Of a stretch of 64,000 nucleotides of DNA, positions 1 to 64,000 are shown piece after piece. The notes beneath the pieces are model-generated. The model saw only the letters and a program-made list of their open reading frames with translations, had not been told where the DNA came from and ran no database searches. The stretch's first letter is position 1, and each line of letters begins with the position of its first letter. The DNA comes from Actinoallomurus bryophytorum (lineage in GTDB: Bacteria; Actinomycetota; Actinomycetes; Streptosporangiales; Streptosporangiaceae). The translations under genes were made by a program, and so were the position numbers. The stretch is from contig NZ_VFOZ01000003.1 of NCBI RefSeq assembly GCF_006716425.1, forward strand, positions 310,001-374,000, written 5' to 3'.

Positions 1-10
1 TGACGAGTGA

Positions 11-44
11 TAGTTCGACGCATTACTATCTAGGCATCGAACTA
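11..44. promoter_or_regulatory. inverted-repeat operator upstream of the DHFR-family gene
   Basis: TAGTTCGA at 11-18 is matched by TCGAACTA at 37-44, a perfect 8-bp inverted repeat spaced by 18 bp that nearly extends inward (CGC against TGC). It sits 28 bp before the start codon of the next gene. It looks like the site of a dimeric repressor, but the regulator is not in the window, so its family is a guess. Confidence 0.5.
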
Positions 45-72
45 CACGCGTTCCGAACACCTGGAGGACCTC

Positions 73-609
73 ATGCGCAAGATCATCGCGAGCCTGTTCG
101 TGTCCCTCGACGGCGTGGCCGAGGCGCCCGACACCTGGCACTTCCCCTACTTCAACGACGAGATGGGCAACGCCGTCGGCGCGGCCATGGCCGAGTCCGA
201 CGCAATGCTGCTCGGCCGCGTCCAGTACCAGCAGTTCGCGGCGTACTGGCCCTCCAGCGAGGATGAGTTCGCCGGCTTCATGAACAACCAGAAGAAGTAC
301 GTCGTCACCAACACCCTGACCGAGGCCACCTGGAACAACACCGAGATCATCAGCGGCGACGTGCTCGGCGGGCTCCAGGCACTCAAGAACTCCGAGGGCA
401 AGGACATCGCCGTGACCGGCAGCCTCACCCTCGTGCGATCACTGCTCACGGCCGGACTGCTCGACCAGCTGCAACTGTTCGTCCACCCGATCGTGCTCGG
501 CAAGGGCGCCCGGTGGTTCGACGACCTCGACACCGTCGAACTGCGACTGGCATCGGCCCAGACCTTCTCCACCGGAGTGATCCATCAGACCTACACGCAG
601 GCCTCCTGA
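73..609 (+). CDS. dihydrofolate reductase family protein (RibD C-terminal domain)
   Basis: A 178-residue protein that fills one RibD C-terminal/DHFR-like Rossmann domain, as in the many small actinobacterial dihydrofolate reductase family proteins. It opens with KIIASLFVSLDGV, has the MLLGRVQYQQFAAYWP segment typical of the family, and carries the glycine-rich GDVLGGLQALK and VTGSLTLVRSLL segments expected to bind NADP(H). The start follows a clear GGAGGA ribosome site at 62-67. The substrate is unknown; these proteins are probably NADPH-dependent reductases and not the housekeeping DHFR. An inverted repeat upstream suggests repressor control. Confidence 0.88.
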   Translation: MRKIIASLFVSLDGVAEAPDTWHFPYFNDEMGNAVGAAMAESDAMLLGRVQYQQFAAYWPSSEDEFAGFMNNQKKYVVTNTLTEATWNNTEIISGDVLGGLQALKNSEGKDIAVTGSLTLVRSLLTAGLLDQLQLFVHPIVLGKGARWFDDLDTVELRLASAQTFSTGVIHQTYTQAS

Positions 610-924
610 CCACCTCCACCGGCCTGCGGCCAGCTGTCAGGTCGTGACCGTGGTGGCCAAAGATCATCACTCTGACCTCGTGCTTGCCAGCGCCCAGGTC
701 CTGGTCATCGCGCTGAAGCCGTTGATCTAGGACCTGGCGCTGTCGGCAACGAGAAAGGCTGACGTTTACCTCTTCGCCGATGGACTGGCCATCGTCCTGA
801 ACCTGCTGATCTTCTCCGTCGGCGTTCGGCATCCCACTTCGCCACCCCAGCCGTCGTCCTGATCAACACGGCCCTGCTGTTCGCCGCCTGAACCACCCCA
901 ATCTCAACCCCACGGAGCAGCACC
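610..924 (+). pseudogene. decayed small membrane protein gene (remnant)
   Basis: No intact gene is present in this 315-base gap. Reading the plus strand gives hydrophobic pieces split by stops and a frame change: DLVLASAQVLVIALKPLI then a stop near 730, VYLFADGLAIVLNLLIFSVGVR near 760-825, and ATPAVVLINTALLFAA ending at a stop at 889-891. The pieces resemble membrane helices of one small integral membrane protein broken by an in-frame stop and at least one indel. Family not recognised. Confidence 0.35.
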
Positions 925-1431
925 ATGTCACTCATCGTCGCGGACTTCGTCGAATCCGTTGTCGTACGCGGCGGCGAAGCCGAGGTCATCGGCCAGGCCC
1001 CCACCACGATCCGCCTGCTGGCCGACAGCAGTTCCACAGGCGGCGCCCTGTCCACCCAGCGAGTCACCCTCACCGACGGAGCCGACGGCGCCAAACCCCA
1101 CCACCACGCCAACGCCGCCGAACTGTTCTACATGCTCGACGGCACGGCCCAACTGCTGTCCGGCGACCAGATCGTCACCGCACAGACCGGCGACCTGGTC
1201 GTTGTACCACCCGGGAGAGCCCACGCCTTCGCCGCCGCCCCCGGCCTCAACGCCGACATCCTCATCGTCATCACCCCCGGCGTGGAACGTTTCGAATACT
1301 TCCGCCACCTGGAACGCATCGCCCACGGCAAGGTCCCACCGGAAAGCCTGCTAGAGGTCCAGGAACTCTACGACACCTACTTCCACAACAGCGCCGCCTG
1401 GAACACCCTTCGGCCAAGGCCTGGAAAGTGA
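925..1431 (+). CDS. cupin domain protein
   Basis: A 168-residue single-domain cupin. Motif 1 is visible as KPHHHANAAELFYMLDG (histidines and glutamate that usually bind a metal) and motif 2 as the turn DLVVVPPGRAHAF. A C-terminal helical tail (residues about 120-168, EYFRHLERIAHGK...) is typical of quercetinase-like or small sensor cupins. No DNA-binding domain. Probable metal-dependent small enzyme or ligand-binding protein; substrate unknown. It follows the decayed membrane gene and appears to be transcribed alone. Confidence 0.85.
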   Translation: MSLIVADFVESVVVRGGEAEVIGQAPTTIRLLADSSSTGGALSTQRVTLTDGADGAKPHHHANAAELFYMLDGTAQLLSGDQIVTAQTGDLVVVPPGRAHAFAAAPGLNADILIVITPGVERFEYFRHLERIAHGKVPPESLLEVQELYDTYFHNSAAWNTLRPRPGK

Positions 1432-1582
1432 AGCGGCAAAGAGAATCAGTAGCAGAACACAGGGCTGGTGAGGCTGGTCGCCCGCCGCGGACAGGCCACC
1501 GCCGTACGCAACACCCATGCTCCCAACCGTACGCATCCACTGAGCCTGGCTGGTATCGGCCTCTGACTGATGAGTGGCTTCG

Positions 1583-1998
1583 CTACCGCGACAGCCGGTG
1601 GAGCATGCGCGTCAGGCGGATCACCTCGGCCGACAGCGGGCCGGCGGCAAGGTCGGGGCCCGCGGTGCTCACGTTAGCCCTCGTTGAAGATCAGGTAGAG
1701 GGTGTGCAGGACCGCGCCGAGCCGCTCGGCGCGGTCGGCGGGCATCGCGAACGGGACGCCGCTGTCCTTGATGGTCTTCTTGGCCCGGCTGATGCGCCGG
1801 GCCATCGTCGGTTCGGGGACCAGGAACGCGCGGGCGACCGGGACGCCGTGCGATGGCCATTGGAGGGCGGCGGCGAGCAGTGCCTCCTGCGTGGCGTCCT
1901 CGGCGGTGTCGAAGTGGCCGAAGCGCCGTACGACCGCGCCGAGGACCTGCGGCGCCAGGTCGCGCGGCAGGTCCTCGATCCGGGGCGGCGGAGCGGTC
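1583..1998 (-). pseudogene. ECF sigma factor (DUF6596 type), deleted and frameshifted
   Basis: Reading the minus strand from 1998 gives the start of a YCII-associated ECF sigma factor (IEDLPRDLAPQVLGAVVRR, then AEDATQEALLAAALQWP, the region-2 segment). After HGVP the sequence jumps directly to AFLVPEPTMARRISRAKKTI, the region-4 helix-turn-helix, so about 90-100 codons are missing. At about 1675 one extra base creates a stop; skipping it restores the family sequence EGYVSTAGPDLAAGPLSAEV to a second stop at 1583-1585, where the usual C-terminal TPR-like domain is lost. No good start codon remains. It directly follows the YCII gene, the normal partner of this sigma family. Confidence 0.85.
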
Positions 1999-2407
1999 AG
2001 AGGTCCAGCTCGGTACGGGACCCGGCGACGGGCCGTACGTCGATGACGCTGGAGACGCCGGCCGGGCCGGGGCACTGGGTGAGGCCCGCGGCGATCTCGG
2101 TCGCGCGGTCGAAGCCGTCGCATTCGACGATCCAGTAGCCGGCCAGGACCTCCTGGGTCTCGGGGTAGGGCCCGTCGGTGACGACCGGGACGCCTTCCTT
2201 CAGGGTGATCCGCCTGGTGTGCGCCGGTGCGGTCAGCCCGCGGGTGTCGACGAGCTCCCCGGACCTTTCCAGGTCCTCGTTGAACGCCTGCATGAAGGCG
2301 CCCATCGCGGCGAACTCCTCCGGGGACCAGGCCGGCCCGCTGCCGGGGGCGCCGCCGAGGCTGTCGTAGTCCTGCTGCGAACCGTAAATCAAGATCATGT
2401 ACTTCAC
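1997..2407 (-). CDS. YCII-related (DGPF-domain) protein
   Basis: A 136-residue ferredoxin-like fold protein of the YCII family. It begins MKYMILIYGSQQDY and contains the family signature VTDGPYPETQEVLAGYWIVEC. In actinobacteria such proteins are typically encoded just before an ECF sigma factor and are thought to act as partners or sensors. Here that sigma gene, immediately downstream, is broken, so this protein has probably lost its partner. Biochemical function unknown. Confidence 0.88.
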   Translation of the reverse strand: MKYMILIYGSQQDYDSLGGAPGSGPAWSPEEFAAMGAFMQAFNEDLERSGELVDTRGLTAPAHTRRITLKEGVPVVTDGPYPETQEVLAGYWIVECDGFDRATEIAAGLTQCPGPAGVSSVIDVRPVAGSRTELDL

Positions 2408-2498
2408 GGTCTCTCCTCTGCGCGGACGCCGTCCTTCGGCAGAGACGTCGGAGCCGCGGATCCGACCCGGACATCGGCGGCGAACCGATCCTCACGCC

Positions 2499-3753
2499 TC
2501 AGTCTGCCCGCTCCCGCGCCGGCACGGCGTAGCGGGACAGCGCCGGGATGGCGACCTTGAGCAGTGCCGCGCCCAGGACCGTGGCCAGGCCGCCGCCGAC
2601 CGCGCTCGCGCCCGGTGAGGTGACCGACGCGACGGCGCCCGCGCGGAAGTTGCCGAGCTGCGGGCCACCGGCGCCGATGACGAAGTCGACGCCGGTGACC
2701 CGCCCGCGGAACCGGTCCGGCGTGGCGACCTGCACGATCGTCGAGCGGATGATCACACTGGTGGTGTCGGCCGCGCCGGCCAGGACGAGCAGGACCAGGC
2801 CCAGCCACAGCGTGTGGGCCAGGCCGAACCCGGCGATGGCCAGGCCCCACACCATGACGGCGGCGAGCAGCGTACGGCCGGGGCGTGACGCCTGGCCGGC
2901 CGGGCCGGACAGCGTGGAGCCGAGCAGCCCCCCGATGGCCGGCGCCGCGGTGAGCAGCCCGAGGGTCTGGGCCGTGCCGCCGAAGTGCGCCTCGTTCAGG
3001 GCGGGGAACAGCGCGAACGGCATGCCCAGGACCATTGCGTCCAGGTCGGCGAGGAACACCCCGGCCAGCACCGGCCGGTGGCGGATGAACCGCAGTCCCT
3101 CGACGACGGCCGTGACACCGGGCCGGGTGGCGCCGTCCTGTGGTGGCATCGGGGGCAGCCGGCTCAGCGCGTACAGGGTGCCGGCGAAGCTCACCACGTC
3201 CGCCAGGTAGCACAGCCGCAGGCCGCCGGCGGCGGTCACGACGCCGGCCAGGGCCGGGCCGGCCATCATCCCGAGCTGGAAGTTCAGCTGGTTCAGCGCC
3301 ACCCCGGCCGCGACCTGGTCCGCCGCGAGCAGCCGGGGCACGAACGTACGGCGCGCCGGCGCTCCGATCCCGCCCAGCAGCGCCTGCACGGCGACCAGGA
3401 CGTACAGCGGCCACAGCAGGCCCAGCCCGAGGAACGCCTGCGCGGCCAGCAGCGCCGACACCACGATCGAGCCCCAGTTGGTGATCAGGACGAGCAGCCG
3501 CCGGTCGACCGCGTCGGCGACCGAACCCCCGAACAGGCCCAGGATGATCAGCGGGGCGCCGGTGGCGAGCCCGACCGCGCCGACCGCGGCCGACGAGTGG
3601 GTCATCCGGTAGACCTGCAGCGTCACCGCGAACCCGGTCATCTGGCCGCCGATGATCGACAGCGATGACCCGGGTCCAGAGCCGCCGGAAGTCCGCCGAG
3701 TCCCGCAGCGGCCTGGTGTCCAGCACGAAACGCCGCCGCGCCTTGTCCGGCAT
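2499..3753 (-). pseudogene. MFS exporter with a single-base frameshift near its start
   Basis: Most of the gene (from LSIIGGQMTGFAVTLQVY onward) reads as a typical 12-helix MFS transporter of the enterobactin-exporter/MFS_3 type, but its N-terminus MPDKARRRFVLDTRPLRDSA and FRRLWT (start at 3753) lies in another frame. Removing one C from the run at about 3669-3671 joins FRRLWTGSSLSIIGGQMT, which is exactly what the family should have at the first helix. So either the gene is freshly inactivated or there is a base-call error. The gene is upstream of and co-directional with the YCII gene (91-bp gap). Confidence 0.8.
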
Positions 3754-3810
3754 CGCCCCGTCGCCCCCAGGTTCGGTCGGTCTCGGCCACGCGCGTACGG
3801 TGGACGCGAC

Positions 3811-4440
3811 ATGCACGCGATCAAGCAGTCCGGCGTGCACGAGCTCGAGATCCGCCGGTCCCGGTTCGTCTGCGCGCTCGCCCGCGTCACGACCGAGCCG
3901 CAGGCGCAGGAGTTCATCGCCGGACGCCGCAGGAGCCTGCACGACGCGTCCCACCACTGCACCGCCTACGTTCTCGGTGAGCACGGAGACATTACCCGCA
4001 GCAACGACGACGGGGAACCCGGCGGTACGGCCGGGCGGCCGATGCTGGAGGTCCTGGGGCGCCGCGAGCTGACCGGTACGGTCGCGGTGGTGAGCCGCTA
4101 CTTCGGCGGGATCAAGCTCGGCGCGGGCGGCCTGGTCCGCGCGTACGGGCAGGCGGTCGCCGAGACGGTCGACCTGGTAGGAGTGGTCGAACGACGGCCG
4201 GTGGTCACCGTCACCGTGATCAGCGACCACGCGCACGCGGGACGTCTCACCCGTGACCTGCACGCCTCGCCGTACACCCTGGCCGGCGCACGGTACGGCG
4301 GCTCGGCCGAGATCGACGTCGTGGTCCCCGCCGGTGAGCTGGAGGCGTTCGACGCGTGGGTGGCCGCGGCCGGCGGCGGGCGGGCGCGGACCCGCCGCGG
4401 TCAGGCCGGGCACGTGGAGGTGCCGGCGGACCGCCGGTAG
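3811..4440 (+). CDS. YigZ/IMPACT family protein
   Basis: A 209-residue protein with the N-terminal UPF0029/IMPACT domain: RRSRFVCALARVTTEPQAQEFI, DDGEPGGTAGRPMLEVL and the hallmark SRYFGGIKLGAGGLVRAYG. The C-terminal 70 residues form the usual ferredoxin-like domain. The family is conserved in bacteria and eukaryotes, but its bacterial role is poorly defined (translation-related or peptidase-like roles have been proposed). Its start lies 57 bp from the divergent MFS start, giving a shared promoter region. Confidence 0.93.
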   Translation: MHAIKQSGVHELEIRRSRFVCALARVTTEPQAQEFIAGRRRSLHDASHHCTAYVLGEHGDITRSNDDGEPGGTAGRPMLEVLGRRELTGTVAVVSRYFGGIKLGAGGLVRAYGQAVAETVDLVGVVERRPVVTVTVISDHAHAGRLTRDLHASPYTLAGARYGGSAEIDVVVPAGELEAFDAWVAAAGGGRARTRRGQAGHVEVPADRR

Positions 4441-6219
<1,779 letters not shown>

Positions 6220-6265
6220 GCGCGCTGGATCCGCGAAGGCCCCTGCGATCCGGAATGCTGTGCAC

Positions 6266-7114
6266 ATGATCAGTGCTGTCATCGCCGCCGGACGACGGCA
6301 CTCGCTGGGGCTGTGTGCCGACGGCACCGTGGTCGCCGCCGGCACGGGAACATCCGGCGAGTGCCGGGTCGGGGAGTGGGCCCACGTGGTCGCCGTGGCG
6401 GCGGGCAACGTGCATACGGCGTCGAACACCGGGCGGTCCCACAGCGTCGGCCTCCGCGCGGACGGCACCGTGACGGCGACGGGCTGGAACGGTGACGGGC
6501 AGTGCGACGTCGCGGGCTGGCGCGGCGTGATCCGTGTCGCCGCGGGCTGGCGCCGCACCTTGGGGCTGGTGGGTGACGGCACCGTGCTGGCCGCGGGACG
6601 GCTCCGCGAGGGGGCATGCGATGTGAGCCGGTGGCGTGAGGTCGTCGCGCTGGCCTGTGGCGACTGGCATTCGGTGGGCCTCAGAGCCGACGGGACCGCC
6701 GTCGCGGTGGGCAACGATCGCCGCGGGCAGTGCGCGGTCGGCACGTGGCGTGACGTCACCGCCGTCGCCGCCGGTTACCTTCACACGGTCGGTCTCACCG
6801 ATGACGGGCGCGTCCTCGCGGCCGGGGATCGATCGGCGGGTGCCTGTGATGTCAGCGCCTGGAGGGACATGACGGCAGTGGCGGCGGGAAGCCACCACAC
6901 CGTCGGAGTCACCGGGGCCGGCCGGGTCGTCGCCGTGGGCGGCGGAGACTCCGGCCAGTGCGACGTGGCCGGCTGGCGCGGAATCGTCTCTGTGGCGGCC
7001 GGATCCACCCACACTCTCGGACTACGCGCGGACGGAACGGTCGTCGCCGCCGGTGGCAACGAGCACGGTCAGTGCGACATCACCGGATGGGGCGCGATCC
7101 GGTCGCCCGCCTAG
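6266..7114 (+). CDS. RCC1-repeat (seven-bladed propeller) protein
   Basis: A 282-residue protein made almost wholly of seven repeats of about 38 residues with the core VAAGxxHTxGLxxDGxVxAxGxxxxGQCDVxxW. Seven repeats match one closed seven-bladed RCC1/BLIP-II-type beta propeller. Repeat 2 carries an extra segment (ASNTGRSHSVG). There is no signal peptide or membrane segment, so it is expected to be cytoplasmic, unlike BLIP-II. The start ATG at 6266 leads directly into repeat 1; upstream in-frame starts overlap rox. It lies 46 bp after rox on the same strand and may be read through with it. No function can be assigned; a binding scaffold is likely. Confidence 0.85.
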   Translation: MISAVIAAGRRHSLGLCADGTVVAAGTGTSGECRVGEWAHVVAVAAGNVHTASNTGRSHSVGLRADGTVTATGWNGDGQCDVAGWRGVIRVAAGWRRTLGLVGDGTVLAAGRLREGACDVSRWREVVALACGDWHSVGLRADGTAVAVGNDRRGQCAVGTWRDVTAVAAGYLHTVGLTDDGRVLAAGDRSAGACDVSAWRDMTAVAAGSHHTVGVTGAGRVVAVGGGDSGQCDVAGWRGIVSVAAGSTHTLGLRADGTVVAAGGNEHGQCDITGWGAIRSPA

Positions 7115-7154
7115 ACACCGCACGCAGGCATGCCCTGTTCCCGGTAGCGGCCTC

Positions 7155-8525
7155 CTACCGCGATCCGCGCACGCGCGGCAGGAGCATCGCGGGCACCAGC
7201 GTCAGGGCGGTGAAGCCCAGCACCCACCAGAACGTCCCGGCGAAGCCGGCGGCCGTGTCGTGGTGGGCCGCCAGGATGGCGGTGAGCACGGCCGCGCCGA
7301 CCGAGGCGCCCACGGTCTGCACGGTCGTGATGACACTCGTCGCGCCCGGGATCTCGGCCGGCGCCAGTCCCTCATAGGCCGCCGCCGAGACCGGGACGGC
7401 GACGGCCGCCACCCCCGTTCCCCAGATCAGCAGGGCCACGCCGAGTGCCACCCCGCTGGTGTGGGGCCCCACCTGGGTGAAGACGAGCGTGCCGAGCGTG
7501 GTGACGGCGATGCCCGCCAGGACGACGGGGCGGGCGCCGATCCGGTCGGTGAGGCGGCCGACGTAGGGGAGGGCGAGCATCGTGCCCAGGCTCTGCGGGG
7601 CCAGGAGCAGGCCCGCGCTCAGCGCGCCGTACCCGCGCACCTGCTGGTAGTACAGCGGCATCAGGATCAGCACCCCGAAGATCGACAGCCGGGACAGGAA
7701 GCTCAGCGCCGTCGCGGCGGCGAAGGGCCGGTGGGCGAACAGCCGAAGGTTCAGCAGTGGCGCGACGGCACGCGGGCGCGACGCGTGGACGGCGAAGACC
7801 ACGAGCAGGGCCGTCCCGGCGGCCAGCAGCGGGAGCCGGTGTGCCGAGGTGGACAGCCCGTAGAGGGTCAGGCCCAGCCCGGGCGCCAGGAGCGCCAGGC
7901 CGGTCAGGTCCAGCCAGCGGCCCTCGCCGCGGTGTTCGGGGGCGTCGGCGGGGATGCCGCGCCTGGCTAGCAGCAGCGCCACCAGGCACACCGGGACGTT
8001 GACGTAGAAGATCCACCGCCAGCTCGCGGCGTCCACGATCACGCCGCCGATCAGCGGCCCCATGATCGGCGCGACCTGCGCGGGCATCGCGACGATGGCC
8101 ATCACGCGCCCCCGCTGTTCGGGGCCGGCCGCCCGCGCCAGGATCATCAGGCTCAGCGGCACGATCATCCCGCCGCCGACGCCCTGCAGCGCGCGGAAGG
8201 CGATGAGGCTCCCGGCCGACCAGGCCAGGCCGCACAGGGCCGAGCCGGCGAGGAAGGCCGACAGGGCGAACATCCACATGGTGCGGGCGCCGAACCGCTC
8301 GGCGAGGCGGCCGGTGACCGGGATGACGACCGCGATGGCCAGCAGGTAGGCGGCGCTGACCCACTGGATCGTGGTGACCGGCGTGCGGAAGGCGCGGGCG
8401 AGGTCGGCCAGCGCGACCGCGACCATCGTCATGTCCAGCATCGCGGTGATGCCCCCGACCACGATGACGATCCCCAGGGTCCGCAGGGCGGGGTCCAGCC
8501 GCGTACGGGCGGTCGTGTCCGTCAT
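7155..8525 (-). CDS. MFS drug exporter, DHA2 (EmrB/QacA) type
   Basis: A 456-residue polytopic protein beginning MTDTTARTRLDPALRTLGIV. It has the DHA2 family marks: the first helix GGITAMLDMTMVAVALADLAR, motif A-like GRLAERFGARTMW, RALQGVGGGMIVPLSLMIL, and motif C-like GPLIGGVIVDAASWRWIFYVNVP. The start at 8525 gives a 10-bp gap to the divergent operator; an alternative ATG is at 8534. It is divergent from a TetR gene and separated from it by a large palindrome, the usual arrangement of a ligand-induced efflux pump and its repressor. Confidence 0.93.
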   Translation of the reverse strand: MTDTTARTRLDPALRTLGIVIVVGGITAMLDMTMVAVALADLARAFRTPVTTIQWVSAAYLLAIAVVIPVTGRLAERFGARTMWMFALSAFLAGSALCGLAWSAGSLIAFRALQGVGGGMIVPLSLMILARAAGPEQRGRVMAIVAMPAQVAPIMGPLIGGVIVDAASWRWIFYVNVPVCLVALLLARRGIPADAPEHRGEGRWLDLTGLALLAPGLGLTLYGLSTSAHRLPLLAAGTALLVVFAVHASRPRAVAPLLNLRLFAHRPFAAATALSFLSRLSIFGVLILMPLYYQQVRGYGALSAGLLLAPQSLGTMLALPYVGRLTDRIGARPVVLAGIAVTTLGTLVFTQVGPHTSGVALGVALLIWGTGVAAVAVPVSAAAYEGLAPAEIPGATSVITTVQTVGASVGAAVLTAILAAHHDTAAGFAGTFWWVLGFTALTLVPAMLLPRVRGSR

Positions 8526-8535
8526 GCGCAGCACA

Positions 8536-8576
8536 CTACACCGTGCAGTGTAGTAGTACTACACTGCACGGTGTAG
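8536..8576. promoter_or_regulatory. double TetR operator, 41-bp perfect palindrome
   Basis: Arms of 20 bp (8536-8555 and 8557-8576) are exact reverse complements around a single G at 8556. Each arm contains its own smaller dyad, CTACACCGTGCAGTGTAG at 8536-8553 and CTACACTGCACGGTGTAG at 8559-8576 (6-bp CTACAC/GTGTAG ends). The centre-to-centre distance is 23 bp. This is what two TetR dimers bound side by side between divergent exporter and repressor genes would need. Confidence 0.85.
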
Positions 8577-8596
8577 CCGCCGCAGGAAGGAACCCC

Positions 8597-9232
8597 GTGC
8601 CCGACACCCCGGCTCTGCGTCAGGGCTCACCCGCCAAACGCGCCGCGATCATCCGCGCGGCCCTGGAGGTGTTCCTGCGCGAGGGATACGCGCGCGCCGG
8701 CGTCGACGCCATCGCCGCCACGGCCGGGGTCTCCAAACGCACGATCTATGACTACTACGGCGACAAGGAGACCCTGTTCCTGGCCGCGGTGGGCGAGACC
8801 GCACAGGCGCAGACCACCGTCTTCGCCGACCTGCTGGACCGCACGCTCGGCGAGGTCACCGACATCGCCGAGGCGCTGACGGCCTTCGGCCGCGTGTTCG
8901 CCACCGAGATCGCCCGGTCACCCGAGCGCGCCGCCGTGATGCGCCTGATCATCGCCGAGGCGTCCCACTTCCCGCAGCTGACCCGGCCCGCACCCGAGGA
9001 CCGCCCGGTCCAGCGCGCCCTTGCCGACCGGCTCGCCGCCCTCGGCGAACAGGGCCTCCTGGAGGTGCCCGACCCGCTCGAGGCAGCCGAGTTCCTCGGG
9101 CTGCTGGTCACCGGCCGCGTCAACAACCGCTCCTGGTACGGCGCGGTACGCCTGCCCGACGCCGAGATCGACCGGCTCGTCACCGGGGGAGTGGCGGTCT
9201 TCCTGCGCGCGTACGGCCCCCGAACGGGCTGA
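8597..9232 (+). CDS. TetR family repressor of the adjacent exporter
   Basis: A 211-residue TetR protein starting at GTG 8597 after an AGGAAGG ribosome site. The N-terminal helix-turn-helix is clear: RAAIIRAALEVFLREGYARAGV then IAATAGVSKRTIYDYYGDKETLF. The C-terminal part (residues about 85-205, ERAAVMRLIIAEASHFPQL) matches the TetR_C AcrR-like ligand-binding domain. By position it represses itself and the divergent DHA2 exporter through the double operator. The inducer is unknown. Confidence 0.92.
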   Translation: MPDTPALRQGSPAKRAAIIRAALEVFLREGYARAGVDAIAATAGVSKRTIYDYYGDKETLFLAAVGETAQAQTTVFADLLDRTLGEVTDIAEALTAFGRVFATEIARSPERAAVMRLIIAEASHFPQLTRPAPEDRPVQRALADRLAALGEQGLLEVPDPLEAAEFLGLLVTGRVNNRSWYGAVRLPDAEIDRLVTGGVAVFLRAYGPRTG

Positions 9233-9235
9233 CGG

Positions 9236-9264
9236 ATTAGACAAGAACTGTTTTTCTGTCTAAT
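9236..9264 (+). promoter_or_regulatory. operator and promoter of the second TetR/SDR unit
   Basis: ATTAGACA (9236-9243) and TGTCTAAT (9257-9264) form a perfect 8-bp inverted repeat. The same bases can serve as -35 (TTAGAC) and -10 (TCTAAT, 9259-9264) elements. The -10 ends only 9 bp before the GTG start at 9274, so the mRNA is probably leaderless and the repressor would block its own promoter. Confidence 0.7.
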
Positions 9265-9273
9265 GTCCCTGGT

Positions 9274-9855
9274 GTGAGCGACGCAGGCACCACAGACGAT
9301 CCCAAACGCGCCGCCGTGCTGGCGGCCGCCGTCGAGGTGTTCGGACGGTACGGCTTCCAGAAGACCTCGATGGAGACGGTCGCCAAGTCCGCCGGCATCT
9401 CACGGCCGGGCCTGTACCTGCTGTTCCCGAACAAGGAACAGCTGTACCGCGCCACGATGCAGGGCGTCATGGAACGCGCCCAGCAGGCCATGGAGGCCTG
9501 CTTCGCCGACCAGACCCGAAGCCCGCAAGAACGCGTCGTCGCGGCACTGGACGCGCTGATGGGCCCCTACGTCGAGACCCAGGTCGCCCGTGACCTGGGC
9601 GAACTCCTGGCGAACAGCGGCCCCCAGCTCGGCTCGATGTTCCACGACTACCAGGAAAGGGCCAGGGCGACGATCAGCGCCCGGCTCCAGACGCTCACCC
9701 CGCCCGGCGTGCTCACCGACGAGCTCGGCGCCGACGACGTCATGGACATCCTCTTCTCCGCCGCCCTGACCTGGAAGCAGACCGCGGCCACCCGCGCCGA
9801 GTTCGGCGACCGCGTCAGGCGCGCCGTCCAGATGATCTACCGCACCGCGCACTGA
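9274..9855 (+). CDS. TetR family regulator
   Basis: A 193-residue TetR regulator. The DNA-binding part is DPKRAAVLAAAVEVFGRYGF followed by KTSMETVAKSAGISRPGLYLLF and NKEQLY. The C-terminal region is an all-helical ligand domain of unknown specificity. The start is a GTG very near the predicted transcript start, with no ribosome site, in keeping with a leaderless message. It is followed 34 bp downstream by an SDR enzyme on the same strand, so it most likely controls that enzyme and itself through the palindrome at 9236-9264. Confidence 0.92.
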   Translation: MSDAGTTDDPKRAAVLAAAVEVFGRYGFQKTSMETVAKSAGISRPGLYLLFPNKEQLYRATMQGVMERAQQAMEACFADQTRSPQERVVAALDALMGPYVETQVARDLGELLANSGPQLGSMFHDYQERARATISARLQTLTPPGVLTDELGADDVMDILFSAALTWKQTAATRAEFGDRVRRAVQMIYRTAH

Positions 9856-9889
9856 CCCTCACGACGCGACCCACCCACGGAGTACAACC

Positions 9890-10834
9890 ATGCCCACGAT
9901 CACCACCCCCTTCGACGCCCACTCGACCGCGGCCGAGGTGATCGCCGGCGTCGACCTGACCGGCAGGCGCGCCGTCATCACCGGCGGCTCATCAGGAATC
10001 GGCCTGGAGACCGCCCGCGCCCTGGCCACCGCCGGCGCCCAGGTCACCCTGGCCGTACGCGACACCGCCGCCGGCCAACGTGCCGCCGAAGACATCGGCA
10101 CCGGCACCGTCCACGTCGCCCGCCTCGACCTCGCGGACCGCGCCACCATCGGCGCCTTCACCGCCTCCTGGGACGGGCCGCTGCACATCCTGGTCAACAA
10201 CGCCGGGACCATGGCCGTACCCGAGCTGCGGCGGACACCCGAAGGACACGAACTGCAGTTCGCCACCAACCACCTCGGCCACGCCGCCCTCACCCTGGGC
10301 CTGCACGACGCGCTCACCGCCGCCCAGGGCGCAAGGGTCGTCACCGTCGCCTCCTCCGCCCACCTGATGTCCCCGGTCGTCTTCGAGGACATCCACTTCA
10401 CCGCACGCCCCTACGACGCCTGGTCCGCCTACGGGCAGTCCAAGACCGCGACCATCCTGTTCACCGTCGCCCTGGCCAAGAAGTGGGCCGCCGACGGCAT
10501 CACCGCCAACGCGCTCCACCCCGGCGGCGTCATGACCAACCTCCAGCGCCACCTCGACGAGACACAGCTGCGGTTCGTCGGCGCCCTGGACGAACACGGC
10601 CAGAGCATGGACGTCCCCCCGGGCTGGAAGACCCCGCAACAGGGCGCCGCCACCACGGTCCTGCTGGCCGCCTCCCCCCACGTGCGAGGAGTGAGCGGAC
10701 GCTACTTCGAGGACGGAGCCGAGGCCGGCGCCGGCGAGCCGGGCCCCGCCATGAGCGGAGTCGCCGCCTACGCCCTCGACCCCGAAGACGCCGACCGCCT
10801 CTGGGACGAGACCGCCCGGCTCCTGCGGCACTGA
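9890..10834 (+). CDS. short-chain dehydrogenase/reductase
   Basis: A 314-residue classical SDR of the retinol dehydrogenase/WW-oxidoreductase-like type. Seen: cofactor motif TGGSSGIG (about residues 29-36), NNAGTMAV, catalytic serine in VASSAHLM, and the YGQSK active-site tetrad pair. The arginine/asp pattern after the second strand (VRDTAAGQ) suggests NADP preference. It is co-transcribed with the TetR gene in front. The substrate is not evident. Confidence 0.92.
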   Translation: MPTITTPFDAHSTAAEVIAGVDLTGRRAVITGGSSGIGLETARALATAGAQVTLAVRDTAAGQRAAEDIGTGTVHVARLDLADRATIGAFTASWDGPLHILVNNAGTMAVPELRRTPEGHELQFATNHLGHAALTLGLHDALTAAQGARVVTVASSAHLMSPVVFEDIHFTARPYDAWSAYGQSKTATILFTVALAKKWAADGITANALHPGGVMTNLQRHLDETQLRFVGALDEHGQSMDVPPGWKTPQQGAATTVLLAASPHVRGVSGRYFEDGAEAGAGEPGPAMSGVAAYALDPEDADRLWDETARLLRH

Positions 10835-10841
10835 CCGCCGC

Positions 10842-11903
10842 TCAGGCCCGGTGATGGGCCAGGACCGCGTGCGGATCCTCCCGGCCCGTACCCGCCGGAT
10901 CGACGTGGATCAGCGCGGCCGTCAGCCGGGGGACCGCGTGCAGCAGAGCGTGCTCGGCCTCGACCGCGATCCGGTGAGCCGCGTGCAGGCTGAGCGACCC
11001 GTCGATCACCACGGTCGCCTCCGCGCGCAGCCGATGACCGATCCACCGCGTCCGCAACTCCGCGACGTCCTCCACACCCGCCACCCGGCGCAGCGCGGCC
11101 TCGGCCGCGTCCACCAGCGCCGGGTCGACGGCGTCCATCAGACGGCGGAACACCTCACGGGCCGCGTCCTTCAGCACGAACGCGATCCCGGCCGTGATCA
11201 CCAGACCCATGACCGGGTCCGCGAGCCGCCAGCCGAGCGCCGCCCCACCCGCGCCGAGCAGGACCGCCAGGGACGCGAACCCGTCCGTACGGGCGTGCAG
11301 GCCGTCGGCGACCAGCGCGGCCGAGCCGATCCTGCGCCCCGTACGGATCCGGTTGCGCGCCACCCACTCGTTGCCGGCGAACCCGATCACCGCGGCGACC
11401 GCGACCGCGGGCAGATGGGAGACCTGCCGCGGGGCGGTCAGCCGGTCGATCGCGGTCACCGCCGCCAGCACCGACGACGCGGCGATGACCACGACGATGA
11501 CGATGCCGGCCAGGTCCTCCGCACGGCCGAACCCGTAGGTGAACCGCCGCGTCGCCGCCCTGCGCCCCAGCACGAACGCGACCGCGAGCGGCAGCGCGGT
11601 CAGCGCGTCGGCCGCGTTGTGGACCGTGTCGCCCAGCAGCGCGACCGATCCGGACAACGCCACGACGATCGCCTGGAACGCCGTGGTCAGCCCGAGCACG
11701 GTCAGGGAGATCCACAGGGTCCGCATGCCCGCCGCGGAGGTCTCCATCGCCGGGTCGACCTTGTCCGCGGACTCATGACCGTGCGGCACGACCAGGTGCG
11801 CCAGCCGGTGCCGCGCCGCCGCCCATCCCGTCCGGTGCTCGTGCCCGTGACCGGAGGCGTGGTGACCGGCAGGGGTGTGGTGATGCTGCGGTGCGGCGTT
11901 CAC
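10842..11903 (-). CDS. cation diffusion facilitator (CDF) metal exporter
   Basis: A 353-residue CDF transporter. The N-terminus is histidine-rich (HHHTPAGHHASGHGHEH), followed by six predicted helices. Metal-site motifs are visible as DTVHNAADALT in helix 2 and DGLHARTDGFASL in helix 5, followed by the cytoplasmic domain with VEDVAELRTRWIGHRLRAEATVVIDG. The start is taken as GTG 11903 so that the His-rich stretch is near the N-terminus; an in-frame ATG at 11993 would overlap the divergent ArsR gene. The divergent ArsR sensor suggests induction by zinc, nickel or cobalt, like the KmtR/CDF pairing in mycobacteria. Confidence 0.92.
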   Translation of the reverse strand: MNAAPQHHHTPAGHHASGHGHEHRTGWAAARHRLAHLVVPHGHESADKVDPAMETSAAGMRTLWISLTVLGLTTAFQAIVVALSGSVALLGDTVHNAADALTALPLAVAFVLGRRAATRRFTYGFGRAEDLAGIVIVVVIAASSVLAAVTAIDRLTAPRQVSHLPAVAVAAVIGFAGNEWVARNRIRTGRRIGSAALVADGLHARTDGFASLAVLLGAGGAALGWRLADPVMGLVITAGIAFVLKDAAREVFRRLMDAVDPALVDAAEAALRRVAGVEDVAELRTRWIGHRLRAEATVVIDGSLSLHAAHRIAVEAEHALLHAVPRLTAALIHVDPAGTGREDPHAVLAHHRA

Positions 11904-11998
11904 GGCGGGCGCGGGTCCTTCCGTGTGGCGGGTTCGGCCGGGCGCGGCTGGACAGCGGCCGCTCACACCCCCATTATGTGCATATGAGCGCACGCATG
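11904..11998. promoter_or_regulatory. divergent promoter region of the CDF/ArsR pair
   Basis: The short region between the CDF start and the ArsR start holds AT-rich ATTATGTGCATATG and an imperfect dyad TGCAT (11979-11983) with ATGCA (11996-12000) that runs into the ArsR start codon. ArsR/SmtB sensors usually bind such imperfect dyads, but this site is weak and only tentative. Confidence 0.35.
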
Positions 11999-12340
11999 CA
12001 TCTATCAGGTGCGCATGGCTCGCAAGAACCAGACGAACGCGAGCGCATCGCCACGGCCGCCGAGGTTCTCGGCCTGCTCGCCGACCGGACCCGCCTGACC
12101 CTGCTCCGCCGCCTGTGCGACGGCGAAGCGGACGTCACCACCCTCACCGAGACGGCCCAGGCGACCCGGACCTCCGTCAGCCAGCACCTGGCCCGCCTTC
12201 GCCTGGCCGGCCTGGTCACCACCCGAAAAGACGGCCGCCGCGTCGTGTACGCCCTGCGCCACGGCCACCTCGAACGCCTCGTCCACGAGGCGCTCAACGT
12301 CGCCGACCACCAGATCCGCGGACTCGCCCCCCACGACTGA
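11984..12340 (+). CDS. ArsR/SmtB family metal sensor
   Basis: A 118-residue winged-helix regulator: AAEVLGLLADRTRLTLLRRLCDGE, the recognition helix TRTSVSQHLARLRLAGLV, and the wing TTRKDGRRVVYAL. The C-terminal helix is rich in histidines (His93, His95, His101, His109, with Asp108), consistent with an alpha-5 metal site as in zinc or nickel/cobalt sensors. It is divergent from the CDF exporter, which it presumably represses until metal binds. The start ATG at 11984 is chosen because an upstream ATG at 11891 would add an unrelated tail overlapping the exporter. Confidence 0.9.
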   Translation: MSARMHLSGAHGSQEPDERERIATAAEVLGLLADRTRLTLLRRLCDGEADVTTLTETAQATRTSVSQHLARLRLAGLVTTRKDGRRVVYALRHGHLERLVHEALNVADHQIRGLAPHD

Positions 12341-12345
12341 ACCGC

Positions 12346-13992
12346 TCAGGGCAGCTCGGGCAGACTCCCGTCGGCGATCGCCCGACGCAGCGCGAACCTC
12401 TGCACCCTGCCCATCGCGTTGGCCGGCAGTGGATCCGCGACATACCAGGACCGCGGCGTCTCCTCCGACGCCGGCGACGCGCGAAGGAACTCCCGCAGCT
12501 CCGCGGCCGACGGCGCCGGATCGGCCGGGGTGATCACCGCCGTCACCTGCTCGTCGCCGTCGGAGCCGGGCACCCCCACCACCGCCGCCGCGGCGACCCC
12601 AGGATGAGCCGTCAGCGCGGCCTCGATCCCCAGCGGGGAGATGCGCTCCCCACCCCTGACGATCATGTCCTTGAGACGGCCGGTGACCCGCAGGTAACCG
12701 CGCTCGTCCAGCACCCCCACATCACCGGTGTGCAGCCACCCGTCCGGGTCGACCGCCAGCGCCGTCGCCTCGGGCATGCCGAAGTACTCCAGCATCAGCT
12801 GGTAGCCGCGGGCGCAGATCTCCCCGTCCCCGCCCACCGGAACCACCGCACCCGAAGAATCCACGATCTTCACCTCGGCCTGCCACAACGGCCGCCCGCC
12901 CGTATCCCGCCGGTCCTCCGCCGCGTCCGACGGACCCGTCTGCGCCAGCACCGGACTGAGCTCCGTCTGCCCGTACACGGCCGAGAAACACGCGCCGAAA
13001 CGCCGCTCGGCCTCCTCCACCAGTGCCGCCGGCGCCAGGTCACCACCGGACAGCAGAACCTCACACGCCCTCACGTCATACGCGTCGAACTCCGGATTCG
13101 CCAGCAGCCGCGCGTACATCGCCGGCGTCCCGGCGAACAGCACGCCCCGCCAGTCGTGCATCGCCGCCATGACCAGATCGGGATGGAACAACCGCGCCAG
13201 CACCAGCGTGCCCCGCGCCGACGCCGCACCCAGCACCGACAGGCCACAACCACCCGTGTGGGACAACGGCAGCGCCGTCACCCACACCCCACCGTCGGGG
13301 AAACCCGCCCGCTCGGCGGCGAACGCCGCGTTCGTCACCAGACCACGGTGATGCAGCACCGCACCCTTCGGAAACCCTGTCGTCCCCGCCGTGTACTGGA
13401 TCTGCGCCGGATCATCGGCCGCGACCCGAGGCAACTGCCGCGGCGCGGTACCGGCGATGTGCTCGGCCCAGTGCGTGAAACTGACCACCTCACGCAACTC
13501 CGGCAGCCCCGCACGCACCCGGTCGACCGTCCCCGCCATGTCCATGCCGTCGAAGACGTCGACATGGAACACCCCCACCGACCCGGACTGCCGCAGGAGA
13601 TACTCCAGCTCCGCCTCACGCAACGCCGGGTCCGCCGTGACCAGCACCAGCCCGGCCAGCGACGCGCCGTACTGCAACACGACCCACTCCGGCACGTTCG
13701 GCGCCCACACCGCGACATGCTCACCGGGGGAGAACCTGCTGCCCAGCCACGCCGCGGCATGCTCGGCGTCCGCGAGCAGCTCGGCATAGGTCCACGCACG
13801 GTCGGTACGCTCCGCGCCCGTCACCGTCTCACCGGGCGGCGCCGCCTCGATCAGCGCCGTACGCGACGGCACGGCCTCCGCCGCACGCCGCAGCACCTCA
13901 CCGGCGGTCAGCTCCAGCACCGGACGAGAGGTGTCCGCGGGCCAGTACGACTCGGTGATCATCGCACCCTTCAGATCGCCGGAGTCGCTCAC
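12346..13992 (-). CDS. AMP-dependent acyl-CoA synthetase/ligase, A10 lysine replaced
   Basis: A 548-residue ANL-superfamily ligase. The P-loop-like A3 motif is YTAGTTGFPKGAV, A5 is VYGQTELSP, A7 is DGWLHTGDVGVLDERGY and A8 is GRLKDMIVRGGERISP. The A10 segment reads LPANAMGRVQRFALR, so the almost invariant catalytic lysine is an arginine at residue 529 (AGG). Substrate class is not evident; the chain length and layout fit fatty or aromatic acyl-CoA synthetases. It ends a minus-strand set with the SCP2-like and R2lox-like genes (129-bp gap). An alternative start is Met11 (MITESYWPAD). Confidence 0.9.
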   Translation of the reverse strand: MSDSGDLKGAMITESYWPADTSRPVLELTAGEVLRRAAEAVPSRTALIEAAPPGETVTGAERTDRAWTYAELLADAEHAAAWLGSRFSPGEHVAVWAPNVPEWVVLQYGASLAGLVLVTADPALREAELEYLLRQSGSVGVFHVDVFDGMDMAGTVDRVRAGLPELREVVSFTHWAEHIAGTAPRQLPRVAADDPAQIQYTAGTTGFPKGAVLHHRGLVTNAAFAAERAGFPDGGVWVTALPLSHTGGCGLSVLGAASARGTLVLARLFHPDLVMAAMHDWRGVLFAGTPAMYARLLANPEFDAYDVRACEVLLSGGDLAPAALVEEAERRFGACFSAVYGQTELSPVLAQTGPSDAAEDRRDTGGRPLWQAEVKIVDSSGAVVPVGGDGEICARGYQLMLEYFGMPEATALAVDPDGWLHTGDVGVLDERGYLRVTGRLKDMIVRGGERISPLGIEAALTAHPGVAAAAVVGVPGSDGDEQVTAVITPADPAPSAAELREFLRASPASEETPRSWYVADPLPANAMGRVQRFALRRAIADGSLPELP

Positions 13993-14121
13993 GGGCTTCC
14001 TTCCGATGCGGGGGAGAGGCCCAGGCGGGGCGACAGGCCAGCACTACACCGGCCACGCCCACACCAGGGCCCGGCAGCGGAAAGATCATCTCACGCCGCG
14101 GCCCGACGGCCCGAACCGCGA

Positions 14122-14574
14122 TCAGGGCACGCGCGCCGGCACCCGGCCGATTACGGCCACCGACTCGACGAAGAAATAGATGGCGCGGAAGAAACGCACC
14201 ACCTCACCCTCCTCCAGCCGAAGCCCGCGATACATCACGATCCGCCCGGGATCCTCCCCGCCCAGCAGCGCACCCCACGTCGCCAGATCGGCCGCGAGCA
14301 CGTACGTCGCATCGAGCGGATCATCCGGACCGACGACGGCCGCCTCGGCGCACACGCCGTCCTTCCACCCGAGCCGCAGATAATGCGGGCCACGCCCGGC
14401 CAGGTCACGTACGCCCAGCGCCCACGAAGAGGAGTACGACGCCCGCGCCCGCGCGATCCACTCCCAGTAGGAGTCCAGCTTGCCCGCACGCGCCTCCTCC
14501 CCGGGACCCCGGTCGACCGCCGCGCGTACCTCCTCGGCCCACTCAGGGCTGAACAACTCCGGAACCGCCGCCAC
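14122..14574 (-). CDS. SCP2-like small hypothetical protein
   Basis: A 150-residue protein starting MAAVPELFSPEWAEEVRAAV. The spacing of FSPEWAEE, DATYVLAADLATWGALLGGEDPGRIVMYRGLRLEEGE and the hydrophobic end resembles single-domain SCP2 sterol/lipid-carrier-like proteins, but this is a fold-level guess. Its start codon lies 2 bp after the stop of the R2lox-like gene, so the two are almost certainly co-translated. A role in presenting or holding a hydrophobic substrate would fit the neighbours (R2lox-like oxidase and an acyl ligase). Confidence 0.7.
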   Translation of the reverse strand: MAAVPELFSPEWAEEVRAAVDRGPGEEARAGKLDSYWEWIARARASYSSSWALGVRDLAGRGPHYLRLGWKDGVCAEAAVVGPDDPLDATYVLAADLATWGALLGGEDPGRIVMYRGLRLEEGEVVRFFRAIYFFVESVAVIGRVPARVP

Positions 14575-14576
14575 CC

Positions 14577-15539
14577 TCAGCCCCCCGCCAGCTCAGGCTG
14601 GATACCGGAGATCATCCGCTCCAGATCGGGCGGCAGCCCGATACCGACGTCGGTGAGCTTCATCGTCAGCTGCCGGATCATCAACCGGCGCACCTCCTCC
14701 TGCGACCAGCCCAGCGCCTCCAGCATCACCCGCCTGCTCGTCGCACCGTTGATCATCAAGATCGTCCGGAGCGTCTCGTGGATCTCCTGCAGCATCCGCG
14801 GGTCCTGCTGGACCGCCTCACGCAGAAACCGCATCCCGAACTGCACATGCCGCGCCTCGTCCCGGCACGTCGCGGTGAACCCCGCGTAGTAACCGGGCAG
14901 GAAACCGCGGTTCCGGCAGTAGCTCAACGTGATCTTCATGACCGACAGCGCCAGCACACCCTCGATCCACAGGAAGTACGTCGTGCCATAGCGGACCCGC
15001 GCGGCCAGGTCGTCCGGATCGGCGCGCAGCTCGTCCGCCTGATAGGCCAGCAGCCCGAACGGCCCGACGAACGTCTCCGAGACATGCTCGAACGACGCGT
15101 CCAGAACCTCCTGCACCGAATCACCCGGCAGCCCGACGACCTCACGGTAGAACCGGTCGAAGAACACCGTGTGCCGCGCCTCGTCCTCGATCTGGCTCGA
15201 CATGTAGATCCGCGACTCCTCGCTGCCCCCGAGCATGAACACCGGCAGCTCGACCTCCACCTGACGCTCCCCGTGATGGAAGCCGGAAGAGATCGCCACG
15301 AACGCGTCGCGTTCCTCCTGCGTCATCGACTCGGACCAGTCCCGCACGTCACGCGTGAAGTCGATGTCAAAGACATCCCAGCGCTGACGCAGGTAACGCC
15401 GGTACAGATCGAGATAACCCGGCAGACGCTTGAGGTCCTTGTGCACGTAGTCGATGACGTCGTCGATGTCGATGTCGTTGATCTGCGCCAGCGACGACCC
15501 CTCGACCGCCGCGACCTTCTCCTCGGACATCTCCGGCAT
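14577..15539 (-). CDS. R2-like ligand-binding oxidase (R2lox-like), ferritin-like metalloprotein
   Basis: A 320-residue ferritin-like four-helix protein of the ribonucleotide reductase R2 superfamily. Metal ligands by alignment with mycobacterial R2lox (Rv0233): Glu91 (GERQV), Glu120 and His123 (EDEARH), Glu193 (LWIEG) and Glu228 and His231 (RDEARH). The two residues that form the valine-tyrosine ether cross-link in R2lox are also present, Val94 and Tyr188 at the same spacing. This supports an R2lox-type Mn/Fe or Fe/Fe oxidase and not a class I RNR small subunit; no RNR large subunit is nearby. The start at 15539 (MPEMSEEK) has GGAAG upstream. First gene of a tight set with an SCP2-like protein and an acyl ligase. 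Confidence 0.8.
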   Translation of the reverse strand: MPEMSEEKVAAVEGSSLAQINDIDIDDVIDYVHKDLKRLPGYLDLYRRYLRQRWDVFDIDFTRDVRDWSESMTQEERDAFVAISSGFHHGERQVEVELPVFMLGGSEESRIYMSSQIEDEARHTVFFDRFYREVVGLPGDSVQEVLDASFEHVSETFVGPFGLLAYQADELRADPDDLAARVRYGTTYFLWIEGVLALSVMKITLSYCRNRGFLPGYYAGFTATCRDEARHVQFGMRFLREAVQQDPRMLQEIHETLRTILMINGATSRRVMLEALGWSQEEVRRLMIRQLTMKLTDVGIGLPPDLERMISGIQPELAGG

Positions 15540-15619
15540 CGGCCCCACTTCCCTTCGATGACCCGGCTGCCGCATCACCCGGAATCACCCGAAATCCCGG
15601 GCAGCTCGTAGAGACTAAT

Positions 15620-16867
15620 TCACGGCCGCCGCGCCGAGGAGTACATCGACACACTCAGACCGGCGAAGGCGACGGCATCGCCCGTCCCGTTGCCGTACGC
15701 CGCGAACCCGTCCCCCTTGCGCAGCTCCACCACGAACTCCGGGCTCGTCTCGTACGTCATGCCCAGCAGCAGCGCCGACCGCCCCGCACCCGCCAGATCC
15801 AACGCCGCACGGGTCAACCGGAACCCCTTATGGTCGGCCGCGGCCGAATCGAAGATGTCCTCGACGGGGGAGACCGCCGTACGGTCCGCGGGCGTCAGCG
15901 CAGGAGTACCGGAAGGCATCTCACTCGACCAGGCCGCCGGATGGTAGACGGCCCCAGCCGTGAGATAACTCCAGCGCACACCACTGATCGACCAGTACCC
16001 GCCGCGTGAACCCGACGTCGCCCCACGCAGGTCGATCACCGACACGCCATGCCGGCCCAGCACCCGCAGCGAGTCACCCGTCGCCTCCAGCGCCGTGTCC
16101 GGATCAAGACCGAACACCCGCTCGTGCCCCCTGTCCGAGGCCAGCCGCACCGCACGCCCCAGCCGACCGTTCGCGGAGAAATGCGTGTCGAGCAGCCCCG
16201 CGCCGAACAACCCGAACCCACCCGCCGGCAGATCCGCCAGCACCGTGTCATCGTCGAAGTACCCGTCATGGGTGCCATCCCGCAACGCCTGGTAGCTCGC
16301 CCCGCCCGTGACCATGTCACGACCCGCCTGGATCTGCGCGCCGGCGCTCGTCCCCACCACGACCGCACCCTGGTCGAACCTGGCACGGATCGCCGCCAGC
16401 ACCCGGCTGTCGGTGTGCGCCGCACCATGCAGCAACGTCGCCACGAGCCGATACTGGTCACCGCCACCGAACACGAACCCCGTCATCGACGACACCTGCC
16501 GGACCACCGCGGCACTGTCCGCCGCCGCGACATGGTCCAGGTCCACCGGGATCCACCGCACACCACCCGCGCCGTACCTCTTGAGGATGTCGACGTAGAA
16601 ACGGCCGTTGGTGACACTGTTCGCCGCCATCGGCGTACCGGCGTGCGGGTCCTGACTCGGCGGAAGCGACGCCGCGGTGATCACACCGATCCGCGCACGC
16701 GCCCCACCGGCCCGCCGGACGATCTCCTGATAGATCTCCTTGTTGCCGTCCGACAGCGCCCCGCCGATCATGATCATGGTGCCGCGCGAAGCCGGCTCGG
16801 CGTGCGCGGGCGTCAGCATCGTCGCCGCCAGAACCGTAGCCGCAGACACCATCGCGAGTCGTTTCAT
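15620..16867 (-). CDS. secreted cyanophycinase-like serine peptidase (family S51)
   Basis: A 415-residue protein with a signal peptide (MKRLAMVSAATVLAATMLTPAHA, cleavage after AHA). The mature part matches the cyanophycinase/peptidase S51 fold: MIMIGGALSDGNKEIYQEI, FVFGGGDQYRL, and the nucleophile elbow VVVGTSAGAQI with the catalytic serine, followed by GGFGLFGAGLLDTHF. The C-terminal 140 residues are a beta-rich extension. It probably hydrolyses isoaspartyl or cyanophycin-like peptides outside the cell. Start at 16867 preferred; ATG 16879 is also possible. Upstream is the tyrosine recombinase on the same strand. Confidence 0.88.
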   Translation of the reverse strand: MKRLAMVSAATVLAATMLTPAHAEPASRGTMIMIGGALSDGNKEIYQEIVRRAGGARARIGVITAASLPPSQDPHAGTPMAANSVTNGRFYVDILKRYGAGGVRWIPVDLDHVAAADSAAVVRQVSSMTGFVFGGGDQYRLVATLLHGAAHTDSRVLAAIRARFDQGAVVVGTSAGAQIQAGRDMVTGGASYQALRDGTHDGYFDDDTVLADLPAGGFGLFGAGLLDTHFSANGRLGRAVRLASDRGHERVFGLDPDTALEATGDSLRVLGRHGVSVIDLRGATSGSRGGYWSISGVRWSYLTAGAVYHPAAWSSEMPSGTPALTPADRTAVSPVEDIFDSAAADHKGFRLTRAALDLAGAGRSALLLGMTYETSPEFVVELRKGDGFAAYGNGTGDAVAFAGLSVSMYSSARRP

Positions 16868-17132
16868 GAGGGGTCTCATCCGGAATGTGAGGCCGAAGCC
16901 GAGGATGCCATTGACGCGACCCTGCGGGCCGGGGTCCTTGCCGCCAGGAACGCGTATCCACCGGCCGCGACAGCATCGTCGTCGTCGCCGAACCGGATGA
17001 AGCCGATCAGAGTCAGCCTACCCGCACACCAGCGGCATCCTCGCAGGTCGCACCCCATGCGGCGACGCCCGCCACGGCCTCATCTCCAGCGCTTCGCGGT
17101 GCCCGCCGTCACACCCGGCACTCTGGGCGGCC

Positions 17133-18155
17133 TCACGGGGGAGGAGCATCGGCGAGCAGCGCGTCCAGCACCCCGTACGTCGGGCTGGAACTCGCCGTCA
17201 GCCGCAGCTCCCGCGCCGTGGACTCCACATAGTGCTGGCCCGTGGTGATCGAGGAGTGCCCGAGAAGCTCCTTCAGCTCGTGCGCCGACGCGCCGTTCTC
17301 CGCGAGCCGCGTCGCGAACTCATGCCGCAGCGTGTGCACCAGCGCCCCACGCGAGACCCGGTCGTGCACGCCGGCGAAGCGATAACACTGACCCACCAGA
17401 TACTGCAGCCCACCACGGCGCAACGGCTCGTTACCCGTGTTGACCAGCAGGGGAGAGGTCAGGGGGAGCGTCGCCAGCCCGAAGCGCTCCATCCGCGACA
17501 GCAGGTACGCGTCGACGAGCCGCTCCAGCGGCACCTCCACCGGCACACTCCGCGTCTTACCGCCCTTACCGGTCAACTGGACCCGCCGGTCACCGGGGGA
17601 GCCACCGAACGAGCCCAGCGTCACCCCCAGCAACTCCGCCGACCTCGCCCCGGTGACCAAGGGAAACGCCAGGGCGACCAGATCACGCTCCACCCACGGG
17701 TCCCGCGCCTCACGCGCCCCCGCGGCGATCTTCTCCAGCAGGGTCTGCGCCGTCCCGTCACCCTGGAACGGCTTCGGTGCCTTCGACGGCGCCTTGGGAT
17801 GGGGGACCGCCGCCATCGGGTTCCCCTCGACGAACTCCTCGGCCACCGCGAAGTTCATGAACCGGTTCCACGCCGACCACGCACGCAGAATGCTCGCCGC
17901 GGCATGGTCATCGGCGAACTCCGCGAACGCGGCCCGCAGGACACGGCCGGTCAGCCGGTCGACCCGCAGATCCGCCAGGGGCACACCACACGAACGCGCG
18001 GCGAGCTCACCGATGATGCGCAGGTCGCTGTCGTACCCGGAGACCGTGCCGGGGGCGGGCTTCGCCGGCCGGATCGAGAGGAAGAACTCCGCCTTGGCAT
18101 CGGCGAACGACACCGGACGCTCGCCGGCGAACCCGCTACTGGAAGCACGCGTCAT
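17133..18155 (-). CDS. tyrosine recombinase/integrase
   Basis: A 340-residue phage-integrase family enzyme. The N-terminal SAM-like core-binding domain spans about residues 15-115. The catalytic residues are present: Arg in TGARSAELLG, His-x-x-Arg in HTLRHEFATRL, His in LLGHSSITTGQ and the nucleophile Tyr in GQHYVES. There is no tRNA, excisionase or phage gene next to it, so it may be a stand-alone Xer-like or a stranded integrase. Start at ATG 18155. A second, different tyrosine recombinase lies at 31342. Confidence 0.9.
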   Translation of the reverse strand: MTRASSSGFAGERPVSFADAKAEFFLSIRPAKPAPGTVSGYDSDLRIIGELAARSCGVPLADLRVDRLTGRVLRAAFAEFADDHAAASILRAWSAWNRFMNFAVAEEFVEGNPMAAVPHPKAPSKAPKPFQGDGTAQTLLEKIAAGAREARDPWVERDLVALAFPLVTGARSAELLGVTLGSFGGSPGDRRVQLTGKGGKTRSVPVEVPLERLVDAYLLSRMERFGLATLPLTSPLLVNTGNEPLRRGGLQYLVGQCYRFAGVHDRVSRGALVHTLRHEFATRLAENGASAHELKELLGHSSITTGQHYVESTARELRLTASSSPTYGVLDALLADAPPP

Positions 18156-18215
18156 AAGAGCTCGGATTCTCCCAGTGATCACGACTCGGAGCCAGCCTGG
18201 CGGCCGCGCGCCACC

Positions 18216-18680
18216 TCACGACGACGCGGTCCGCCGGTTGTGGTGGTCCAGCAGCCTGGACAGCAGCCCGGTCAACCGCCGCCGCTCCTCGGGTGACAGC
18301 GGAGCCAGCAGTTCGTCCTGGGTCTCGGCCAGCCGCTTCTCCAGCCGCCGCAGCTGCCGCTTGCCCGCGGCGGTCAACGAGACGATGTTGCGCCGCCGAT
18401 CGGAGGGGTCCGGGGCGCGCTCGACCAGGGCGCGATCGGCGAGCTCGTTGATCGTCGCGACCATGTCGCTGAGGTGGATGCCGCTACGGCGGCCCAGCGC
18501 GGCCTGGCTGGCCGGGCCGAGCTCCTCCAGCGTCGCCAGCAGGCGGTAGTGGTAGCCGCGGGCCTGGACGGACGAGAACCCGTCGGCCACCAGCCGGTGC
18601 GCGTGGTTGGCGGTCTGGGTGAGCAGCCAGCTGGGCAGGCTCTCCCAGCCGGCGGGCGTCTCCTCGGACGGGTTCTCCAT
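18216..18680 (-). CDS. MarR family regulator
   Basis: A 154-residue MarR protein: dimerisation helices, then LGPASQAALGRRSGIHLSDMVATINELADRALVERAPDPSDRRRNIVSLTAAG with the recognition helix and the wing DPSDRRRN. It is divergent from an epoxide hydrolase gene and separated from it by an AT-rich region with a TAATC...GATTA dyad, so it likely represses that gene. Confidence 0.92.
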   Translation of the reverse strand: MENPSEETPAGWESLPSWLLTQTANHAHRLVADGFSSVQARGYHYRLLATLEELGPASQAALGRRSGIHLSDMVATINELADRALVERAPDPSDRRRNIVSLTAAGKRQLRRLEKRLAETQDELLAPLSPEERRRLTGLLSRLLDHHNRRTASS

Positions 18681-18694
18681 GCGACAAGCCTAAC

Positions 18695-18765
18695 TAATCG
18701 TTGGGAGCACTAATGATTACTTGCTATCGTTTGGGCAGTGAACGTTAAGGCTACTAACGTTTTTT
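18695..18765. promoter_or_regulatory. MarR operator/promoter region for the epoxide hydrolase
   Basis: TAATC at 18695-18699 and GATTA at 18715-18719 form a dyad in an AT-rich patch unlike the surrounding GC-rich DNA. Further along, AACGTT occurs twice (about 18741 and 18757), each a small palindrome. These are plausible MarR sites; which is used cannot be told. Confidence 0.45.
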
Positions 18766-18791
18766 GCACGAATTTCCGTGGAGACAGGACC

Positions 18792-19892
18792 ATGATCAAG
18801 CCCTTCCGCGTCGACATCCCCCAGGCGGACCTCGACGACCTGACCGACCGGCTCTCCCGCACCCGCTGGCCCAACGAGGTCGCCGACGCCGGATGGGACT
18901 ACGGCTTCCCGCTGGCACGCCTCGAGGAACTGGCCGAATACTGGCGCACCGGCTACGACTGGCGCGCGCACGAGGCCTCGCTCAACGAGCTTCCGCACTT
19001 CACCACCGAGATCGAGGGCCAGAACATCCACTTCGTCCACGTCCGGTCCTCGAACCCGGACGCGCTCGCACTGATCCTCACCCACGGGTGGCCCGGTTCG
19101 TTCCTGGAGTTCCTCGACGTGATCGAGCCGCTCTCACACGACTTCCACCTGGTGATCCCGTCGATCCCGGGTTACGGCTTCTCCGGGCCGACCCACGAGC
19201 GCGGCTGGGACGTCGTACGGATCGCGCGGGCCTGGGCCGAGCTGATGCGCCGTCTCGGGTACGAGCGCTACGGCGCGCAGGGCGGCGACTTCGGCTCGGG
19301 CATCTCCCTGGCGCTCGGTACGGTCGCACCCGGACAGGTCGCCGGGGTGCACATCAACTACCTGCCGACCCCGCCGGCCGCCGGCATCGAGCTGTCCGAA
19401 ACGGACGAGGCCCGGCTGGACAAGATCAGGCGGCTGATGGCGAACCGTCCGCCGTACCAGACCCTGACGGCCCTCACCCCGCAGACCATCGGCTACGCAC
19501 TGACCGACTCGCCGGTCGGCCAGCTGGTCTGGATCGCCGAGCGCTTCGCCCAGTGGACCGACCCTCGCACGCAGATCAGCGACGAGCGGATGCTCACCGA
19601 CATCTCGCTGTACTGGCTGACCGCCACCGCGGCCTCCTCGGGACGGCTGCACCACGACACGCCACGGGGGAGTGAGCCGTGCCCGGTACCGGTCGGCGTG
19701 GCGGTCTTCCCCCACGACATCACGCAGTCGGTCCGACCGCTCGCCGAGCGCCTGTACGACATCAGGCACTGGTCGGAGTTCGAACGCGGCGGCCACTTCG
19801 CCGCGATGGAGGTGCCGGAGCTACTCGCCGAGGACGTCCGGGACTTCTTCCTCAATCACCTCAAGGAGGAGCCGCAAATCTTTCATGCATAA
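18792..19892 (+). CDS. epoxide hydrolase (alpha/beta hydrolase with EHN domain)
   Basis: A 366-residue enzyme with the N-terminal EHN domain (MIKPFRVDIPQADLDDLTDRL to about residue 110) and the alpha/beta hydrolase core. The oxyanion motif is HGWPGS (residues 99-103 region), the nucleophile Asp166 is in GAQGGDFGSG and the catalytic His is in RGGHFAAME near the end. Hydrolyses an epoxide to a diol in the cytosol; the natural substrate is unknown. The start at 18792 has a GACAGGA site; an upstream GTG (18738) would overlap the operator. The last codons overlap a perfect AT-rich hairpin. Confidence 0.92.
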   Translation: MIKPFRVDIPQADLDDLTDRLSRTRWPNEVADAGWDYGFPLARLEELAEYWRTGYDWRAHEASLNELPHFTTEIEGQNIHFVHVRSSNPDALALILTHGWPGSFLEFLDVIEPLSHDFHLVIPSIPGYGFSGPTHERGWDVVRIARAWAELMRRLGYERYGAQGGDFGSGISLALGTVAPGQVAGVHINYLPTPPAAGIELSETDEARLDKIRRLMANRPPYQTLTALTPQTIGYALTDSPVGQLVWIAERFAQWTDPRTQISDERMLTDISLYWLTATAASSGRLHHDTPRGSEPCPVPVGVAVFPHDITQSVRPLAERLYDIRHWSEFERGGHFAAMEVPELLAEDVRDFFLNHLKEEPQIFHA

Positions 19893-19910
19893 TATAAATT
19901 ATGCATGAAA
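19881..19910. repeat. perfect 13-bp inverted repeat over the epoxide hydrolase stop codon
   Basis: TTTCATGCATAAT (19881-19893) and ATTATGCATGAAA (19898-19910) are exact reverse complements with a 4-base loop ATAA. The stop codon TAA is inside the left arm. There is no T-run, so it is not a standard intrinsic terminator, although a bidirectional terminator is possible. It marks the start of a lower-GC, gene-poor stretch. Confidence 0.75.
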
Positions 19911-20354
19911 CGCAGGGTTGGGGCGGGCTGCCAAGCCGCAACCTGAGGTCGTGGAAACGTATCCAGCGTTGAGCGGCGGCGAGAGGAATGACCTCGCCGC
20001 CGGACGACCGATGCGTGAGGCACCGACGTACGATCTGGTCCGCGTACGTGGCGTTCGGCGTGATCGTCACTCTGAGTGCCATCCGGCTCGCGGACAGGAT
20101 CTTCCAGGTGCTCTGCGAACGATCCGTTCCGCGTCGCCATCCGGTCTTTTCTGGGGCCCGCAGGCCCGCCTTTGCGCTTGACCTGCGGGATTGTCGCCGC
20201 GTGGCTCTCTCGCCGATGGGCACACAAGATCGAATACCGTACAGAAGAGGGATTCTGTCCGGTATAGACTTAGTTGTCCGATTAACGCTGTCGGTCGGCG
20301 CGCCAATGACAACCGCATCGCCCAGGCGATCACGGACAGACAGCGCCGTCGACA
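19911..20354. other. intergenic stretch at the start of the low-GC island
   Basis: No gene is supported in these 444 bases. A plus-strand reading from 19988 has one hydrophobic stretch (IWSAYVAFGVIVTLSAIRLADR) that could be a membrane helix, but the rest is arginine-rich shadow sequence without a ribosome site. The base composition is closer to the toxin-like genes to the right than to the genes on the left. Confidence 0.4.
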
Positions 20355-20975
20355 TCACATGCTGATCGGTACCGGGAGGTCCTTGGCCACCCGATCAGCG
20401 CGGTCTTGGATGTCGCCGTCGCCGGTGACCGTGATTCTTCGGCGTTCCAGTGTCGAGCCACGCAGAACGTAGAGGGTGACGAGGTAAGCATTGCCCTGGG
20501 CTTCGGCCGTTGGCGGTGTTATGACGTCCCGCAACCGGCCGACCAGAGCGGCGACATCTTGCGGCCGGGGTGCGAGCGGGCCGGACGCCCATTCGATGTC
20601 GCCGACGCTGCCGAGGACGCGGCTGAACACGTGCATGGCGCGGGTCGTCTCGACGAACCAGTGCGCGACCGCGACGGCATCGACAGGCGAAGCGACACGG
20701 AGCCCGACGTCGTGCATCAGCGCCGTGAATGCTTCCGGTGATTCGGTGAGGTAGAAGACCTTCTCCCCCGTGACTCCGACATAGAAGCTGGTGTTCGGGT
20801 GAGGGAATGAATCGAATCGGACCACGTCCGCACCGCCCGGAAGCACGGCGGATGGACGCATGATCGCCGACGCTGGATTGATCGCCAGAAAGGCCTTGTC
20901 GGGGCGACCCTCCGCCTTCAGCGCATTACTTATCATCTCGCGCGTGCGACTGTCGCCGGTAATCATCGTTTCCAC
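20355..20975 (-). CDS. putative immunity protein for the adjacent toxin domain
   Basis: A 206-residue protein without a recognised family. It is soluble, has no signal peptide, and shows mixed helices and strands (for example VYFLTESPEAFTALMHDVG in reversed order of charge, and a C-terminal strand set YLVTLYVLRGSTLERRRITV). Its start is 17 bp after the stop of a metallopeptidase-type toxin domain on the same strand, the standard place of an immunity gene in polymorphic toxin cassettes. Both genes have lower GC than their neighbours. The immunity role is inference from position only. An alternative start is Met4. Confidence 0.55.
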   Translation of the reverse strand: METMITGDSRTREMISNALKAEGRPDKAFLAINPASAIMRPSAVLPGGADVVRFDSFPHPNTSFYVGVTGEKVFYLTESPEAFTALMHDVGLRVASPVDAVAVAHWFVETTRAMHVFSRVLGSVGDIEWASGPLAPRPQDVAALVGRLRDVITPPTAEAQGNAYLVTLYVLRGSTLERRRITVTGDGDIQDRADRVAKDLPVPISM

Positions 20976-20992
20976 CCGTCATGGTCCGAAAA

Positions 20993-21694
20993 CTAGCGCA
21001 TCTGCCCGTGTTGACCGTACCAAGCATGGTAACTATCCCATCCCTCACCAAAATACTGAGGGTAGGGCGTCCCCGTGACCGAGCCTCGTATCTGCCCGCT
21101 GTGGTAGGCCGCGTGCACCGCGCCTTGGCCGCCCATCCGACCGGCGTAGTCCAGCTCGGCATAACTAAGAGGTCTGTGTTGGACTCGACCTGTGTACTCA
21201 CTCCATCGGACTGCCTGCTCGTAGCCGTTTACGTAATGAGATTGGACGTTTGAAACAGGTACATCGATGTGGTTCTTTCGCATTTCAAAGGCGGCCCTGA
21301 TCTCATTTACCGCAGCTTCGGTCTCTTCGTCCAGGTTTATATTGACGTAGTCGCTTCGATTATGGCGGGTCACGTCCGCCGTTCGACCTTCATGTGCCCA
21401 CCGCGCGTGTGTGGCCTCGTGTACCACGCCGACTGCGGAGTTCCCATTTTTGACGTCGATGTACATCGTATTTTCCGCATGATTGTAGAGGGATCCACCC
21501 CCCTCCCTGAAGACCGTCTTCACACCGTACTTGTCGATCGTCTCTACGGCCTCGCGGCCGACGTTCCCAGCGAGCGACAACTCGCGGCTGACCTTGCGGG
21601 GAATCTTGGTGCTGACGATTCTCGACCCGGCCGCGCCGGCGACCTTGGATTCGGAGTTCCTGAAGAATGCTTTCGTTGCTCGGAAAATCCCCAT
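20993..21694 (-). CDS. orphan polymorphic-toxin-type metallopeptidase domain (DUF6782-like)
   Basis: From ATG 21694 the protein has 233 residues. A zincin motif VVHEATHARWAHEG (His92, Glu93, His96) is followed by NLDEETEAAVNEI, which offers the third glutamate ligand in an EExxA pattern. The region IDKYGVKTVFREGGGSLYNHAENTMYID before it is typical of the putative metallopeptidase domains at the C-terminus of polymorphic toxins. No secretion signal, RHS, PAAR or LXG part is encoded upstream, so it looks like a C-terminal toxin cassette that has lost its carrier, or a start within a former longer gene (an ATG at 21826 extends it by 44 unlikely residues). A partner immunity-like gene follows. 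Confidence 0.7.
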   Translation of the reverse strand: MGIFRATKAFFRNSESKVAGAAGSRIVSTKIPRKVSRELSLAGNVGREAVETIDKYGVKTVFREGGGSLYNHAENTMYIDVKNGNSAVGVVHEATHARWAHEGRTADVTRHNRSDYVNINLDEETEAAVNEIRAAFEMRKNHIDVPVSNVQSHYVNGYEQAVRWSEYTGRVQHRPLSYAELDYAGRMGGQGAVHAAYHSGQIRGSVTGTPYPQYFGEGWDSYHAWYGQHGQMR

Positions 21695-21860
21695 TTCGGC
21701 AACGCGGCCGACGTTAGGCACGGATGACCCCGATCGTGTCCGACATCGCATGCATGCCCGTGCGACCCCCCCGAATGAACACCCATCAAACGCAACCCAG
21801 AACTTTACCTGCGACTCACTTATCAAGATCCCGGAACATCCGGTTACGGCGCGAGATGGC

Positions 21861-22208
21861 TCAGGCGGCGAAGCCCAGCGCCAGGGAGACGATCACCGGC
21901 GCCACGTACACCAGCGGGAACGGGACGTGGGAGAACCAGCGTGCCCTGAGCACGGTGACGACGGCTCCGGTGAAGTACAGCACCAGGCCGATCCCCGCCG
22001 CGACACCGATGAACGGCACGAACAGGCCGGCCACCAGGCCCGCCGCGCCCGCGGCCTTGGCCGTACCGAGCCAGACCCTCCAGGAGCCCGGGATTCCGTA
22101 GTCGACCAAGGGCTTGACGACCCACTCGGCGCCGGCGAAGACGCTGACGGCCGAGAAGCCCACCAGGGCGGCGGCCAGAAGGGTCACGACAACATGGGCG
22201 GTGGACAT
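21861..22208 (-). CDS. DoxX family membrane protein
   Basis: A 115-residue protein with four predicted helices, beginning MSTAHVVVTLLAAALVGFSAV. The segments VKPLVDYGIPGSWRVWLGTAKAAGAAGLVAGLF and ALGFAA match the DoxX-like family. Such proteins sit in the cytoplasmic membrane; their function is unclear (links to redox or thiosulfate metabolism in a few cases). It is downstream of the ABC-F gene, separated by a strong hairpin. Confidence 0.85.
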   Translation of the reverse strand: MSTAHVVVTLLAAALVGFSAVSVFAGAEWVVKPLVDYGIPGSWRVWLGTAKAAGAAGLVAGLFVPFIGVAAGIGLVLYFTGAVVTVLRARWFSHVPFPLVYVAPVIVSLALGFAA

Positions 22209-22230
22209 CAGAAGCGCTCCTCAAAATGCT

Positions 22231-22266
22231 GACACCCCGGCTCGGGCGAACCCGCGCCGGGGTGTC
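22231..22266 (-). terminator. strong hairpin between the ABC-F and DoxX genes
   Basis: GACACCCCGGC (22231-22241) pairs with GCCGGGGTGTC (22256-22266). The 14-base middle adds CGGG/CCCG around a CGAA tetraloop after one mismatch. It lies after the ABC-F stop (22369) and before the DoxX start (22208) in the direction of transcription, so it probably terminates the ABC-F message; the following TTTT on the minus strand is short and delayed. Confidence 0.65.
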
Positions 22267-22368
22267 TTCAGCTCGTCACTTCCCTGACACCGCGTGGCGC
22301 GCGAGTGTGACAGGACGGCGGACGATTTCTTCAGAGCGCCCGCGGCGCCGGTCTCCCCCGCCAGGCCC

Positions 22369-24018
22369 TCACCCCTCGAGGAGTTCTCTGACCTCCTCCC
22401 CCGTGCTCTCCTGGAGTTCGTCGCCCAGCAGCAACCAGCGCGTGATGCCGACCGACTCCAGGAACGGCAGGTTGTGGCTCGCGATGATGAGCGCGCCCTC
22501 GTAGGACTCCAGGGCGCCCGTGAGCTGCTGGACGCTGGCGATGTCGAGGTTGTTGGTCGGCTCGTCCAGCATCAGCAGCTGCGGTGCCGGCTCGGCGAGC
22601 ATCATCGCGGCGAGCGCCGCGCGGAAGCGCTCACCGCCGGACAGCGTGCCGACCGGCTGCTGTGCGCGTGCTCCCTTGAACAGGAAACGCGCGAGCTGGG
22701 AGCGAATGTGGTTGTCGGTCACTCCGGGTGCCTCGCGAGCGACGTTCGCGGTGACGCTCAGCTCGTCGTCCAGGACGTCGAGGCGCTGCGGCAGGAAACG
22801 CAGCGGGACGAACGTCGTGGCCTCCCCCGACCGCGGAGGCAGCTCCCCGGTGAGGGTGCGCAGGAGGGTCGTCTTGCCGGTTCCGTTGCGCCCGACGAGG
22901 GCGATCCGTTCCGGCCCGTGGACTTCGAGGTTCGCCTCGTGCGGCGTTCCGTACCGTGGCCGTACGTCGCGCAGCCGCAGGACGGTGCGGCCCGCGGGCA
23001 CGGCGGTGTGGGGCAGGTCCACCCGGATCTCCTCGTCGTCGCGTACCGCGTCCGCGGCCTCCCCCAGCCGGTCGCGCGCCTCGCTCAGCCGGCTCTGCTG
23101 GAGCACGCGCAGCTTGTCGGCCGACTCCTGCGCGGAGCGCTTGCGCTCCCCCGCCACGATCCGGGGAGCCCGCCGCTGGGCGTCCATCTTCTTGCCGTGC
23201 CGCTGGCGCCGGGCGAGCTTGATCTGGGTCTCCTCCAGCTCGCGCTTCTGCCGGCGTACGTCCGCCTCCGCGTTGCGCAGCATCCGGCCGGCCGCGTCCT
23301 GTTCGGTCGCGAGGGCCTCCTCGTACGCGGACCAGCCGCCGCCGTACCAGCTCACCGAGCCCGGCCGGAGCTCCGCGATGCGGTCGACGCGTTCGAGCAG
23401 TTCACGGTCGTGACTCACCACGACCAGCACCCCGGAGTGCCAGGCGTCGACGGCCTCGTACAGTCTCCTGCGCGCGTACAGGTCGAGGTTGTTGGTGGGT
23501 TCGTCCAGGAGCAGGATGTCGGGGCGTTCGAGCAGGAGGGCGGCCAGGCGCAGCAGCACCGTCTCTCCCCCGGACAGCTCCCCCACGGTGCGGTCCAGTT
23601 CGACCCCGTCGAGGCCGAGGGAGCCGAGCGTCGCCAGGGCGCGTTCCTCGACGTCCCAGTCCTCCCCTATCGTCTCGAAGTTCTCCTCGCGTACGTCGCC
23701 GTCCTCGATCGCGCGCAGCGCGGCGCGCCGCTCGGCGATCCCCAGTGCCTGGTCGACGCGGAGGTCCGTGTCGAGGGTGATGGTCTGCGGGAGGTACGCG
23801 AGGCTGCCGTGTGCGGTCACCGAGCCCGCCGACGGGCTCAACCGGCCCGCGAGCAGGCGCAGCAGTGTGGACTTTCCGGCACCGTTGGAGCCGATCAGGC
23901 CGGTGCGCTCCCGGCCGAAGCTGACGGCGAGTCCGTCGAAGACGGAGGTGCCGTCCGGCCAGTCGAAGCGGAGAGCGGAACAGGCCAGGGAGACGGGAGA
24001 TGCGGTGTGGGTGCTCAT
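22369..24018 (-). CDS. ABC-F family ATPase, probable ribosome protection protein
   Basis: A 549-residue soluble protein with two ABC domains and no membrane segment. Domain 1: Walker A IGSNGAGKST, signature LSGGE, Walker B DILLLDEPTNN. Domain 2: VGRNGTGKTT, LSGGERFR, LLMLDEPTNN. Between them is the charged linker (RQKRELEETQIKLARRQRHGKK) that in ABC-F proteins reaches the peptidyl transferase centre. Members of this type in actinomycetes confer resistance to ribosome-targeting antibiotics or rescue stalled ribosomes; which drug cannot be told. Start MSTHTASPVS at 24018. The reading frame is open upstream to 24285, overlapping the leader hairpins. Confidence 0.9.
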   Translation of the reverse strand: MSTHTASPVSLACSALRFDWPDGTSVFDGLAVSFGRERTGLIGSNGAGKSTLLRLLAGRLSPSAGSVTAHGSLAYLPQTITLDTDLRVDQALGIAERRAALRAIEDGDVREENFETIGEDWDVEERALATLGSLGLDGVELDRTVGELSGGETVLLRLAALLLERPDILLLDEPTNNLDLYARRRLYEAVDAWHSGVLVVVSHDRELLERVDRIAELRPGSVSWYGGGWSAYEEALATEQDAAGRMLRNAEADVRRQKRELEETQIKLARRQRHGKKMDAQRRAPRIVAGERKRSAQESADKLRVLQQSRLSEARDRLGEAADAVRDDEEIRVDLPHTAVPAGRTVLRLRDVRPRYGTPHEANLEVHGPERIALVGRNGTGKTTLLRTLTGELPPRSGEATTFVPLRFLPQRLDVLDDELSVTANVAREAPGVTDNHIRSQLARFLFKGARAQQPVGTLSGGERFRAALAAMMLAEPAPQLLMLDEPTNNLDIASVQQLTGALESYEGALIIASHNLPFLESVGITRWLLLGDELQESTGEEVRELLEG

Positions 24019-24159
24019 GATGGTCCTCGCGATCGCGGGCGCGGTGGTTCGGGCGGCGTAGGCGAACACCACGCGGCGACCGGATCGTGAGGAAGAGGGG
24101 GTGTCGCGCGTTCGGACGGAGTGCCGGACGGCTCGTGCACCGAGGTCGCTTCCACGCGG

Positions 24160-24217
24160 GGTCACGGGCGGCTGGGACAGCCGCTGCGGCGTGACCGGCG
24201 TACGGCGAGAGCCGTAC
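24160..24217 (-). promoter_or_regulatory. structured 5' leader of the ABC-F gene (attenuator candidate)
   Basis: Two strong hairpins lie 140-200 bp before the ABC-F start. In plus coordinates the first has outer arms GGTCACG (24160-24166) and CGTGACC (24190-24196) enclosing GCGGCTG (24168-24174) and CAGCCGC (24178-24184). The second pairs GTACGGC (24200-24206) with GCCGTAC (24211-24217) over a GAGA loop. Resistance-type ABC-F genes are often controlled by ribosome stalling or attenuation in such leaders. A leader reading frame (MALLSTIEVDVAHLRSAI) crosses both hairpins. Confidence 0.55.
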
Positions 24218-24326
24218 AGCGCGGTGATCGCGGACCTCAGATGCGCAACGTCCACCTCTATCGTCGACAACAGAGCCATCGCCAACCCTAGGCAGCCGTC
24301 GGCCGGCGGGCAAACCCCTTTTCGAG

Positions 24327-24432
24327 GTGTCGGAACTGGTCGCGCGTCTTCAGACTCTCGGTGCGACGCCCGCCGACGTAGGTCAGGGCAGAGTGCCGTG
24401 GACGGTCCTGGCCGACCCGGAGGGCAACGATG
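24327..24432 (+). pseudogene. VOC (glyoxalase-like) protein, C-terminal fragment
   Basis: ELVARLQTLGATPADVGQGR followed by VPWTVLADPEGNDAL is the C-terminal motif of actinobacterial VOC/glyoxalase-like proteins (RLxALGAxxxDxGQGxxPWxVLADPEGNEFC). After GND the sequence diverges, and nothing of the family remains upstream, so only a fragment of about 35 codons is left. Confidence 0.75.
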
Positions 24433-24479
24433 CCCTCACACCGCGGTGCCCTGGACCGTTGCGGAGGGTTTTTCTATTT

Positions 24480-24509
24480 CTGCTGGTTGACAATTTCATC
24501 AACCAGCAG
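24480..24509. repeat. perfect 11-bp inverted repeat (bidirectional terminator candidate)
   Basis: CTGCTGGTTGA (24480-24490) and TCAACCAGCAG (24499-24509) are exact reverse complements with an 8-base loop. The hairpin is AT-richer than its surroundings and lies after the stop of the regulator gene at 24563. A TTGACA sequence sits inside the left arm and loop. It may be a terminator or a former operator. A second small palindrome, CTCGTA/TACGAG, is at 24530-24545. Confidence 0.55.
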
Positions 24510-24562
24510 GCGACCTTTACGCTGTAAGGCTCGTACTTATACGAGTGGCGCTCGTGGCGGGG

Positions 24563-25252
24563 TCAGGTGCCGAGTTCGACGCAGCACGCGCCGGGGCGAG
24601 GGGCGAGGGTGGCGTGCACGGTGTCGGCGTCCAGGCCGGTCAGCAGGCCGGCGAGGAAGGCGTGGTTGATGGCGCAGACGAGGTCGGGGGCCTTGGCTGC
24701 GAGGGGGTGGAAGGGGCAGTTGCGCAGGCGCAGCAGGGCCGGCGTCGCGCGCGTGGGTTCGAAGCCGTGGCGTCCGAGGATCTCCCCGGCGCGGGTGAGA
24801 GCGCGTTCAGTGCCGAGACGGCCGGGCCGGGTGCGGTCGCGTTCGGCCTCACCCAGGGCGCGGCCGCGGTCGGTGGCGACGCGGAGTGCGGCCTGGCGGG
24901 CGTTCTCGTCGTCGGTCTCGCTCAGTACGGCGTCGATGAGGATGTCGGCGAGGATGCCGTGTTCGCGCTGCGGGATGCTCACGTGGACGTCGACGTCGCT
25001 GGGTTCGTAGACCTTGGGTGCGCGGCCCACTCTGCGGACGCCGGGCGGGTTGGCGTAGTCGGCGGTCAGCAGTCCGGCCGCGACGAGTTTGTCGAGGTGG
25101 AACGCTGCCAGTTTCCGTGAGATGCCGACGCTGGCGGCGGCCTCGTCCCGCGTGACGGGCCGGCCGCTGCGGCGGATGAAGTCGTACATGTTCCTGCGCA
25201 GGTCATCACCGAGTGCGGCGACTGTTGTGATGGCTGCGGCGTCGGAGGTCAT
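24563..25252 (-). CDS. SufR-like helix-turn-helix regulator with a four-cysteine cluster site
   Basis: A 229-residue winged-helix regulator. The N-terminal part (DDLRRNMYDFIRRSGRPVTRDEAAASVGISRKLAAFHLDKLVAAGLL) is an ArsR/DeoR-like DNA-binding domain. The C-terminal part has Cys179 (RNCPFHPLA), Cys193 (LVCAINHAFL) and Cys223-Cys224 (GACCVEL), the cysteine layout of SufR-type iron-sulfur sensing regulators. It is divergent from folE with an inverted repeat between, so control of folE in response to Fe-S or redox state is likely. Start ATG 25252 chosen over 25324. Confidence 0.83.
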   Translation of the reverse strand: MTSDAAAITTVAALGDDLRRNMYDFIRRSGRPVTRDEAAASVGISRKLAAFHLDKLVAAGLLTADYANPPGVRRVGRAPKVYEPSDVDVHVSIPQREHGILADILIDAVLSETDDENARQAALRVATDRGRALGEAERDRTRPGRLGTERALTRAGEILGRHGFEPTRATPALLRLRNCPFHPLAAKAPDLVCAINHAFLAGLLTGLDADTVHATLAPRPGACCVELGT

Positions 25253-25307
25253 CTCCCCACAGTAACGCGTAAGTTCGCGGGTGAAAACAGCACGTTTGCC
25301 TGCTACG

Positions 25308-25343
25308 TTGACTCCCATCACCAATAAGACTAAATCTTGTTGG
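25308..25343 (+). promoter_or_regulatory. folE promoter with an overlapping inverted repeat
   Basis: CCAATAAGA (25321-25329) and TCTTGTTGG (25335-25343) form a 9-bp dyad with one mismatch. TTGACT (25308-25313) followed 17 bp later by TAAATC (25331-25336) would be a plus-strand promoter running into the dyad. The dyad is the best candidate site for the divergent SufR-like regulator. Confidence 0.5.
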
Positions 25344-25392
25344 CGAAACTGAGCCGATCACATGTCGGCGTGTCTTCAACGAGGGAAGGGAG

Positions 25393-25995
25393 ATGCCGGT
25401 GCGATCCACTCCGGCATTGCGGGTCGTCGGGACGGACGGCGGCATCGATCTCGTGGAGGCCGAACGCGCCGCCGGTGAGTTCCTGCGGGCCCTGGGCGTC
25501 TCCACCGAGTCCGAGAGCGTGCGCGGTACGCCGGGACGGATGGCACGCGCGTACGCCGAGCTGTTCAGCCCCCGCGCGTTCGACCTGACCACCTTCCCCA
25601 ACGACGAGGGCTATGACGAGCTCGTGCTGGCCCGCGACATCCCGCTGCGCTCGGTGTGCGAGCACCATCTGCTGCCGTTCGTCGGGACCATCCACATCGG
25701 CTACCTGCCGGCCGAGCGCATCTTGGGGCTCTCGAAGCTGGCCCGGGTCGCCGAGCACTTCTCCTACCGGCCCCAGGTGCAGGAACGGCTCACGAAGCAG
25801 ATCGCGGACTGGCTGGCCGAGCAGCTGGCCCCGCGGGGCGTCGGTGTGGTCGTCGAGGCCGAGCACACCTGCATGACCCTGCGTGGGGTCCAGGCCACCG
25901 GATCCCGGACCGTGACCTCCACGCTGCTCGGCACGCTGCGCGAGGATCCGCGTTCACGCGCTGAGTTCTTCGCCCTCACCGGTGTCGGGCCGTGA
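25393..25995 (+). CDS. folE: GTP cyclohydrolase I
   Basis: A 200-residue FolE, which converts GTP to 7,8-dihydroneopterin triphosphate. The zinc ligands are seen as Cys89 and His92 in RSVCEHHLLPF and Cys160 in EHTCMTLRG; the signature GLSKLARVAEHFSYRPQVQERLT is intact. It lacks folP/folB/folK neighbours, so it is probably a second, accessory FolE that feeds a pterin-dependent or pterin-modified pathway and not the housekeeping copy (inference). A ribosome site GGGAAGGGAG precedes the ATG. It is followed by a ferredoxin reductase that has an internal deletion. Confidence 0.95.
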   Translation: MPVRSTPALRVVGTDGGIDLVEAERAAGEFLRALGVSTESESVRGTPGRMARAYAELFSPRAFDLTTFPNDEGYDELVLARDIPLRSVCEHHLLPFVGTIHIGYLPAERILGLSKLARVAEHFSYRPQVQERLTKQIADWLAEQLAPRGVGVVVEAEHTCMTLRGVQATGSRTVTSTLLGTLREDPRSRAEFFALTGVGP

Positions 25996-26041
25996 ACGCC
26001 CCGCGCCCCGCGGTTTCCCGACCTGGAAGAGGAGATCCACC

Positions 26042-26559
26042 ATGGCACCCACTGCGACGTTCGTGAGACCCGGCTGGCCGCCACGGCCGGGCTGAGCATC
26101 GAGGACGGTGTGGTCGTCGATGCGACCCTGGCCACCAGCGATCCGGCCATCTGCGCCGTCGGTGACATCGCCCGCGCCGCCCATCCGGTGCTGGGCACGC
26201 GTGTACGGGTCGAGCACTGGGCCAACGCCCTAAACCAGCCGGCCACCGCGGCGGCGACGATGCTCGGCGACCATGCGACCTATGACCGGCTGCCGTACTT
26301 CTTCACCGACCAGTACGACCTGGGCATGGAGTACACCGGGCACGTGGTCCCGGGCGGCTACGACCGCGTCGTCTTCCGCGGTGACCTGGACGCGCGGGAG
26401 TTCGTCGCGTTCTGGTGCCGGCAGGACCGTGTGCTGGCCGGCATGAACGTCAACGTCTGGGACGTCGCCGACCAGGTCAAGGCGCTGATCGGCTCGGGAC
26501 GGGCCATCGACCCGCGGAGGCCGGCCGACCCCGACCAGCCCCTCGACGGGCTCGGCTGA
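26042..26559 (+). pseudogene. ferredoxin reductase (FAD/NAD-dependent), internally deleted
   Basis: A good ribosome site (GAAGAGGAG) and ATG at 26042 start MAPTATFV, the normal beginning of these reductases, but the next bases jump in another frame to TRLAATAGLSIEDGVVVDATL, which belongs about 250 residues later. From there the protein is intact: ATSDPAICAVGDIARAAHP, RVRVEHWANALNQP and the reductase C-terminal domain (YFFTDQYDLGMEYTGH). So the FAD and NAD-binding Rossmann parts are gone, with the junction at about 26063-26070. A short product could start at GTG 26110. It was formerly an operon partner of folE. Confidence 0.85.
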
Positions 26560-26564
26560 GGGAG

Positions 26565-26927
26565 TCAGGCGTCCCGGTTGAGCAGCTCCGCGAGTACGGC
26601 GGCCTGGCTGTGCGGCACGTCCTTGGTCGCGGTCACCAGCACGACCGGGCGTTCGGTGGCGAGGTCGCGTAGCCGCCGCAGTGCTTCGGCCGCGGGTGGT
26701 CCGGTCAGTTCGGCCTCGTAGCGGCGGGCGAACTCCTCGAACTTGGCGGGGTCGTGGCCGTACCAGTGGCGTAGCTCCGTCGAGGGCGCCACGTCCTTCA
26801 GCCACAGGTCCAGGTGCGCCGCCTCCTTGGAGACTCCGCGCGGCCAGACGCGGTCGACCAGCACCCGTGTCACGCCGCTCGTCGTGGCGTCCTCGTAGAC
26901 GCGCACGACCGTCACCGCGTCGCTCAT
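26565..26927 (-). CDS. DUF488 family protein
   Basis: A 120-residue DUF488 protein with the family motifs VLVDRVWPRGVSKEAAHLDLWLKDVAPSTELRHWYGHDPAKFEEF and the C-terminal VLVTATKDVPHSQAAVLAELL. The function of this widespread small family is unknown; some members lie in metal- or nitrosative-stress loci. Convergent with the ferredoxin reductase remnant. Confidence 0.93.
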   Translation of the reverse strand: MSDAVTVVRVYEDATTSGVTRVLVDRVWPRGVSKEAAHLDLWLKDVAPSTELRHWYGHDPAKFEEFARRYEAELTGPPAAEALRRLRDLATERPVVLVTATKDVPHSQAAVLAELLNRDA

Positions 26928-27025
26928 GGCCCCTCCCCCGGTATCGCGGCATCGTTGTCGGTGCCGCGCGCCATACTTCCAGCATGGAACCTCGCGTCTC
27001 GATGATCACTTGAGGAGGCGGCGGC

Positions 27026-28078
27026 ATGTCTTCGTGGCGCGTGCGCGGGATCCTGCTCCCCTGCGGTGACCCCGTCGACGGTTCGGTCACGGCGGAGGGT
27101 CACTGGGCGTCCGCTCCGGCGGTGGACGCCGAGCCGCTTCCCGGTGGTTTCGTGCTGGCCGGTCTGGTGGACGCGCACTGTCATCTCAGTGTCGGGCCCG
27201 GGCCGGTCGCGCTGGGCCTGGAGGAGGCGCGGGCGAATCTCGCCGCGCTCGCCGCGACGGGTGTCACGGTGGTCCGTGACACGGGCAGTCCCAGGAGCGT
27301 CACGCTGGGCCTTGTGGCGGACGGTGAGGGTGCCCGGCTGATGGCCTGCGGCCGGTTCCTGGCGCCCGCGGGGCAATACTTTCCCGCCCTGCACGATCCG
27401 GTGCCGGCCGAGGCGCTGGTCGAGGCGGCCCTCGCGGAGGTTGGGGCGGGTGCGAGCTGGGTGAAGCTCGTCGCGGACTTCCCGCGGCTGGACCGTGCCG
27501 GGTCGCGTGAGCATCTGCCGACGTACCCGATCCCGGTCATCGCCGAGCTCGTCGCCGCCGTGCACCAGGCCGGCGCACGGGTGGCCGCGCACACGACCAC
27601 CGCGTACGCGAAGCAGCTGGTCGCCGCGGGCATTGACTCGGTCGAGCACGGTGACGGTCTGGACGAGGACGACCTGGCCGCGCTGGCGGGGCGGGGCGGC
27701 GCGTGGACGCCGACGCTGTGCGCCACGATCGGCCCGCGCCCCGACGAGGACGACGAGCGGCGTGAGCGCCGGTTGCGGCGCCGTGAACGCCTGCGGCGGC
27801 TGCTTGTCGTCGCGGACCGTCTCGGCGTGACGATCCTGGCGGGTTCCGACATCGTCGGGACGATCCCGCGTGAGGTCGCGCTGCTGACCGAGCTCGGGCT
27901 CTCCCCGCAGGCCGCGCTCGCCGCGGCCGGCACGGCGGCGCGGTCCTTCCTGGGCGTCGGTGGCCTGGCCGACGGCAGGCCGGCCGATCTGGTCACCTAC
28001 CATCACGATCCGCGTACCGACCCCGAGACGCTCGCCCGGCCGGCCGCCGTCGTGGCCGGAGGCCTGCGGATCCGCTGA
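27026..28078 (+). CDS. amidohydrolase family metal-dependent hydrolase
   Basis: A 350-residue TIM-barrel amidohydrolase. Metal-site motifs are LVDAHCHL (HxH), the lysine in WVKLVADFPRL, AAHTTTAYAK, SVEHGDGLD and the catalytic aspartate in LAGSDIVGTIPREV. The small beta-sandwich made of both termini is present (RVRGILLPCGDPVDG and DLVTYHHDPR). Similar enzymes act as imidazolonepropionase-like or prolidase-like hydrolases; the substrate is unknown. Divergent from DUF488. Confidence 0.88.
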   Translation: MSSWRVRGILLPCGDPVDGSVTAEGHWASAPAVDAEPLPGGFVLAGLVDAHCHLSVGPGPVALGLEEARANLAALAATGVTVVRDTGSPRSVTLGLVADGEGARLMACGRFLAPAGQYFPALHDPVPAEALVEAALAEVGAGASWVKLVADFPRLDRAGSREHLPTYPIPVIAELVAAVHQAGARVAAHTTTAYAKQLVAAGIDSVEHGDGLDEDDLAALAGRGGAWTPTLCATIGPRPDEDDERRERRLRRRERLRRLLVVADRLGVTILAGSDIVGTIPREVALLTELGLSPQAALAAAGTAARSFLGVGGLADGRPADLVTYHHDPRTDPETLARPAAVVAGGLRIR

Positions 28079-28149
28079 CGGGAGGCCGGTCTCGCGTGCC
28101 GGTGCCGTACGGGGACAATGGGCTGGCCGCCGACCTGATCGGAGTGCCC

Positions 28150-29352
28150 ATGGCCCGCCTCGCCCAGACGTCCGGCCTGACCGACGTGCAGCAGGAGATC
28201 CTGTCGACCGTCCGGCGCTTCGTGGACAAGGAGATCATCCCGTACGCCCAGGAGCTCGAGCACGCCGACGCCTACCCCGAGCGGATCGTCGCGGCCATGG
28301 CCGAGATGGGATTGTTCGGGCTGGTGATCCCTGAGGAGTACGGCGGGCTCGGCGAGTCGCTGCTGACGTACGCGCTGGTGGTGGAGCAGATCTCGCGCGG
28401 CTGGATGAGCGTGTCGGGGGTCATCAACACCCATTTCATCGTCGCGTACCTGCTGATGCGGCACGGCACCCCCGAGCAGCGGACCCGGCTCCTGCCGCGG
28501 ATGGCGGCCGGTGAGCTGAAGGGCGCGTTCTCGATGTCGGAGCCGGATGCCGGGTCCGACGTCGCGGCCATCACGACGAGGGCCACCGCCGGTCCGGACG
28601 GCGGGTTCGTGGTCAACGGCCGGAAGATGTGGCTGACCAACGGCGCTCGCTCGGGGATCGTGGCGACTCTCGTACGCGACGGGCTCGGCGCGGACGGCCC
28701 GCACCGGAACATGACGGCGTTCCTGCTGGAGAAGGAGCCGGGGTTCGGGCAGACCCGGCCGGGCCTGACGATCCCCGGCAAGCTGGAGAAGATGGGCTAC
28801 CGGGGCATCGAGACGACCGAGATGCTCCTGGACGACGTCGCCGTCTCGGCCGATGAGGTCCTGGGCGGGCCCGCCGGGCGCGGGCACGGCTTCCACCAGA
28901 TGATGGACGGCATCGAGGTCGGGCGTGTCAACGTCGCGGCCCGCGCCTGCGGCATCGCGCTGCGGGCGTTCGAGCTGGCGATCGCGTACGCGCAGCAGCG
29001 TTCGGCGTCGGGCAGGCCGATCGCGGGTCACCAGGCCATCGGTTTCAAGCTCGCCGAGATGGCCACCAAGGTGGAGGCCGCGCACCTGATGACGGTGAAC
29101 GCGGCGCGGCTGAAGGACACCGGGGCGCGCGGTGACGTGGAGGCCGGCATGGCCAAGCTCCTGGCGTCGGAGTACTGCATGGAGGTCACCCAGGACGCGT
29201 TCCGCATCCACGGCGGGTACGGCTACTCCAAGGAGGCCGAGATCGAACGCCTCATGCGCGAGGCCCCGTTCCTGCTCATCGGCGAGGGCACCTCCGAGAT
29301 CCAGAAGACCATCATCAGCCGTGGCCTGCTGCGCGAGTACAAGGCCACATGA
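28150..29352 (+). CDS. acyl-CoA dehydrogenase
   Basis: A 400-residue FAD-dependent acyl-CoA dehydrogenase. Seen: N-terminal helical domain, MSEPDAGSDVAAITTRA, MWLTNGARSG, and the C-terminal RIHGGYGYSKEAEIERLMREAPFLLIGEGTSEIQK with the likely catalytic glutamate region. Start at 28150 after GGAG; an in-frame ATG at 28096 overlaps the preceding intergenic DNA. Its stop overlaps the start of the CoA-transferase (ATGA), so this is the first gene of a three-gene acyl-CoA operon. Confidence 0.93.
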   Translation: MARLAQTSGLTDVQQEILSTVRRFVDKEIIPYAQELEHADAYPERIVAAMAEMGLFGLVIPEEYGGLGESLLTYALVVEQISRGWMSVSGVINTHFIVAYLLMRHGTPEQRTRLLPRMAAGELKGAFSMSEPDAGSDVAAITTRATAGPDGGFVVNGRKMWLTNGARSGIVATLVRDGLGADGPHRNMTAFLLEKEPGFGQTRPGLTIPGKLEKMGYRGIETTEMLLDDVAVSADEVLGGPAGRGHGFHQMMDGIEVGRVNVAARACGIALRAFELAIAYAQQRSASGRPIAGHQAIGFKLAEMATKVEAAHLMTVNAARLKDTGARGDVEAGMAKLLASEYCMEVTQDAFRIHGGYGYSKEAEIERLMREAPFLLIGEGTSEIQKTIISRGLLREYKAT

Positions 29353-30524
29353 GCCGGAAGGACACCATGGTGGAAGCCGCCGGGCTGCTGGAGGGCCTGC
29401 GGGTGGTGGAGGTCTCCAGTTTCGTCGCGGCGCCGCTCGGCGGGATGACGCTCGCCCAGCTCGGCGCCGAGGTGATCCGCGTCGACCCGCCGGGCGGCGG
29501 ACCCGACATCGGGCGGTGGCCGGTCGCGGAGTCGGGCACCTCCATGTACTGGGCCGGGCTGAACAAGGGCAAGCGGTCGGTGACCGCCGACCTGCGCTCC
29601 CCCGAGGGGCAGCGGCGGATCGCCGACCTGGTCACCGAGGCCGGTGAGGGCCGCGGGATCCTGCTGACGAACGCGGCGCGGCCGTTCCTGGACGACGACG
29701 TGCTCCGTGCCCGGCGTCCCGACCTGATCCATCTGCGGATCAGGGGAGGAAACGACGGCGCTCCGGCGGTCGACTACACCGTGAACGCCGGGACCGGGTT
29801 CCCGATGGTGACCGGACCGCCGGGCCACGACGGGCCGGTCAACCACGTGCTGCCGGCCTGGGACATCGCGTGCGGCCTGTACGCGGCGCTGGGCATCGCC
29901 GCCGCCGAACGGCGGCGCGGCCGTACCGGCGAGGGCTGCTTCCTGCGGATCGCGCTGCGGGACGTGGCGCTGGCCATGGCGGGCAACCTCGGGTTCCTCG
30001 CCGAGGCCCAGGCCGGCATCGCCCGCGAGCGCGTCGGCAACCACCTGTACGGGACGTTCGGGCGCGACTTCACCTGCCGGGACGGCGAACGGGTGATGGT
30101 GGTCGCGTTGACACCACGGCACTGGAACGACCTCGTGGCCGTCACCGGGATGACCGCGGCCGTAGGGGCGCTGGAGGACGGCCTGGGCGCCGACTTCGGC
30201 CACGACGCCGACCGGTACACCTACCGGGAGGCCCTCGCTGCGCTGTTCGGCCGCTGGTTCGGGGAGCACACCATCGGTGAGGTCACCGCCGCGCTGGCCG
30301 GCACGGCGGTGCTGTGGGAGCGGTACCGGACCTTCACCGACCTGGTCGCCGACCCGGGCCTGCGCGCGAACCCGCTGATGACCACGGTCGACCAGCCCGG
30401 TGTCGGCCCCTACCTGGCGCCGGGCTCGCCGCTGTCGGTCGACGGGTGGACGCCGCCGGCGGTGCCCGCGCCGTCGCTGGGCGAACACACCGGCGAGGTC
30501 TGGCCCGAGGAGGCCACGTCATGA
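29349..30524 (+). CDS. family III (CaiB/BaiF) CoA-transferase
   Basis: A 391-residue CoA-transferase family III protein: LLEGLRVVEVSSFVAAPLGGMTLAQLGAEVIRVDPPGGG at the N-terminus, YWAGLNKGKRSVTADLRSPEGQ, and GLYAALGIAAAERRRGRTGEG. These enzymes move CoA between carboxylic acids. Start ATG 29349 overlaps the acyl-CoA dehydrogenase stop; Met7 is another option. With its neighbours it should activate and process one carboxylic acid, for example a branched or dicarboxylic acid. Confidence 0.92.
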   Translation: MSRKDTMVEAAGLLEGLRVVEVSSFVAAPLGGMTLAQLGAEVIRVDPPGGGPDIGRWPVAESGTSMYWAGLNKGKRSVTADLRSPEGQRRIADLVTEAGEGRGILLTNAARPFLDDDVLRARRPDLIHLRIRGGNDGAPAVDYTVNAGTGFPMVTGPPGHDGPVNHVLPAWDIACGLYAALGIAAAERRRGRTGEGCFLRIALRDVALAMAGNLGFLAEAQAGIARERVGNHLYGTFGRDFTCRDGERVMVVALTPRHWNDLVAVTGMTAAVGALEDGLGADFGHDADRYTYREALAALFGRWFGEHTIGEVTAALAGTAVLWERYRTFTDLVADPGLRANPLMTTVDQPGVGPYLAPGSPLSVDGWTPPAVPAPSLGEHTGEVWPEEATS

Positions 30525-31303
30525 TCGAGCGCACCGAGACGCTCGTGCCCGGCCCCGCGCAGGGGCTGGCCGGGCTCCTGGACACCGACGTCGCCGGGAC
30601 GCTGCCGCTGATGTGGCACTGGGTGTACCTCCTGGAGCGGCCCTCCCCCGCCGCGCTGGGGACCGACGGTCATCCGGCCGGCGGGATCCCGGCACCGCCC
30701 GGCGAGGGGATGCGGCGGATGTTCGCCGGCGGGCAGGTCACCGCGCACCGGCCGCTGCACCTCGGCCGGGAGGCGACGCGGCGTACCGAGGTCACCGGGC
30801 GCAGTGACAAGCAGGGACGTTCGGGTCCGCTCAGCTTCGTGACCGTCCAGCACACGATCATCCAGGACGGTCACACCGCGGTCGTGGACCGCCAGGACAT
30901 CGTCTACCTCCCCGACCGGCCGCATGCGGCACCGCCCGCCGGCGCCACCGGCGCTGTGGCGGAGCCCGCGGCGTACCAGCCGGGGGCGCCGTCCACGCGG
31001 ACGCTGTTCCAGTTCTCCGCGCTGACCTACAACGCGCACCGCATCCACTACGACGGTGACTACGCGCGTGACGCGGAGGGCTACCCCGGCCTGGTGGTGC
31101 ACGGGCCGCTGCAGGCGCTCTACCTCGCCGAGGCGGCGCGCCGCCGGTGTCTGGCGGCGGGCGACCCGGTGCCGTCCTCCTGCCGCTACCGCCTGCTCGC
31201 GCCGCTGTTCCTCGGCGAGCCGCTGCGTCTGTCGCTCACCGCCCTCGGGCACGCCGAGGTCCGAAGCGGTGACCGGGTGACCGCGGTCGCGGACTTCTCG
31301 TGA
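30521..31303 (+). CDS. MaoC-like acyl-CoA hydratase (HTD2/mesaconyl-CoA hydratase type)
   Basis: A 260-residue double-hotdog protein. The second hotdog has the hydratase-2 signature FSALTYNAHRIHYDGDYA followed by GYPGLVVHGPLQA; the first hotdog is the degenerate FAS1-type half (MWHWVYLLERP). It resembles HTD2 and mesaconyl-C4-CoA hydratases, which hydrate branched enoyl-CoA or dicarboxyl-CoA. ATGA overlap with the CoA-transferase shows translational coupling. The set dehydrogenase/CoA-transferase/hydratase suggests degradation of a branched or C4-C5 dicarboxylic acid. Confidence 0.87.
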   Translation: MIERTETLVPGPAQGLAGLLDTDVAGTLPLMWHWVYLLERPSPAALGTDGHPAGGIPAPPGEGMRRMFAGGQVTAHRPLHLGREATRRTEVTGRSDKQGRSGPLSFVTVQHTIIQDGHTAVVDRQDIVYLPDRPHAAPPAGATGAVAEPAAYQPGAPSTRTLFQFSALTYNAHRIHYDGDYARDAEGYPGLVVHGPLQALYLAEAARRRCLAAGDPVPSSCRYRLLAPLFLGEPLRLSLTALGHAEVRSGDRVTAVADFS

Positions 31304-31341
31304 CCGTGGTTCTGTCGTAGGCGGCCGATAACGTACCGCCA

Positions 31342-32376
31342 ATGCGCCCTGCCGAGGTCCACCGTGTCACCGTCGCCGAGGCGGCCGACCGTTACATCGA
31401 CATGGTCCGCGCCAAGACCGTCACCGGTGCGCTGGCGCCCGGCACCGCCGAGGTCTACACCCGTGACGTGCACACCTTCGCCCGGCTCGCCGGCGGTGAC
31501 CGCGTGTTGGACGACCTGAGCGGCGCGGACCTCGACGAGGTCCTGCTGAGGTTCGCCTCCAAGCCCGACGGGAGGCGCAGCGGGCCGGTGGCCGGTGAGG
31601 CCCTCCCGCAGAGCGGCGCGTCGCAAAACCGGTTCCGGCGGTCGGTGTCGGCGTTCTTCCGGCACGCGACGATCACGGGCTGGGTGCAGCTGGACCCCAT
31701 GCGGGCCACGACCGTCACGCCGCGTCAGCGCGGTGGGCTGCGGCCCGAACGCCGTGCCCTCACCCGCGAGCAGGCCGAAGGGCTGCTCGGCACCGCGCAG
31801 CGGCTCGCGAAGACCACCCCGGACCAGGGCAAACGCGCGGACCAGCGCACCGAGCTGCGAGACGCACTGATCGTCCTGCTCCTCGCGGCGATCGGCCCTC
31901 GTGTCTCGGAGCTGACCCGCGCCGACATCGAGCACTTCTACGTCAACGCCGGCGTGCGCTACTGGCGGATCTTCGGCAAGGGCGGCTCGACCCGCGACGT
32001 CCCGCTCCCCCGCGAGGTCACCCGCGTGCTCGACGCCTACCTCACCGAGCGCCGGGCCCGTACGGCCGACACCGGCGCGCTGCTGCTGTCCTGGCGCGGC
32101 CGCCGGCTGGCCCGCGGCGACGTGCAGGCCGTGATCGACCGGGTGCTGGCCCGCGTCGACCCACAGCACCGGCGCGGGGTGACCCCGCACGGGCTACGGC
32201 ACACCACCGCGACACACCTGCTCGCCGCGGCGACCGACATGGACGCCGTACGCCGGGTGCTGGGCCATTCGGACCTGTCCACGCTGGGCCGCTACCGCGA
32301 CGACCTGCCCGGTGAGCTGGAGGCGGCCATGCGCGCTCACCCGCTGCTCGGCGCCCCCGAGGACCCGCCCGGCTGA
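31342..32376 (+). CDS. tyrosine recombinase
   Basis: A 344-residue phage-integrase family enzyme. The core-binding domain spans residues 8-120 with an insertion (SKPDGRRSGPVAGEALPQSG). Catalytic residues: Arg in IGPRVSELTRADI, His-x-x-Arg in HGLRHTTATHL, His in VLGHSDLSTL and the Tyr in LGRYRDDL. It resembles XerC/D-like enzymes, but no dif, phage or plasmid genes are adjacent. Its last 40 bases overlap the 3' end of the convergent MFS gene. Confidence 0.9.
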   Translation: MRPAEVHRVTVAEAADRYIDMVRAKTVTGALAPGTAEVYTRDVHTFARLAGGDRVLDDLSGADLDEVLLRFASKPDGRRSGPVAGEALPQSGASQNRFRRSVSAFFRHATITGWVQLDPMRATTVTPRQRGGLRPERRALTREQAEGLLGTAQRLAKTTPDQGKRADQRTELRDALIVLLLAAIGPRVSELTRADIEHFYVNAGVRYWRIFGKGGSTRDVPLPREVTRVLDAYLTERRARTADTGALLLSWRGRRLARGDVQAVIDRVLARVDPQHRRGVTPHGLRHTTATHLLAAATDMDAVRRVLGHSDLSTLGRYRDDLPGELEAAMRAHPLLGAPEDPPG

Positions 32377-33743
32377 GGCGCGCCGGTCTGTACCACGGTC
32401 TCGAGGCTGCGGCCGGTACTGCGGGGGCCCAGGATCGCCACGTCCAGGCAGAGGATGACCAGGATGACCGCCGAGCCGGTGAAGACGGTGCCCGCGCCGA
32501 GGTGGTCCAGCGCGTTGAGGGCGACGAACGGCAGCGCCGCGGACGTGGCCCGCGACAGGGAGTAGGCGATGCTGATGGCGCTGCTGCGGATCCGGGTCGG
32601 GAAGATCTCCGCCTGGTAGGTGTGGAAGCCGTTGGAGAACACGTTCGAGGCGCACGTCAGCACGAACCCTGCGGTCACGATCAGCGCGGCGTCGCGCGCG
32701 TACCCGAACACCATGCCGCCCGCCCCCATGACCAGCGCGGACCCGACGATCAGCCATTTGCGTTCGACACGTTCGATGATCGGGATGGAGGCCGCGGACC
32801 CGATCGGGTAGCCGAGGAAGCTGATCGCCGCGTACCCCAGGGACTGCACGACGTCGAAGCCCTTGGCGTGCAGCACGACCGGCGCGAGTGAACCGAACCC
32901 GTAGTAACCGACGGTCTGCAGGATCTGGAAGATCCACAACATGACGGTACGGCGGCGGTACTCCCCGGAGAACATCCGCGCGAGCGTGAGGCGTTCGGCG
33001 GGCTCGTCGCGCGTCTCGGCGATGTCGGGGACGGGTGGCAGCGGGCCGCGTACGGCGGACTCGGCGCCGGCCACGATCGCCTCCGCCTCCTCCGCACGGC
33101 CCTGGGCGAGCAGCCAGCGCGGCGACTCCGGCAGCCGGGACCGCAGGATCCACACGACCAGGGCACCGAACGCCCCGAAGATCAGCAGCCACCGCCAGCC
33201 GTCGATGAGCAGGTGCTCGTCCGCGACGAACCTGCCGCCGAGGAAGGCCGCGACCGGCACCCCGCAAAACCCGATCGTGTACGCGCAGGCGATGTAGCGG
33301 CCGCGGCCGAGGCGGGGCAGGAACTCGCTCAGGTAGGTGTCGACGAGGGTGAGCTCGGCGCCGAGGGCCAGCCCGCACAGGAACCGCAGCACCAAGAACG
33401 TCGCCAGGTCGGGCGCCAGCGCCGTGAGCAGCGAGAACAGGGAGTAAAGGCCGAGGTTGAGCAGGAACATGCGACGGCGGCCGAACCGGTCGGCGGCGAT
33501 GCCGAACGCGATCGCGCCGACGAACATGCCGATGAACGCCGAGGCGATGACGAGGGACTTCTCGTTGGTGCTCAGCTGCCACTCGTCGGTCAGCACCGCG
33601 CCGAGAACACCGCCGAGGAAAACCTCGTACAGGTCGAAGAAGCTGCCCAGACCGACGACGACGATCAGCGCCCAGTGCCAGCGCGTCATCGGCAGGCGGT
33701 CCAGGCGTGCGGTGATCTTTCGTTCGGTCGGGTCCGGCGCCAT
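32337..33743 (-). CDS. MFS permease, sugar/aromatic-acid symporter type
   Basis: A 468-residue 12-helix MFS permease of the sugar porter/AAHS-like group. Motif A between helices 2 and 3 reads FGIAADRFGRRRMFL, the helix 5-6 region SRLPESPRWLLAQGRAEEA is the sugar-porter PESPRWL motif, and the second half has GYPIGSAASIPIIERVERKW and the AEIFPTRIRSSAI motif. Start MAPDPTERK at 33743. It probably imports an organic acid or sugar by proton symport. It converges on and overlaps the recombinase gene by 40 bp. Confidence 0.92.
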   Translation of the reverse strand: MAPDPTERKITARLDRLPMTRWHWALIVVVGLGSFFDLYEVFLGGVLGAVLTDEWQLSTNEKSLVIASAFIGMFVGAIAFGIAADRFGRRRMFLLNLGLYSLFSLLTALAPDLATFLVLRFLCGLALGAELTLVDTYLSEFLPRLGRGRYIACAYTIGFCGVPVAAFLGGRFVADEHLLIDGWRWLLIFGAFGALVVWILRSRLPESPRWLLAQGRAEEAEAIVAGAESAVRGPLPPVPDIAETRDEPAERLTLARMFSGEYRRRTVMLWIFQILQTVGYYGFGSLAPVVLHAKGFDVVQSLGYAAISFLGYPIGSAASIPIIERVERKWLIVGSALVMGAGGMVFGYARDAALIVTAGFVLTCASNVFSNGFHTYQAEIFPTRIRSSAISIAYSLSRATSAALPFVALNALDHLGAGTVFTGSAVILVILCLDVAILGPRSTGRSLETVVQTGAPQPGGSSGAPSSG

Positions 33744-34025
33744 CCTCGACTCCTCACGCGTCAGGAGATGCCGGGCATGAAACCACCTTTGTCCCGTATT
33801 CGACCAGGGTCTGTCCGGTCGGTGAGATGATCCTCGGCCGGTGGGCGCAGGTCGCCTTCTTCGTGGTCGCGGGCCTTGGGCCCGGCGCTCTGCGTGGCCG
33901 ACGCGCTGGATGTGTTCGGAGCCGGACCAGGGGCAGAGCCTGGGGGTACGGGCGGGAGGCGAGCACGCGGTCTCGAGGAAGTCGGCGGAGGTACCACCTG
34001 CCACGAGCGGGGTGTATCGCCCGAT

Positions 34026-34127
34026 CCGGTTTTCCACAGCGGTTGTGGAAAACCGGTGGGTATCTCCCTCGGGATACCCACATAGGTGCTGATTTCTCGC
34101 GCGAGCCTGTGGACGGCCTGTGGATAA
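34026..34127. repeat. cluster of DnaA-box-like sequences and hairpins
   Basis: CCGGTTTTCCACA (34026-34038) and TGTGGAAAACCGG (34044-34056) are a perfect 13-bp inverted repeat holding two TTTTCCACA boxes. GGGTATC/GATACCC (34058-34064 and 34073-34079) is a second hairpin. TGTGGACGG (34108-34116) and TGTGGATAA (34119-34127, the exact complement of TTATCCACA) follow. Four box-like sequences in 100 bp are far more than chance in such GC-rich DNA, but there are too few for a normal actinobacterial oriC and no dnaA/dnaN nearby. Confidence 0.6.
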
Positions 34128-34295
34128 GCGGGCGCGTAAGGCCCCGAGACGCTCATTCACCGTGGGTCGTGTCCGGCTCGCACGAAGTACGGCACAGGCA
34201 CTCACCGAGATGTCGGGGCGGGCGAAGATGCCAGCGGTGGCGGAGGGCGGTGACGTGCGTGGCGAGGTAGCCGCGTGGTAGGCAGAATCGCGGGT

Positions 34296-34367
34296 GCGAC
34301 GGTGCGACGGTGCGACGGTGCGACGGTGCGACGGTGCGACGGTGCGACGGTGCGACGGTGCGACGGT
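34296..34367. repeat. tandem array of nine perfect octamers (GCGACGGT)n
   Basis: Seventy-two bases made of exactly nine copies of GCGACGGT without a mismatch. The array begins 24 bp after the lysE-type stop (34392) and is outside any supported gene. Perfect short repeats of this kind change length by slippage. Confidence 0.95.
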
Positions 34368-34391
34368 TTCTGGGCTTCACCCGCAGGAGTG

Positions 34392-35285
34392 CTAGCGGGA
34401 CTCCGCGGCGATGCGCAGTCCCAGGCCCACCAGGACGACTCCGGAAAGCTGTTCGACACGACGGCGTACCGAAGGCCGTGCGAACGCACGTCCGGCTCGG
34501 CCTGCCAGCCAGATCAGGCTCAGGTACCAGATCATGTCGATCAGTGCCCAGATCAGCGAGAGCACGACCAGGACCGGCAACACCCGCGCGCCGTCCGGGA
34601 CGAACTGAGGGAGGAACGACACTGCGAACACGCCCGCCTTGGGATTGGCGAGGTTGGTGAGCAGCCCCAGCCGGTACGCCCGCCATCGCGACTCCGCCGG
34701 CATCGATACCTTCTCCGCCGCACCCGTACCGGCTGTGCTGGCCGCCACACCCGTGGTGGTCATGGCTGTGGTGTCGTCGGCCGGGGTGTCGGCTAGATCG
34801 CTCGCGCTGGCCGCGTCAGGCGCGTTCGCCGTGCCGTCCGCAGCAGCCGGGTCGGCCAGGTCGGCCGCGTCGGCCATAGTGGCCGTGGTGGCCTCTTCGG
34901 CCGTGATGGACGGACCGGTCTGAGTGACCGTGCCGGCCGAACTGATCGCGTCGGCCGGGGATGCCGGGGTAGGGGTGGTCGCCTCGGCGTTCGCGCGTCG
35001 CGATCGCCACAAGGACCGGGCGCCCATCGACACCAGGAACACCGCGCCCGCGATCCGCATCGTGTCGTAGGCGATTCTCGAGGCGAGCAGCAGCGCGGAC
35101 AGACCCAACGCCGCGGACAGGCCCCACAGCACGACGCCCGACTCGTTGCCGAGCATCGCCGCCACGCCCGCGCGCCTGCCCGAGCTCATCGACTTCCGGA
35201 CGACGACGGCCGTACTCGGGCCCGGCACCAGAGCGACGATGACGGCCGCACCAGCGAACGCGACGAGGGTCTCCAACATCCCCAT
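34392..35285 (-). CDS. LysE/RhtB family exporter with a large inserted loop
   Basis: A 297-residue exporter, against about 205-215 for the family. Residues 1-97 carry the first helices (LVAFAGAAVIVALVPGPSTAVVVRKSMSSG, the LysE signature PGP). Residues about 98-197 are an Ala/Thr/Asp/Pro-rich low-complexity loop (for example ATTPTPASPADAIS and ADLADPAAADGTANA). The rest is normal (RLGLLTNLANPKAGVFAVSFLPQF and the final helices). It likely exports amino acids. GGGAGGGG precedes the ATG at 35285. Confidence 0.88.
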   Translation of the reverse strand: MGMLETLVAFAGAAVIVALVPGPSTAVVVRKSMSSGRRAGVAAMLGNESGVVLWGLSAALGLSALLLASRIAYDTMRIAGAVFLVSMGARSLWRSRRANAEATTPTPASPADAISSAGTVTQTGPSITAEEATTATMADAADLADPAAADGTANAPDAASASDLADTPADDTTAMTTTGVAASTAGTGAAEKVSMPAESRWRAYRLGLLTNLANPKAGVFAVSFLPQFVPDGARVLPVLVVLSLIWALIDMIWYLSLIWLAGRAGRAFARPSVRRRVEQLSGVVLVGLGLRIAAESR

Positions 35286-36008
35286 ATGCTGACCGCCCCT
35301 CCCCCGCCCGGCAACCGACTTAACCCGCCGCACCCGGCCACCCGCAGGCTGCCGACCGAGTGACCGGCGATCGCGGCGCACCCGCCCAGCCGGACCCGAC
35401 CAGGACGAACACTGCGGCGCATAAGGTCGGCCACGAGCAACACAACCGTGGGCCGCCCAGGGTCCGTCTCAAAGTCATGCTGTTGCCGTCTGGCGCCGCC
35501 AGGGTCGCGCCACACGGCGTTATCCACAGAACCCCGCTCTACTTCCACCCACCACTCCCCCCGCTGGACAATGAAAGTGGGATGGCACCCCCGGGCGGGA
35601 GGGCTCCAGGACAGGAGGGCTCCAGGACAGGAGGGCTCCAGGACAGGAGGGCTCCAGGACAGGCCCCGGCCCACACAGTGCCCGGCCCAGACAGGTGGGC
35701 TCCAGACCGAGCGGGACCCAGTTCGAGCGGGACCCAGTTCGAGCGGGACCCAGTTCGAGCGGAGCCCAGTCCGAGCGGAGCCCAGTCCGAGCGGAGCCCA
35801 GTCCGAAAACTTCGAGACAGGCGGTGGGAGCCTCAATGCACCACCCCAGACCCCGCCCGGACCGCACGGCCCCGCCGCCTGCCCCTGCGAGCGATCGCGT
35901 GAGCGCCGGCCACGCGACGACCTCGCCCCCGCACGCGTACGGTGACTCGGCCAGCCCGCCCCCGGCCACACAACCCCCGGCCGGCAGGCGCCGACCCGGA
36001 CCGTACGG
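35286..36008. other. gap between the LysE and kinase-like genes, holding a decayed mobile repeat
   Basis: No protein gene is supported in these 723 bases. The middle half (35461-35823) is a decayed copy of the miniature element described separately; the flanks (35286-35460 and 35824-36008) show no recognisable feature apart from the two divergent ribosome sites. Confidence 0.6.
35461..35823. mobile_element. decayed copy of a miniature inverted-repeat element with 16-bp VNTRs
   Basis: Homologous to the element at 49576-49826. The ends are degenerate terminal repeats (GGTCCGTCTC left, GAGACAGGCG right). Shared inner parts are TCATGCTGTTGCCG, a 31-bp identical block at 35520-35550 starting with TTATCCACA, and GGGATGGCACCCCCGGG. 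To the right lie two 16-bp tandem arrays: about four units of GGCTCCAGGACAGGAG (35598-35662) and six units of AGCGGGACCCAGTTCG or its variant AGCGGAGCCCAGTCCG (about 35706-35806). No clear target duplication remains. Confidence 0.75.
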
Positions 36009-37007
36009 GTGAGCGGGCATGCCGCGCGCCTGGCCGCCTACACCGCCGTGGGCAGGCGCCTGGCGCGGTTGAGTGACCGTCGGCTCGGCCGGGCGGTGGC
36101 GGCCGCGGCTCCGCTCGGGTCCGGCATCGGTGGCCGGTCGGCGGAGCTGGACGTCGCGGGGCGGCGCGTCTTCGTCAAGCGGATCCCCCTGACCGGCGTC
36201 GAGCTGGACAACGCGCGTTCGACGGCGAATCTGTTCGGGCTGCCGATGTTCTACCACTACGGCGTGGGATCGGCCGGGTTCGGCGCCTGGCGTGAGCTGG
36301 CCGTGCACACCATGACCACCGGCTGGGTTCTCGGGGACGCCTATCCGGGCTTCCCGCTGATGTACCACTGGCGGGTCCTGCCCGATTCGCCTCCCGAGGG
36401 GTTCGCGGAGGAGTTCGGCGGCATCGGCGGGGCCGTCGCGTACTGGGAGGGCTCGACGGCGGTACGCGAGCGGCTCGAGGCCATCGGAAGGTCCTCGTCC
36501 AGCCTGGTGCTGTTCCTGGAGCACCTGCCACAGACCCTCGCCGCGTGGCTGGACGGCCACGAACACGCCGCACCCCGGGTGGAGCGGGCCCTGGCGCGCG
36601 GAGCCACCTTCATGAGGTCTCGGGGGCTCGTCCACTTCGACGCCCACTTCGGCAACGTGCTGACCGACGGCCGCCGGCTCTACTTCGCCGACTTCGGGCT
36701 CGCCCTGAGTGACGCCTTCGAGCTTTCCGCGCGCGAGGCGGGGTTCCTGTCCGCTCACCTCACCTACGACCGCCGCCTCACCGCGAGTCAGCTGCTGCGC
36801 CACCTTCTCGCGCGTACCGAGCCCGAAGTGTCCCTGCGGGAGTGGACCGCGGGCGGGCGGCCCGGCGGTCTACGGTCCGAGATCGCCGCGATCATCGACC
36901 GGCACGCACGGCCCACGCTCGTCCTGGACGGGTTCCACCGCCGGCTGCTCACCGAGAGCAGGCGCACGCCCTTCCCCGCCGCCGAGATCGAGGCGGCCAC
37001 GGACTGA
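36009..37007 (+). CDS. protein-kinase-like phosphotransferase
   Basis: A 332-residue protein with a kinase-like core in the C-terminal half: GLVHFDAHFGNVLTDGR is the catalytic loop HxDxxxxN and LYFADFGLALS is the metal-binding DFG. The N-terminal lobe has RRVFVKRIPLTGVEL, with a lysine in the usual VFVKR place. The order fits aminoglycoside/choline kinase-like or small-molecule kinases and not classical Ser/Thr kinases. The substrate is unknown. The start is GTG 36009; there is no strong ribosome site. It converges on a pseudokinase-like membrane protein gene. Confidence 0.75.
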   Translation: MSGHAARLAAYTAVGRRLARLSDRRLGRAVAAAAPLGSGIGGRSAELDVAGRRVFVKRIPLTGVELDNARSTANLFGLPMFYHYGVGSAGFGAWRELAVHTMTTGWVLGDAYPGFPLMYHWRVLPDSPPEGFAEEFGGIGGAVAYWEGSTAVRERLEAIGRSSSSLVLFLEHLPQTLAAWLDGHEHAAPRVERALARGATFMRSRGLVHFDAHFGNVLTDGRRLYFADFGLALSDAFELSAREAGFLSAHLTYDRRLTASQLLRHLLARTEPEVSLREWTAGGRPGGLRSEIAAIIDRHARPTLVLDGFHRRLLTESRRTPFPAAEIEAATD

Positions 37008-37009
37008 GA

Positions 37010-37777
37010 TCAGCCCGCGGGGGCGGGCCTCGCGCGCACCGCCGGGTTCACCGTGCCGTCGCCGTCGCTCGGGCTCACGCGGGGCTGCGAAGGCTTGGAC
37101 GGTCCCGGTGTCGGCGTCAGCTCCGACGGCGGCGGAGGCGGAAGGACCGGGGCCGTCGTCGGAATGTCGGTGGGCACGGGCGGCTTCGGGTCGGACGGCT
37201 CGCAGGAGAACAGCAGGAGTACGAGCAGGGCCAGCAGCACCAGCAGCGCGGCCAGCGACGCGACCGCAGTGGCCAGGCCCCGGCTGTCGTTGCGCGGCGC
37301 GGTAACCTCCGGGGGGCGCTCGACGTGCAGCGCGGGGCCTTTCGGGCCGGACACCCAGTACTGCTGGAAGCTCGGGCCGCCGCGCCGCCGGCGGCTCATC
37401 CCCCAGCCGCGTTCGAGCAGGACCGGCCGCAGAAACCGCTCCGCGCCCGGACGGTCCTGCGCGTGCGCGGTGGCCACCCACGGCGCGGCCGTCTCCGGCA
37501 TCGCGGCCACCACCGGTGACGGATCACCCGGTGAGGGAGCGGGCGGGTTACGGGGGAACGCACTCACCCGTGGCGCCTCGGCGGACACGGCCGCGCGGAA
37601 CCGGTCGCGTGCCGCCGCGTCGCCGGCCGCCGCCGTCGTCAGCAGCGCCACCTCCACCGGACGGCCCTGCGGGTCGGCGCCCAGGTAGACGATGCCGGCC
37701 GCGGACTCGTGCAACCGCGACTCAAGCCGGAACGGCCCGAGCTCCGCGGGGTCCCCGAACTGCAGCGGCTTCGGCAT
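37010..37777 (-). CDS. membrane protein with a degenerate kinase N-lobe
   Basis: A 255-residue protein. Residues 1-45 (FGDPAELGPFRLESRLHESAAGIVYLGADPQGRPVEVALL) match the start of an actinobacterial Ser/Thr kinase N-lobe, but the glycine-rich loop is degraded and the VAVK lysine is lost (EVALL). No catalytic loop follows. A hydrophobic helix at about residues 180-205 (GLATAVASLAALLVLLALLV) precedes a proline-rich outer tail (PPVPTDIPTTAPVLPPPPPS). It may be a sensor or scaffold with a pseudokinase cap. Start ATG 37777 is taken from the kinase-like beginning; an upstream ATG at 37861 adds a poor extension. Confidence 0.7.
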   Translation of the reverse strand: MPKPLQFGDPAELGPFRLESRLHESAAGIVYLGADPQGRPVEVALLTTAAAGDAAARDRFRAAVSAEAPRVSAFPRNPPAPSPGDPSPVVAAMPETAAPWVATAHAQDRPGAERFLRPVLLERGWGMSRRRRGGPSFQQYWVSGPKGPALHVERPPEVTAPRNDSRGLATAVASLAALLVLLALLVLLLFSCEPSDPKPPVPTDIPTTAPVLPPPPPSELTPTPGPSKPSQPRVSPSDGDGTVNPAVRARPAPAG

Positions 37778-37923
37778 GTGCGGCCCTGACCTCCCATCGC
37801 CGCCGGCCTGCCTGCCGGTGAGATACAGGCCTGGCGCGCGACACACTAACAGCCTCGCCACACAGCGCCCGTTCAGCCGAATCGCATAAGGTCATTGACG
37901 TTGGCGCTGCACGGACCCTGACC

Positions 37924-38936
<1,013 letters not shown>

Positions 38937-38940
<4 letters not shown>

Positions 38941-39902
38941 GACGAGCGGGACGGCCGGACAAGCTCAGCACGCTCACTCCGGAGCATTCGCTGAAACGGC
39001 TGGAGCTCACCGTCACCCGTCGCCTCGACGGGCTGCTGCACGGCGAGCACCTCGGCATGCTCCCCGGCCCCGGCAGCGACCTGGCCGAGGCGCGCCTCTA
39101 CCAGCCGGGCGAGGACGACGTACGCCACATGGACTGGGCCGTCACCGCCCGCACCACCGTGCCGCACGTACGCGACCTGATCGCCGACCACGAGCTGGAG
39201 ACCTGGGCGCTGGCCGACATGTCCTCCAGCATGGACTTCGGCACCGCGCTGATGGAAAAACGCGACCTCGTCGTCGCCGCGCTCGCCGCGATCGGTTTCC
39301 TGACCACGAGGCTCGGCGACCGTCTCGGCGCCTACATCCTGCATGACAGCGGCGTGCGCCGCTGGCCCGCCCGTACCGGGCGCGTCGCGATGTACGCGCT
39401 GCTGCAGGCGCTCCTGGACTCCCCGCGCAGCACCCAGGTGCACCGGGGGCCACCGCTCGCCTCGGCGCTCGACGGCCTGGCCCGCAGCCAGCTCAAGCGC
39501 GGCCTCCGCGTCGTCATCTCCGACTTTCTGGACCACCGGCAGACCCCGGACGGCGAGCTCGCCTGGGAGTCACCGCTGCGGCGGCTCGCCGCACGCCACC
39601 AGGTGATCGCCGTTGAGATCATCGACCCGCGTGAGCTCGACCTGCCCGACATCGGCCCGGTGATGATGACCGACCCGGAGACCGGCGAGGTCCGTGAGAT
39701 CATCTTGACGGCCAAGGTACGCGCCGTGTACGCGGCGGCCGCCGAGGCGCAGCGCACGCGTACGCGTGAGGCGATCCGCCGCTGCGGTGTGTCCCACCTC
39801 GTCCTGCGCACCGACCGTGACTGGGTCAACGACGTCGCGCGGTTCGCGCTGCGGCAGCGCCGCGTCGCGGGCCGGGCCCGCCCACAGGGGAGCCGCACAT
39901 GA
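38937..39902 (+). CDS. DUF58 domain protein
   Basis: A 321-residue DUF58 protein starting MRRAGRPDKLSTLTPEHS. It shows GEHLGMLPGPGSDLAEARLYQPGEDDVRHMDWAVTART, the DUF58 signature, then a VWA-like fold with ADMSSSMDFG (a MIDAS-like DxSxS) and VISDFLD. Partner of MoxR ATPases. The stop overlaps the start of a 23-codon reading frame. Confidence 0.93.
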
Positions 39903-39970
39903 CCGAGCGCAGCGAGGGAACCGGCGAACACAGTCCCCTGGCCGCCCCACCGGCGGAGGCGCTCACATGA
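39899..39970 (+). CDS. 23-codon ORF bridging DUF58 and VWA genes
   Basis: MTERSEGTGEHSPLAAPPAEALT begins at an ATGA overlap with the DUF58 stop and ends at a TGA that overlaps the VWA start (ATGA at 39967). It is too short to be a known domain and may only serve to carry ribosomes from one gene to the next, or be the remnant of a longer gene such as the DUF4381-like gene that sits here in related operons. Confidence 0.4.
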   Translation: MTERSEGTGEHSPLAAPPAEALT

Positions 39971-40914
39971 CCTTCCTGTCACCGGGCCGCCTGTGGCTGC
40001 TCGTCCTCGTCCCCGTCCTCATCGGCGTGTACCTGCTGATGCAGACGCGGCGCAAGCAGGCCGCGGTCCGGTTCACCAACCTCGCGCTGCTGTCCCAGAT
40101 CGCCCCGCGCAATCCGGGCTGGCGCCGGCACTTCGCGGCGCTCCTGTTCCTGCTGTCGATCGTCTTGATGACCGTCGGGTTCGCCCGGCCGGCCAAGCCG
40201 GTGAAGGTCCCCCGCGAACGCGCCACCATCATCGTCGCGATCGACACGTCGCTGTCCATGAAGGCGACCGACGTCACCCCCAGCCGCCTCGACGCGGCCA
40301 AGGCCGCCGCCAAGAAGTTCGTCCAGGACCTGCCGATCCGCTTCAACGTCGGCCTCGTCAGCTTCTCCGGCAGCGCCTCCGCCGTGGTCGCGCCGACCTT
40401 CGACCGCGAGGCGGTCGGCCACGCCATCGACGGCCTGCAGCTCGGCAAGGGCACCGCCATCGGCGAGGCGGTCTTCACCTCGCTGCAGTCCATCCGCTCC
40501 TTCGACGCCCGCGCCAACGAGGACCCGCCGCCGTCCCACGTCGTGCTCCTGTCCGACGGCGACAACCAGAGCGGCCGGTCGGTGACCGAGGCCGCCGACG
40601 CGGCGCGCGCCGCGAAGGTCCCGGTCTCCACGATCGCGTTCGGCACTCCGTACGGCGTCGTCGACATCGACGGTGAGACCGTCCCCGTACAGGTCAACAA
40701 GGCCACCTTGCGCAACCTCGCCGAGGACACCTCCGGCAAGCCGTACGAGGCGCAGGCCGGTACGGAGCTGTCAGAGGTCTACAAGCACATCGGCAGCTCG
40801 CTGGGGTACCGCATCGAACGCCAGGAGGCGGCCTCGCAGTGGATCCTGGTCGCGCTGCTGTTCGCCCTCGCCGCGGGAGGCTTCTCGCTGGTGTGGTTCC
40901 AGCGGCTGCCCTGA
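39967..40914 (+). CDS. VWA domain membrane protein (BatA-like)
   Basis: A 315-residue BatA-type protein: two N-terminal helices (LWLLVLVPVLIGVYLL and FAALLFLLSIVLMTVGF), a VWA domain with MIDAS DTSLSMKATDV, SFSGSA and LLSDGDNQSG, and a C-terminal helix (ILVALLFALAAGGFSLVWF). It probably works with MoxR and DUF58 in a complex at the membrane. Last gene of the operon here; a second VWA gene, often present, is absent. Confidence 0.93.
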   Translation: MTFLSPGRLWLLVLVPVLIGVYLLMQTRRKQAAVRFTNLALLSQIAPRNPGWRRHFAALLFLLSIVLMTVGFARPAKPVKVPRERATIIVAIDTSLSMKATDVTPSRLDAAKAAAKKFVQDLPIRFNVGLVSFSGSASAVVAPTFDREAVGHAIDGLQLGKGTAIGEAVFTSLQSIRSFDARANEDPPPSHVVLLSDGDNQSGRSVTEAADAARAAKVPVSTIAFGTPYGVVDIDGETVPVQVNKATLRNLAEDTSGKPYEAQAGTELSEVYKHIGSSLGYRIERQEAASQWILVALLFALAAGGFSLVWFQRLP

Positions 40915-40952
40915 CGGCGTACGGCACGTGCCGGCGGTGACCCGCCCGGGGA

Positions 40953-41402
40953 TCAGCGGCGCGACGCCGGGCGTACGCCGCGCGCGACGTACCCGATGAT
41001 GCCGAGCAGGACCAGCACGCCGAGACCGTCGCTCAGCCCCTCCCAGAGGCTGCCGAACAGGCCGTCGCCGCTGAGGAACAGGAACGACGCGAAGACGGTC
41101 GCCGCCGTCCCCGCCGCCGGTATCAGGGCGTAGGACCACGGGTGCTGCTGCGCCCACGCCCGCGTACGGTCATAGCCGCGCCGCAGCAGGGCCCCGCCGG
41201 CGCCGATGAGGAAGAAGATCGCGAGGCCGAACGACAGTGGCCCGGCCACGGTCAGATGCCCGCCCAGCAGATGGAGCGCGAGGTCGAGGCCGCCCGCCAC
41301 CGCTCCCCCGGCCAGCGCGGTGGCCCACGGGCCCTGCGAGGCCGCCGACATGGCGATCCAGGTCGACTCCGAGCGGCGGGGCACATCCGGTTGATACGTC
41401 AT
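40953..41402 (-). CDS. small multi-pass membrane protein
   Basis: A 149-residue protein with about four hydrophobic helices (WATALAGGAVAGGLDLALHLLGG, SFGLAIFFLIGAGGALL, YALIPAAGTAATVFASFLFL, GLGVLVLLGIIGYVA). Start MTYQPDVPRRSES at 41402. No family recognised. Convergent with the VWA gene. Confidence 0.7.
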   Translation of the reverse strand: MTYQPDVPRRSESTWIAMSAASQGPWATALAGGAVAGGLDLALHLLGGHLTVAGPLSFGLAIFFLIGAGGALLRRGYDRTRAWAQQHPWSYALIPAAGTAATVFASFLFLSGDGLFGSLWEGLSDGLGVLVLLGIIGYVARGVRPASRR

Positions 41403-41527
41403 ATCTTGATGATGCTGTGCCGGGCACCGGAAAGCCATCAGGGATTCCCCCGAGTCGTCCCTGAGGCTGCCCCCAGTCGACGGTCCCGCCGCCGGCCGGG
41501 GCCGTCTCGCCCGCCGCGGCGAACGCC

Positions 41528-42961
41528 CTACCGCGGTGCCTGGAAACCGCCGATCGTCTGCTCGAGCAGTTCGGCCAGCCGCAGCGGGGTGCGGTCCTCG
41601 AACATCGGACCGATGAGCTGCACTCCCACCGGCAGGCCCTCGGGGGACCGGCCCACCGGTATCGCGGTGGCGGGCAGGCCGGGCATGGTGGCCAGACCGG
41701 CCCAGACGAGCTGGTCGAAGTAGGGGTACTCGACGCCGTCGATGTCGATCCGGCGTTCCAGCAGATCGGGGTGGTGGTCGTGCGGGAACGCGGGAGTCGG
41801 CGTGATCGGGCACACCACGGCATCGAACTCGGCGAACAGCCGCCGCCAGCCGTGGCGGTGGAGCTCGCGGCGGTTGTTCGCCTCGATCCAGTCCCGGTGA
41901 CTGAACGCCATGGCGCGCAGCCGCACGGCGTCAAGACTCTGGTCGTCCGCGCTCCGTCCGGCGGCGCGGGTCCGCATGGGAAAACGCGCGACGGAGCCCG
42001 AAATCAGCAACTGCATGTAGAGCGTCGCGGCTTCGGTCAGATCGGGCAGCAGCGGACTGTGCCGTTCGACGCGGGCGCCGCCGCCGGCAAGCGCGCCGGC
42101 CACCCGGTTCACGCCCACCCGCACGGCGGACCCGCTCGGAATGAGCGGATGCTCCTCGAGGACCAGGACACGGAAGTCGCCGAGGCGCTCGTGGCGCGCG
42201 GGCGGCAGCGTCAGGTCGTACGCCACGCCGAGCGTCAGCGGGTCCGGGCCGGCCATGACATCGAGCAGGAGCGTGAGGTCGCGGGCGGTGCGGGCCATCG
42301 GACCGACGACGGCGAGGTCGAGGTCGGCCGGCAATGGCGGCCCAGGCGGCGCGACCATGCCGCGGGTCGCCGCCAGCCCGAGCGTCGGCTTGTGCGCGTA
42401 GACGCCGCAAAAATGCGCGGGGGTGCGCAGCGAACCGGCGAGGTCCGAACCGATGGACAGCGCGCCGAATCCGGACGCCAGCGCCGCCGCCGACCCGCCG
42501 GAGGATCCACCCGGCGTACGGGCGTGATCCCACGGGTTGTTGGTGGTGCCGTGGATCTCGTTGAAGCTCTGGATATCTTGCAGGCCGAGCGGCACATTGG
42601 TCTTACCGAGCACCACCGCGCCCGCGGCCTTGATCCGCGACACCTGTACCGCGTCCTCGGCCGGCATGTGGTTCCGGTGCGGCGGCATGCCCCAGGTCGT
42701 GGGCAGCCCGGCGATGTCGTAGGACTCCTTGACCGTCACCGGAATACCGAGCAACGGCCGATCCTCGCCGCGGGCGCGCGCCTGGTCGGCACCGCGCGCG
42801 GCGGCCCGCGCACGGTCGAAGTCCGGCACACAGATCGCGTTGACCACCTTGTCGTCGCGCTCGATACCGGCGATCGCCTCATCGGTCAGCTCGACCGAGG
42901 TCACCGCACCGGCGCGCAACGCGGCCAAAAGCTGTTCGGCGGCTTGAAAGTTCCATTCCAT
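41528..42961 (-). CDS. amidase (amidase signature family)
   Basis: A 477-residue enzyme with the Ser-cisSer-Lys triad: lysine in IPVTVKESYDI, the GGSSGG box in ARTPGGSSGGSAAALASG and the nucleophile serine in IGSDLAGSLRTPA. C-terminal AIPVGRSPEGLPVGVQLIGP is a further family mark. Hydrolyses an amide of unknown structure in the cytosol. Many close relatives are annotated only as amidases. Confidence 0.93.
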   Translation of the reverse strand: MEWNFQAAEQLLAALRAGAVTSVELTDEAIAGIERDDKVVNAICVPDFDRARAAARGADQARARGEDRPLLGIPVTVKESYDIAGLPTTWGMPPHRNHMPAEDAVQVSRIKAAGAVVLGKTNVPLGLQDIQSFNEIHGTTNNPWDHARTPGGSSGGSAAALASGFGALSIGSDLAGSLRTPAHFCGVYAHKPTLGLAATRGMVAPPGPPLPADLDLAVVGPMARTARDLTLLLDVMAGPDPLTLGVAYDLTLPPARHERLGDFRVLVLEEHPLIPSGSAVRVGVNRVAGALAGGGARVERHSPLLPDLTEAATLYMQLLISGSVARFPMRTRAAGRSADDQSLDAVRLRAMAFSHRDWIEANNRRELHRHGWRRLFAEFDAVVCPITPTPAFPHDHHPDLLERRIDIDGVEYPYFDQLVWAGLATMPGLPATAIPVGRSPEGLPVGVQLIGPMFEDRTPLRLAELLEQTIGGFQAPR

Positions 42962-43225
42962 GAATGCGACCGTATTGGCCTGCCGCAGAGGCCATGAAAT
43001 GCCGCTTCGCGCAACGGAATAGGCGTCTCAATCGCCGCAGCCGATGCAAGGCGTATAGGGGCGGTGATGCTCTTTATGCCGGGCGAATTCTTGGGTGAGC
43101 ACACTTCGACCGTTCTGCGGGACACCGATCGAGATGGAGCCCCGTCGCCCACTCTCGAGGACCGCACACCGCGAAACCCCGTCCGAGGCGGCCGGGGCGC
43201 GTAGCCGCTGGTACGGTCTGCCGAC

Positions 43226-43855
43226 GTGGGAGAGCACTACTTCGCGAAGCAGCCAGGGGCGCAGAGCCGTCCGGGCGCCGTCGACCTCGTCCTGGCCGAT
43301 CTGCACCTGCGGCTGGCGACCGACCGGGGCATGTTCTCCCCCGACCGCGTCGACCTCGGCACCCGCGTGCTGCTCGACACGGTGCCGCCGCCGCCCGCCA
43401 CCGGCGATCTGCTCGACCTCGGCTGCGGGTACGGCCCGATCGCCCTCACCATGGCGAAGCGATCGCCGCAGGCGATCGTGTGGGGCGTGGACGTCAACGA
43501 ACGGGCTCTGGAATGCGGGCGGGCGAACGCCCAGACCGCCGGCCTTGACAATGTAAGGTTCGGCTTGGACGAGGAGATCCCGCCTGCCGTCAGGTTCGCC
43601 GCGATCTGGTCCAACCCGCCGATCCGCGTCGGCAAGCAGGCCCTCCACGAGCTGCTCTCCACCTGGCTGGCCCGCCTGTCCCCCGGCGGCCGCGCCCACC
43701 TCGTCGTACAGAAGAACCTCGGCTCGGACTCCCTGCAACGCTGGCTGGAGAGCCAGGGCTGGCCCACCGAGCGCCTCACCTCACGCGCCGGGTACCGCGT
43801 CCTGGCCGTCGACCCCGCAACCGCGACCGCATCCGAGACCAGGGACACACCGTGA
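43226..43855 (+). CDS. class I SAM-dependent methyltransferase, RsmC/RlmG type
   Basis: A 209-residue methyltransferase with SAM motif I DLLDLGCGYGPIALTMA, post-I WGVDVNERAL and the N-P-P motif IWSNPPIRVGK. NPPxR with this layout is typical for RsmC/RlmG-like guanine N2 methyltransferases of 16S/23S rRNA. Start GTG 43226. Its stop overlaps the start of a TrmH-type gene, so both act on RNA. Confidence 0.9.
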   Translation: MGEHYFAKQPGAQSRPGAVDLVLADLHLRLATDRGMFSPDRVDLGTRVLLDTVPPPPATGDLLDLGCGYGPIALTMAKRSPQAIVWGVDVNERALECGRANAQTAGLDNVRFGLDEEIPPAVRFAAIWSNPPIRVGKQALHELLSTWLARLSPGGRAHLVVQKNLGSDSLQRWLESQGWPTERLTSRAGYRVLAVDPATATASETRDTP

Positions 43856-44394
43856 CCACCGCCGACGCCCGCAGGCAGCTGCGCGCCACCGACGTCAAAC
43901 GGCTCAACCGCGGCTGGCGCCGCCGTACCGAAGGCCGCCTGGGCCTGCTGGTGGAGTCGGTGACACAGCCGTTCAACGTCGGCTCCATCATGCGTTCGGC
44001 GGCGGCGTTCGGCGTCGAGCACCTCTGGCTCGCCGGCAACACCACTCCCCCGACCCATCCGGGCGCCCAGAAGACCGGGCTCGGCACCGAGCGCCTCGTC
44101 CCCTGGGAACCCGCCGTACCGGTGACCGAGGCCGCGCGGGCGGCACGCGAGGCCGGCTTCCGCATCATCGCGCTCGAGCTCACCACCGACGCCGTACCGC
44201 TGCACGAGGCGGCCCTGTCCGGTGACGTGTGCCTGGCCGTCGGCGGAGAGGACCACGGCTGCTCCCCCGCGCTGCTGGAGGCCGCCGACGCGGTCGCCTA
44301 CATCCCCCAGGTCGGCCGAGTCGGCTCTCTCAACGTCGCGGTCGCCACGGCCATCGCCCTCGCCGAGACCCGGCGCCGCGAATGGGCCGGCTGA
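43852..44394 (+). CDS. TrmH (SpoU) family RNA methyltransferase
   Basis: A 180-residue SPOUT 2'-O-methyltransferase: motif 1 VTQPFNVGSIMRSAAAFGVEHL, motif 2 VCLAVGGEDHGCSPALLEAADA and motif 3 IPQVGRVGSLNVAVATAIAL with the SAM-binding knot. TrmH or related tRNA/rRNA specificity cannot be settled. Translationally coupled to the RsmC-like gene. Confidence 0.93.
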   Translation: MTTADARRQLRATDVKRLNRGWRRRTEGRLGLLVESVTQPFNVGSIMRSAAAFGVEHLWLAGNTTPPTHPGAQKTGLGTERLVPWEPAVPVTEAARAAREAGFRIIALELTTDAVPLHEAALSGDVCLAVGGEDHGCSPALLEAADAVAYIPQVGRVGSLNVAVATAIALAETRRREWAG

Positions 44395-44446
44395 CCCGTC
44401 GCCGGCGCCGGGCCGGCCGGGTGCCGGCCGCGGCGGCGGTCCGTGC

Positions 44447-44659
44447 TCAGGCCTGCGACATGTAGCTGGAGAACTCCTCCAGGGAGATCTCGCCGTCGCC
44501 GTTGGAGTCCATCTTCTTGACGACCTCCGCGGCCGTCTCGTCGGTGATGTCCTCACCGAGCGCCGTCATCAGCTGCTTCAGTTCGGCGGCCGAGATGTGC
44601 CCGTCCTTGTTCATATCGACGATCTCGAACGTCGCCGCGTACGAGCTGGTGTCCGCCAT
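44447..44659 (-). CDS. EF-hand calcium-binding protein (CabC-like)
   Basis: A 70-residue protein with two complete EF-hand loops, DMNKDGHISAAE and DSNGDGEISLEE. Length and sequence match the CabC-type calcium-binding proteins of Streptomyces, which buffer calcium and affect spore germination and aerial growth. The start ATG 44659 follows AGGAAGG. Confidence 0.92.
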   Translation of the reverse strand: MADTSSYAATFEIVDMNKDGHISAAELKQLMTALGEDITDETAAEVVKKMDSNGDGEISLEEFSSYMSQA

Positions 44660-45036
44660 GATCAAGAGCCTTCCTGCTCAGGGGTACGGCCCTCGTGGGC
44701 CACAGCGGCACACAACCTAGTCCAAAAGCCACATCAAGGACGGGAATGACCGCGCTACGCCGCCGGATGCCGCCCTGGGCGAAGACGGGGAACCCTGACC
44801 TAAGGTCACCGCGGAGCCGCCGGCGACCGTGACCAGGCCTACCGGCCAGATCGCCAAGCCGATCACCGGCCGGGCGCCCGGAAGCTCACAGCTGGAGACG
44901 CCGCCGGCCGACTCTGGCGGCGCGTGTGGTGCGTGTTCTCGGTGAGGCTCCGAGCCGACCCGGGCCGCCGCCTTTACGTAGTAAGGTCAGTGTGGTGAAT
45001 CGCGTTCGGCGCACCGGAACCGTCATACTCGGGCAC
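44660..45036. other. divergent intergenic region of the EF-hand and GDPD genes
   Basis: No gene in these 377 bases. A perfect 13-bp palindrome TGACCTAAGGTCA lies at 44796-44808 and may be an operator. TTTACGTAGTAAGGTC at about 44970-44985 is AT-richer and may carry the promoter of the phosphodiesterase gene. The middle is plain GC-rich DNA. Confidence 0.5.
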
Positions 45037-45837
45037 GTGTCACCGGAGTATGAATTCCTCGATCATCCCGGGCCCATCCCGTTCGCGCACCGGGGCGGTT
45101 CCCTCGACGGCCTGGAGAACTCCCTCCCCGCGTTCGAACACGCCGTCGAGCTGGGCTACCGCTACCTGGAGACGGACGTGCGGGCCACCGCCGACGGTGT
45201 GCTGCTCACCTTCCACGACCAGGACCTGGAGCGGGTCACCGACCGCGACGGGGACATCGCGCGGCTCCCCTACGCCGAGGTGTCCCAGGCCCGCATCGGC
45301 GGTCGCGAGCCCATCCCCCTGCTGGAGGACGTCCTGGGCTCCTGGCCGCGGGCGCGGCTCAACATCGACGTCAAGGCCGAGAGCGCGATCGCGCCGCTCA
45401 CGGAGGTGCTGCGGCGCACGGCCGCCTGGCACCGGGTGTGCGTGACCTCGTTCTCCTCCCGCCGGCTGAGACACGTACGCGCGCGGATGCGGCTGCTGTC
45501 CGGCCGCGAGGTCTGCACCGCGCTCGGCCCGCGCGGGGTGGCCGCGCTGCGCATCCACTCCCTCGCCGGACGGCTCGGCGCGCCCCTGCGCCCGATCGCC
45601 ACCGGCGCGCCGTGCGCCCAGGTGCCCTACCGGCTCGGGCGCACACCGTTCATCACCGCCTCGTTCCTGGCCGGCGCGCACTCCCTCGGCCTGAAGGTGC
45701 ACGCCTGGACGGTCAACGACGCCGCGGAGATGGAACGCCTCCTGGACCTGGGCGTCGACGGCATCATCACCGATGAGATCGAGACGCTGCGCGACCTCAT
45801 GCGGGACCGCGGGCTCTGGGCGACGGCCAGCACATGA
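45037..45837 (+). CDS. glycerophosphodiester phosphodiesterase
   Basis: A 266-residue TIM-barrel GDPD. Catalytic residues are seen in FAHRGGSLDGLENSLPAF, LETDVRATADGVLLTFHDQDLERVTD and LNIDVKAE. It splits glycerophosphodiesters to glycerol-3-phosphate and an alcohol. No signal peptide, so it is cytosolic. Start GTG 45037 (SPEYEFLDHPGPIPFAHRGG) matches the usual family beginning; GTG 44995 is an alternative. Its stop overlaps the start of the MFS gene. Confidence 0.92.
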   Translation: MSPEYEFLDHPGPIPFAHRGGSLDGLENSLPAFEHAVELGYRYLETDVRATADGVLLTFHDQDLERVTDRDGDIARLPYAEVSQARIGGREPIPLLEDVLGSWPRARLNIDVKAESAIAPLTEVLRRTAAWHRVCVTSFSSRRLRHVRARMRLLSGREVCTALGPRGVAALRIHSLAGRLGAPLRPIATGAPCAQVPYRLGRTPFITASFLAGAHSLGLKVHAWTVNDAAEMERLLDLGVDGIITDEIETLRDLMRDRGLWATAST

Positions 45838-47252
45838 GCGACCCGGGCGGCCCCGGGGACGAGCCCTCACGCGGGTCCGTCGCGACCTCCCCCGAGAGCG
45901 CCGCGCCGGACCGCGGCGTGCGCCGGGAACGGCGCGGCTGGTACTTCTACGACTGGGCCAACTCCGCCTTCTCCACGACGGTCCTCAACGTCTTCCTCGG
46001 CCCGTACCTGACCAAGGTCGCCAAGGCCGCCGCCGACGCGGACGGCTACGTCCACCCGCTGGGCCTCGACATCCGCGCCAAGGCCGTCTACCCGTTCGCG
46101 CTCGCCCTGTCGGTCATCACGCAGGTGCTGGTGCTGCCCGCCACCGGCGCGCTGATCGACCACACCGGCCGCAAGCGGCTGGTCCTGGCGGTCTCCGCGT
46201 ACGTCGGCGCGTTCGCCACCGTCGGCATGTACTTCGCCGCGGGCGGGCGCTACCTGCTCGGCGCCGGCCTGCTGGTCGTCGCCAACGTCGCCCTGGGCTG
46301 CTCGAGCGTCGCCTACAACTCCTTCCTGCCCGACCTCGCCGGCCCCGACGAACGAGACGCGGTCTCCTCGCGCGGCTGGGGCTTCGGCTACCTCGGCGGC
46401 GGGCTGCTGCTCGCCCTCAACCTCGTCCTGTACCTGCTGCACGACACCTTCGGGGTGTCCCAGAGCATGGCCGTGCGGCTCAGCCTGGCCTCGGCGGGCC
46501 TGTGGTGGGGCGGCTTCACCCTCATCCCGCTGCGGCGGCTGCGCGACCGGCACCGCAGGCGCACCGGCGAGTCCGGCCTCGCCACCGTACGCGCCGGGTT
46601 CACCCAGCTCGGGGTGACCCTGCGCGACATGCGCAACCGGCCGGTCACGATGATGTTCCTGCTGGCCTTCCTCATCTACAACGACGGCGTGCAGACGGTC
46701 ATCAACCTGTCGGCGACGTACGCGACCGAGGAGCTGGACCTCGGCCAGTCGGTGGTGATCGCGGCCGTGCTGCTCGTGCAGTTCGTGGCGTTCGGCGGCG
46801 CGCTGCTGCTCGGCCGGCTCGCCGACCGCTACGGCGGCAAGCGGGTGGTGCTCGTCTCCCTGGTCGCCTGGACCCTCGTGACGATGGTGAGCTACACGCT
46901 GCAGCGCGGGTCCGCGGTGCAGTTCATCGTCCTCGCCGCGATCATCGGCACCGTGCTGGGCGGCACGCAGGCGCTGTCGCGGTCCCTGTTCTCCCACCTC
47001 GTCCCGCCCGGGCGTACGGCGGAGTACTTCGGGTTCTACGAGATCAGCGACAAGGGCACGAGCTGGCTGGGTCCGTTCGTGTTCGCCATCGCCCTGCAGC
47101 TGACCGACAGCTACCGCAGCGCGATCGTGTCGCTCGTGGTGTTCTTCGTCGTCGGGTTCGCGCTGCTCCTCACCGTCGACATGTCACGCGGGACCCTCGA
47201 GGCCGGCAACGCGCTCCCCCGGCGCCCGAACGGCACGAAGGCGCCCGTGTAA
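45834..47252 (+). CDS. MFS transporter, UMF1/Atg22-like family
   Basis: A 472-residue transporter with the UMF1 opening GWYFYDWANSAFSTTVLNVFLGPYL and the Atg22-like second half (IGTVLGGTQALSRSLFSHLVPPGRTAEYFGFYEISDKGTSWLGP). In yeast the relative exports amino acids from the vacuole; bacterial substrates are unknown. Overlap with the phosphodiesterase suggests it moves a product of that enzyme or a related metabolite (inference). Confidence 0.92.
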   Translation: MSDPGGPGDEPSRGSVATSPESAAPDRGVRRERRGWYFYDWANSAFSTTVLNVFLGPYLTKVAKAAADADGYVHPLGLDIRAKAVYPFALALSVITQVLVLPATGALIDHTGRKRLVLAVSAYVGAFATVGMYFAAGGRYLLGAGLLVVANVALGCSSVAYNSFLPDLAGPDERDAVSSRGWGFGYLGGGLLLALNLVLYLLHDTFGVSQSMAVRLSLASAGLWWGGFTLIPLRRLRDRHRRRTGESGLATVRAGFTQLGVTLRDMRNRPVTMMFLLAFLIYNDGVQTVINLSATYATEELDLGQSVVIAAVLLVQFVAFGGALLLGRLADRYGGKRVVLVSLVAWTLVTMVSYTLQRGSAVQFIVLAAIIGTVLGGTQALSRSLFSHLVPPGRTAEYFGFYEISDKGTSWLGPFVFAIALQLTDSYRSAIVSLVVFFVVGFALLLTVDMSRGTLEAGNALPRRPNGTKAPV

Positions 47253-47287
47253 CGCCGATGGCATCTGCGCCGCGTAGCGTGCCGGCC

Positions 47288-47731
47288 ATGATGACCAAGA
47301 AAGAGGCGGCGGAGGCCGTACGCGCGGCCAAGGCCCGGCTGGGCCTGACGTGGGACCAGCTCGCCGAGGCGGTCGGGCGGCCCCCGGCGTGGACGACGTC
47401 GGCGCTGCTGGGCCAGCAGCCGATGAGCGCCGAACAGGCGGCGGCCGCGGCGTCGCTGCTGGACCTGGGCGAGGACGTTCAGGCGGCGCTGCGGCTCCAG
47501 CCCACGCGCGGGGCGCTGGAGACCGCGGTGCCGGCCGATCCCACGATCTACCGGTTCTACGAGGTGCTCCAGGTCTACGGGCCGACGATCAAGGAGCTCA
47601 TCCACGAGGAGTTCGGCGACGGCATCATGAGCGCCATCAACTTCCGCCTCGACATCCGGCGCGTACCCGACCCGGCCGGGGACCGGGTCGTGGTGACCCT
47701 GGACGGGAAGTTCCTGCCCTACCAGTGGTGA
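47288..47731 (+). CDS. cynS: cyanate hydratase (cyanase)
   Basis: A 147-residue CynS. The N-terminal helix-turn-helix-like domain (ARLGLTWDQLAEAVGRPPAWTTSALLGQQ) and the C-terminal active-site domain are complete. Catalytic arginine and glutamate are in IYRFYEVLQVYG and the serine is in GIMSAINFRLD. With bicarbonate it breaks down cyanate to CO2 and ammonia. No carbonic anhydrase or cyanate transporter gene is adjacent. Two ATGs in a row (47288 and 47291) are possible starts. Confidence 0.95.
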   Translation: MMTKKEAAEAVRAAKARLGLTWDQLAEAVGRPPAWTTSALLGQQPMSAEQAAAAASLLDLGEDVQAALRLQPTRGALETAVPADPTIYRFYEVLQVYGPTIKELIHEEFGDGIMSAINFRLDIRRVPDPAGDRVVVTLDGKFLPYQW

Positions 47732-47750
47732 GGCTCCCCGCGGGCCGTGG

Positions 47751-48713
47751 CTACGTCGTCAGCACGATCCTGCCGAACACCTCGCCGGCGTCCATCTTCC
47801 GGTGCGCCAGTGCGGCCTGCCCGAGCGGCAGCAGCTCGTGCACCACCGTGTGCAGCTCGCCGCCGCCCGCGGCGGCGAACTGCGCGGTCCTCACGGCGCG
47901 CAGTTCGGGCCCGGCCACGGTGGCGGCGCTGAACGTCGCGAACGACAGCGACCTCTGGAACGCGGCCATCATCTCCGTGCCGAAGTCCGCCGGTGGCATG
48001 CCTCCGACCGCGCCGACGGCCACCAGGCGGCCGTTCGGGTTGAGCCTGGCGAAGAAGGACGGCATGTGCGCGCCGGCGACGATGTCGATGATGACGTCGT
48101 AGCCCGCGGGAGCGTCCCGGCCCCCCTCGCCGGAGCGGTCCAGCACATGGGTCGCACCGAGCCCGCGCAGGCGCTCGCCGCGCTCGGCCGACGACGTCGT
48201 GACCGCCACCGCACCGGCTCCGCCACGGGCCGCGAGCTGGACCGTCATGATCCCGATGCTGCCGGCCGCGCCGCGTACCAGCACCGACTCGCCGGGGGCG
48301 AAGTGAGCATGGGAGAGGCCGAAGTGGGCCACCACGCCGGAGCTCCCGAGCGTCACCGCGTCGACGGCGGACAGGTTCGCGGGGAGGGGCAGGACCTCCC
48401 CGATCTGGGCGACCGCCTGTTCGACGTAGCCGCCGCCCACGCCGGTGAACGCCCACACGCGCCGGCCGACCCATGACGTGTCGACGCCGCCGCCGACCGC
48501 GGTCACGGTGCCCGCCACCTCGCCGCCGGGAACGTGACCTTCCTCGAAACCGTAGGCGGCGAGGGCACCGCGACGGATCACGGCGTCGACGCCGCCGACG
48601 CCGATCGCCTCGACGGCGATCAGCACCTGTCCCCCGGCGGGGCTCGGGTCAGGGAGGTCGATGACCGCGAGACCCTCCGGACCTCCGAACGCCTGGATCG
48701 CGACTGCCTTCAC
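47751..48713 (-). CDS. zinc-independent MDR quinone oxidoreductase
   Basis: A 320-residue MDR-superfamily enzyme of the quinone oxidoreductase type: VAIQAFGGPEGLAVIDLPDP, GGEVAGTVTAVGGGVD, and the NADPH-binding VLVRGAAGSIGIMTVQLA. There are no zinc-ligand cysteines. It likely reduces quinones or enals with NADPH. Divergent from a TetR gene that may control it. Convergent with cynS. Confidence 0.92.
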   Translation of the reverse strand: MKAVAIQAFGGPEGLAVIDLPDPSPAGGQVLIAVEAIGVGGVDAVIRRGALAAYGFEEGHVPGGEVAGTVTAVGGGVDTSWVGRRVWAFTGVGGGYVEQAVAQIGEVLPLPANLSAVDAVTLGSSGVVAHFGLSHAHFAPGESVLVRGAAGSIGIMTVQLAARGGAGAVAVTTSSAERGERLRGLGATHVLDRSGEGGRDAPAGYDVIIDIVAGAHMPSFFARLNPNGRLVAVGAVGGMPPADFGTEMMAAFQRSLSFATFSAATVAGPELRAVRTAQFAAAGGGELHTVVHELLPLGQAALAHRKMDAGEVFGRIVLTT

Positions 48714-48820
48714 TGTCGTCTCCTTGCTTCGCCGAGAACCGTCCCGGGCACCCTGTGCCCCCGGACGCGCATGACCGCGGACGCTATACGGACGTCACCG
48801 TCCTCTTGGTTAAAGTGAGA

Positions 48821-49522
48821 GTGGTGACCGACCGTTTGCCTCACACGCTGCGCTCCGACGCCCGGGACAACCGCGAACGCATCCTCGACGCGGCACGCGC
48901 GGTCTTCGCCGCCGAGGGCCTGAACGTGTCGATGCGGGAGATCGCCCGGCGCGCCGGGGTCGGCCCCGCCACCCTGTACCGCCGTTTCCCCACCAAGGAG
49001 ACGCTGGCCACCGAGGCCTTCACGGACCAGATGATCGCGTGCCACACCATCGTCGACGAGGGGCTCGCCGACCCGGATCCGTGGCGCGGCTTCTGCCTGG
49101 TGATCGAGAAGATCTGCGAGCTGCACGCACGCGACCGAGGCTTCACCGCGGCCTTCATGTCGACCTTCCCGGGCGCGATGGACTTCGCCGCGGGCCGTGA
49201 ACACGCGCTGAGCTCGATCGCCGAACTGGCCCGCCGCGCCAAGGACACCGGACGGCTGCGCCCCGACTTCGTCCTGGACGACCTGATCCTCATGCTCATG
49301 GCCAACAGGGGCATCCACGCCGCCTCGGTGGCCGTCCGGGTCGCGGCCTCCCGGCGTTTCGCCGCGCTCGTGATCCAGGCGTTCCACGCCTCCCCGGAGC
49401 ACGCGCCGCTTCCGCCGGTGGCACTGCTGGCGCCCGCCCCTACCGGTCAGAGACCGAACGACGCGACGCCTTCCCCTACTGGCTCCACACCTACAATCAC
49501 CACCGCGGACACACCGCGCTGA
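48821..49522 (+). CDS. TetR family regulator with a disrupted C-terminus
   Basis: A 233-residue reading frame. The DNA-binding part is NRERILDAARAVFAAEGLNV, then REIARRAGVGPATLYRRFPTKETL, followed by a SbtR-like C-terminal domain (ANRGIHAASVAVRVAASRRFAALVIQAF). From about residue 206 (after LLAPAP, near 49441) the frame enters remnant transposase DNA in the wrong frame, giving a low-complexity tail (NDATPSPTGSTPTITTADTP). The original end was therefore replaced; the core fold seems complete. Start GTG 48821 or 48824, with TTAAAGT 8 bp before, so probably leaderless. Confidence 0.88.
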   Translation: MVTDRLPHTLRSDARDNRERILDAARAVFAAEGLNVSMREIARRAGVGPATLYRRFPTKETLATEAFTDQMIACHTIVDEGLADPDPWRGFCLVIEKICELHARDRGFTAAFMSTFPGAMDFAAGREHALSSIAELARRAKDTGRLRPDFVLDDLILMLMANRGIHAASVAVRVAASRRFAALVIQAFHASPEHAPLPPVALLAPAPTGQRPNDATPSPTGSTPTITTADTPR

Positions 49523-49575
49523 AGGGCCGACCACCCGCCGGCCACATCCCCAACCTCACGGGACAGAACATTTAG
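49441..49575 (+). pseudogene. IS481-type transposase, C-terminal remnant
   Basis: The plus-strand frame starting at 49441 reads YRSETERRDAFPYWLHTYNH then HRGHTALKGRPPAGHIPNLT and GQNI before a TAG stop at 49573-49575. This is the end of the DDE integrase core of IS481-family transposases (NxHRGHTALKGxPPAxRVxNLxGQ). Everything upstream is missing, and it joins directly to the TetR gene. Its stop codon is also the left copy of the target duplication of the next element. Confidence 0.85.
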
Positions 49576-49826
49576 GCCCTGTCTCCAGGTCATGCTGTTG
49601 CCGCGCGGCGCCGCCTGGGGCGGCGCTTGGGCGGCGTTATCCACAGAACCCCGCTCTACTTCCACCCGCCGCTGTTCCCGCTGGACAATAAGAGTGGGAT
49701 GGCACCCCCGGGTGGGTGGGCTCCAGGTGGGTGGGCTCCAGACGGGTGGGCTCCAGACGGGGCGGGGCACAGACGGGGCGGGGCACAGACGGGGCGGGGC
49801 ACAGACCGAGGGCTTCGAGACAGGGC
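49576..49826. mobile_element. intact miniature inverted-repeat element (MITE) with 16-bp VNTR
   Basis: A 251-bp element bounded by perfect 10-bp terminal inverted repeats, GCCCTGTCTC (49576-49585) and GAGACAGGGC (49817-49826), and flanked by TAG on both sides (49573-49575 and 49827-49829) as a 3-bp target duplication. It contains TTATCCACA at 49637-49645 within a 31-bp block identical to the copy at 35520-35550, GGGATGGCACCCCCGGG, and 16-bp units related to GGGCTCCAGACGGGTG and GGGGCACAGACGGGGC (about 49722-49806). It encodes no transposase. Ends and target length resemble IS5/IS427-type elements, so it could be moved by such an enzyme elsewhere in the genome. Confidence 0.82.
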
Positions 49827-51121
49827 TAGGTCGCGGGCGCCTGGTCCGCGTGCGGGGTGGGTGTGGCGGTCGGGAGGTCGCGCATGCGTCTCAGGGGCGA
49901 CAGGACGAGCCAGAGCGTCGAGAGCCCGACGATCATCGCGGCGATCCAGAGCGTGGATCGCAGGCCCACCAGGCCGGCCAGGACGCCGCCGAGGACGCTT
50001 CCCAGCGAGATCGTGCCCCACATCAGGAACTTCACCGTGGCGTTCAACCGGCCGAGCAGGTGGGCCGGGCAGCGCGCCTGCTGGAAACTGACCTCGACGA
50101 TATTGCAGGCGATGATGCCGAAGCTGGTGACGAAGCCGCCCACCGCGAAGAACGCGAGTCGCGCGCCCGGGCCGGTGAGCGGCACCAGCACGAAACCCGC
50201 CGCGGCCACCAGCACGGTCAGCCACAGGAGCCGCGCCTGGCCGAGCAGTGCGGCCAGGGGGCGCGTCGCGAACGCCGCGACGAGCGCGCCGGTCAGGCCG
50301 ACGGTGTTGAGCAGCCCGATCGCCGCGGGCGACAAGTGCACGACCCGCACCAGGAATACCACGATGATCGCGGTGTAGATGGCCTGGGCCAGGCAGAAGG
50401 TCGCGGTGCTGCCCGCGATCGCGCGCAGGATCGGGTCGCCGGACACCAGCCGCAGGCCCGCGCGGATCTCCTCGCGCATCCGCGTCGAACCCTCGCGCGG
50501 CGGAGCCTGCTCGGGCCTGTGGATCGAGCGGAGCCACAGCGCCGACCACAGGTAGCTCGCCGCGTCCGCCAGGACGCCGCCGGCGCCGGTGAACCACTGC
50601 ACGAGGTAACCGGCCAGTGTCGGCGCCGCTACGGCCGCCACCGACGCGTTGCCCTGCAGCCGGGCGTTCCCCTCGATGAGGCGTGCCCGCTCGACCAGCC
50701 GGGGCAGGTACGTCTGGTGCGCCACGTCGAAGAAGACGGTCAGCACACCGACGACGAACACCACGACGTACAGCTGCCCGATGCCCAGCACGCCCAGCGC
50801 GGCGGCGAGCGGAACCGAGCCGAGCGCGACCGCACGGCCGAGGTCGGCGACCACCAGGACCGGCCGGCAGCGGATCCGGTCACACCACGCTCCGACCTGC
50901 AGGCCGATCAGCAGGTACGCGACGGTCTGGAACGCGCGGAGCAGCGAGACCTCGAACGCGCTCGCGTTCAGGGTGGAGACCGCCAGCAGCGGCACCGCCA
51001 GATAGCTCACGCGGGTGCCCAGCTGACTGATCAGGTCCGCCGCCCACAGATGCCGGAAGTCCCGCTGCCGCAGTAGACCGCCGTTGTCCCCCGATGACCC
51101 GTCCGCCATCCGTCTGATCAT
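49826..51121 (-). CDS. MFS transporter (MFS_3/enterobactin-exporter type)
   Basis: A 431-residue MFS exporter: RDFRHLWAADLISQLGTRVSYLAVPLLAV, AWCDRIRCRPVLVVADLGRAVAL (motif A), DVAHQTYLPRLVERARLIEGNARLQ and the second half with FVTSFGIIACNIVEVSFQQA. This is the same subfamily as the frameshifted exporter at 2499. The stop codon TAG is supplied by the right boundary of the miniature element (bases 49826-49828), so the insertion changed or trimmed the 3' end. Start 51121 has GGTGG upstream; Met5 (51109) is possible. Confidence 0.9.
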   Translation of the reverse strand: MIRRMADGSSGDNGGLLRQRDFRHLWAADLISQLGTRVSYLAVPLLAVSTLNASAFEVSLLRAFQTVAYLLIGLQVGAWCDRIRCRPVLVVADLGRAVALGSVPLAAALGVLGIGQLYVVVFVVGVLTVFFDVAHQTYLPRLVERARLIEGNARLQGNASVAAVAAPTLAGYLVQWFTGAGGVLADAASYLWSALWLRSIHRPEQAPPREGSTRMREEIRAGLRLVSGDPILRAIAGSTATFCLAQAIYTAIIVVFLVRVVHLSPAAIGLLNTVGLTGALVAAFATRPLAALLGQARLLWLTVLVAAAGFVLVPLTGPGARLAFFAVGGFVTSFGIIACNIVEVSFQQARCPAHLLGRLNATVKFLMWGTISLGSVLGGVLAGLVGLRSTLWIAAMIVGLSTLWLVLSPLRRMRDLPTATPTPHADQAPAT

Positions 51122-51140
51122 GCAGATTTGCCACCGTTTC

Positions 51141-51156
51141 CGCAACCCAGGTTGCG
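51141..51156. promoter_or_regulatory. palindromic operator upstream of the MFS gene
   Basis: CGCAACC (51141-51147) and GGTTGCG (51150-51156) are a perfect 7-bp dyad with a CA spacer, 20 bp before the exporter start. It is of the size bound by TetR or LacI-type repressors. The regulator is not identified. Confidence 0.5.
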
Positions 51157-51348
51157 TCAGGATGGCTCAACTTAATTGACTGCCGCCGCCCGGAATGGGA
51201 TACGGGACCGGCCGGCGGCGCTCGGCACGGCAGGGATGAGACGCCCCTTGTGACCGGCCCCGCACGGTCTGGCACGCCGCGCGAGCGGACGATCTTCGGC
51301 GGTACAGGGGAAGACAGGAAAACCACAGGGTTGGACCAAGGCCGGGGC

Positions 51349-51375
51349 GGGAATCTTGTGACGGTATCCAGCGTT
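51349..51375 (+). promoter_or_regulatory. SigR-type promoter of rbpA
   Basis: GGGAAT at 51349-51354 followed by exactly 18 bp and GTT at 51373-51375. This is the GGAAT-N18-GTT consensus of the disulfide-stress sigma factor SigR, and rbpA is a known SigR target in Streptomyces. The predicted transcript would have a leader of about 37 bases. Confidence 0.8.
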
Positions 51376-51417
51376 CCTTTACTACGAGAACGCAAGCCGT
51401 CTGGGAGGCACGTCACG

Positions 51418-51762
51418 ATGGCCGAGCGCGCACTTCGCGGCACGAGACTCGGAGCCACGAGCTACGAGAATGATCGCAATACCGACCTGGCACCCCGTCA
51501 GGAGGTCATGTACGACTGCCCGAAGGGCCACCGGTTCACCGTCATCCTTGCCGCAGAGGCAGAGGTGCCGATGACCTGGGAGTGCCGGAGCTGCGGCGCC
51601 ACGGCCCTGATGGTGGACGGTGAGATGCCTCAGTCCAAGAAGGGCAAGCCACCGCGTACCCACTGGGACATGCTCATGGAACGTCGTTCGATCGAGGACC
51701 TGGAAGAGGTCCTCGCCGAGCGGCTGGCCGTGCTACGGGCCCAGCGTAGGAAGACCGCGTAA
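51418..51762 (+). CDS. rbpA: RNA polymerase-binding protein RbpA
   Basis: A 114-residue RbpA. Seen: core domain with ATSYENDRNTDLAPRQEVMYDCPKGHRFTV, the zinc-type or structural cysteines in CPKGH and WECRSCGA, the basic linker KKGKPPRTHWDMLMERRS and the sigma-interacting C-terminal helices IEDLEEVLAERLAVLR. It binds RNA polymerase and the main sigma factor, stabilises open complexes and affects rifampicin response. GGGAGG precedes the ATG at 51418. The gene is followed by a strong terminator. Confidence 0.97.
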   Translation: MAERALRGTRLGATSYENDRNTDLAPRQEVMYDCPKGHRFTVILAAEAEVPMTWECRSCGATALMVDGEMPQSKKGKPPRTHWDMLMERRSIEDLEEVLAERLAVLRAQRRKTA

Positions 51763-51779
51763 CAACCGACAACGCCTTT

Positions 51780-51819
51780 GACGGGCCGCGCCGCCAACCC
51801 CTCGGTGGCGCGGCCCGTC
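51780..51819 (+). terminator. GC-rich hairpin terminator after rbpA
   Basis: GACGGGCCGCGCCGCC (51780-51795) pairs with GGTGGCGCGGCCCGTC (51804-51819) over an 8-base loop, 16 bp with one G-T pair, beginning 17 bp after the rbpA stop. There is no T-run, as is common in actinomycetes. Confidence 0.75.
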
Positions 51820-51924
51820 GGCGTCTGTGGTGCCATGACTGAACGGGGCCGATGCCCTTCGGCGGCGGCGGCGCTCGCGGGAGCCCGGGGCCGATGTCAC
51901 GTCAGGCCGGCGGCCCGGATCGCT

Positions 51925-52437
51925 CTAGCGATCCTCCTCGATGACCTCGCCGCGCACGACCCGCGCGTCGGGTTCCCGGCCCTCCGGGGCGCTCTGGGCG
52001 TCCGGCCGTATCCGGACGCCGGGCATGCCGCCCAGCCCCTCGAACGCGGCCGCGGTGCGGCTCTGGGCGACGCGTACGCGGCGCGCGACGAAGGCCGACA
52101 GCAGCCAGCGCAGGACCGGCCGCGTGAACGGCAGCACGAACAGGAAGCCCAGGATGTCGGTGACGAACCCCGGCGTCAGCAGGAGCACACCGCCGATGAG
52201 GACCAGCGCGGCGTCGGCCAGCTCACGGTCGGGCAGGCCGCCCTTCTGGAACGTGCCGGTCAGCGCGCGCCAGGCCCGGCGGCCCTCGCGGCGAACGATC
52301 CACGCGCCCAGGACGCTCTCGGCGATCAGCAACGCCACCGTCGGCCAGGCGCCGATGAGGTGACCGACCTGCAGGATCACGTAGATCTCAACGATGGGCA
52401 CCAGGAGGAAGGCGACGAGCAACGCGACCGGCAACAT
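51925..52437 (-). CDS. fxsA: FxsA family membrane protein
   Basis: A 170-residue FxsA-type protein with helices LPVALLVAFLLVPIVEIYVILQVGHLIGAW, TVALLIAESVLGAWIVRREGRRAW, ALVLIGGVLLLTPGFVTDILGFLFVLPFTRPVLR. The PGFxTDxxG signature is clear. The acidic/basic C-terminal tail (VRGEVIEEDR) is usual in actinobacteria. Function unknown; the E. coli relative affects phage T7 exclusion. It converges on rbpA, as in many actinobacteria. Start ATG 52437. Confidence 0.92.
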   Translation of the reverse strand: MLPVALLVAFLLVPIVEIYVILQVGHLIGAWPTVALLIAESVLGAWIVRREGRRAWRALTGTFQKGGLPDRELADAALVLIGGVLLLTPGFVTDILGFLFVLPFTRPVLRWLLSAFVARRVRVAQSRTAAAFEGLGGMPGVRIRPDAQSAPEGREPDARVVRGEVIEEDR

Positions 52438-52609
52438 GGATCCATTGTGACGTGCCGCGCCCTCGCTTTGGGCCGGTCCCCGCCACGCTGACGGCATAAT
52501 CGCGGGACCCCGGTGAGCGATTCGTAGCCGTGCCGTCCCCCGGGCGATGGCGGAAATCGTCATAGACATGTCCTTGCCGCCATCGCGACGGTGCGGCCAC
52601 GATGGAGGG

Positions 52610-53578
52610 GTGACCAGCCCGAACATCGTCTTCGCCGTCTTCCCGGGCTTTCAGATCCTGGATCTGACCGGGCCGCACGAGGTGTTCACCCAAGCCGGGC
52701 GCCTCACCGGGGGCGCCGTCATCACGACCGTGGCCGCCGCGCCCGGTCCGGTGGCCTCGAGTGGCGGCCTCGCGATCTCACCGACGCTGACGATCGACGA
52801 GGAGACAGGGCCGGTGGACACCCTCGTCGCGGTGGGCGGCGGCGGCGTCGACGCGGCGTGCGCGGACCGGCGCTTCGTCGACTGGTTCGCCCGGACCTCG
52901 CGGACCGCCCGGCGTACCGCCTCGGTCTGCAGCGGTGCCTTCCTCCTGGGCGCGGCCGGGCTGCTCGACGGGCGGCGGGCGGTCACCCACTGGTCCCGCT
53001 GCGGCGGGCTGGCCGAGCGGTATCCGGAGGCGACGGTCCACGCCGACCCGATCTTCGTCCGCGACGGCGACGTGTGGACCTCCGCCGGGGTCACCGCGGG
53101 CATCGACCTCGCCCTGGCCATGGTCGAGGACGACCACGGGCCCGAGGTCTCCCGCACCATCGCCCGCCGGCTGGTGATGTTCGTCCAGCGTCCGGGAGGG
53201 CAGGCGCAGTTCAGCGCCCAGCTCGCGGCCCGGCGGCCGGAGCGTGCGCCGCTGCGCGAGGTCCTGGGCTGGATCACCGACCATCCCGACGACGACCTCA
53301 CCGTGCCGGCGCTCGCCGCGCGCGCCGCGATGAGCGAGCGGAACTTCGCCCGCGTCTTCCTCGCCGAGACCGGCAGCACCCCGGCCGCGTACGTCGAGAG
53401 CGCACGCGTCGAGGCCGCCAGGCGGCTCCTGGAGACGACCACGGCCACGCTGGACGCAGTGGCGCGCGCCTGCGGGTTCGGCACCGTCGAGACCCTGCAC
53501 CGCAGCTTCAGGCGGACCCTGCGCGTCACGCCGGGCGAGTACCGCAGATGCTTCTCCGCACCCACCTCAGCCGTCTGA
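52610..53578 (+). CDS. GlxA family AraC-type transcriptional regulator
   Basis: A 322-residue regulator with an N-terminal DJ-1/PfpI domain (IVFAVFPGFQILDLTGPHEVFTQA, with Cys in ASVCSGAFLLGAAGLLDG and HWSRCGGL) and a C-terminal AraC domain with two helix-turn-helix units (LTVPALAARAAMSERNFARVFLAET and LDAVARACGFGTVETLHRSFRRT). Start GTG 52610 after GGAGGGG. It lies 15 bp before a second DJ-1/PfpI gene, which it probably controls. Confidence 0.93.
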   Translation: MTSPNIVFAVFPGFQILDLTGPHEVFTQAGRLTGGAVITTVAAAPGPVASSGGLAISPTLTIDEETGPVDTLVAVGGGGVDAACADRRFVDWFARTSRTARRTASVCSGAFLLGAAGLLDGRRAVTHWSRCGGLAERYPEATVHADPIFVRDGDVWTSAGVTAGIDLALAMVEDDHGPEVSRTIARRLVMFVQRPGGQAQFSAQLAARRPERAPLREVLGWITDHPDDDLTVPALAARAAMSERNFARVFLAETGSTPAAYVESARVEAARRLLETTTATLDAVARACGFGTVETLHRSFRRTLRVTPGEYRRCFSAPTSAV

Positions 53579-53593
53579 CGGAAGGACACGCCC

Positions 53594-54217
53594 ATGCGGA
53601 TCGTCATCCCGATCTTCGAGGGGATCACCGCGCTCGACGCCGTCGGCCCGTACGACGTCCTGCGCGTGCTGCCGGAGTCCGACGTGGTCTTCGCCGCCCA
53701 CGCGCCCGGCCCGTACGCCGACGGCGACGGGGCGCTCTCTCTCGTCGCGACGGCCGCCCTCCAGGACGTCACCGGCGCCGACGTCCTGCTGGTGCCCGGC
53801 GGCCTCGGTACGCGACGCCTCGTCACCGACGAGCCGCTGCTGGAGTGGATCCGCCGCGTCCACGCGACCACCCGCTGGACCACCTCGGTGTGCACCGGCT
53901 CACTGCTGCTCGGCGCGGCCGGACTGCTCGACGGGCTGGAGGCCACCACCCACTGGTCGACGGTCGACGCCCTGGAGTCCTACGGTGCGACGTACACGGC
54001 CCGGCGTGTCGTCGAACAGCCCGGCGGCATCATCACCGCCGCCGGGGTCTCCTCCGGGATCGACATGGCCCTGCGGCTGGCCGAGCTGATCGCGGGACGG
54101 GTCGCCGCCGAGGCGTGCCAGCTCGCCGTGGAGTACGACCCCCAGCCGCCCTTCGACTCCGGGTCCTACGCCAAGGCCTCACAGGAGGCGAAGGACTTCC
54201 TGGCCCACAGGGGGTGA
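53594..54217 (+). CDS. DJ-1/PfpI family protein (isonitrile hydratase-like)
   Basis: A 207-residue stand-alone DJ-1/PfpI domain: IPIFEGITALDAVGPYDVLRV, DVLLVPGGLGTRRLV and the nucleophile elbow TTSVCTGSLLLGAAGLLDGL with the cysteine. Its closest characterised relatives are isonitrile hydratases (InhA) and the amidase domain of GlxA regulators. Probably forms an operon with the GlxA-type gene. The substrate is unproven. Confidence 0.9.
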   Translation: MRIVIPIFEGITALDAVGPYDVLRVLPESDVVFAAHAPGPYADGDGALSLVATAALQDVTGADVLLVPGGLGTRRLVTDEPLLEWIRRVHATTRWTTSVCTGSLLLGAAGLLDGLEATTHWSTVDALESYGATYTARRVVEQPGGIITAAGVSSGIDMALRLAELIAGRVAAEACQLAVEYDPQPPFDSGSYAKASQEAKDFLAHRG

Positions 54218-54224
54218 GGCGGGC

Positions 54225-54977
54225 TCAGGCGTCGGGCCGGCCCGTGAGCCGGCCCAGGCGGTGCTCCAGGCCCCACTGCGTGAGCTTCAGGAACGCCTCC
54301 ACCATGATGTCGCGGCTCATCTTGCTGGCGCCGTGGGTGCGTTCGACGAACGTGATCGGCACCTCGGCGACCCGCAGCCCGCTGCGTACGGTGCGCAGGG
54401 TCAGGTCGACCTGGAAGCAGTACCCCTGCGACGTCACCTCGTCGATGCCGATCTTGGTCAGCGTCGTGGCGCGGTAGGCGCGGAAGCCGCCGGTCGAGTC
54501 GTGCACGGGAAAGCCGAGCAGGAGGCGCGAGTAGGTGTTGGCGCCGCGGGAGAGCGCCTCGCGCTTTTTCGGCCAGTTCTCCACCCGGCCGCCGTTGACC
54601 CAGCGCGAGCCGATCACCAGGTCGTGGCCCTCCAGCGCGGTGAGCAGCCGCGGCAGCTCCTCGGGCTGGTGCGAGCCGTCGGCGTCCATCTCGACGAGGA
54701 CGTCGAAACCGCGCTCGAGCCCCCAGCGGAACCCGGCGACGTAGGCGGCGCCGAGTCCTTCTTTGCCGCTGCGGTGCAGTACGTGCACGTGGTCGTCGCC
54801 GTCGGCGATGCGGTCGGCGAGCTCACCGGTGCCGTCCGGGCTCGCGTCGTCGGCGACGAGGATCTCGGCCTCCGGGACGGACACGCGGACCCGGCCGATG
54901 ATGGACTCGATGTTCTCGCGTTCGTCGTACGTCGGAATGATCACGAGAACCCGCCCGACGTCCTCCGTGGTCTCCAC
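54225..54977 (-). CDS. ppm1: polyprenol monophosphomannose synthase
   Basis: A 250-residue GT2 glycosyltransferase: IIPTYDERENIESIIGRVR, the DDASPDGTG substrate motif, the DXD-like EMDADGSHQPEELPRL and the SRGANTYSRLLLGFPVHDSTGGFRAYR segment. It transfers mannose from GDP-mannose to polyprenyl phosphate for O-mannosylation and lipoglycans. In M. tuberculosis this domain is fused to Lnt in Ppm1; here it follows lnt by 3 bp as a separate gene. Confidence 0.95.
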   Translation of the reverse strand: METTEDVGRVLVIIPTYDERENIESIIGRVRVSVPEAEILVADDASPDGTGELADRIADGDDHVHVLHRSGKEGLGAAYVAGFRWGLERGFDVLVEMDADGSHQPEELPRLLTALEGHDLVIGSRWVNGGRVENWPKKREALSRGANTYSRLLLGFPVHDSTGGFRAYRATTLTKIGIDEVTSQGYCFQVDLTLRTVRSGLRVAEVPITFVERTHGASKMSRDIMVEAFLKLTQWGLEHRLGRLTGRPDA

Positions 54978-54980
54978 CCG

Positions 54981-56561
54981 CTAGGTCCCCTTGCTCGTCC
55001 GTGTCCTGGCGGCGGCGACGGCCGCCGCAGCGAAACCAAGCAGCGCGAGCACCCACTCGGGGGCGGCGCCAAGATGATCGGAAAGCGTACGCGACGTCCG
55101 CAGCGGTACGCGCTCGACCTGCAGTACGGGTGTGAATTCCTTCGAGTGGTCCAGCACGCGTCCGCTCGGGGTGATGATGCCGCTGATGCCGCTCGTCGAG
55201 GCCACCACCATCGTGCGCCCGTGCTCGACCGCACGCAGCCGCGACATCGCGAACTGCTGCGGGGGCAGGCTGGTGCGCCCGAAGGTCGCGTTGTTGGTCT
55301 GCACGACGAGCAGAGGGTTCTGCGCCACGTCGCGGACCAGGCCGTCGTAGGCGACCTCGAAGCAGATCACATCGCCGATCTTGACCGGACCGAGCTGAAG
55401 GGATCCGGGTGACCGCCCCTTGACGAACTCCCCCACCATGTCGAACCGCGTGATGACCTTGCGAAGGAAGCCACGGAAGATCGGGATGTACTCCCCGAAC
55501 GGCAGCGGGTGCCGCTTGACGTAGTACGCGCCGGGCCCCTTGACCGGGTCCCACACGATGCCGCGGTTCTCCACGTGCTCGCCGTCACCGTGGTCGATCA
55601 CGGCGCCGACCAGGACCGGCACGCCGATGTCCTGGACCGCGGCGTCGATCACCTGACGTGCCTGGGCGTCCTGGTAGGGGTCCAGGTCGCTGGAGTTCTC
55701 CGGCCAGATCACGATGTCGGGTTTGGCGAGCTTGCCGGCGCGCACCTCGCTCGCGAGGACGTGCGTCTCTCGCGCGTGGTTGTCCAGGACGGCCTCGCGC
55801 TGGCCGAGGAAGTCCAGGCCGGCGCGCGGGACGTTGCCCTGCACCACGGCGACCGTCACCTGCCGGCCGCCCGTCGAACTCGGGCGGGGCACCAGGATGC
55901 CGCCCAGGCCTAGCACGAGGACACCGGCCAGCATGAGCGCCACGCCCCGCAGGGAACCCGAGGGGGTCTCGGCGCGCCGCCGCCACAGCGTCAGCGCTAC
56001 CGCGGCGAGCAGCCCGCCGGTGAGGGCGGTCACGAAGCTGATCAGGGGTGCGCCGCCGACCGGCGCGTACCCGGTGAAGGGCGAGGCGGTCTGACTGAAG
56101 GCCAGCCGTCCCCACGGAAAACCGCCGAAGGGCACCCGGCCCCGTACGAACTCCTCGGTGATCCACAGCAGGGCGGTCCACAGCGGCCAGGCGCGCAGCC
56201 GGGTCACCAGGGCGACCCCGGTGCCGAGGAGCGCGAAGTAGAGCGCTTCGAAGACGCTCAGCGCCAGCCACGCGTCGATGCCGACGGGCCGCAGCCCCTC
56301 GAACAGGGGGAAGCAGAAGGCCAGGCCGAACAGCATGCCCAGGCCGGTCGCGCCGCGCAGACGCCGGCCGCGCAGGACCAGGGCGAACATCGCCGCGGCG
56401 ACGGGCGCGAGCGGCCACCAGCCGATCGGCGGGAACGCCGCGGCGAGCAGCAGGCCGGCGATCATCGCCAGTGCCGGGCGCCGCAGCCGCGCCGGGACAT
56501 GCCGCCGCGATGGTCGTTCGGCGACGCCGGGGGACTCCTCGGCGAGCGTCTCCTGCGCCAC
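54981..56561 (-). CDS. lnt: apolipoprotein N-acyltransferase
   Basis: A 526-residue protein with about six to eight N-terminal helices (residues 35-210) and a nitrilase domain. Catalytic triad: Glu in DIVIWPENSSDL, Lys in YYVKRHPLPFGEYIP and Cys in IGDVICFEVAYDGL. It adds the third acyl chain to lipoproteins at the outer face of the membrane. Start chosen as GTG 56561 with GAGGAG 5 bp upstream; the open frame further up is not supported. Forms an operon with ppm1. Confidence 0.92.
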   Translation of the reverse strand: MAQETLAEESPGVAERPSRRHVPARLRRPALAMIAGLLLAAAFPPIGWWPLAPVAAAMFALVLRGRRLRGATGLGMLFGLAFCFPLFEGLRPVGIDAWLALSVFEALYFALLGTGVALVTRLRAWPLWTALLWITEEFVRGRVPFGGFPWGRLAFSQTASPFTGYAPVGGAPLISFVTALTGGLLAAVALTLWRRRAETPSGSLRGVALMLAGVLVLGLGGILVPRPSSTGGRQVTVAVVQGNVPRAGLDFLGQREAVLDNHARETHVLASEVRAGKLAKPDIVIWPENSSDLDPYQDAQARQVIDAAVQDIGVPVLVGAVIDHGDGEHVENRGIVWDPVKGPGAYYVKRHPLPFGEYIPIFRGFLRKVITRFDMVGEFVKGRSPGSLQLGPVKIGDVICFEVAYDGLVRDVAQNPLLVVQTNNATFGRTSLPPQQFAMSRLRAVEHGRTMVVASTSGISGIITPSGRVLDHSKEFTPVLQVERVPLRTSRTLSDHLGAAPEWVLALLGFAAAAVAAARTRTSKGT

Positions 56562-57006
56562 CAGCACTCCTCGTCGAATGGTCCGTTCAAGCGGAACGGT
56601 ATCGTCCGGTTGGCCACTAGACGAACGCGGGGCGTCGCGGCGCCGGATCAACGGCGCGGCAAGGACGGTATGGCGGCGGCCGAACAGGGCCGGAACGGGA
56701 AAGAGCCCGGGCGGTCCCTTCGAACCGGACCCGTCTCGTCGGCGGCGAGCGCGTTGGTCCGTTGTCTGATGGGTGCCCAGGCTCCTACCGAGTCTCACCG
56801 GCGCCGTCCGGGGTGCTCCCGGCCGGGTGTACGCGTCTTCCTGCGTCTGGCTCTCGACGGATCGGCGCCTGTGTGGCGCGTGTCCTTCCCCCGTCGTGGC
56901 GCAGGTGCCGCGGGCCCCGGCCGGCCGGCCGGTCATCCCTCTGGTGGACCGCCTAGGCAACTTATCGGTATCCGTTGCGATGTCAACCCGTGTCGTGGCG
57001 ACATCG
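56562..57006. other. gap between kal and lnt
   Basis: No gene is supported in these 445 bases, which are GC-rich with only shadow frames. A small perfect dyad, CCGTTC (56583-56588) and GAACGG (56594-56599), lies 22 bp upstream of the lnt start and may be an operator. No terminator hairpin stands out after kal apart from the GGCCGGCCGGCC run near 56920. Confidence 0.5.
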
Positions 57007-57399
57007 TCAGGCCGTGCCCGGGACCACGACCGTTCCGGTCGCGGTGACCACGACGATCGGCTCGGTCAGCACCTCGGCCGCCGACTCGCCCTTGTCCGGG
57101 CGCGACCGGCACACCACGCGCGCCTCGAACGCGAGCGTGCGGCTGCGGCGGCCGACCCGCGTGACGGTGGCGGTCGCCTCCAGCACGTCGCCGGCGCGTA
57201 CGGGGGCGCGGAACTGCACGTCGTCATAGGAGGCGAACAGGCCCTCGTCGCCGTCCGTGCGGACGCACATCTCGGTCGCGACGTCGCCGAACATGCCCAG
57301 GACGTACGCGCCGTCTACCAGGCTCCCGCCGTAGTGCGCGTGACCGTACGGGACGTAGCGCCGGTGCGTGACGACCAGTCCCTCTCGGGGATCGCTCAT
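57007..57399 (-). CDS. kal: 3-aminobutyryl-CoA ammonia lyase
   Basis: A 130-residue single hotdog-fold protein: [65 protein letters not shown]. Size, sequence and place after kamE match Kal, which removes ammonia from 3-aminobutyryl-CoA to give crotonyl-CoA in lysine fermentation. Its ATG overlaps the kamE stop. Last gene of the minus-strand kam operon. Confidence 0.92.
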
Positions 57400-58214
57400 G
57401 CGCTCTCCTCGGGGGTCCAGCTCGGCAGCAGGGCGTGCACCAGGTAGGAGGCGACCTCGCCCGGGGTGGTGCCCTTGCCGAAGATGCGGTCGACGCCGAG
57501 CTCGTCCTCGGTCACGGTGTCGAACCGCGGCCCGCCGACGATGAGCAGCGGCCGGCCCATGCCCGGCCCGACCGCGGTCGGGTACGCGTCGTGGAACGCG
57601 GCCGCCATCTGCTTGGTGTTGTGGATGTGGGCGTTCTTCTGGGTGACGACCTGGGAGACGAGCACGGCGTCGGCGTTGTCGGCCTTGGCGCGTGCGACCA
57701 GCTCCTCGACCGTGACCTGGGCGCCCATGTTCACCACCTGGATCTCCCGGTGGTATTCGAGGCCCTTCTCCCCCGCGAACCCCTTGACGTTGAGGATCGC
57801 GTCGATGCCGACCGTGTGGGCGTCGGTGCCGATGCAGGCGCCCACGACGACGAGTCTGCGGTTCAGCACGGTGCGGATGGCCAGCTCGATCTCCTTGGCC
57901 GGCAGCAGCGGGTACTCCCGGCCCTCGGGCACCTCGATGCCGGCGTAGTCGATCAGGTGGTTCACCTTGCCGTAGACGATGAAGAAGGTGAAGTCGGGTC
58001 CCATCGGCTTGACGTGCACGACGCTGGCCGGGTCCAGGCCCATCTGCCGGGCCAGGGCGAGTGCCGCCAGCTCGGCGCGCTTGCCGGCGGGCACCGGCAG
58101 GGTGAAGGAGGTCTGCACCATCGCGTCGCCGGTGGTGTCGCCGTACGGGCGGATGATCGAGGGGATGTCCTGGATCTCCGGGACGTCGGTCCTGGTCTGC
58201 TGCTGCCGGGTCAC
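57396..58214 (-). CDS. kamE: lysine 5,6-aminomutase, beta subunit
   Basis: A 272-residue B12-binding subunit. The base-on cobalamin motif is GTDAHTVG (Asp131, His133, Gly136) and the PLP-binding lysine is Lys144 in [11 protein letters not shown], the same numbers as in the clostridial enzyme. With KamD it moves the terminal amino group of D-lysine or beta-lysine (5,6 or beta positions) to give 3,5-diaminohexanoate. The GxGK loop [10 protein letters not shown] near the C-terminus completes the Rossmann domain. Overlaps kamD upstream and kal downstream. Confidence 0.95.
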
Positions 58215-59803
58215 CGCTGCACGCTCCCTGCGGGTATGTGGGCCGTGTGGGGGTCCTCGTTGTCGAGGATGTCCAGGGCGGGGCCGAAGTAGGCGTCGGC
58301 GCGCTCGACGACGCCATCGAGCCCCTTACCGCCGTCGGCGGGCCGCCGCGTCACTCCGAAGGTGCCCTCGGCGATCGCCTTGAGCAACGAGTCGTCGCAG
58401 ACGCGTTCCAGCAGGTCGACCGATTCGGACAGGACCTGCTTGGCGCGCTGGACGACGAGGCCGTCCGGGCGGGGCACGAAGTCCTCGGCGAGCGCGCCGC
58501 AGGCGTCACGTACGTAACGGACGTTCTCCAGGGCCAGGTCACGGTCCGACAGCCACGGCGTGTGAATGCCCTCGGTCATCATCCCGATCAAGATGATCGA
58601 CTGGCCGGTCATCACGCCGGCCAGGTTGAAGAACGCGTCCAGCAGGTAGCCGGCGAAGACGTTGCCGGTCATGTGCTTGGTGGGCGGCATGTACTTCAGC
58701 GGCGCGTCCGGGAACAGCTCGCGGACGAGCTGGGCGTGGGCCAGCTCCAGCCGGAAGGAGTCCGGGACGGCGGGGTTGATCTCGAAGGCGTGGCCGAGAC
58801 CGAGCTGGGAGTCGGCCAGGCCGGCCTCGAGGCCGAAACGCTCGTTCAGCAGCTGGCTGACCACCACGGTGTGCGCGGCGTCGACGGCGTCGGCGGTGGT
58901 GAGGTAGTTGTCCTCGCCGGTGTTGATCACGATGCCGGCGCGGGCGTGGACCTGGCGGGAGAACCGCTGGTCGATGAAGGTACGCCGGGGGTTGATGTCG
59001 CGGAAGATGATGCCGTACATGCAGTCGTTCAGCATCATGTCGAGGCGTTCGAGGCCGGCGAGCGTGGCGATCTCGGGCATGCACAGCCCGGACGCGTAGT
59101 TCGTCAGCCGGACGTAGCGGCCCAGCTCCTTGGACACGTCGTCGAGGGCGGCTCTCATGAGCCGGAAGTTCTCCTGTGTGGCGTACGTGCCGGCATAGCC
59201 CTCACGGGTGGCACCCTCGGGCACGAAGTCGAGCAGGGACTGCCCGGTCGAGCGGATCACCGCGACGACGTCGGCGCCCTCGCGCGCGGCCGCCTGCGCC
59301 TGCGGGATGTCCTCGTAGATGTCGCCGGTCGCGACGATCAGGTAGATCCAGGGTTTCGGCGGATCGCCGACCTCGGCGAGCATCGTGTCGCGTTCGGCCC
59401 GGCGCCGGTCGATGCGGCCGATGCCCTCGCGCGCGGCGCGGCGGGCGAGCGAGGCCGCGGCGTCGGCGTCGGCGCCCTTGGGCAGGCGGAACGTCACGGC
59501 GCCCAGGGCCGCCGCCCGCGCCAGCGCCGGCAGGTCGGCGTGGGACTCGGCCCGCAGCGCGTCCCAGACCGGCAGGGCGACGCCGTGTTCGAGCCCGACC
59601 TGGTCGCGTACGGCGTCGACCAGGTGGTTCACCCACGGCCGCCCGTCGGAGTCGGCGCCGGACAGCCCGGCCAGGCGCAGCTGCGCGCGCTCGACCGACA
59701 CGGTGGTGTGCGTGCGGGCCATCTCGATGACCGGCTCGGCGGCACGCTCGGCCAACTGCCGCGCCTTGCGCACGACCTGCGGATCCAGGTCCAGTTTGCT
59801 CAT
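58211..59803 (-). CDS. kamD: lysine 5,6-aminomutase, alpha subunit
   Basis: A 530-residue TIM-barrel subunit that binds PLP and adenosylcobalamin with KamE. Typical stretches are [86 protein letters not shown] and [26 protein letters not shown]. The stop overlaps the kamE start and its start overlaps the kdd stop, giving a tightly coupled operon. No frameshift or missing region is seen. Confidence 0.96.
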
Positions 59804-60837
59804 GACGCCTCCACACGCTCGGTAAAGATCTTCATTACGCCCGGCTCGGTGCGCAACAGGTCCAGCGCCATACGTGCGTGACCGGGGGCGTAGCCGTTTC
59901 CGATCAGCATCGTCACGTCGGCGGCGAGGCCCTCGGCGCCGAGGGCCGCGGCCGGGAACGAGGTGGCCATCGAGAAGAAGACGACCGTGCCGCCCGCCGC
60001 GGTGGCCAGGATCGCGCCGTGCTCACAGCCCGGCACGTCCACGCACACCACCGTGACGTCGGCGCCCGCCTCGGCTCCGGTGCCGTGGACGGCCGCGGCG
60101 AGCGCGATCGGGTCGCGCGCGTCGGCGCGTACGACGTCGTCGGCCAGCCCGGTGGCGCGCAGCCGCTCCGCCTCGGCCTCGACCGGGACCACGCCGATGG
60201 TCCGCGCGGCGCCGGCGCTGCGCGCCGCGGCTAGGGCCAGCGACCCGCTCTTGCCGGCGGCGCCGATCACGGCCACGACCGGATCGGTGCGTTCCGCCAC
60301 GACGCGGTGGGTGAGAGCCGGAGCGCCGCAGACGTCCAGGACGGCCAGGCTGAGCGCCGCGGGCAGGTCACCGGGCAGCTCGGCGGCGATCGAGCGGGCG
60401 AACAGGATCGCGTGGCCCTCGGCCGGGACCTGCTCGCTGCGGCCGTCCCAGTGGCGCAGGTCGTCGTCGATGCGCAGCGGGGTGAGCGTGAGCGAGACGA
60501 GGGTGGCGATCCGCATTCCGGGCTCGAGCCCCAGCGGGGACCGCGGCCCGACCTCGTCGACGACGCCGATCAGCATCCCGCCCGAGCCGGTGACCGGGTT
60601 CTGCATCTTGCCGCGGCTGCGGACGATCTCCAGCACCTCGGCGCGGATGCGGTCCGGGTCGCCGTCGTGCTCGGTGTGCAGCTGCCGGTAGGACGCGGCG
60701 TCCAGGTTCAGGCGTTCGAGGCGGACGCGTACCTCGTCCTCCCGTATCCGTGGATCGGGATCGAGCCTGCGGGCCGCCTGCGGCAGGACACCGGGCGGCT
60801 CCAGGACCCGGTGCAGTCCGACCGGAGAGCTGTTCAT
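59800..60837 (-). CDS. kdd: L-erythro-3,5-diaminohexanoate dehydrogenase
   Basis: A 345-residue NAD(P)-dependent dehydrogenase that oxidatively deaminates 3,5-diaminohexanoate to 5-amino-3-oxohexanoate. The N-terminal part SPVGLHRVLEPPGVLPQAARRLD and the nucleotide-binding VVAVIGAAGKSGSLALAAARSAGA match the Kdd family. First gene of the minus-strand operon; the start at 60837 faces kamA over a 125-bp divergent promoter region. Confidence 0.94.
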   Translation of the reverse strand: MNSSPVGLHRVLEPPGVLPQAARRLDPDPRIREDEVRVRLERLNLDAASYRQLHTEHDGDPDRIRAEVLEIVRSRGKMQNPVTGSGGMLIGVVDEVGPRSPLGLEPGMRIATLVSLTLTPLRIDDDLRHWDGRSEQVPAEGHAILFARSIAAELPGDLPAALSLAVLDVCGAPALTHRVVAERTDPVVAVIGAAGKSGSLALAAARSAGAARTIGVVPVEAEAERLRATGLADDVVRADARDPIALAAAVHGTGAEAGADVTVVCVDVPGCEHGAILATAAGGTVVFFSMATSFPAAALGAEGLAADVTMLIGNGYAPGHARMALDLLRTEPGVMKIFTERVEAS

Positions 60838-60962
60838 CCATCTCCTCGGGTAGCGTGTAGTGGAATATCTGTTGAGGCAACCTAGTTTAGAGAAAGAATT
60901 TCCCGTATCGTCCCGCTGACACTGAATATCATCCGTCGACCAGCGTAATAGAGGTGAAGCTC
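60838..60962. promoter_or_regulatory. divergent promoter region kdd / kamA
   Basis: An AT-richer region (TAGTTTAGAGAAAGAATTTCC near 60883-60903) between the two lysine-catabolic units. A small dyad GTTG-AGG-CAAC at 60871-60881 is the only symmetric site seen. No regulator gene is adjacent; lysine or cobalamin control cannot be read from the sequence, and no cobalamin riboswitch is recognisable. Confidence 0.4.
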
Positions 60963-62399
60963 GTGACCGCTCTAGCAGAGGACTCGGTGGTGACCCCCGA
61001 GGGCCATCTCCAGCCGTACACGTACCAACGTCACGAGCTGATCGAACCGGACTGGCGCCGGTTCCCCGCCTGGCGTGAGGTCACGACGGCCGAGTGGGAG
61101 TCGGCGCAGTGGCAGCGGGCGCACTGTGTGAAGAACGTCCGCCAGCTCCGCCGCGTCATGGGCGACCTGCTCGGCGACGACTTCTACGCCGACCTGGAGC
61201 GCGACCAGCGCGAGCGGGCCACGATGTCGATGCTGCTGCCGCCCCAGATGCTGAACACGATGAACACCGGCAGCACCGAGGAGTTCTACGCCGACCCCGT
61301 GCGCCGCTACATGCTTCCGGTCTTCAGCGACCGGCGTACCGACTGGCCGTCCCACCCGTTCGCCAGCCGTGACTCCCTGCACGAGGCCGAGATGTGGGCG
61401 GTGGAGGGACTGACCCACCGCTACCCCACCAAGGTACTCGCCGAGCTGCTCCCCACCTGTCCCCAGTACTGCGGTCACTGCACCCGCATGGACCTCGTCG
61501 GCAACTCCACCCCCCAGATCGACAAGCACAAGTTCGCGATGAAGCAGCCCGACCGGCTCGAGGAGATGCTGGCCTACCTCGCCCGCACCCCGCAGGTACG
61601 CGACGTGGTCGTGTCCGGTGGCGACGTCGCGAACATGCCGTGGGCCCGCCTGGAGACCTTCATCGACCGGCTCCTGGACATCGACAACATCCGTGACATC
61701 CGGCTCGCCACCAAGGCCCTGATGGGCATGCCCCAGCACTGGCTGCAGGACGACGTACGTGCCGGTGTCGAGCGCGTCGCCACCAAGGCGCGGAAACGCG
61801 GCGCCCAGATCGCCATCCACACCCACATCAACGCGGCCCAGTCGATGACGCCGCTGGTCGCCAAGGCCACCGGCGCGATGCTGGAGGCCGGCGTCCGCGA
61901 CGTCCGCAACCAGGGCGTGCTGATGCGCGGCGTCAACGGCACCGTCGAGCAGCTCCTGGACCTGTGCTTCGCGCTACAGGACAACGGCGTGCTGCCCTAC
62001 TACTTCTACCTGTGCGACATGATCCCGTTCAGTGAGCACTGGCGGCTGTCGCTGGCCGAGGCGCAGCGGCTGCAGCACGGCATCATGGGCTACCTGCCGG
62101 GCTTCGCCACTCCCCGGATCGTCTGCGACGTGCCCTACGTCGGCAAGCGCTGGGTGCACCAGGTCGCCGACTACGACGCCGCGCGTGGAATCTCGTACTG
62201 GACCAAGAACTACCGCACCGCGATCGAGGCCGACGACCCCGAGGCACTACAGCGTCGTTATGAGTACTACGACCCGATCCACACCCTCCCGGCCGCCGGT
62301 CAGGACTGGTGGCGCGACCACGCCCGCGAGGCCCACGGCCGCGACCTCCACCTCGCCGCGGCCAGCCGCGCCGCCTCCGAGGCGATGCGGGACGCCTGA
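60963..62399 (+). CDS. kamA: lysine 2,3-aminomutase (radical SAM)
   Basis: A 478-residue radical-SAM, PLP-dependent mutase converting L-lysine to L-beta-lysine. The cluster motif is CPQYCGHC (Cys166, Cys170, Cys173). Other marks are QMLNTMNTGSTEEFYADPVRRYMLPVFSDRR, VVVSGGDVANMP and HTHINAAQSMTPLVAKATGAMLEAGVRDVRNQGVLMRGVN. Start GTG 60963 chosen because AGAGGTGAA lies at a good distance; GTG 60954 is also in frame. It initiates the pathway continued by the divergent kamD/kamE/kdd/kal genes. Confidence 0.95.
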   Translation: MTALAEDSVVTPEGHLQPYTYQRHELIEPDWRRFPAWREVTTAEWESAQWQRAHCVKNVRQLRRVMGDLLGDDFYADLERDQRERATMSMLLPPQMLNTMNTGSTEEFYADPVRRYMLPVFSDRRTDWPSHPFASRDSLHEAEMWAVEGLTHRYPTKVLAELLPTCPQYCGHCTRMDLVGNSTPQIDKHKFAMKQPDRLEEMLAYLARTPQVRDVVVSGGDVANMPWARLETFIDRLLDIDNIRDIRLATKALMGMPQHWLQDDVRAGVERVATKARKRGAQIAIHTHINAAQSMTPLVAKATGAMLEAGVRDVRNQGVLMRGVNGTVEQLLDLCFALQDNGVLPYYFYLCDMIPFSEHWRLSLAEAQRLQHGIMGYLPGFATPRIVCDVPYVGKRWVHQVADYDAARGISYWTKNYRTAIEADDPEALQRRYEYYDPIHTLPAAGQDWWRDHAREAHGRDLHLAAASRAASEAMRDA

Positions 62400-62409
62400 G
62401 ACGTGTCTT

Positions 62410-62608
62410 TCAGGGGTGCTCCCAGCGTGCGATGACTTCGCGGCACGCTGGGACATCCTTGTCGTCCACGAGCAGGACGAGGTTGCCCGTGTGGTCGCTG
62501 TACTGGACGAGCACGTTGACTCCCGCGTCTGCCAGCAGCCCGCCCAGCGCTCCGAGCTGTCCGGGCGACGAAGCCGTCCCCGTACAGGCGGGTCTCGTGG
62601 CTGTGCAT
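62410..62608 (-). pseudogene. small ACT-type domain protein, frameshifted
   Basis: The minus strand from ATG 62608 gives MHSHETRLYGDGF, then the matching continuation SSPGQLGALGGLLADAGVNV and LVQYSDHTGNLVLLVDDKDV lies in another frame, ending at 62410. The combined sequence resembles small actinobacterial ACT-like proteins (N-terminus, PGQLxxLxxxLxxAGVN, QYSDH). The total length is not a multiple of three, so one base is inserted or missing at about 62560-62570. Confidence 0.6.
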
Positions 62609-62689
62609 GGTGCCACCGTAGGTCCCGGACGCTTTCTCAGGCATCGAAAGACGAGCCCACCGACACCGGAGCGGAGTACCTTGCGGGGC

Positions 62690-63265
62690 ATGAGCGCGGC
62701 GTTCTCCACCCCATACCTGGTGTCGGCCTGCTGCTGGATGGCGCTGGAGGTGGCCCTGGCCTTACGTGACCTCGTGCGGTGGAGGGCACGCCACTCCTCG
62801 GACCGTGGCACCCGCGGGATCGTCGCGCTCTCCCTCGGAGGATCGATCTTCGTCGGCGTCATGCTGCGGCGCTGGCTGCCCGCGCTGGACACACCCGTAC
62901 GGGCCGCCTTCGCCGGCGCGGGACTCGTCGTGTTCTGGGCGGGCCTGGCCGTGCGCGCCTGGGCGGTGGTGGCGCTCGGCGGGTCGTTCAGGACGTTCGT
63001 CCAGGCCGACGTGGGCCAGGCCGTCGTCACCCACGGGCCGTACCGGTGGGTCCGGCACCCCTCCTACACCGGCCTGCTGCTGATCGCCCTGGGAATCGGC
63101 CTCGGCGCGGGTAACTGGCTGTCCCTGCTGGTCTGCGCCGCCGTCCCGGCGCTGGGACTGCTCCCGCGCATCGCGGTCGAGGAGTCCGAGCTGGCGCGAG
63201 TGCTCGGTGAGGAGTACCGCGGCTACCAGAGGAGGACACGGCGCCTCGTGCCGGGCCTGTGGTGA
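62690..63265 (+). CDS. isoprenylcysteine carboxyl methyltransferase (ICMT) family protein
   Basis: A 191-residue integral membrane methyltransferase with about five helices. The SAM-binding C-terminal part is clear: VTHGPYRWVRHPSYTGLLLIALGIGLGAGNWLS and ...ESELARVLGEEYRGYQRRTRRLVPGLW. Bacterial relatives methylate diverse small molecules or lipids; the substrate is unknown. Start ATG 62690. Confidence 0.88.
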   Translation: MSAAFSTPYLVSACCWMALEVALALRDLVRWRARHSSDRGTRGIVALSLGGSIFVGVMLRRWLPALDTPVRAAFAGAGLVVFWAGLAVRAWAVVALGGSFRTFVQADVGQAVVTHGPYRWVRHPSYTGLLLIALGIGLGAGNWLSLLVCAAVPALGLLPRIAVEESELARVLGEEYRGYQRRTRRLVPGLW

Positions 63266-63310
63266 GCCGCGAACGGCGGTGAGCACGCGCTCGTGTCCGG
63301 CGGCCGTGGC

Positions 63311-63767
63311 GGCCCGGATCGTCGTCCTGGCGACCAAGGTAAAGATCCGCTACGCGGGGTCCTCGACTTTCGCCCCCTCGACGATCGTGCAGGCGCAGTG
63401 GACCGCCGAGCGACGGCAGCGCGAGCGCTTCGTCTGCGAACAGCCGCCCTACTCCCTGCTGGTCCGGGGCGTCGAGGCCGACGTACTGCCCACCTGCGAG
63501 ACGTACCGGATGGGGGTACTCGCCTGGAGTCCGCCGGCCGGGGGCCGGCTGTCCGGCCGCTGGCACCGCGACGCGGCCGACCTGTCCAGCCATCGCACGC
63601 GGACGATGCCCTTCCGCACCACGTCCGCCCACTACGACCTGGACATCCCGGGTAACCAGGCCAAGCTCGACGCCGCCACCGAGCTCGCCGGCATCGCCGA
63701 CGACGCGGGCTACAGCGCGGCCGTCCTGTCCGACCCGAAGCACCGCCGCCGCGCCGTCGTGCGGTGA
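63311..63767 (+). pseudogene. aldo/keto reductase, internally deleted and truncated
   Basis: RIVVLATKV is the beta-strand region of an AKR carrying the catalytic-lysine neighbourhood, but it joins at once to KIRYAGSSTFAPSTIVQAQW, which normally lies about 100 residues later. The following QPPYSLLVRGVEADVLPTC, MGVLAWSPPAGGRLSGRW and YDLDIPGNQAKLDAATELAG are typical, then the frame diverges after DDAGYS and ends at 63767. So the start, an internal third and the C-terminus are lost. Confidence 0.8.
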
Positions 63768-63795
63768 ACCGGCGAAGCCGCATACCGGCGCCGGG

Positions 63796-63826
63796 AGCCG
63801 GCCTGAGCCTCGCTGGAGGGCCGGCG
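63796..63826. terminator. bidirectional hairpin between the AKR remnant and the aldehyde dehydrogenase
   Basis: GCCGGCC at about 63797-63803 pairs with GGCCGGC at about 63819-63825, with a 15-base middle. It sits between converging genes and ends 3-4 bases before the stop of the dehydrogenase. No T-run. Confidence 0.45.
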
Positions 63827-63828
63827 CC

Positions 63829-64000
63829 TCACTCCGTGAGCAGGACCCCGTCCACGCGCCGGGGGATGCCGGGGCCCGCGTCGTGCAGTTCGGGTGGGAG
63901 TACGGTCTCCGGGGCGTCCTGCCAGGCGACCGGGCGCAGGAAGCGGCGGATCGACGTCGCGCCCACCGAGGTGTGCAGCGGGTTCGAGGTGGCCGGATGC
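63829..64000 (-). CDS. aldehyde dehydrogenase (NADP+), 3' end only
   Basis: The minus strand from 63999 to the TGA at 63829-63831 encodes the last 56 residues: HPATSNPLHTSVGATSIRRF, LRPVAWQDAPETVLPPELHD and GIPRRVDGVLLTE. This is the C-terminal end of alpha-ketoglutarate semialdehyde/2,5-dioxovalerate-type aldehyde dehydrogenases (STSVGxxAIxRFLRPVxYQD). The gene continues beyond the window. Confidence 0.75.
   Translation of the reverse strand, partial: HPATSNPLHTSVGATSIRRFLRPVAWQDAPETVLPPELHDAGPGIPRRVDGVLLTE

What the first reader, a model, noticed from the sequence alone, without database searches (positions are those of the whole stretch)
49573..49829. Miniature transposable element with perfect ends, target duplication and internal VNTR
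A 251-bp element has 10-bp perfect terminal repeats GCCCTGTCTC/GAGACAGGGC, TAG on both sides, no coding capacity, a conserved TTATCCACA-containing block and a 16-bp tandem array. A second, decayed copy is 14 kb away with arrays of other unit sequences but the same 16-bp period. MITEs with built-in VNTRs and a DnaA-box-like core do not correspond to a family I know.
Basis: partly seen in the sequence, partly recalled or inferred. Interest (0 to 1): 0.7.

Follow-up and report, generated by a model that had tools for sequence, protein, structure and literature searches.

The report
Repeat-carrying mini-transposon family in Actinoallomurus
The spotted element is one of about sixty small, protein-less jumping DNA pieces in a soil actinobacterium; each carries a nearly unchanged central sequence plus its own repeat array, and many sit exactly at the end of a gene.

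Summary
Window 49576-49826 is one of 60 dispersed copies in its own 9.47-Mb genome, very probably an Actinoallomurus species. The same ends bound short (about 44-70 bp), 161-bp and 227-bp siblings in congeners and a decayed IS5-family insertion sequence in G002, which matches A. purpureus. Three of seven sites tested are empty in relatives.

Corrections: the family pattern is TA, not TAG. The array mixes 15- and 16-bp units. A bacterial minisatellite MITE is already published (BrickBuilt, PMC4596501).

(2) The core belongs to a motif found without the MITE in 44 of 65 genomes of a sister genus and in some dnaX linkers. (3) A 1,341-bp IS110-family element sits at one fixed core position; all 5 copies found lie there. 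What the core does is inferred, not shown.

The parts
49573..49575 (+). Left flank TAG: host TA plus G. It is also the stop codon of a short transposase-like reading frame (49477-49575).
   Evidence: 32-aa piece, weak match to PF13683 rve_3, E 0.0038, below its curated cut-off
49576..49585 (+). Left terminal inverted repeat GCCCTGTCTC (family consensus TAGGGYCTGTCTC)
49586..49636 (+). Left arm (CAGGTCATGCTGTTGCCG...GGCGCC...), whose start resembles the end of the 161-bp sibling MITE
49637..49661 (+). Core block A, TTATCCACAGAACCCCGCTCTACTT
   Evidence: TTATCCACAG intact in 60 of 60 copies
49680..49713 (+). Core block B, GCTGGACAATAAGAGTGGGATGGCACCCCC and following bases. In five other copies an IS110-family element begins just after ...GGCACCCCC (here 49709); none is present in this copy.
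49714..49806 (+). Tandem arrays, 15-bp unit (49714-49761) then 16-bp unit (49754-49806)
49817..49826 (+). Right terminal inverted repeat GAGACAGGGC
49827..49829 (+). Right flank TAG. The overlapping CTA (49826-49828) is the minus-strand TAG stop codon of the convergent MFS transporter gene (ORF 49826-51145).
35460..35822 (+). Second copy in the window, about 363 bp: worn ends, intact core (block A from 35520), 16-bp arrays of other units

Best explanation
The element is a non-autonomous MITE mobilised in trans by an IS5-family transposase. Its ends are those of a roughly 1-kb IS5-type insertion sequence, and it inserts at TA (preferred context YTAR, typically CTAG). Because the element begins and ends with G/C, an insertion at the TA of a stop codon leaves TAG on either strand, so it can sit between convergent genes at little cost. 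The lineage took a resident 161-bp-type MITE and gained an internal cargo: a bipartite core that belongs to a chromosomal motif family, plus a short repeat. It then spread to about 60 sites, among the genomes searched only in this species. After each insertion the 15/16-bp units expand and contract locally by slippage, so each copy has its own array. The core stays almost unchanged because something recognises it. Most likely this is a host DNA-binding protein (DnaA is the leading candidate for TTATCCACA) that copies need in order to transpose. A 1,341-bp IS110-family element exploits the same constancy as a fixed landing site. Shown: copies, ends, sibling MITEs, decayed parent, empty sites at three positions, site-specific IS110 insertion, core constraint. 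Inferred: trans-mobilisation, slippage, protein binding and the identity of the protein.
For: 60 copies with common ends. The same ends occur in 7 of 8 genus genomes, the own one included. In congeners they pair at 44-70, 159-161 and 227 bp, and they are carried by a decayed IS5-family insertion sequence (PF01609, PF13340, PF13586) and two truncated left ends. Empty sites: L061 position in G006, and, more divergent, G002 and G007; L064 position in G006, G005 and G001; L078 position in G006. A stop codon lies within -2..+3 of the border in 23 of 45 left and 15 of 37 right genes that read towards the element. 30 of 49 fully classified copies lie between convergent genes against 13 of 61 gaps in the window (Fisher p 2.9e-5). 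L046 is a 161-bp MITE carrying the cargo. Core variability 1.1% (block A outside the search pattern) against 12.5% (spacer) (Fisher p 4e-18 on cells, but copies are related so cells are not independent). IS110: 5 of 5 copies found lie at the same core position; IS copies 98.1-100% identical while host cores are 85.1-94.5% identical.
Against: No intact autonomous partner with these ends was found in the own genome, only a truncated left end (L106). TA is present at both borders in only 10 of 47 copies with both ends located (left 24, right 23). At the empty sites relatives show TGA or no exact TA, so the duplication is not proven. Four of the seven joined sites gave no clean empty site. Several relatives hold other DNA at a tested site: the L061 site has 377 instead of 320 bases in G005, 346 in G003, and its flanks lie 1.5 kb apart in G001; the L032 site has 371 instead of 318 bases in G001, and its flanks lie about 390 bases apart in G005. 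Most junction alignments contain small gaps. Core constraint could also reflect a few recent master copies, although spacer and ends of the same copies vary. DnaA binding was not tested, and the motif is longer than a DnaA box.
Confidence: 0.85

Rival explanations
1. The copies are resident host elements, a REP/BIME-like family working as bidirectional terminators or spacers between convergent genes, and are kept for that use rather than being mobile parasites.
For: Enrichment between convergent genes and at stop codons. Short siblings of 42-70 bp read as near-palindromic hairpins (read by eye, not folded). Modest folding excess of the window copy: z -1.76 (+ strand) and -2.17 (- strand).
Against: Parent IS with the same ends, empty sites, burst confined to this genome among those searched (core in 60 places here, 1 in G004, 1 in G006, none in 5 other genus genomes). 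One terminator-like hit near the window copy (0.2 expected), on the minus strand inside the core and with a weak stem.
Confidence: 0.12
2. The core has no function of its own; it looks conserved because of a recent burst from very few master copies and because copies were found through the core.
For: The collecting pattern covered the first 16 bases of block A. Copies share ancestry, so variable sites are not independent.
Against: Parts outside the pattern are also constant (block A2 1.1%; block B1 5.4% and the following stretch 4.4%, largely from a few columns), while spacer (12.5%), left arm (11.6%) and right end (13.1%) of the copies vary. All 12 mismatches of real copies within the pattern fall in its last 6 bases (7.7e-6 if uniform). 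The 29 copies with both ends strong show the same. Of 26 loci fetched for an end match away from known copies (13, 13), none holds another core copy, except one already counted inside the longer L114 stretch; in the 23 where the 18-base end pattern was found again no clear 15/16-bp array lies near it, L400 being highest at 24 of 30 matches.
Confidence: 0.2
3. The element belongs to a known longer transposon or is the end region of the adjacent transposase gene remnant (49477-49575).
For: The window copy starts exactly at the stop codon of an integrase-core-like fragment.
Against: The same borders recur in dozens of copies with other neighbouring sequence.
Confidence: 0.02

Closest known systems
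BrickBuilt MITE of Porphyromonas gingivalis, and MITE464/PgRS described with it (PMC4596501; outline, abstract and passages read)
   Same: MITE with IS5-family-type terminal repeats, an internal minisatellite of variable unit number, intergenic, 19 copies in one strain, narrow host range
   Different: Terminal repeats as printed there (GAGACCTTCGCA) and unit length (23 or 41 bp) differ; the passages read mention no conserved DnaA-box-like core; [quoted passage not shown]
IS5-family insertion sequences of actinomycetes with CTAGGGCCTGT-type ends (for example L319 Micromonospora rosaria, L322 Amycolatopsis vancoresmycina, L275 Phytohabitans suffuscus)
   Same: Ends, CTAG flanks and 1,041-1,049-bp size; encode relatives of the L189 transposase
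   Different: They carry a transposase; the MITE keeps only the ends
IS621/IS110 elements that insert into REP sequences (PMC11208160, passages read)
   Same: An IS110-family element uses a dispersed repeat as its fixed site
   Different: Here the repeat is an array-carrying MITE; a bridge-RNA guide match could not be shown
Tn5/IS50 ends with a DnaA binding site (PMC3347997, passages read)
   Same: A DnaA site inside a mobile element, where DnaA can bind
   Different: There the site lies in the terminal end sequence; here it is internal and part of a longer motif

Membership tests
MITE derived from an IS5-family element | Terminal inverted repeats shared with an autonomous element | tested here: met
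   L189 right end and L166/L106 left ends carry TAGGG[C/T]CTGTCTCGAAGTC; the parent copies seen are decayed or truncated
MITE derived from an IS5-family element | Short and without transposase | tested here: met
   46 copies with both ends located and no IS110 inside: 187-720 bp, median 356. Too short for a transposase; frames inside the element were not scanned against Pfam.
MITE derived from an IS5-family element | Many dispersed copies | tested here: met
   60 copies
MITE derived from an IS5-family element | Target-site duplication | tested here: inconclusive
   TA on both sides in 10 of 47; TA is 1.2% of dinucleotides in the window; TA could also be part of the repeat
MITE derived from an IS5-family element | Empty sites in relatives | tested here: met
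   3 of 7 joined sites (L061, L064, L078) continuous in at least one relative; four gave no clean empty site
MITE derived from an IS5-family element | Movement by the transposase | not testable with these tools
   needs an assay
BrickBuilt-type minisatellite MITE | IS5-type ends with an internal minisatellite | tested here: met
   definition from PMC4596501
BrickBuilt-type minisatellite MITE | Same sequence family (ends and 23-bp unit) | tested here: not met
   best period 15 in 26 and 16 in 20 of 50 arrays; ends differ from those printed in PMC4596501
Site-specific IS110-family element in the core | DEDD_Tnp_IS110 and Transposase_20 domains | tested here: met
   PF01548 E 2e-23, PF02371 E 2.3e-18
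Site-specific IS110-family element in the core | Same target position in separate copies | tested here: met
   5 of 5 copies found; 37 of 444 first-look candidates were scored in the own genome
Site-specific IS110-family element in the core | Bridge RNA guiding to this target | tested here: inconclusive
   longest complementarity 10 with G-U pairs, typical of shuffles
DnaA box | TTATCCACA sequence | tested here: met
   60 of 60 copies; in the sister genus position 3 is A 110, T 18, G 6 of 134. That this fits DnaA-box degeneracy is recalled.
DnaA box | Binds DnaA | not testable with these tools
   needs a binding assay

The most novel reading that the evidence does not exclude
A MITE has captured a chromosomal, DnaA-box-containing bipartite control site (TTATCCACAGAAYNNCGTTCYACTTCC, then about 19 bp, then GACCATGG or GCTGGACAATG) and spread about 60 copies of it, each with an intact TTATCCACAG, through one genome. 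The site is kept because its binding protein, probably DnaA, is needed for or times transposition. By their number the copies could also titrate that protein and shift replication control.
Probability: 0.2. Interest if true: 0.78.

Novelty: new variant of a known kind. Interest (0 to 1): 0.5.

Why it matters
It adds a large actinobacterial family to the few described bacterial MITEs with a built-in minisatellite, and gives about 60 parallel arrays in one genome for studying how minisatellites are born and diverge. The nearly invariant core inside otherwise varying copies makes a direct test possible: whether transposition depends on a host initiator-type protein. The IS110 element gives a natural, repeated example of a fixed target inside another mobile element. 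The same motif standing alone in 44 of 65 sister-genus genomes suggests a regulatory site in this group that I did not find described.

Tried and rejected
IS630 family as parent (TA target): the 15 PF13358 hits in the genus show no pair of such ends; the closest single matches have 2-3 mismatches in 13 bases; rejected. Rfam: no match in the window at gathering score. Exact core pattern in genome contigs: 0, but that collection may leave out the window's own genome, so this is no evidence of absence. G-quadruplex reading of the arrays: an idea, not computed. Bridge-RNA guide search: no better than shuffles. Core as protein-coding: the 15/16-bp mixture breaks any frame; the dnaX linker copy is coding on the other strand, but dnaX of G002, G003 and G007 lacks it. 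A first end-finding script found too few ends and was replaced; right ends scoring low there (L033 for one) may be misplaced, and 13 of 60 copies lack one located end. Literature, judged from listings unless said otherwise: MITE plus minisatellite (gave BrickBuilt), Actinoallomurus plus MITE (10 papers, none relevant by title), IS110 and repeats, actinomycete MITEs (none relevant among 12 listed), DnaA box plus MITE (none relevant among 10 listed), IS110 nested in MITE (none relevant among 10 listed), the literal motif (185 papers, 25 listed; PMC12626423 on E. coli DnaA holds TTATCCACAG often, not opened), DnaA and Tn5. These are the searches behind any statement that something was not found described; only open-licence PMC papers are held.

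Full report
WHAT IS THERE. The window copy has perfect 10-bp inverted ends at 49576-49585 and 49817-49826, TAG outside both, TTATCCACA at 49637, and a tandem region that is first 15-bp and then 16-bp in period. The second copy (about 35460-35822) has worn ends, an intact core and 16-bp arrays of other units.

COPIES. In the own genome (9.47 Mb, 3 contigs) the element gives 96 matches, with 40 of 131 first-look candidates scored. The 16-base core pattern with up to 2 mismatches gives 65 places and none in the reversed control. Sixty are real copies and five are chance (whose output was cut in the middle, 19, 53). In 46 copies with both ends located and no IS110 inside, size is 187-720 bp, median 356; 13 of 60 copies lack one located end, and a few low-scoring right ends (for example L033) may be misplaced. 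Arrays in 50 measurable copies run from 26 to 558 bp, median 173; best period is 15 in 26 copies and 16 in 20. In the copies shown, units are alike within a copy and differ between copies, as expected from local expansion after insertion. Length polymorphism between strains could not be examined, because one genome of the species is held.

WHERE IT IS FOUND. With up to 2 mismatches the core (25 bases) occurs in 9 of 341 family genomes, the own one included: 60 in the own, 1 or 2 in each of the others. In the genus (8 genomes) a looser pattern finds 60 in the own, 1 in G004 and 1 in G006. The G004 match lies in the dnaX linker. The G006 match lies 72 bp upstream of a gene that I read as yraN-like, from recall. 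Genome G002 carries an insertion-sequence protein 100% identical over 247 residues to one in Actinoallomurus purpureus KCTC 19541, so the genus is very probably Actinoallomurus.

ENDS AND PARENT. The pattern GGGCCTGTCTCGAAGTCC (up to 2 mismatches) is in 7 of 8 genus genomes: own 33+33, G001 23+20, G002 11+15, G006 16+25, G007 7+9, G003 1+6, G005 0+1, G004 none; the reversed control gave 0 or 1 per strand. In the loci fetched from congeners the matches pair at 44-70, 159-161 and 227 bp, mostly flanked by CTAG, TTAG and similar; two wider pairs (524 and 1,316 bp, each with a 4-mismatch partner) I take as chance, and several loci had no partner. In the own genome short pairs of 42-65 bp occur. 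L189 in G002 is a decayed IS5-family element: DDE_Tnp_1 and DUF4096 domains and the same right end; its left end was not found. L166 (G002) and L106 (own genome) are truncated left ends of the same kind. Related full-length elements in other actinomycetes have ends such as CTAGGGCCTGTGTC and sizes of about 1,040 bp (80 of 369 relatives were kept by the tool, and my script recognised plausible ends in only part of those 80). IS630 was considered and dropped.

INSERTION SITES. Of 47 copies with both ends located, 24 have TA on the left, 23 on the right and 10 on both; TA is 1.2% of dinucleotides in the window. With a home-made codon-usage gene caller, 30 of 49 copies classified on both sides lie between convergent genes, 9 are ++, 7 are -- and 3 are divergent; 11 of 60 could not be classified. 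Of 61 gaps in the window by the same caller, 13 are convergent (Fisher p 2.9e-5). A stop codon lies within -2 to +3 bases of the border in 23 of 45 left and 15 of 37 right genes that read towards the element. The sequence suggests why: host TA followed by the element's G is TAG on either strand.

EMPTY SITES. I joined the flanks of 7 copies (L032, L056, L061, L064, L067, L078, L086) and searched the genus. The L061 site is continuous in G006 at nucleotide level, and with more divergence in G002 and G007. The L064 site is continuous in G006, G005 and G001, and the L078 site in G006. Against this: the L061 site has 377 instead of 320 bases in G005, 346 in G003, and flanks 1.5 kb apart in G001; the L032 site has 371 instead of 318 bases in G001 and flanks about 390 bases apart in G005, so other DNA sits there. 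L064 in G004 aligns only with gaps. One L056 match in G006 crosses the junction by about 25 bases and was not counted; the L067 and L086 sites gave one flank per place. Exact duplication could not be read, because the relatives show TGA or no exact TA at the junction.

CORE. In the 60 copies, block A outside the search pattern (GCTCTACTT) is 1.1% non-consensus, the adjacent spacer 12.5%, block B1 5.4% and the following part 4.4%, largely from a few columns; the left arm of 42 copies is 11.6% and the right end of 44 copies 13.1%. The 29 copies with both ends strong give the same picture. Copies share ancestry, so the Fisher value for block A2 against spacer (4e-18) overstates the certainty. Within the search pattern all 12 mismatches of real copies fall in the last 6 of 16 bases (7.7e-6 if uniform), so TTATCCACAG is intact in 60 of 60; of the five rejected places three do differ inside those ten bases, so the search could have found such copies. 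Base composition alone predicts about 8 TTATCCACA in the whole genome; the true total was not counted. A relative of the core lies on the opposite strand of the dnaX linker in own, G001, G004, G005 and G006, at 42 to 50 of 60 identical bases, and not in G002, G003 and G007, where the best is 29 to 31. In the sister genus of G285 (65 genomes; probably Actinomadura, from recall) a looser pattern finds matches in 44 genomes, 134 of them listed, with no control match. The consensus is TTATCCACAGAAYNNCGTTCYACTTCC with 8 invariant positions (the pattern allowed 3 mismatches, so some constancy is built in). A second block like GACCATGGA starts 46 or 47 bases after its beginning in 22 of 38 distinct loci, while 14 show neither form of the block (no chance level computed). 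Contexts include upstream of genes, just after stop codons, and inside dnaX. The MITE core therefore looks like a captured member of a resident motif family. L046 carries the cargo inside an otherwise recognisable 161-bp MITE (bases 30-165 of the sibling at 87.6% and bases 2-25 at 87.5%), which suggests how the long form arose, though a later recombination is possible.

IS110 IN THE CORE. Five copies (L048, L058, L060, L069, L086) contain the same 1,341-bp element at GATGGCACCCCC|GG...GG|CGGGTGGGC, with a variant left flank (GTTCCCCCT) in two. The element has a 417-residue open frame with both IS110 domains. A search with one of its ends found five strong places in the own genome, these five (37 of 444 candidates were scored there), and weaker matches in G001 and G004. 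The IS copies are 98.1-100% identical while the host cores are 85.1-94.5% identical, so most insertions look independent; the two with the variant flank may share one event. No guide-RNA match beyond chance was found: the longest Watson-Crick run is 9 bases and overlaps the likely start codon.

MECHANISM. Best reading: IS5-type transposition in trans, insertion at TA, local growth of the arrays, and retention of the core by a need for it during spread. DnaA is the candidate because of TTATCCACA and because Tn5 ends carry a DnaA site (PMC3347997, passages read); this is inference. The motif is longer than a DnaA box, so another protein is possible.

KNOWN OR NEW. BrickBuilt (PMC4596501) shows that minisatellite MITEs with IS5-type ends exist in bacteria, and IS621 (PMC11208160) shows that IS110 elements target repeats. 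What I did not find described are the size and host of the family, the constrained core shared with a free-standing motif, the stop-codon fit, and the IS110 landing site in such a MITE. I rate it a new variant of a known kind.

Noticed in passing
window 34020-34135 and 34293-34367: Three DnaA-box-like sequences within 100 bp (TTTTCCACA at 34030 + and 34044 -, TTATCCACA at 34119 -), followed by a perfect 8-bp tandem array GGTGCGAC x9.4.
   Followed up: no
L097, L126-L134, L214-L243, L326: Free-standing motif TTATCCACAGAAYNNCGTTCYACTTCC, often with GACCATGGA at a fixed distance, in 44 of 65 sister-genus genomes, 134 listed matches, control 0.
   Followed up: partly
L354, L356, L359, L360, L361 (dnaX): The dnaX linker of five of eight genus genomes holds a stretch whose opposite strand matches the MITE core; in four printed translations it reads GGDPTSIVQ...VD.
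   Followed up: partly
L107, L109, L111, L112, L115, L397: Short 42-65 bp near-palindromic elements with the same ends, several of them right after genes; possible terminators.
   Followed up: partly
L119-L122, L124: IS110-family element of 1,341 bp at one fixed place in five MITE cores.
   Followed up: yes
window 49477-49575: C-terminal fragment of an integrase-core transposase (weak rve_3 match) whose stop codon is the left border of the element.
   Followed up: partly
L200, L207, L211: Another IS5-type element with ends CTAGGGCGTGTTTTGTGGATCTTGG (937 bp in L200), in L211 close beside a MITE copy.
   Followed up: no
L051: One copy has no recognisable left end; upstream lies a different tandem repeat of about 39 bp.
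   Followed up: no
G001:C11:211831-213688: At the place of the L061 insertion, G001 has its two flanks 1.5 kb apart, so something else may be inserted there.
   Followed up: no
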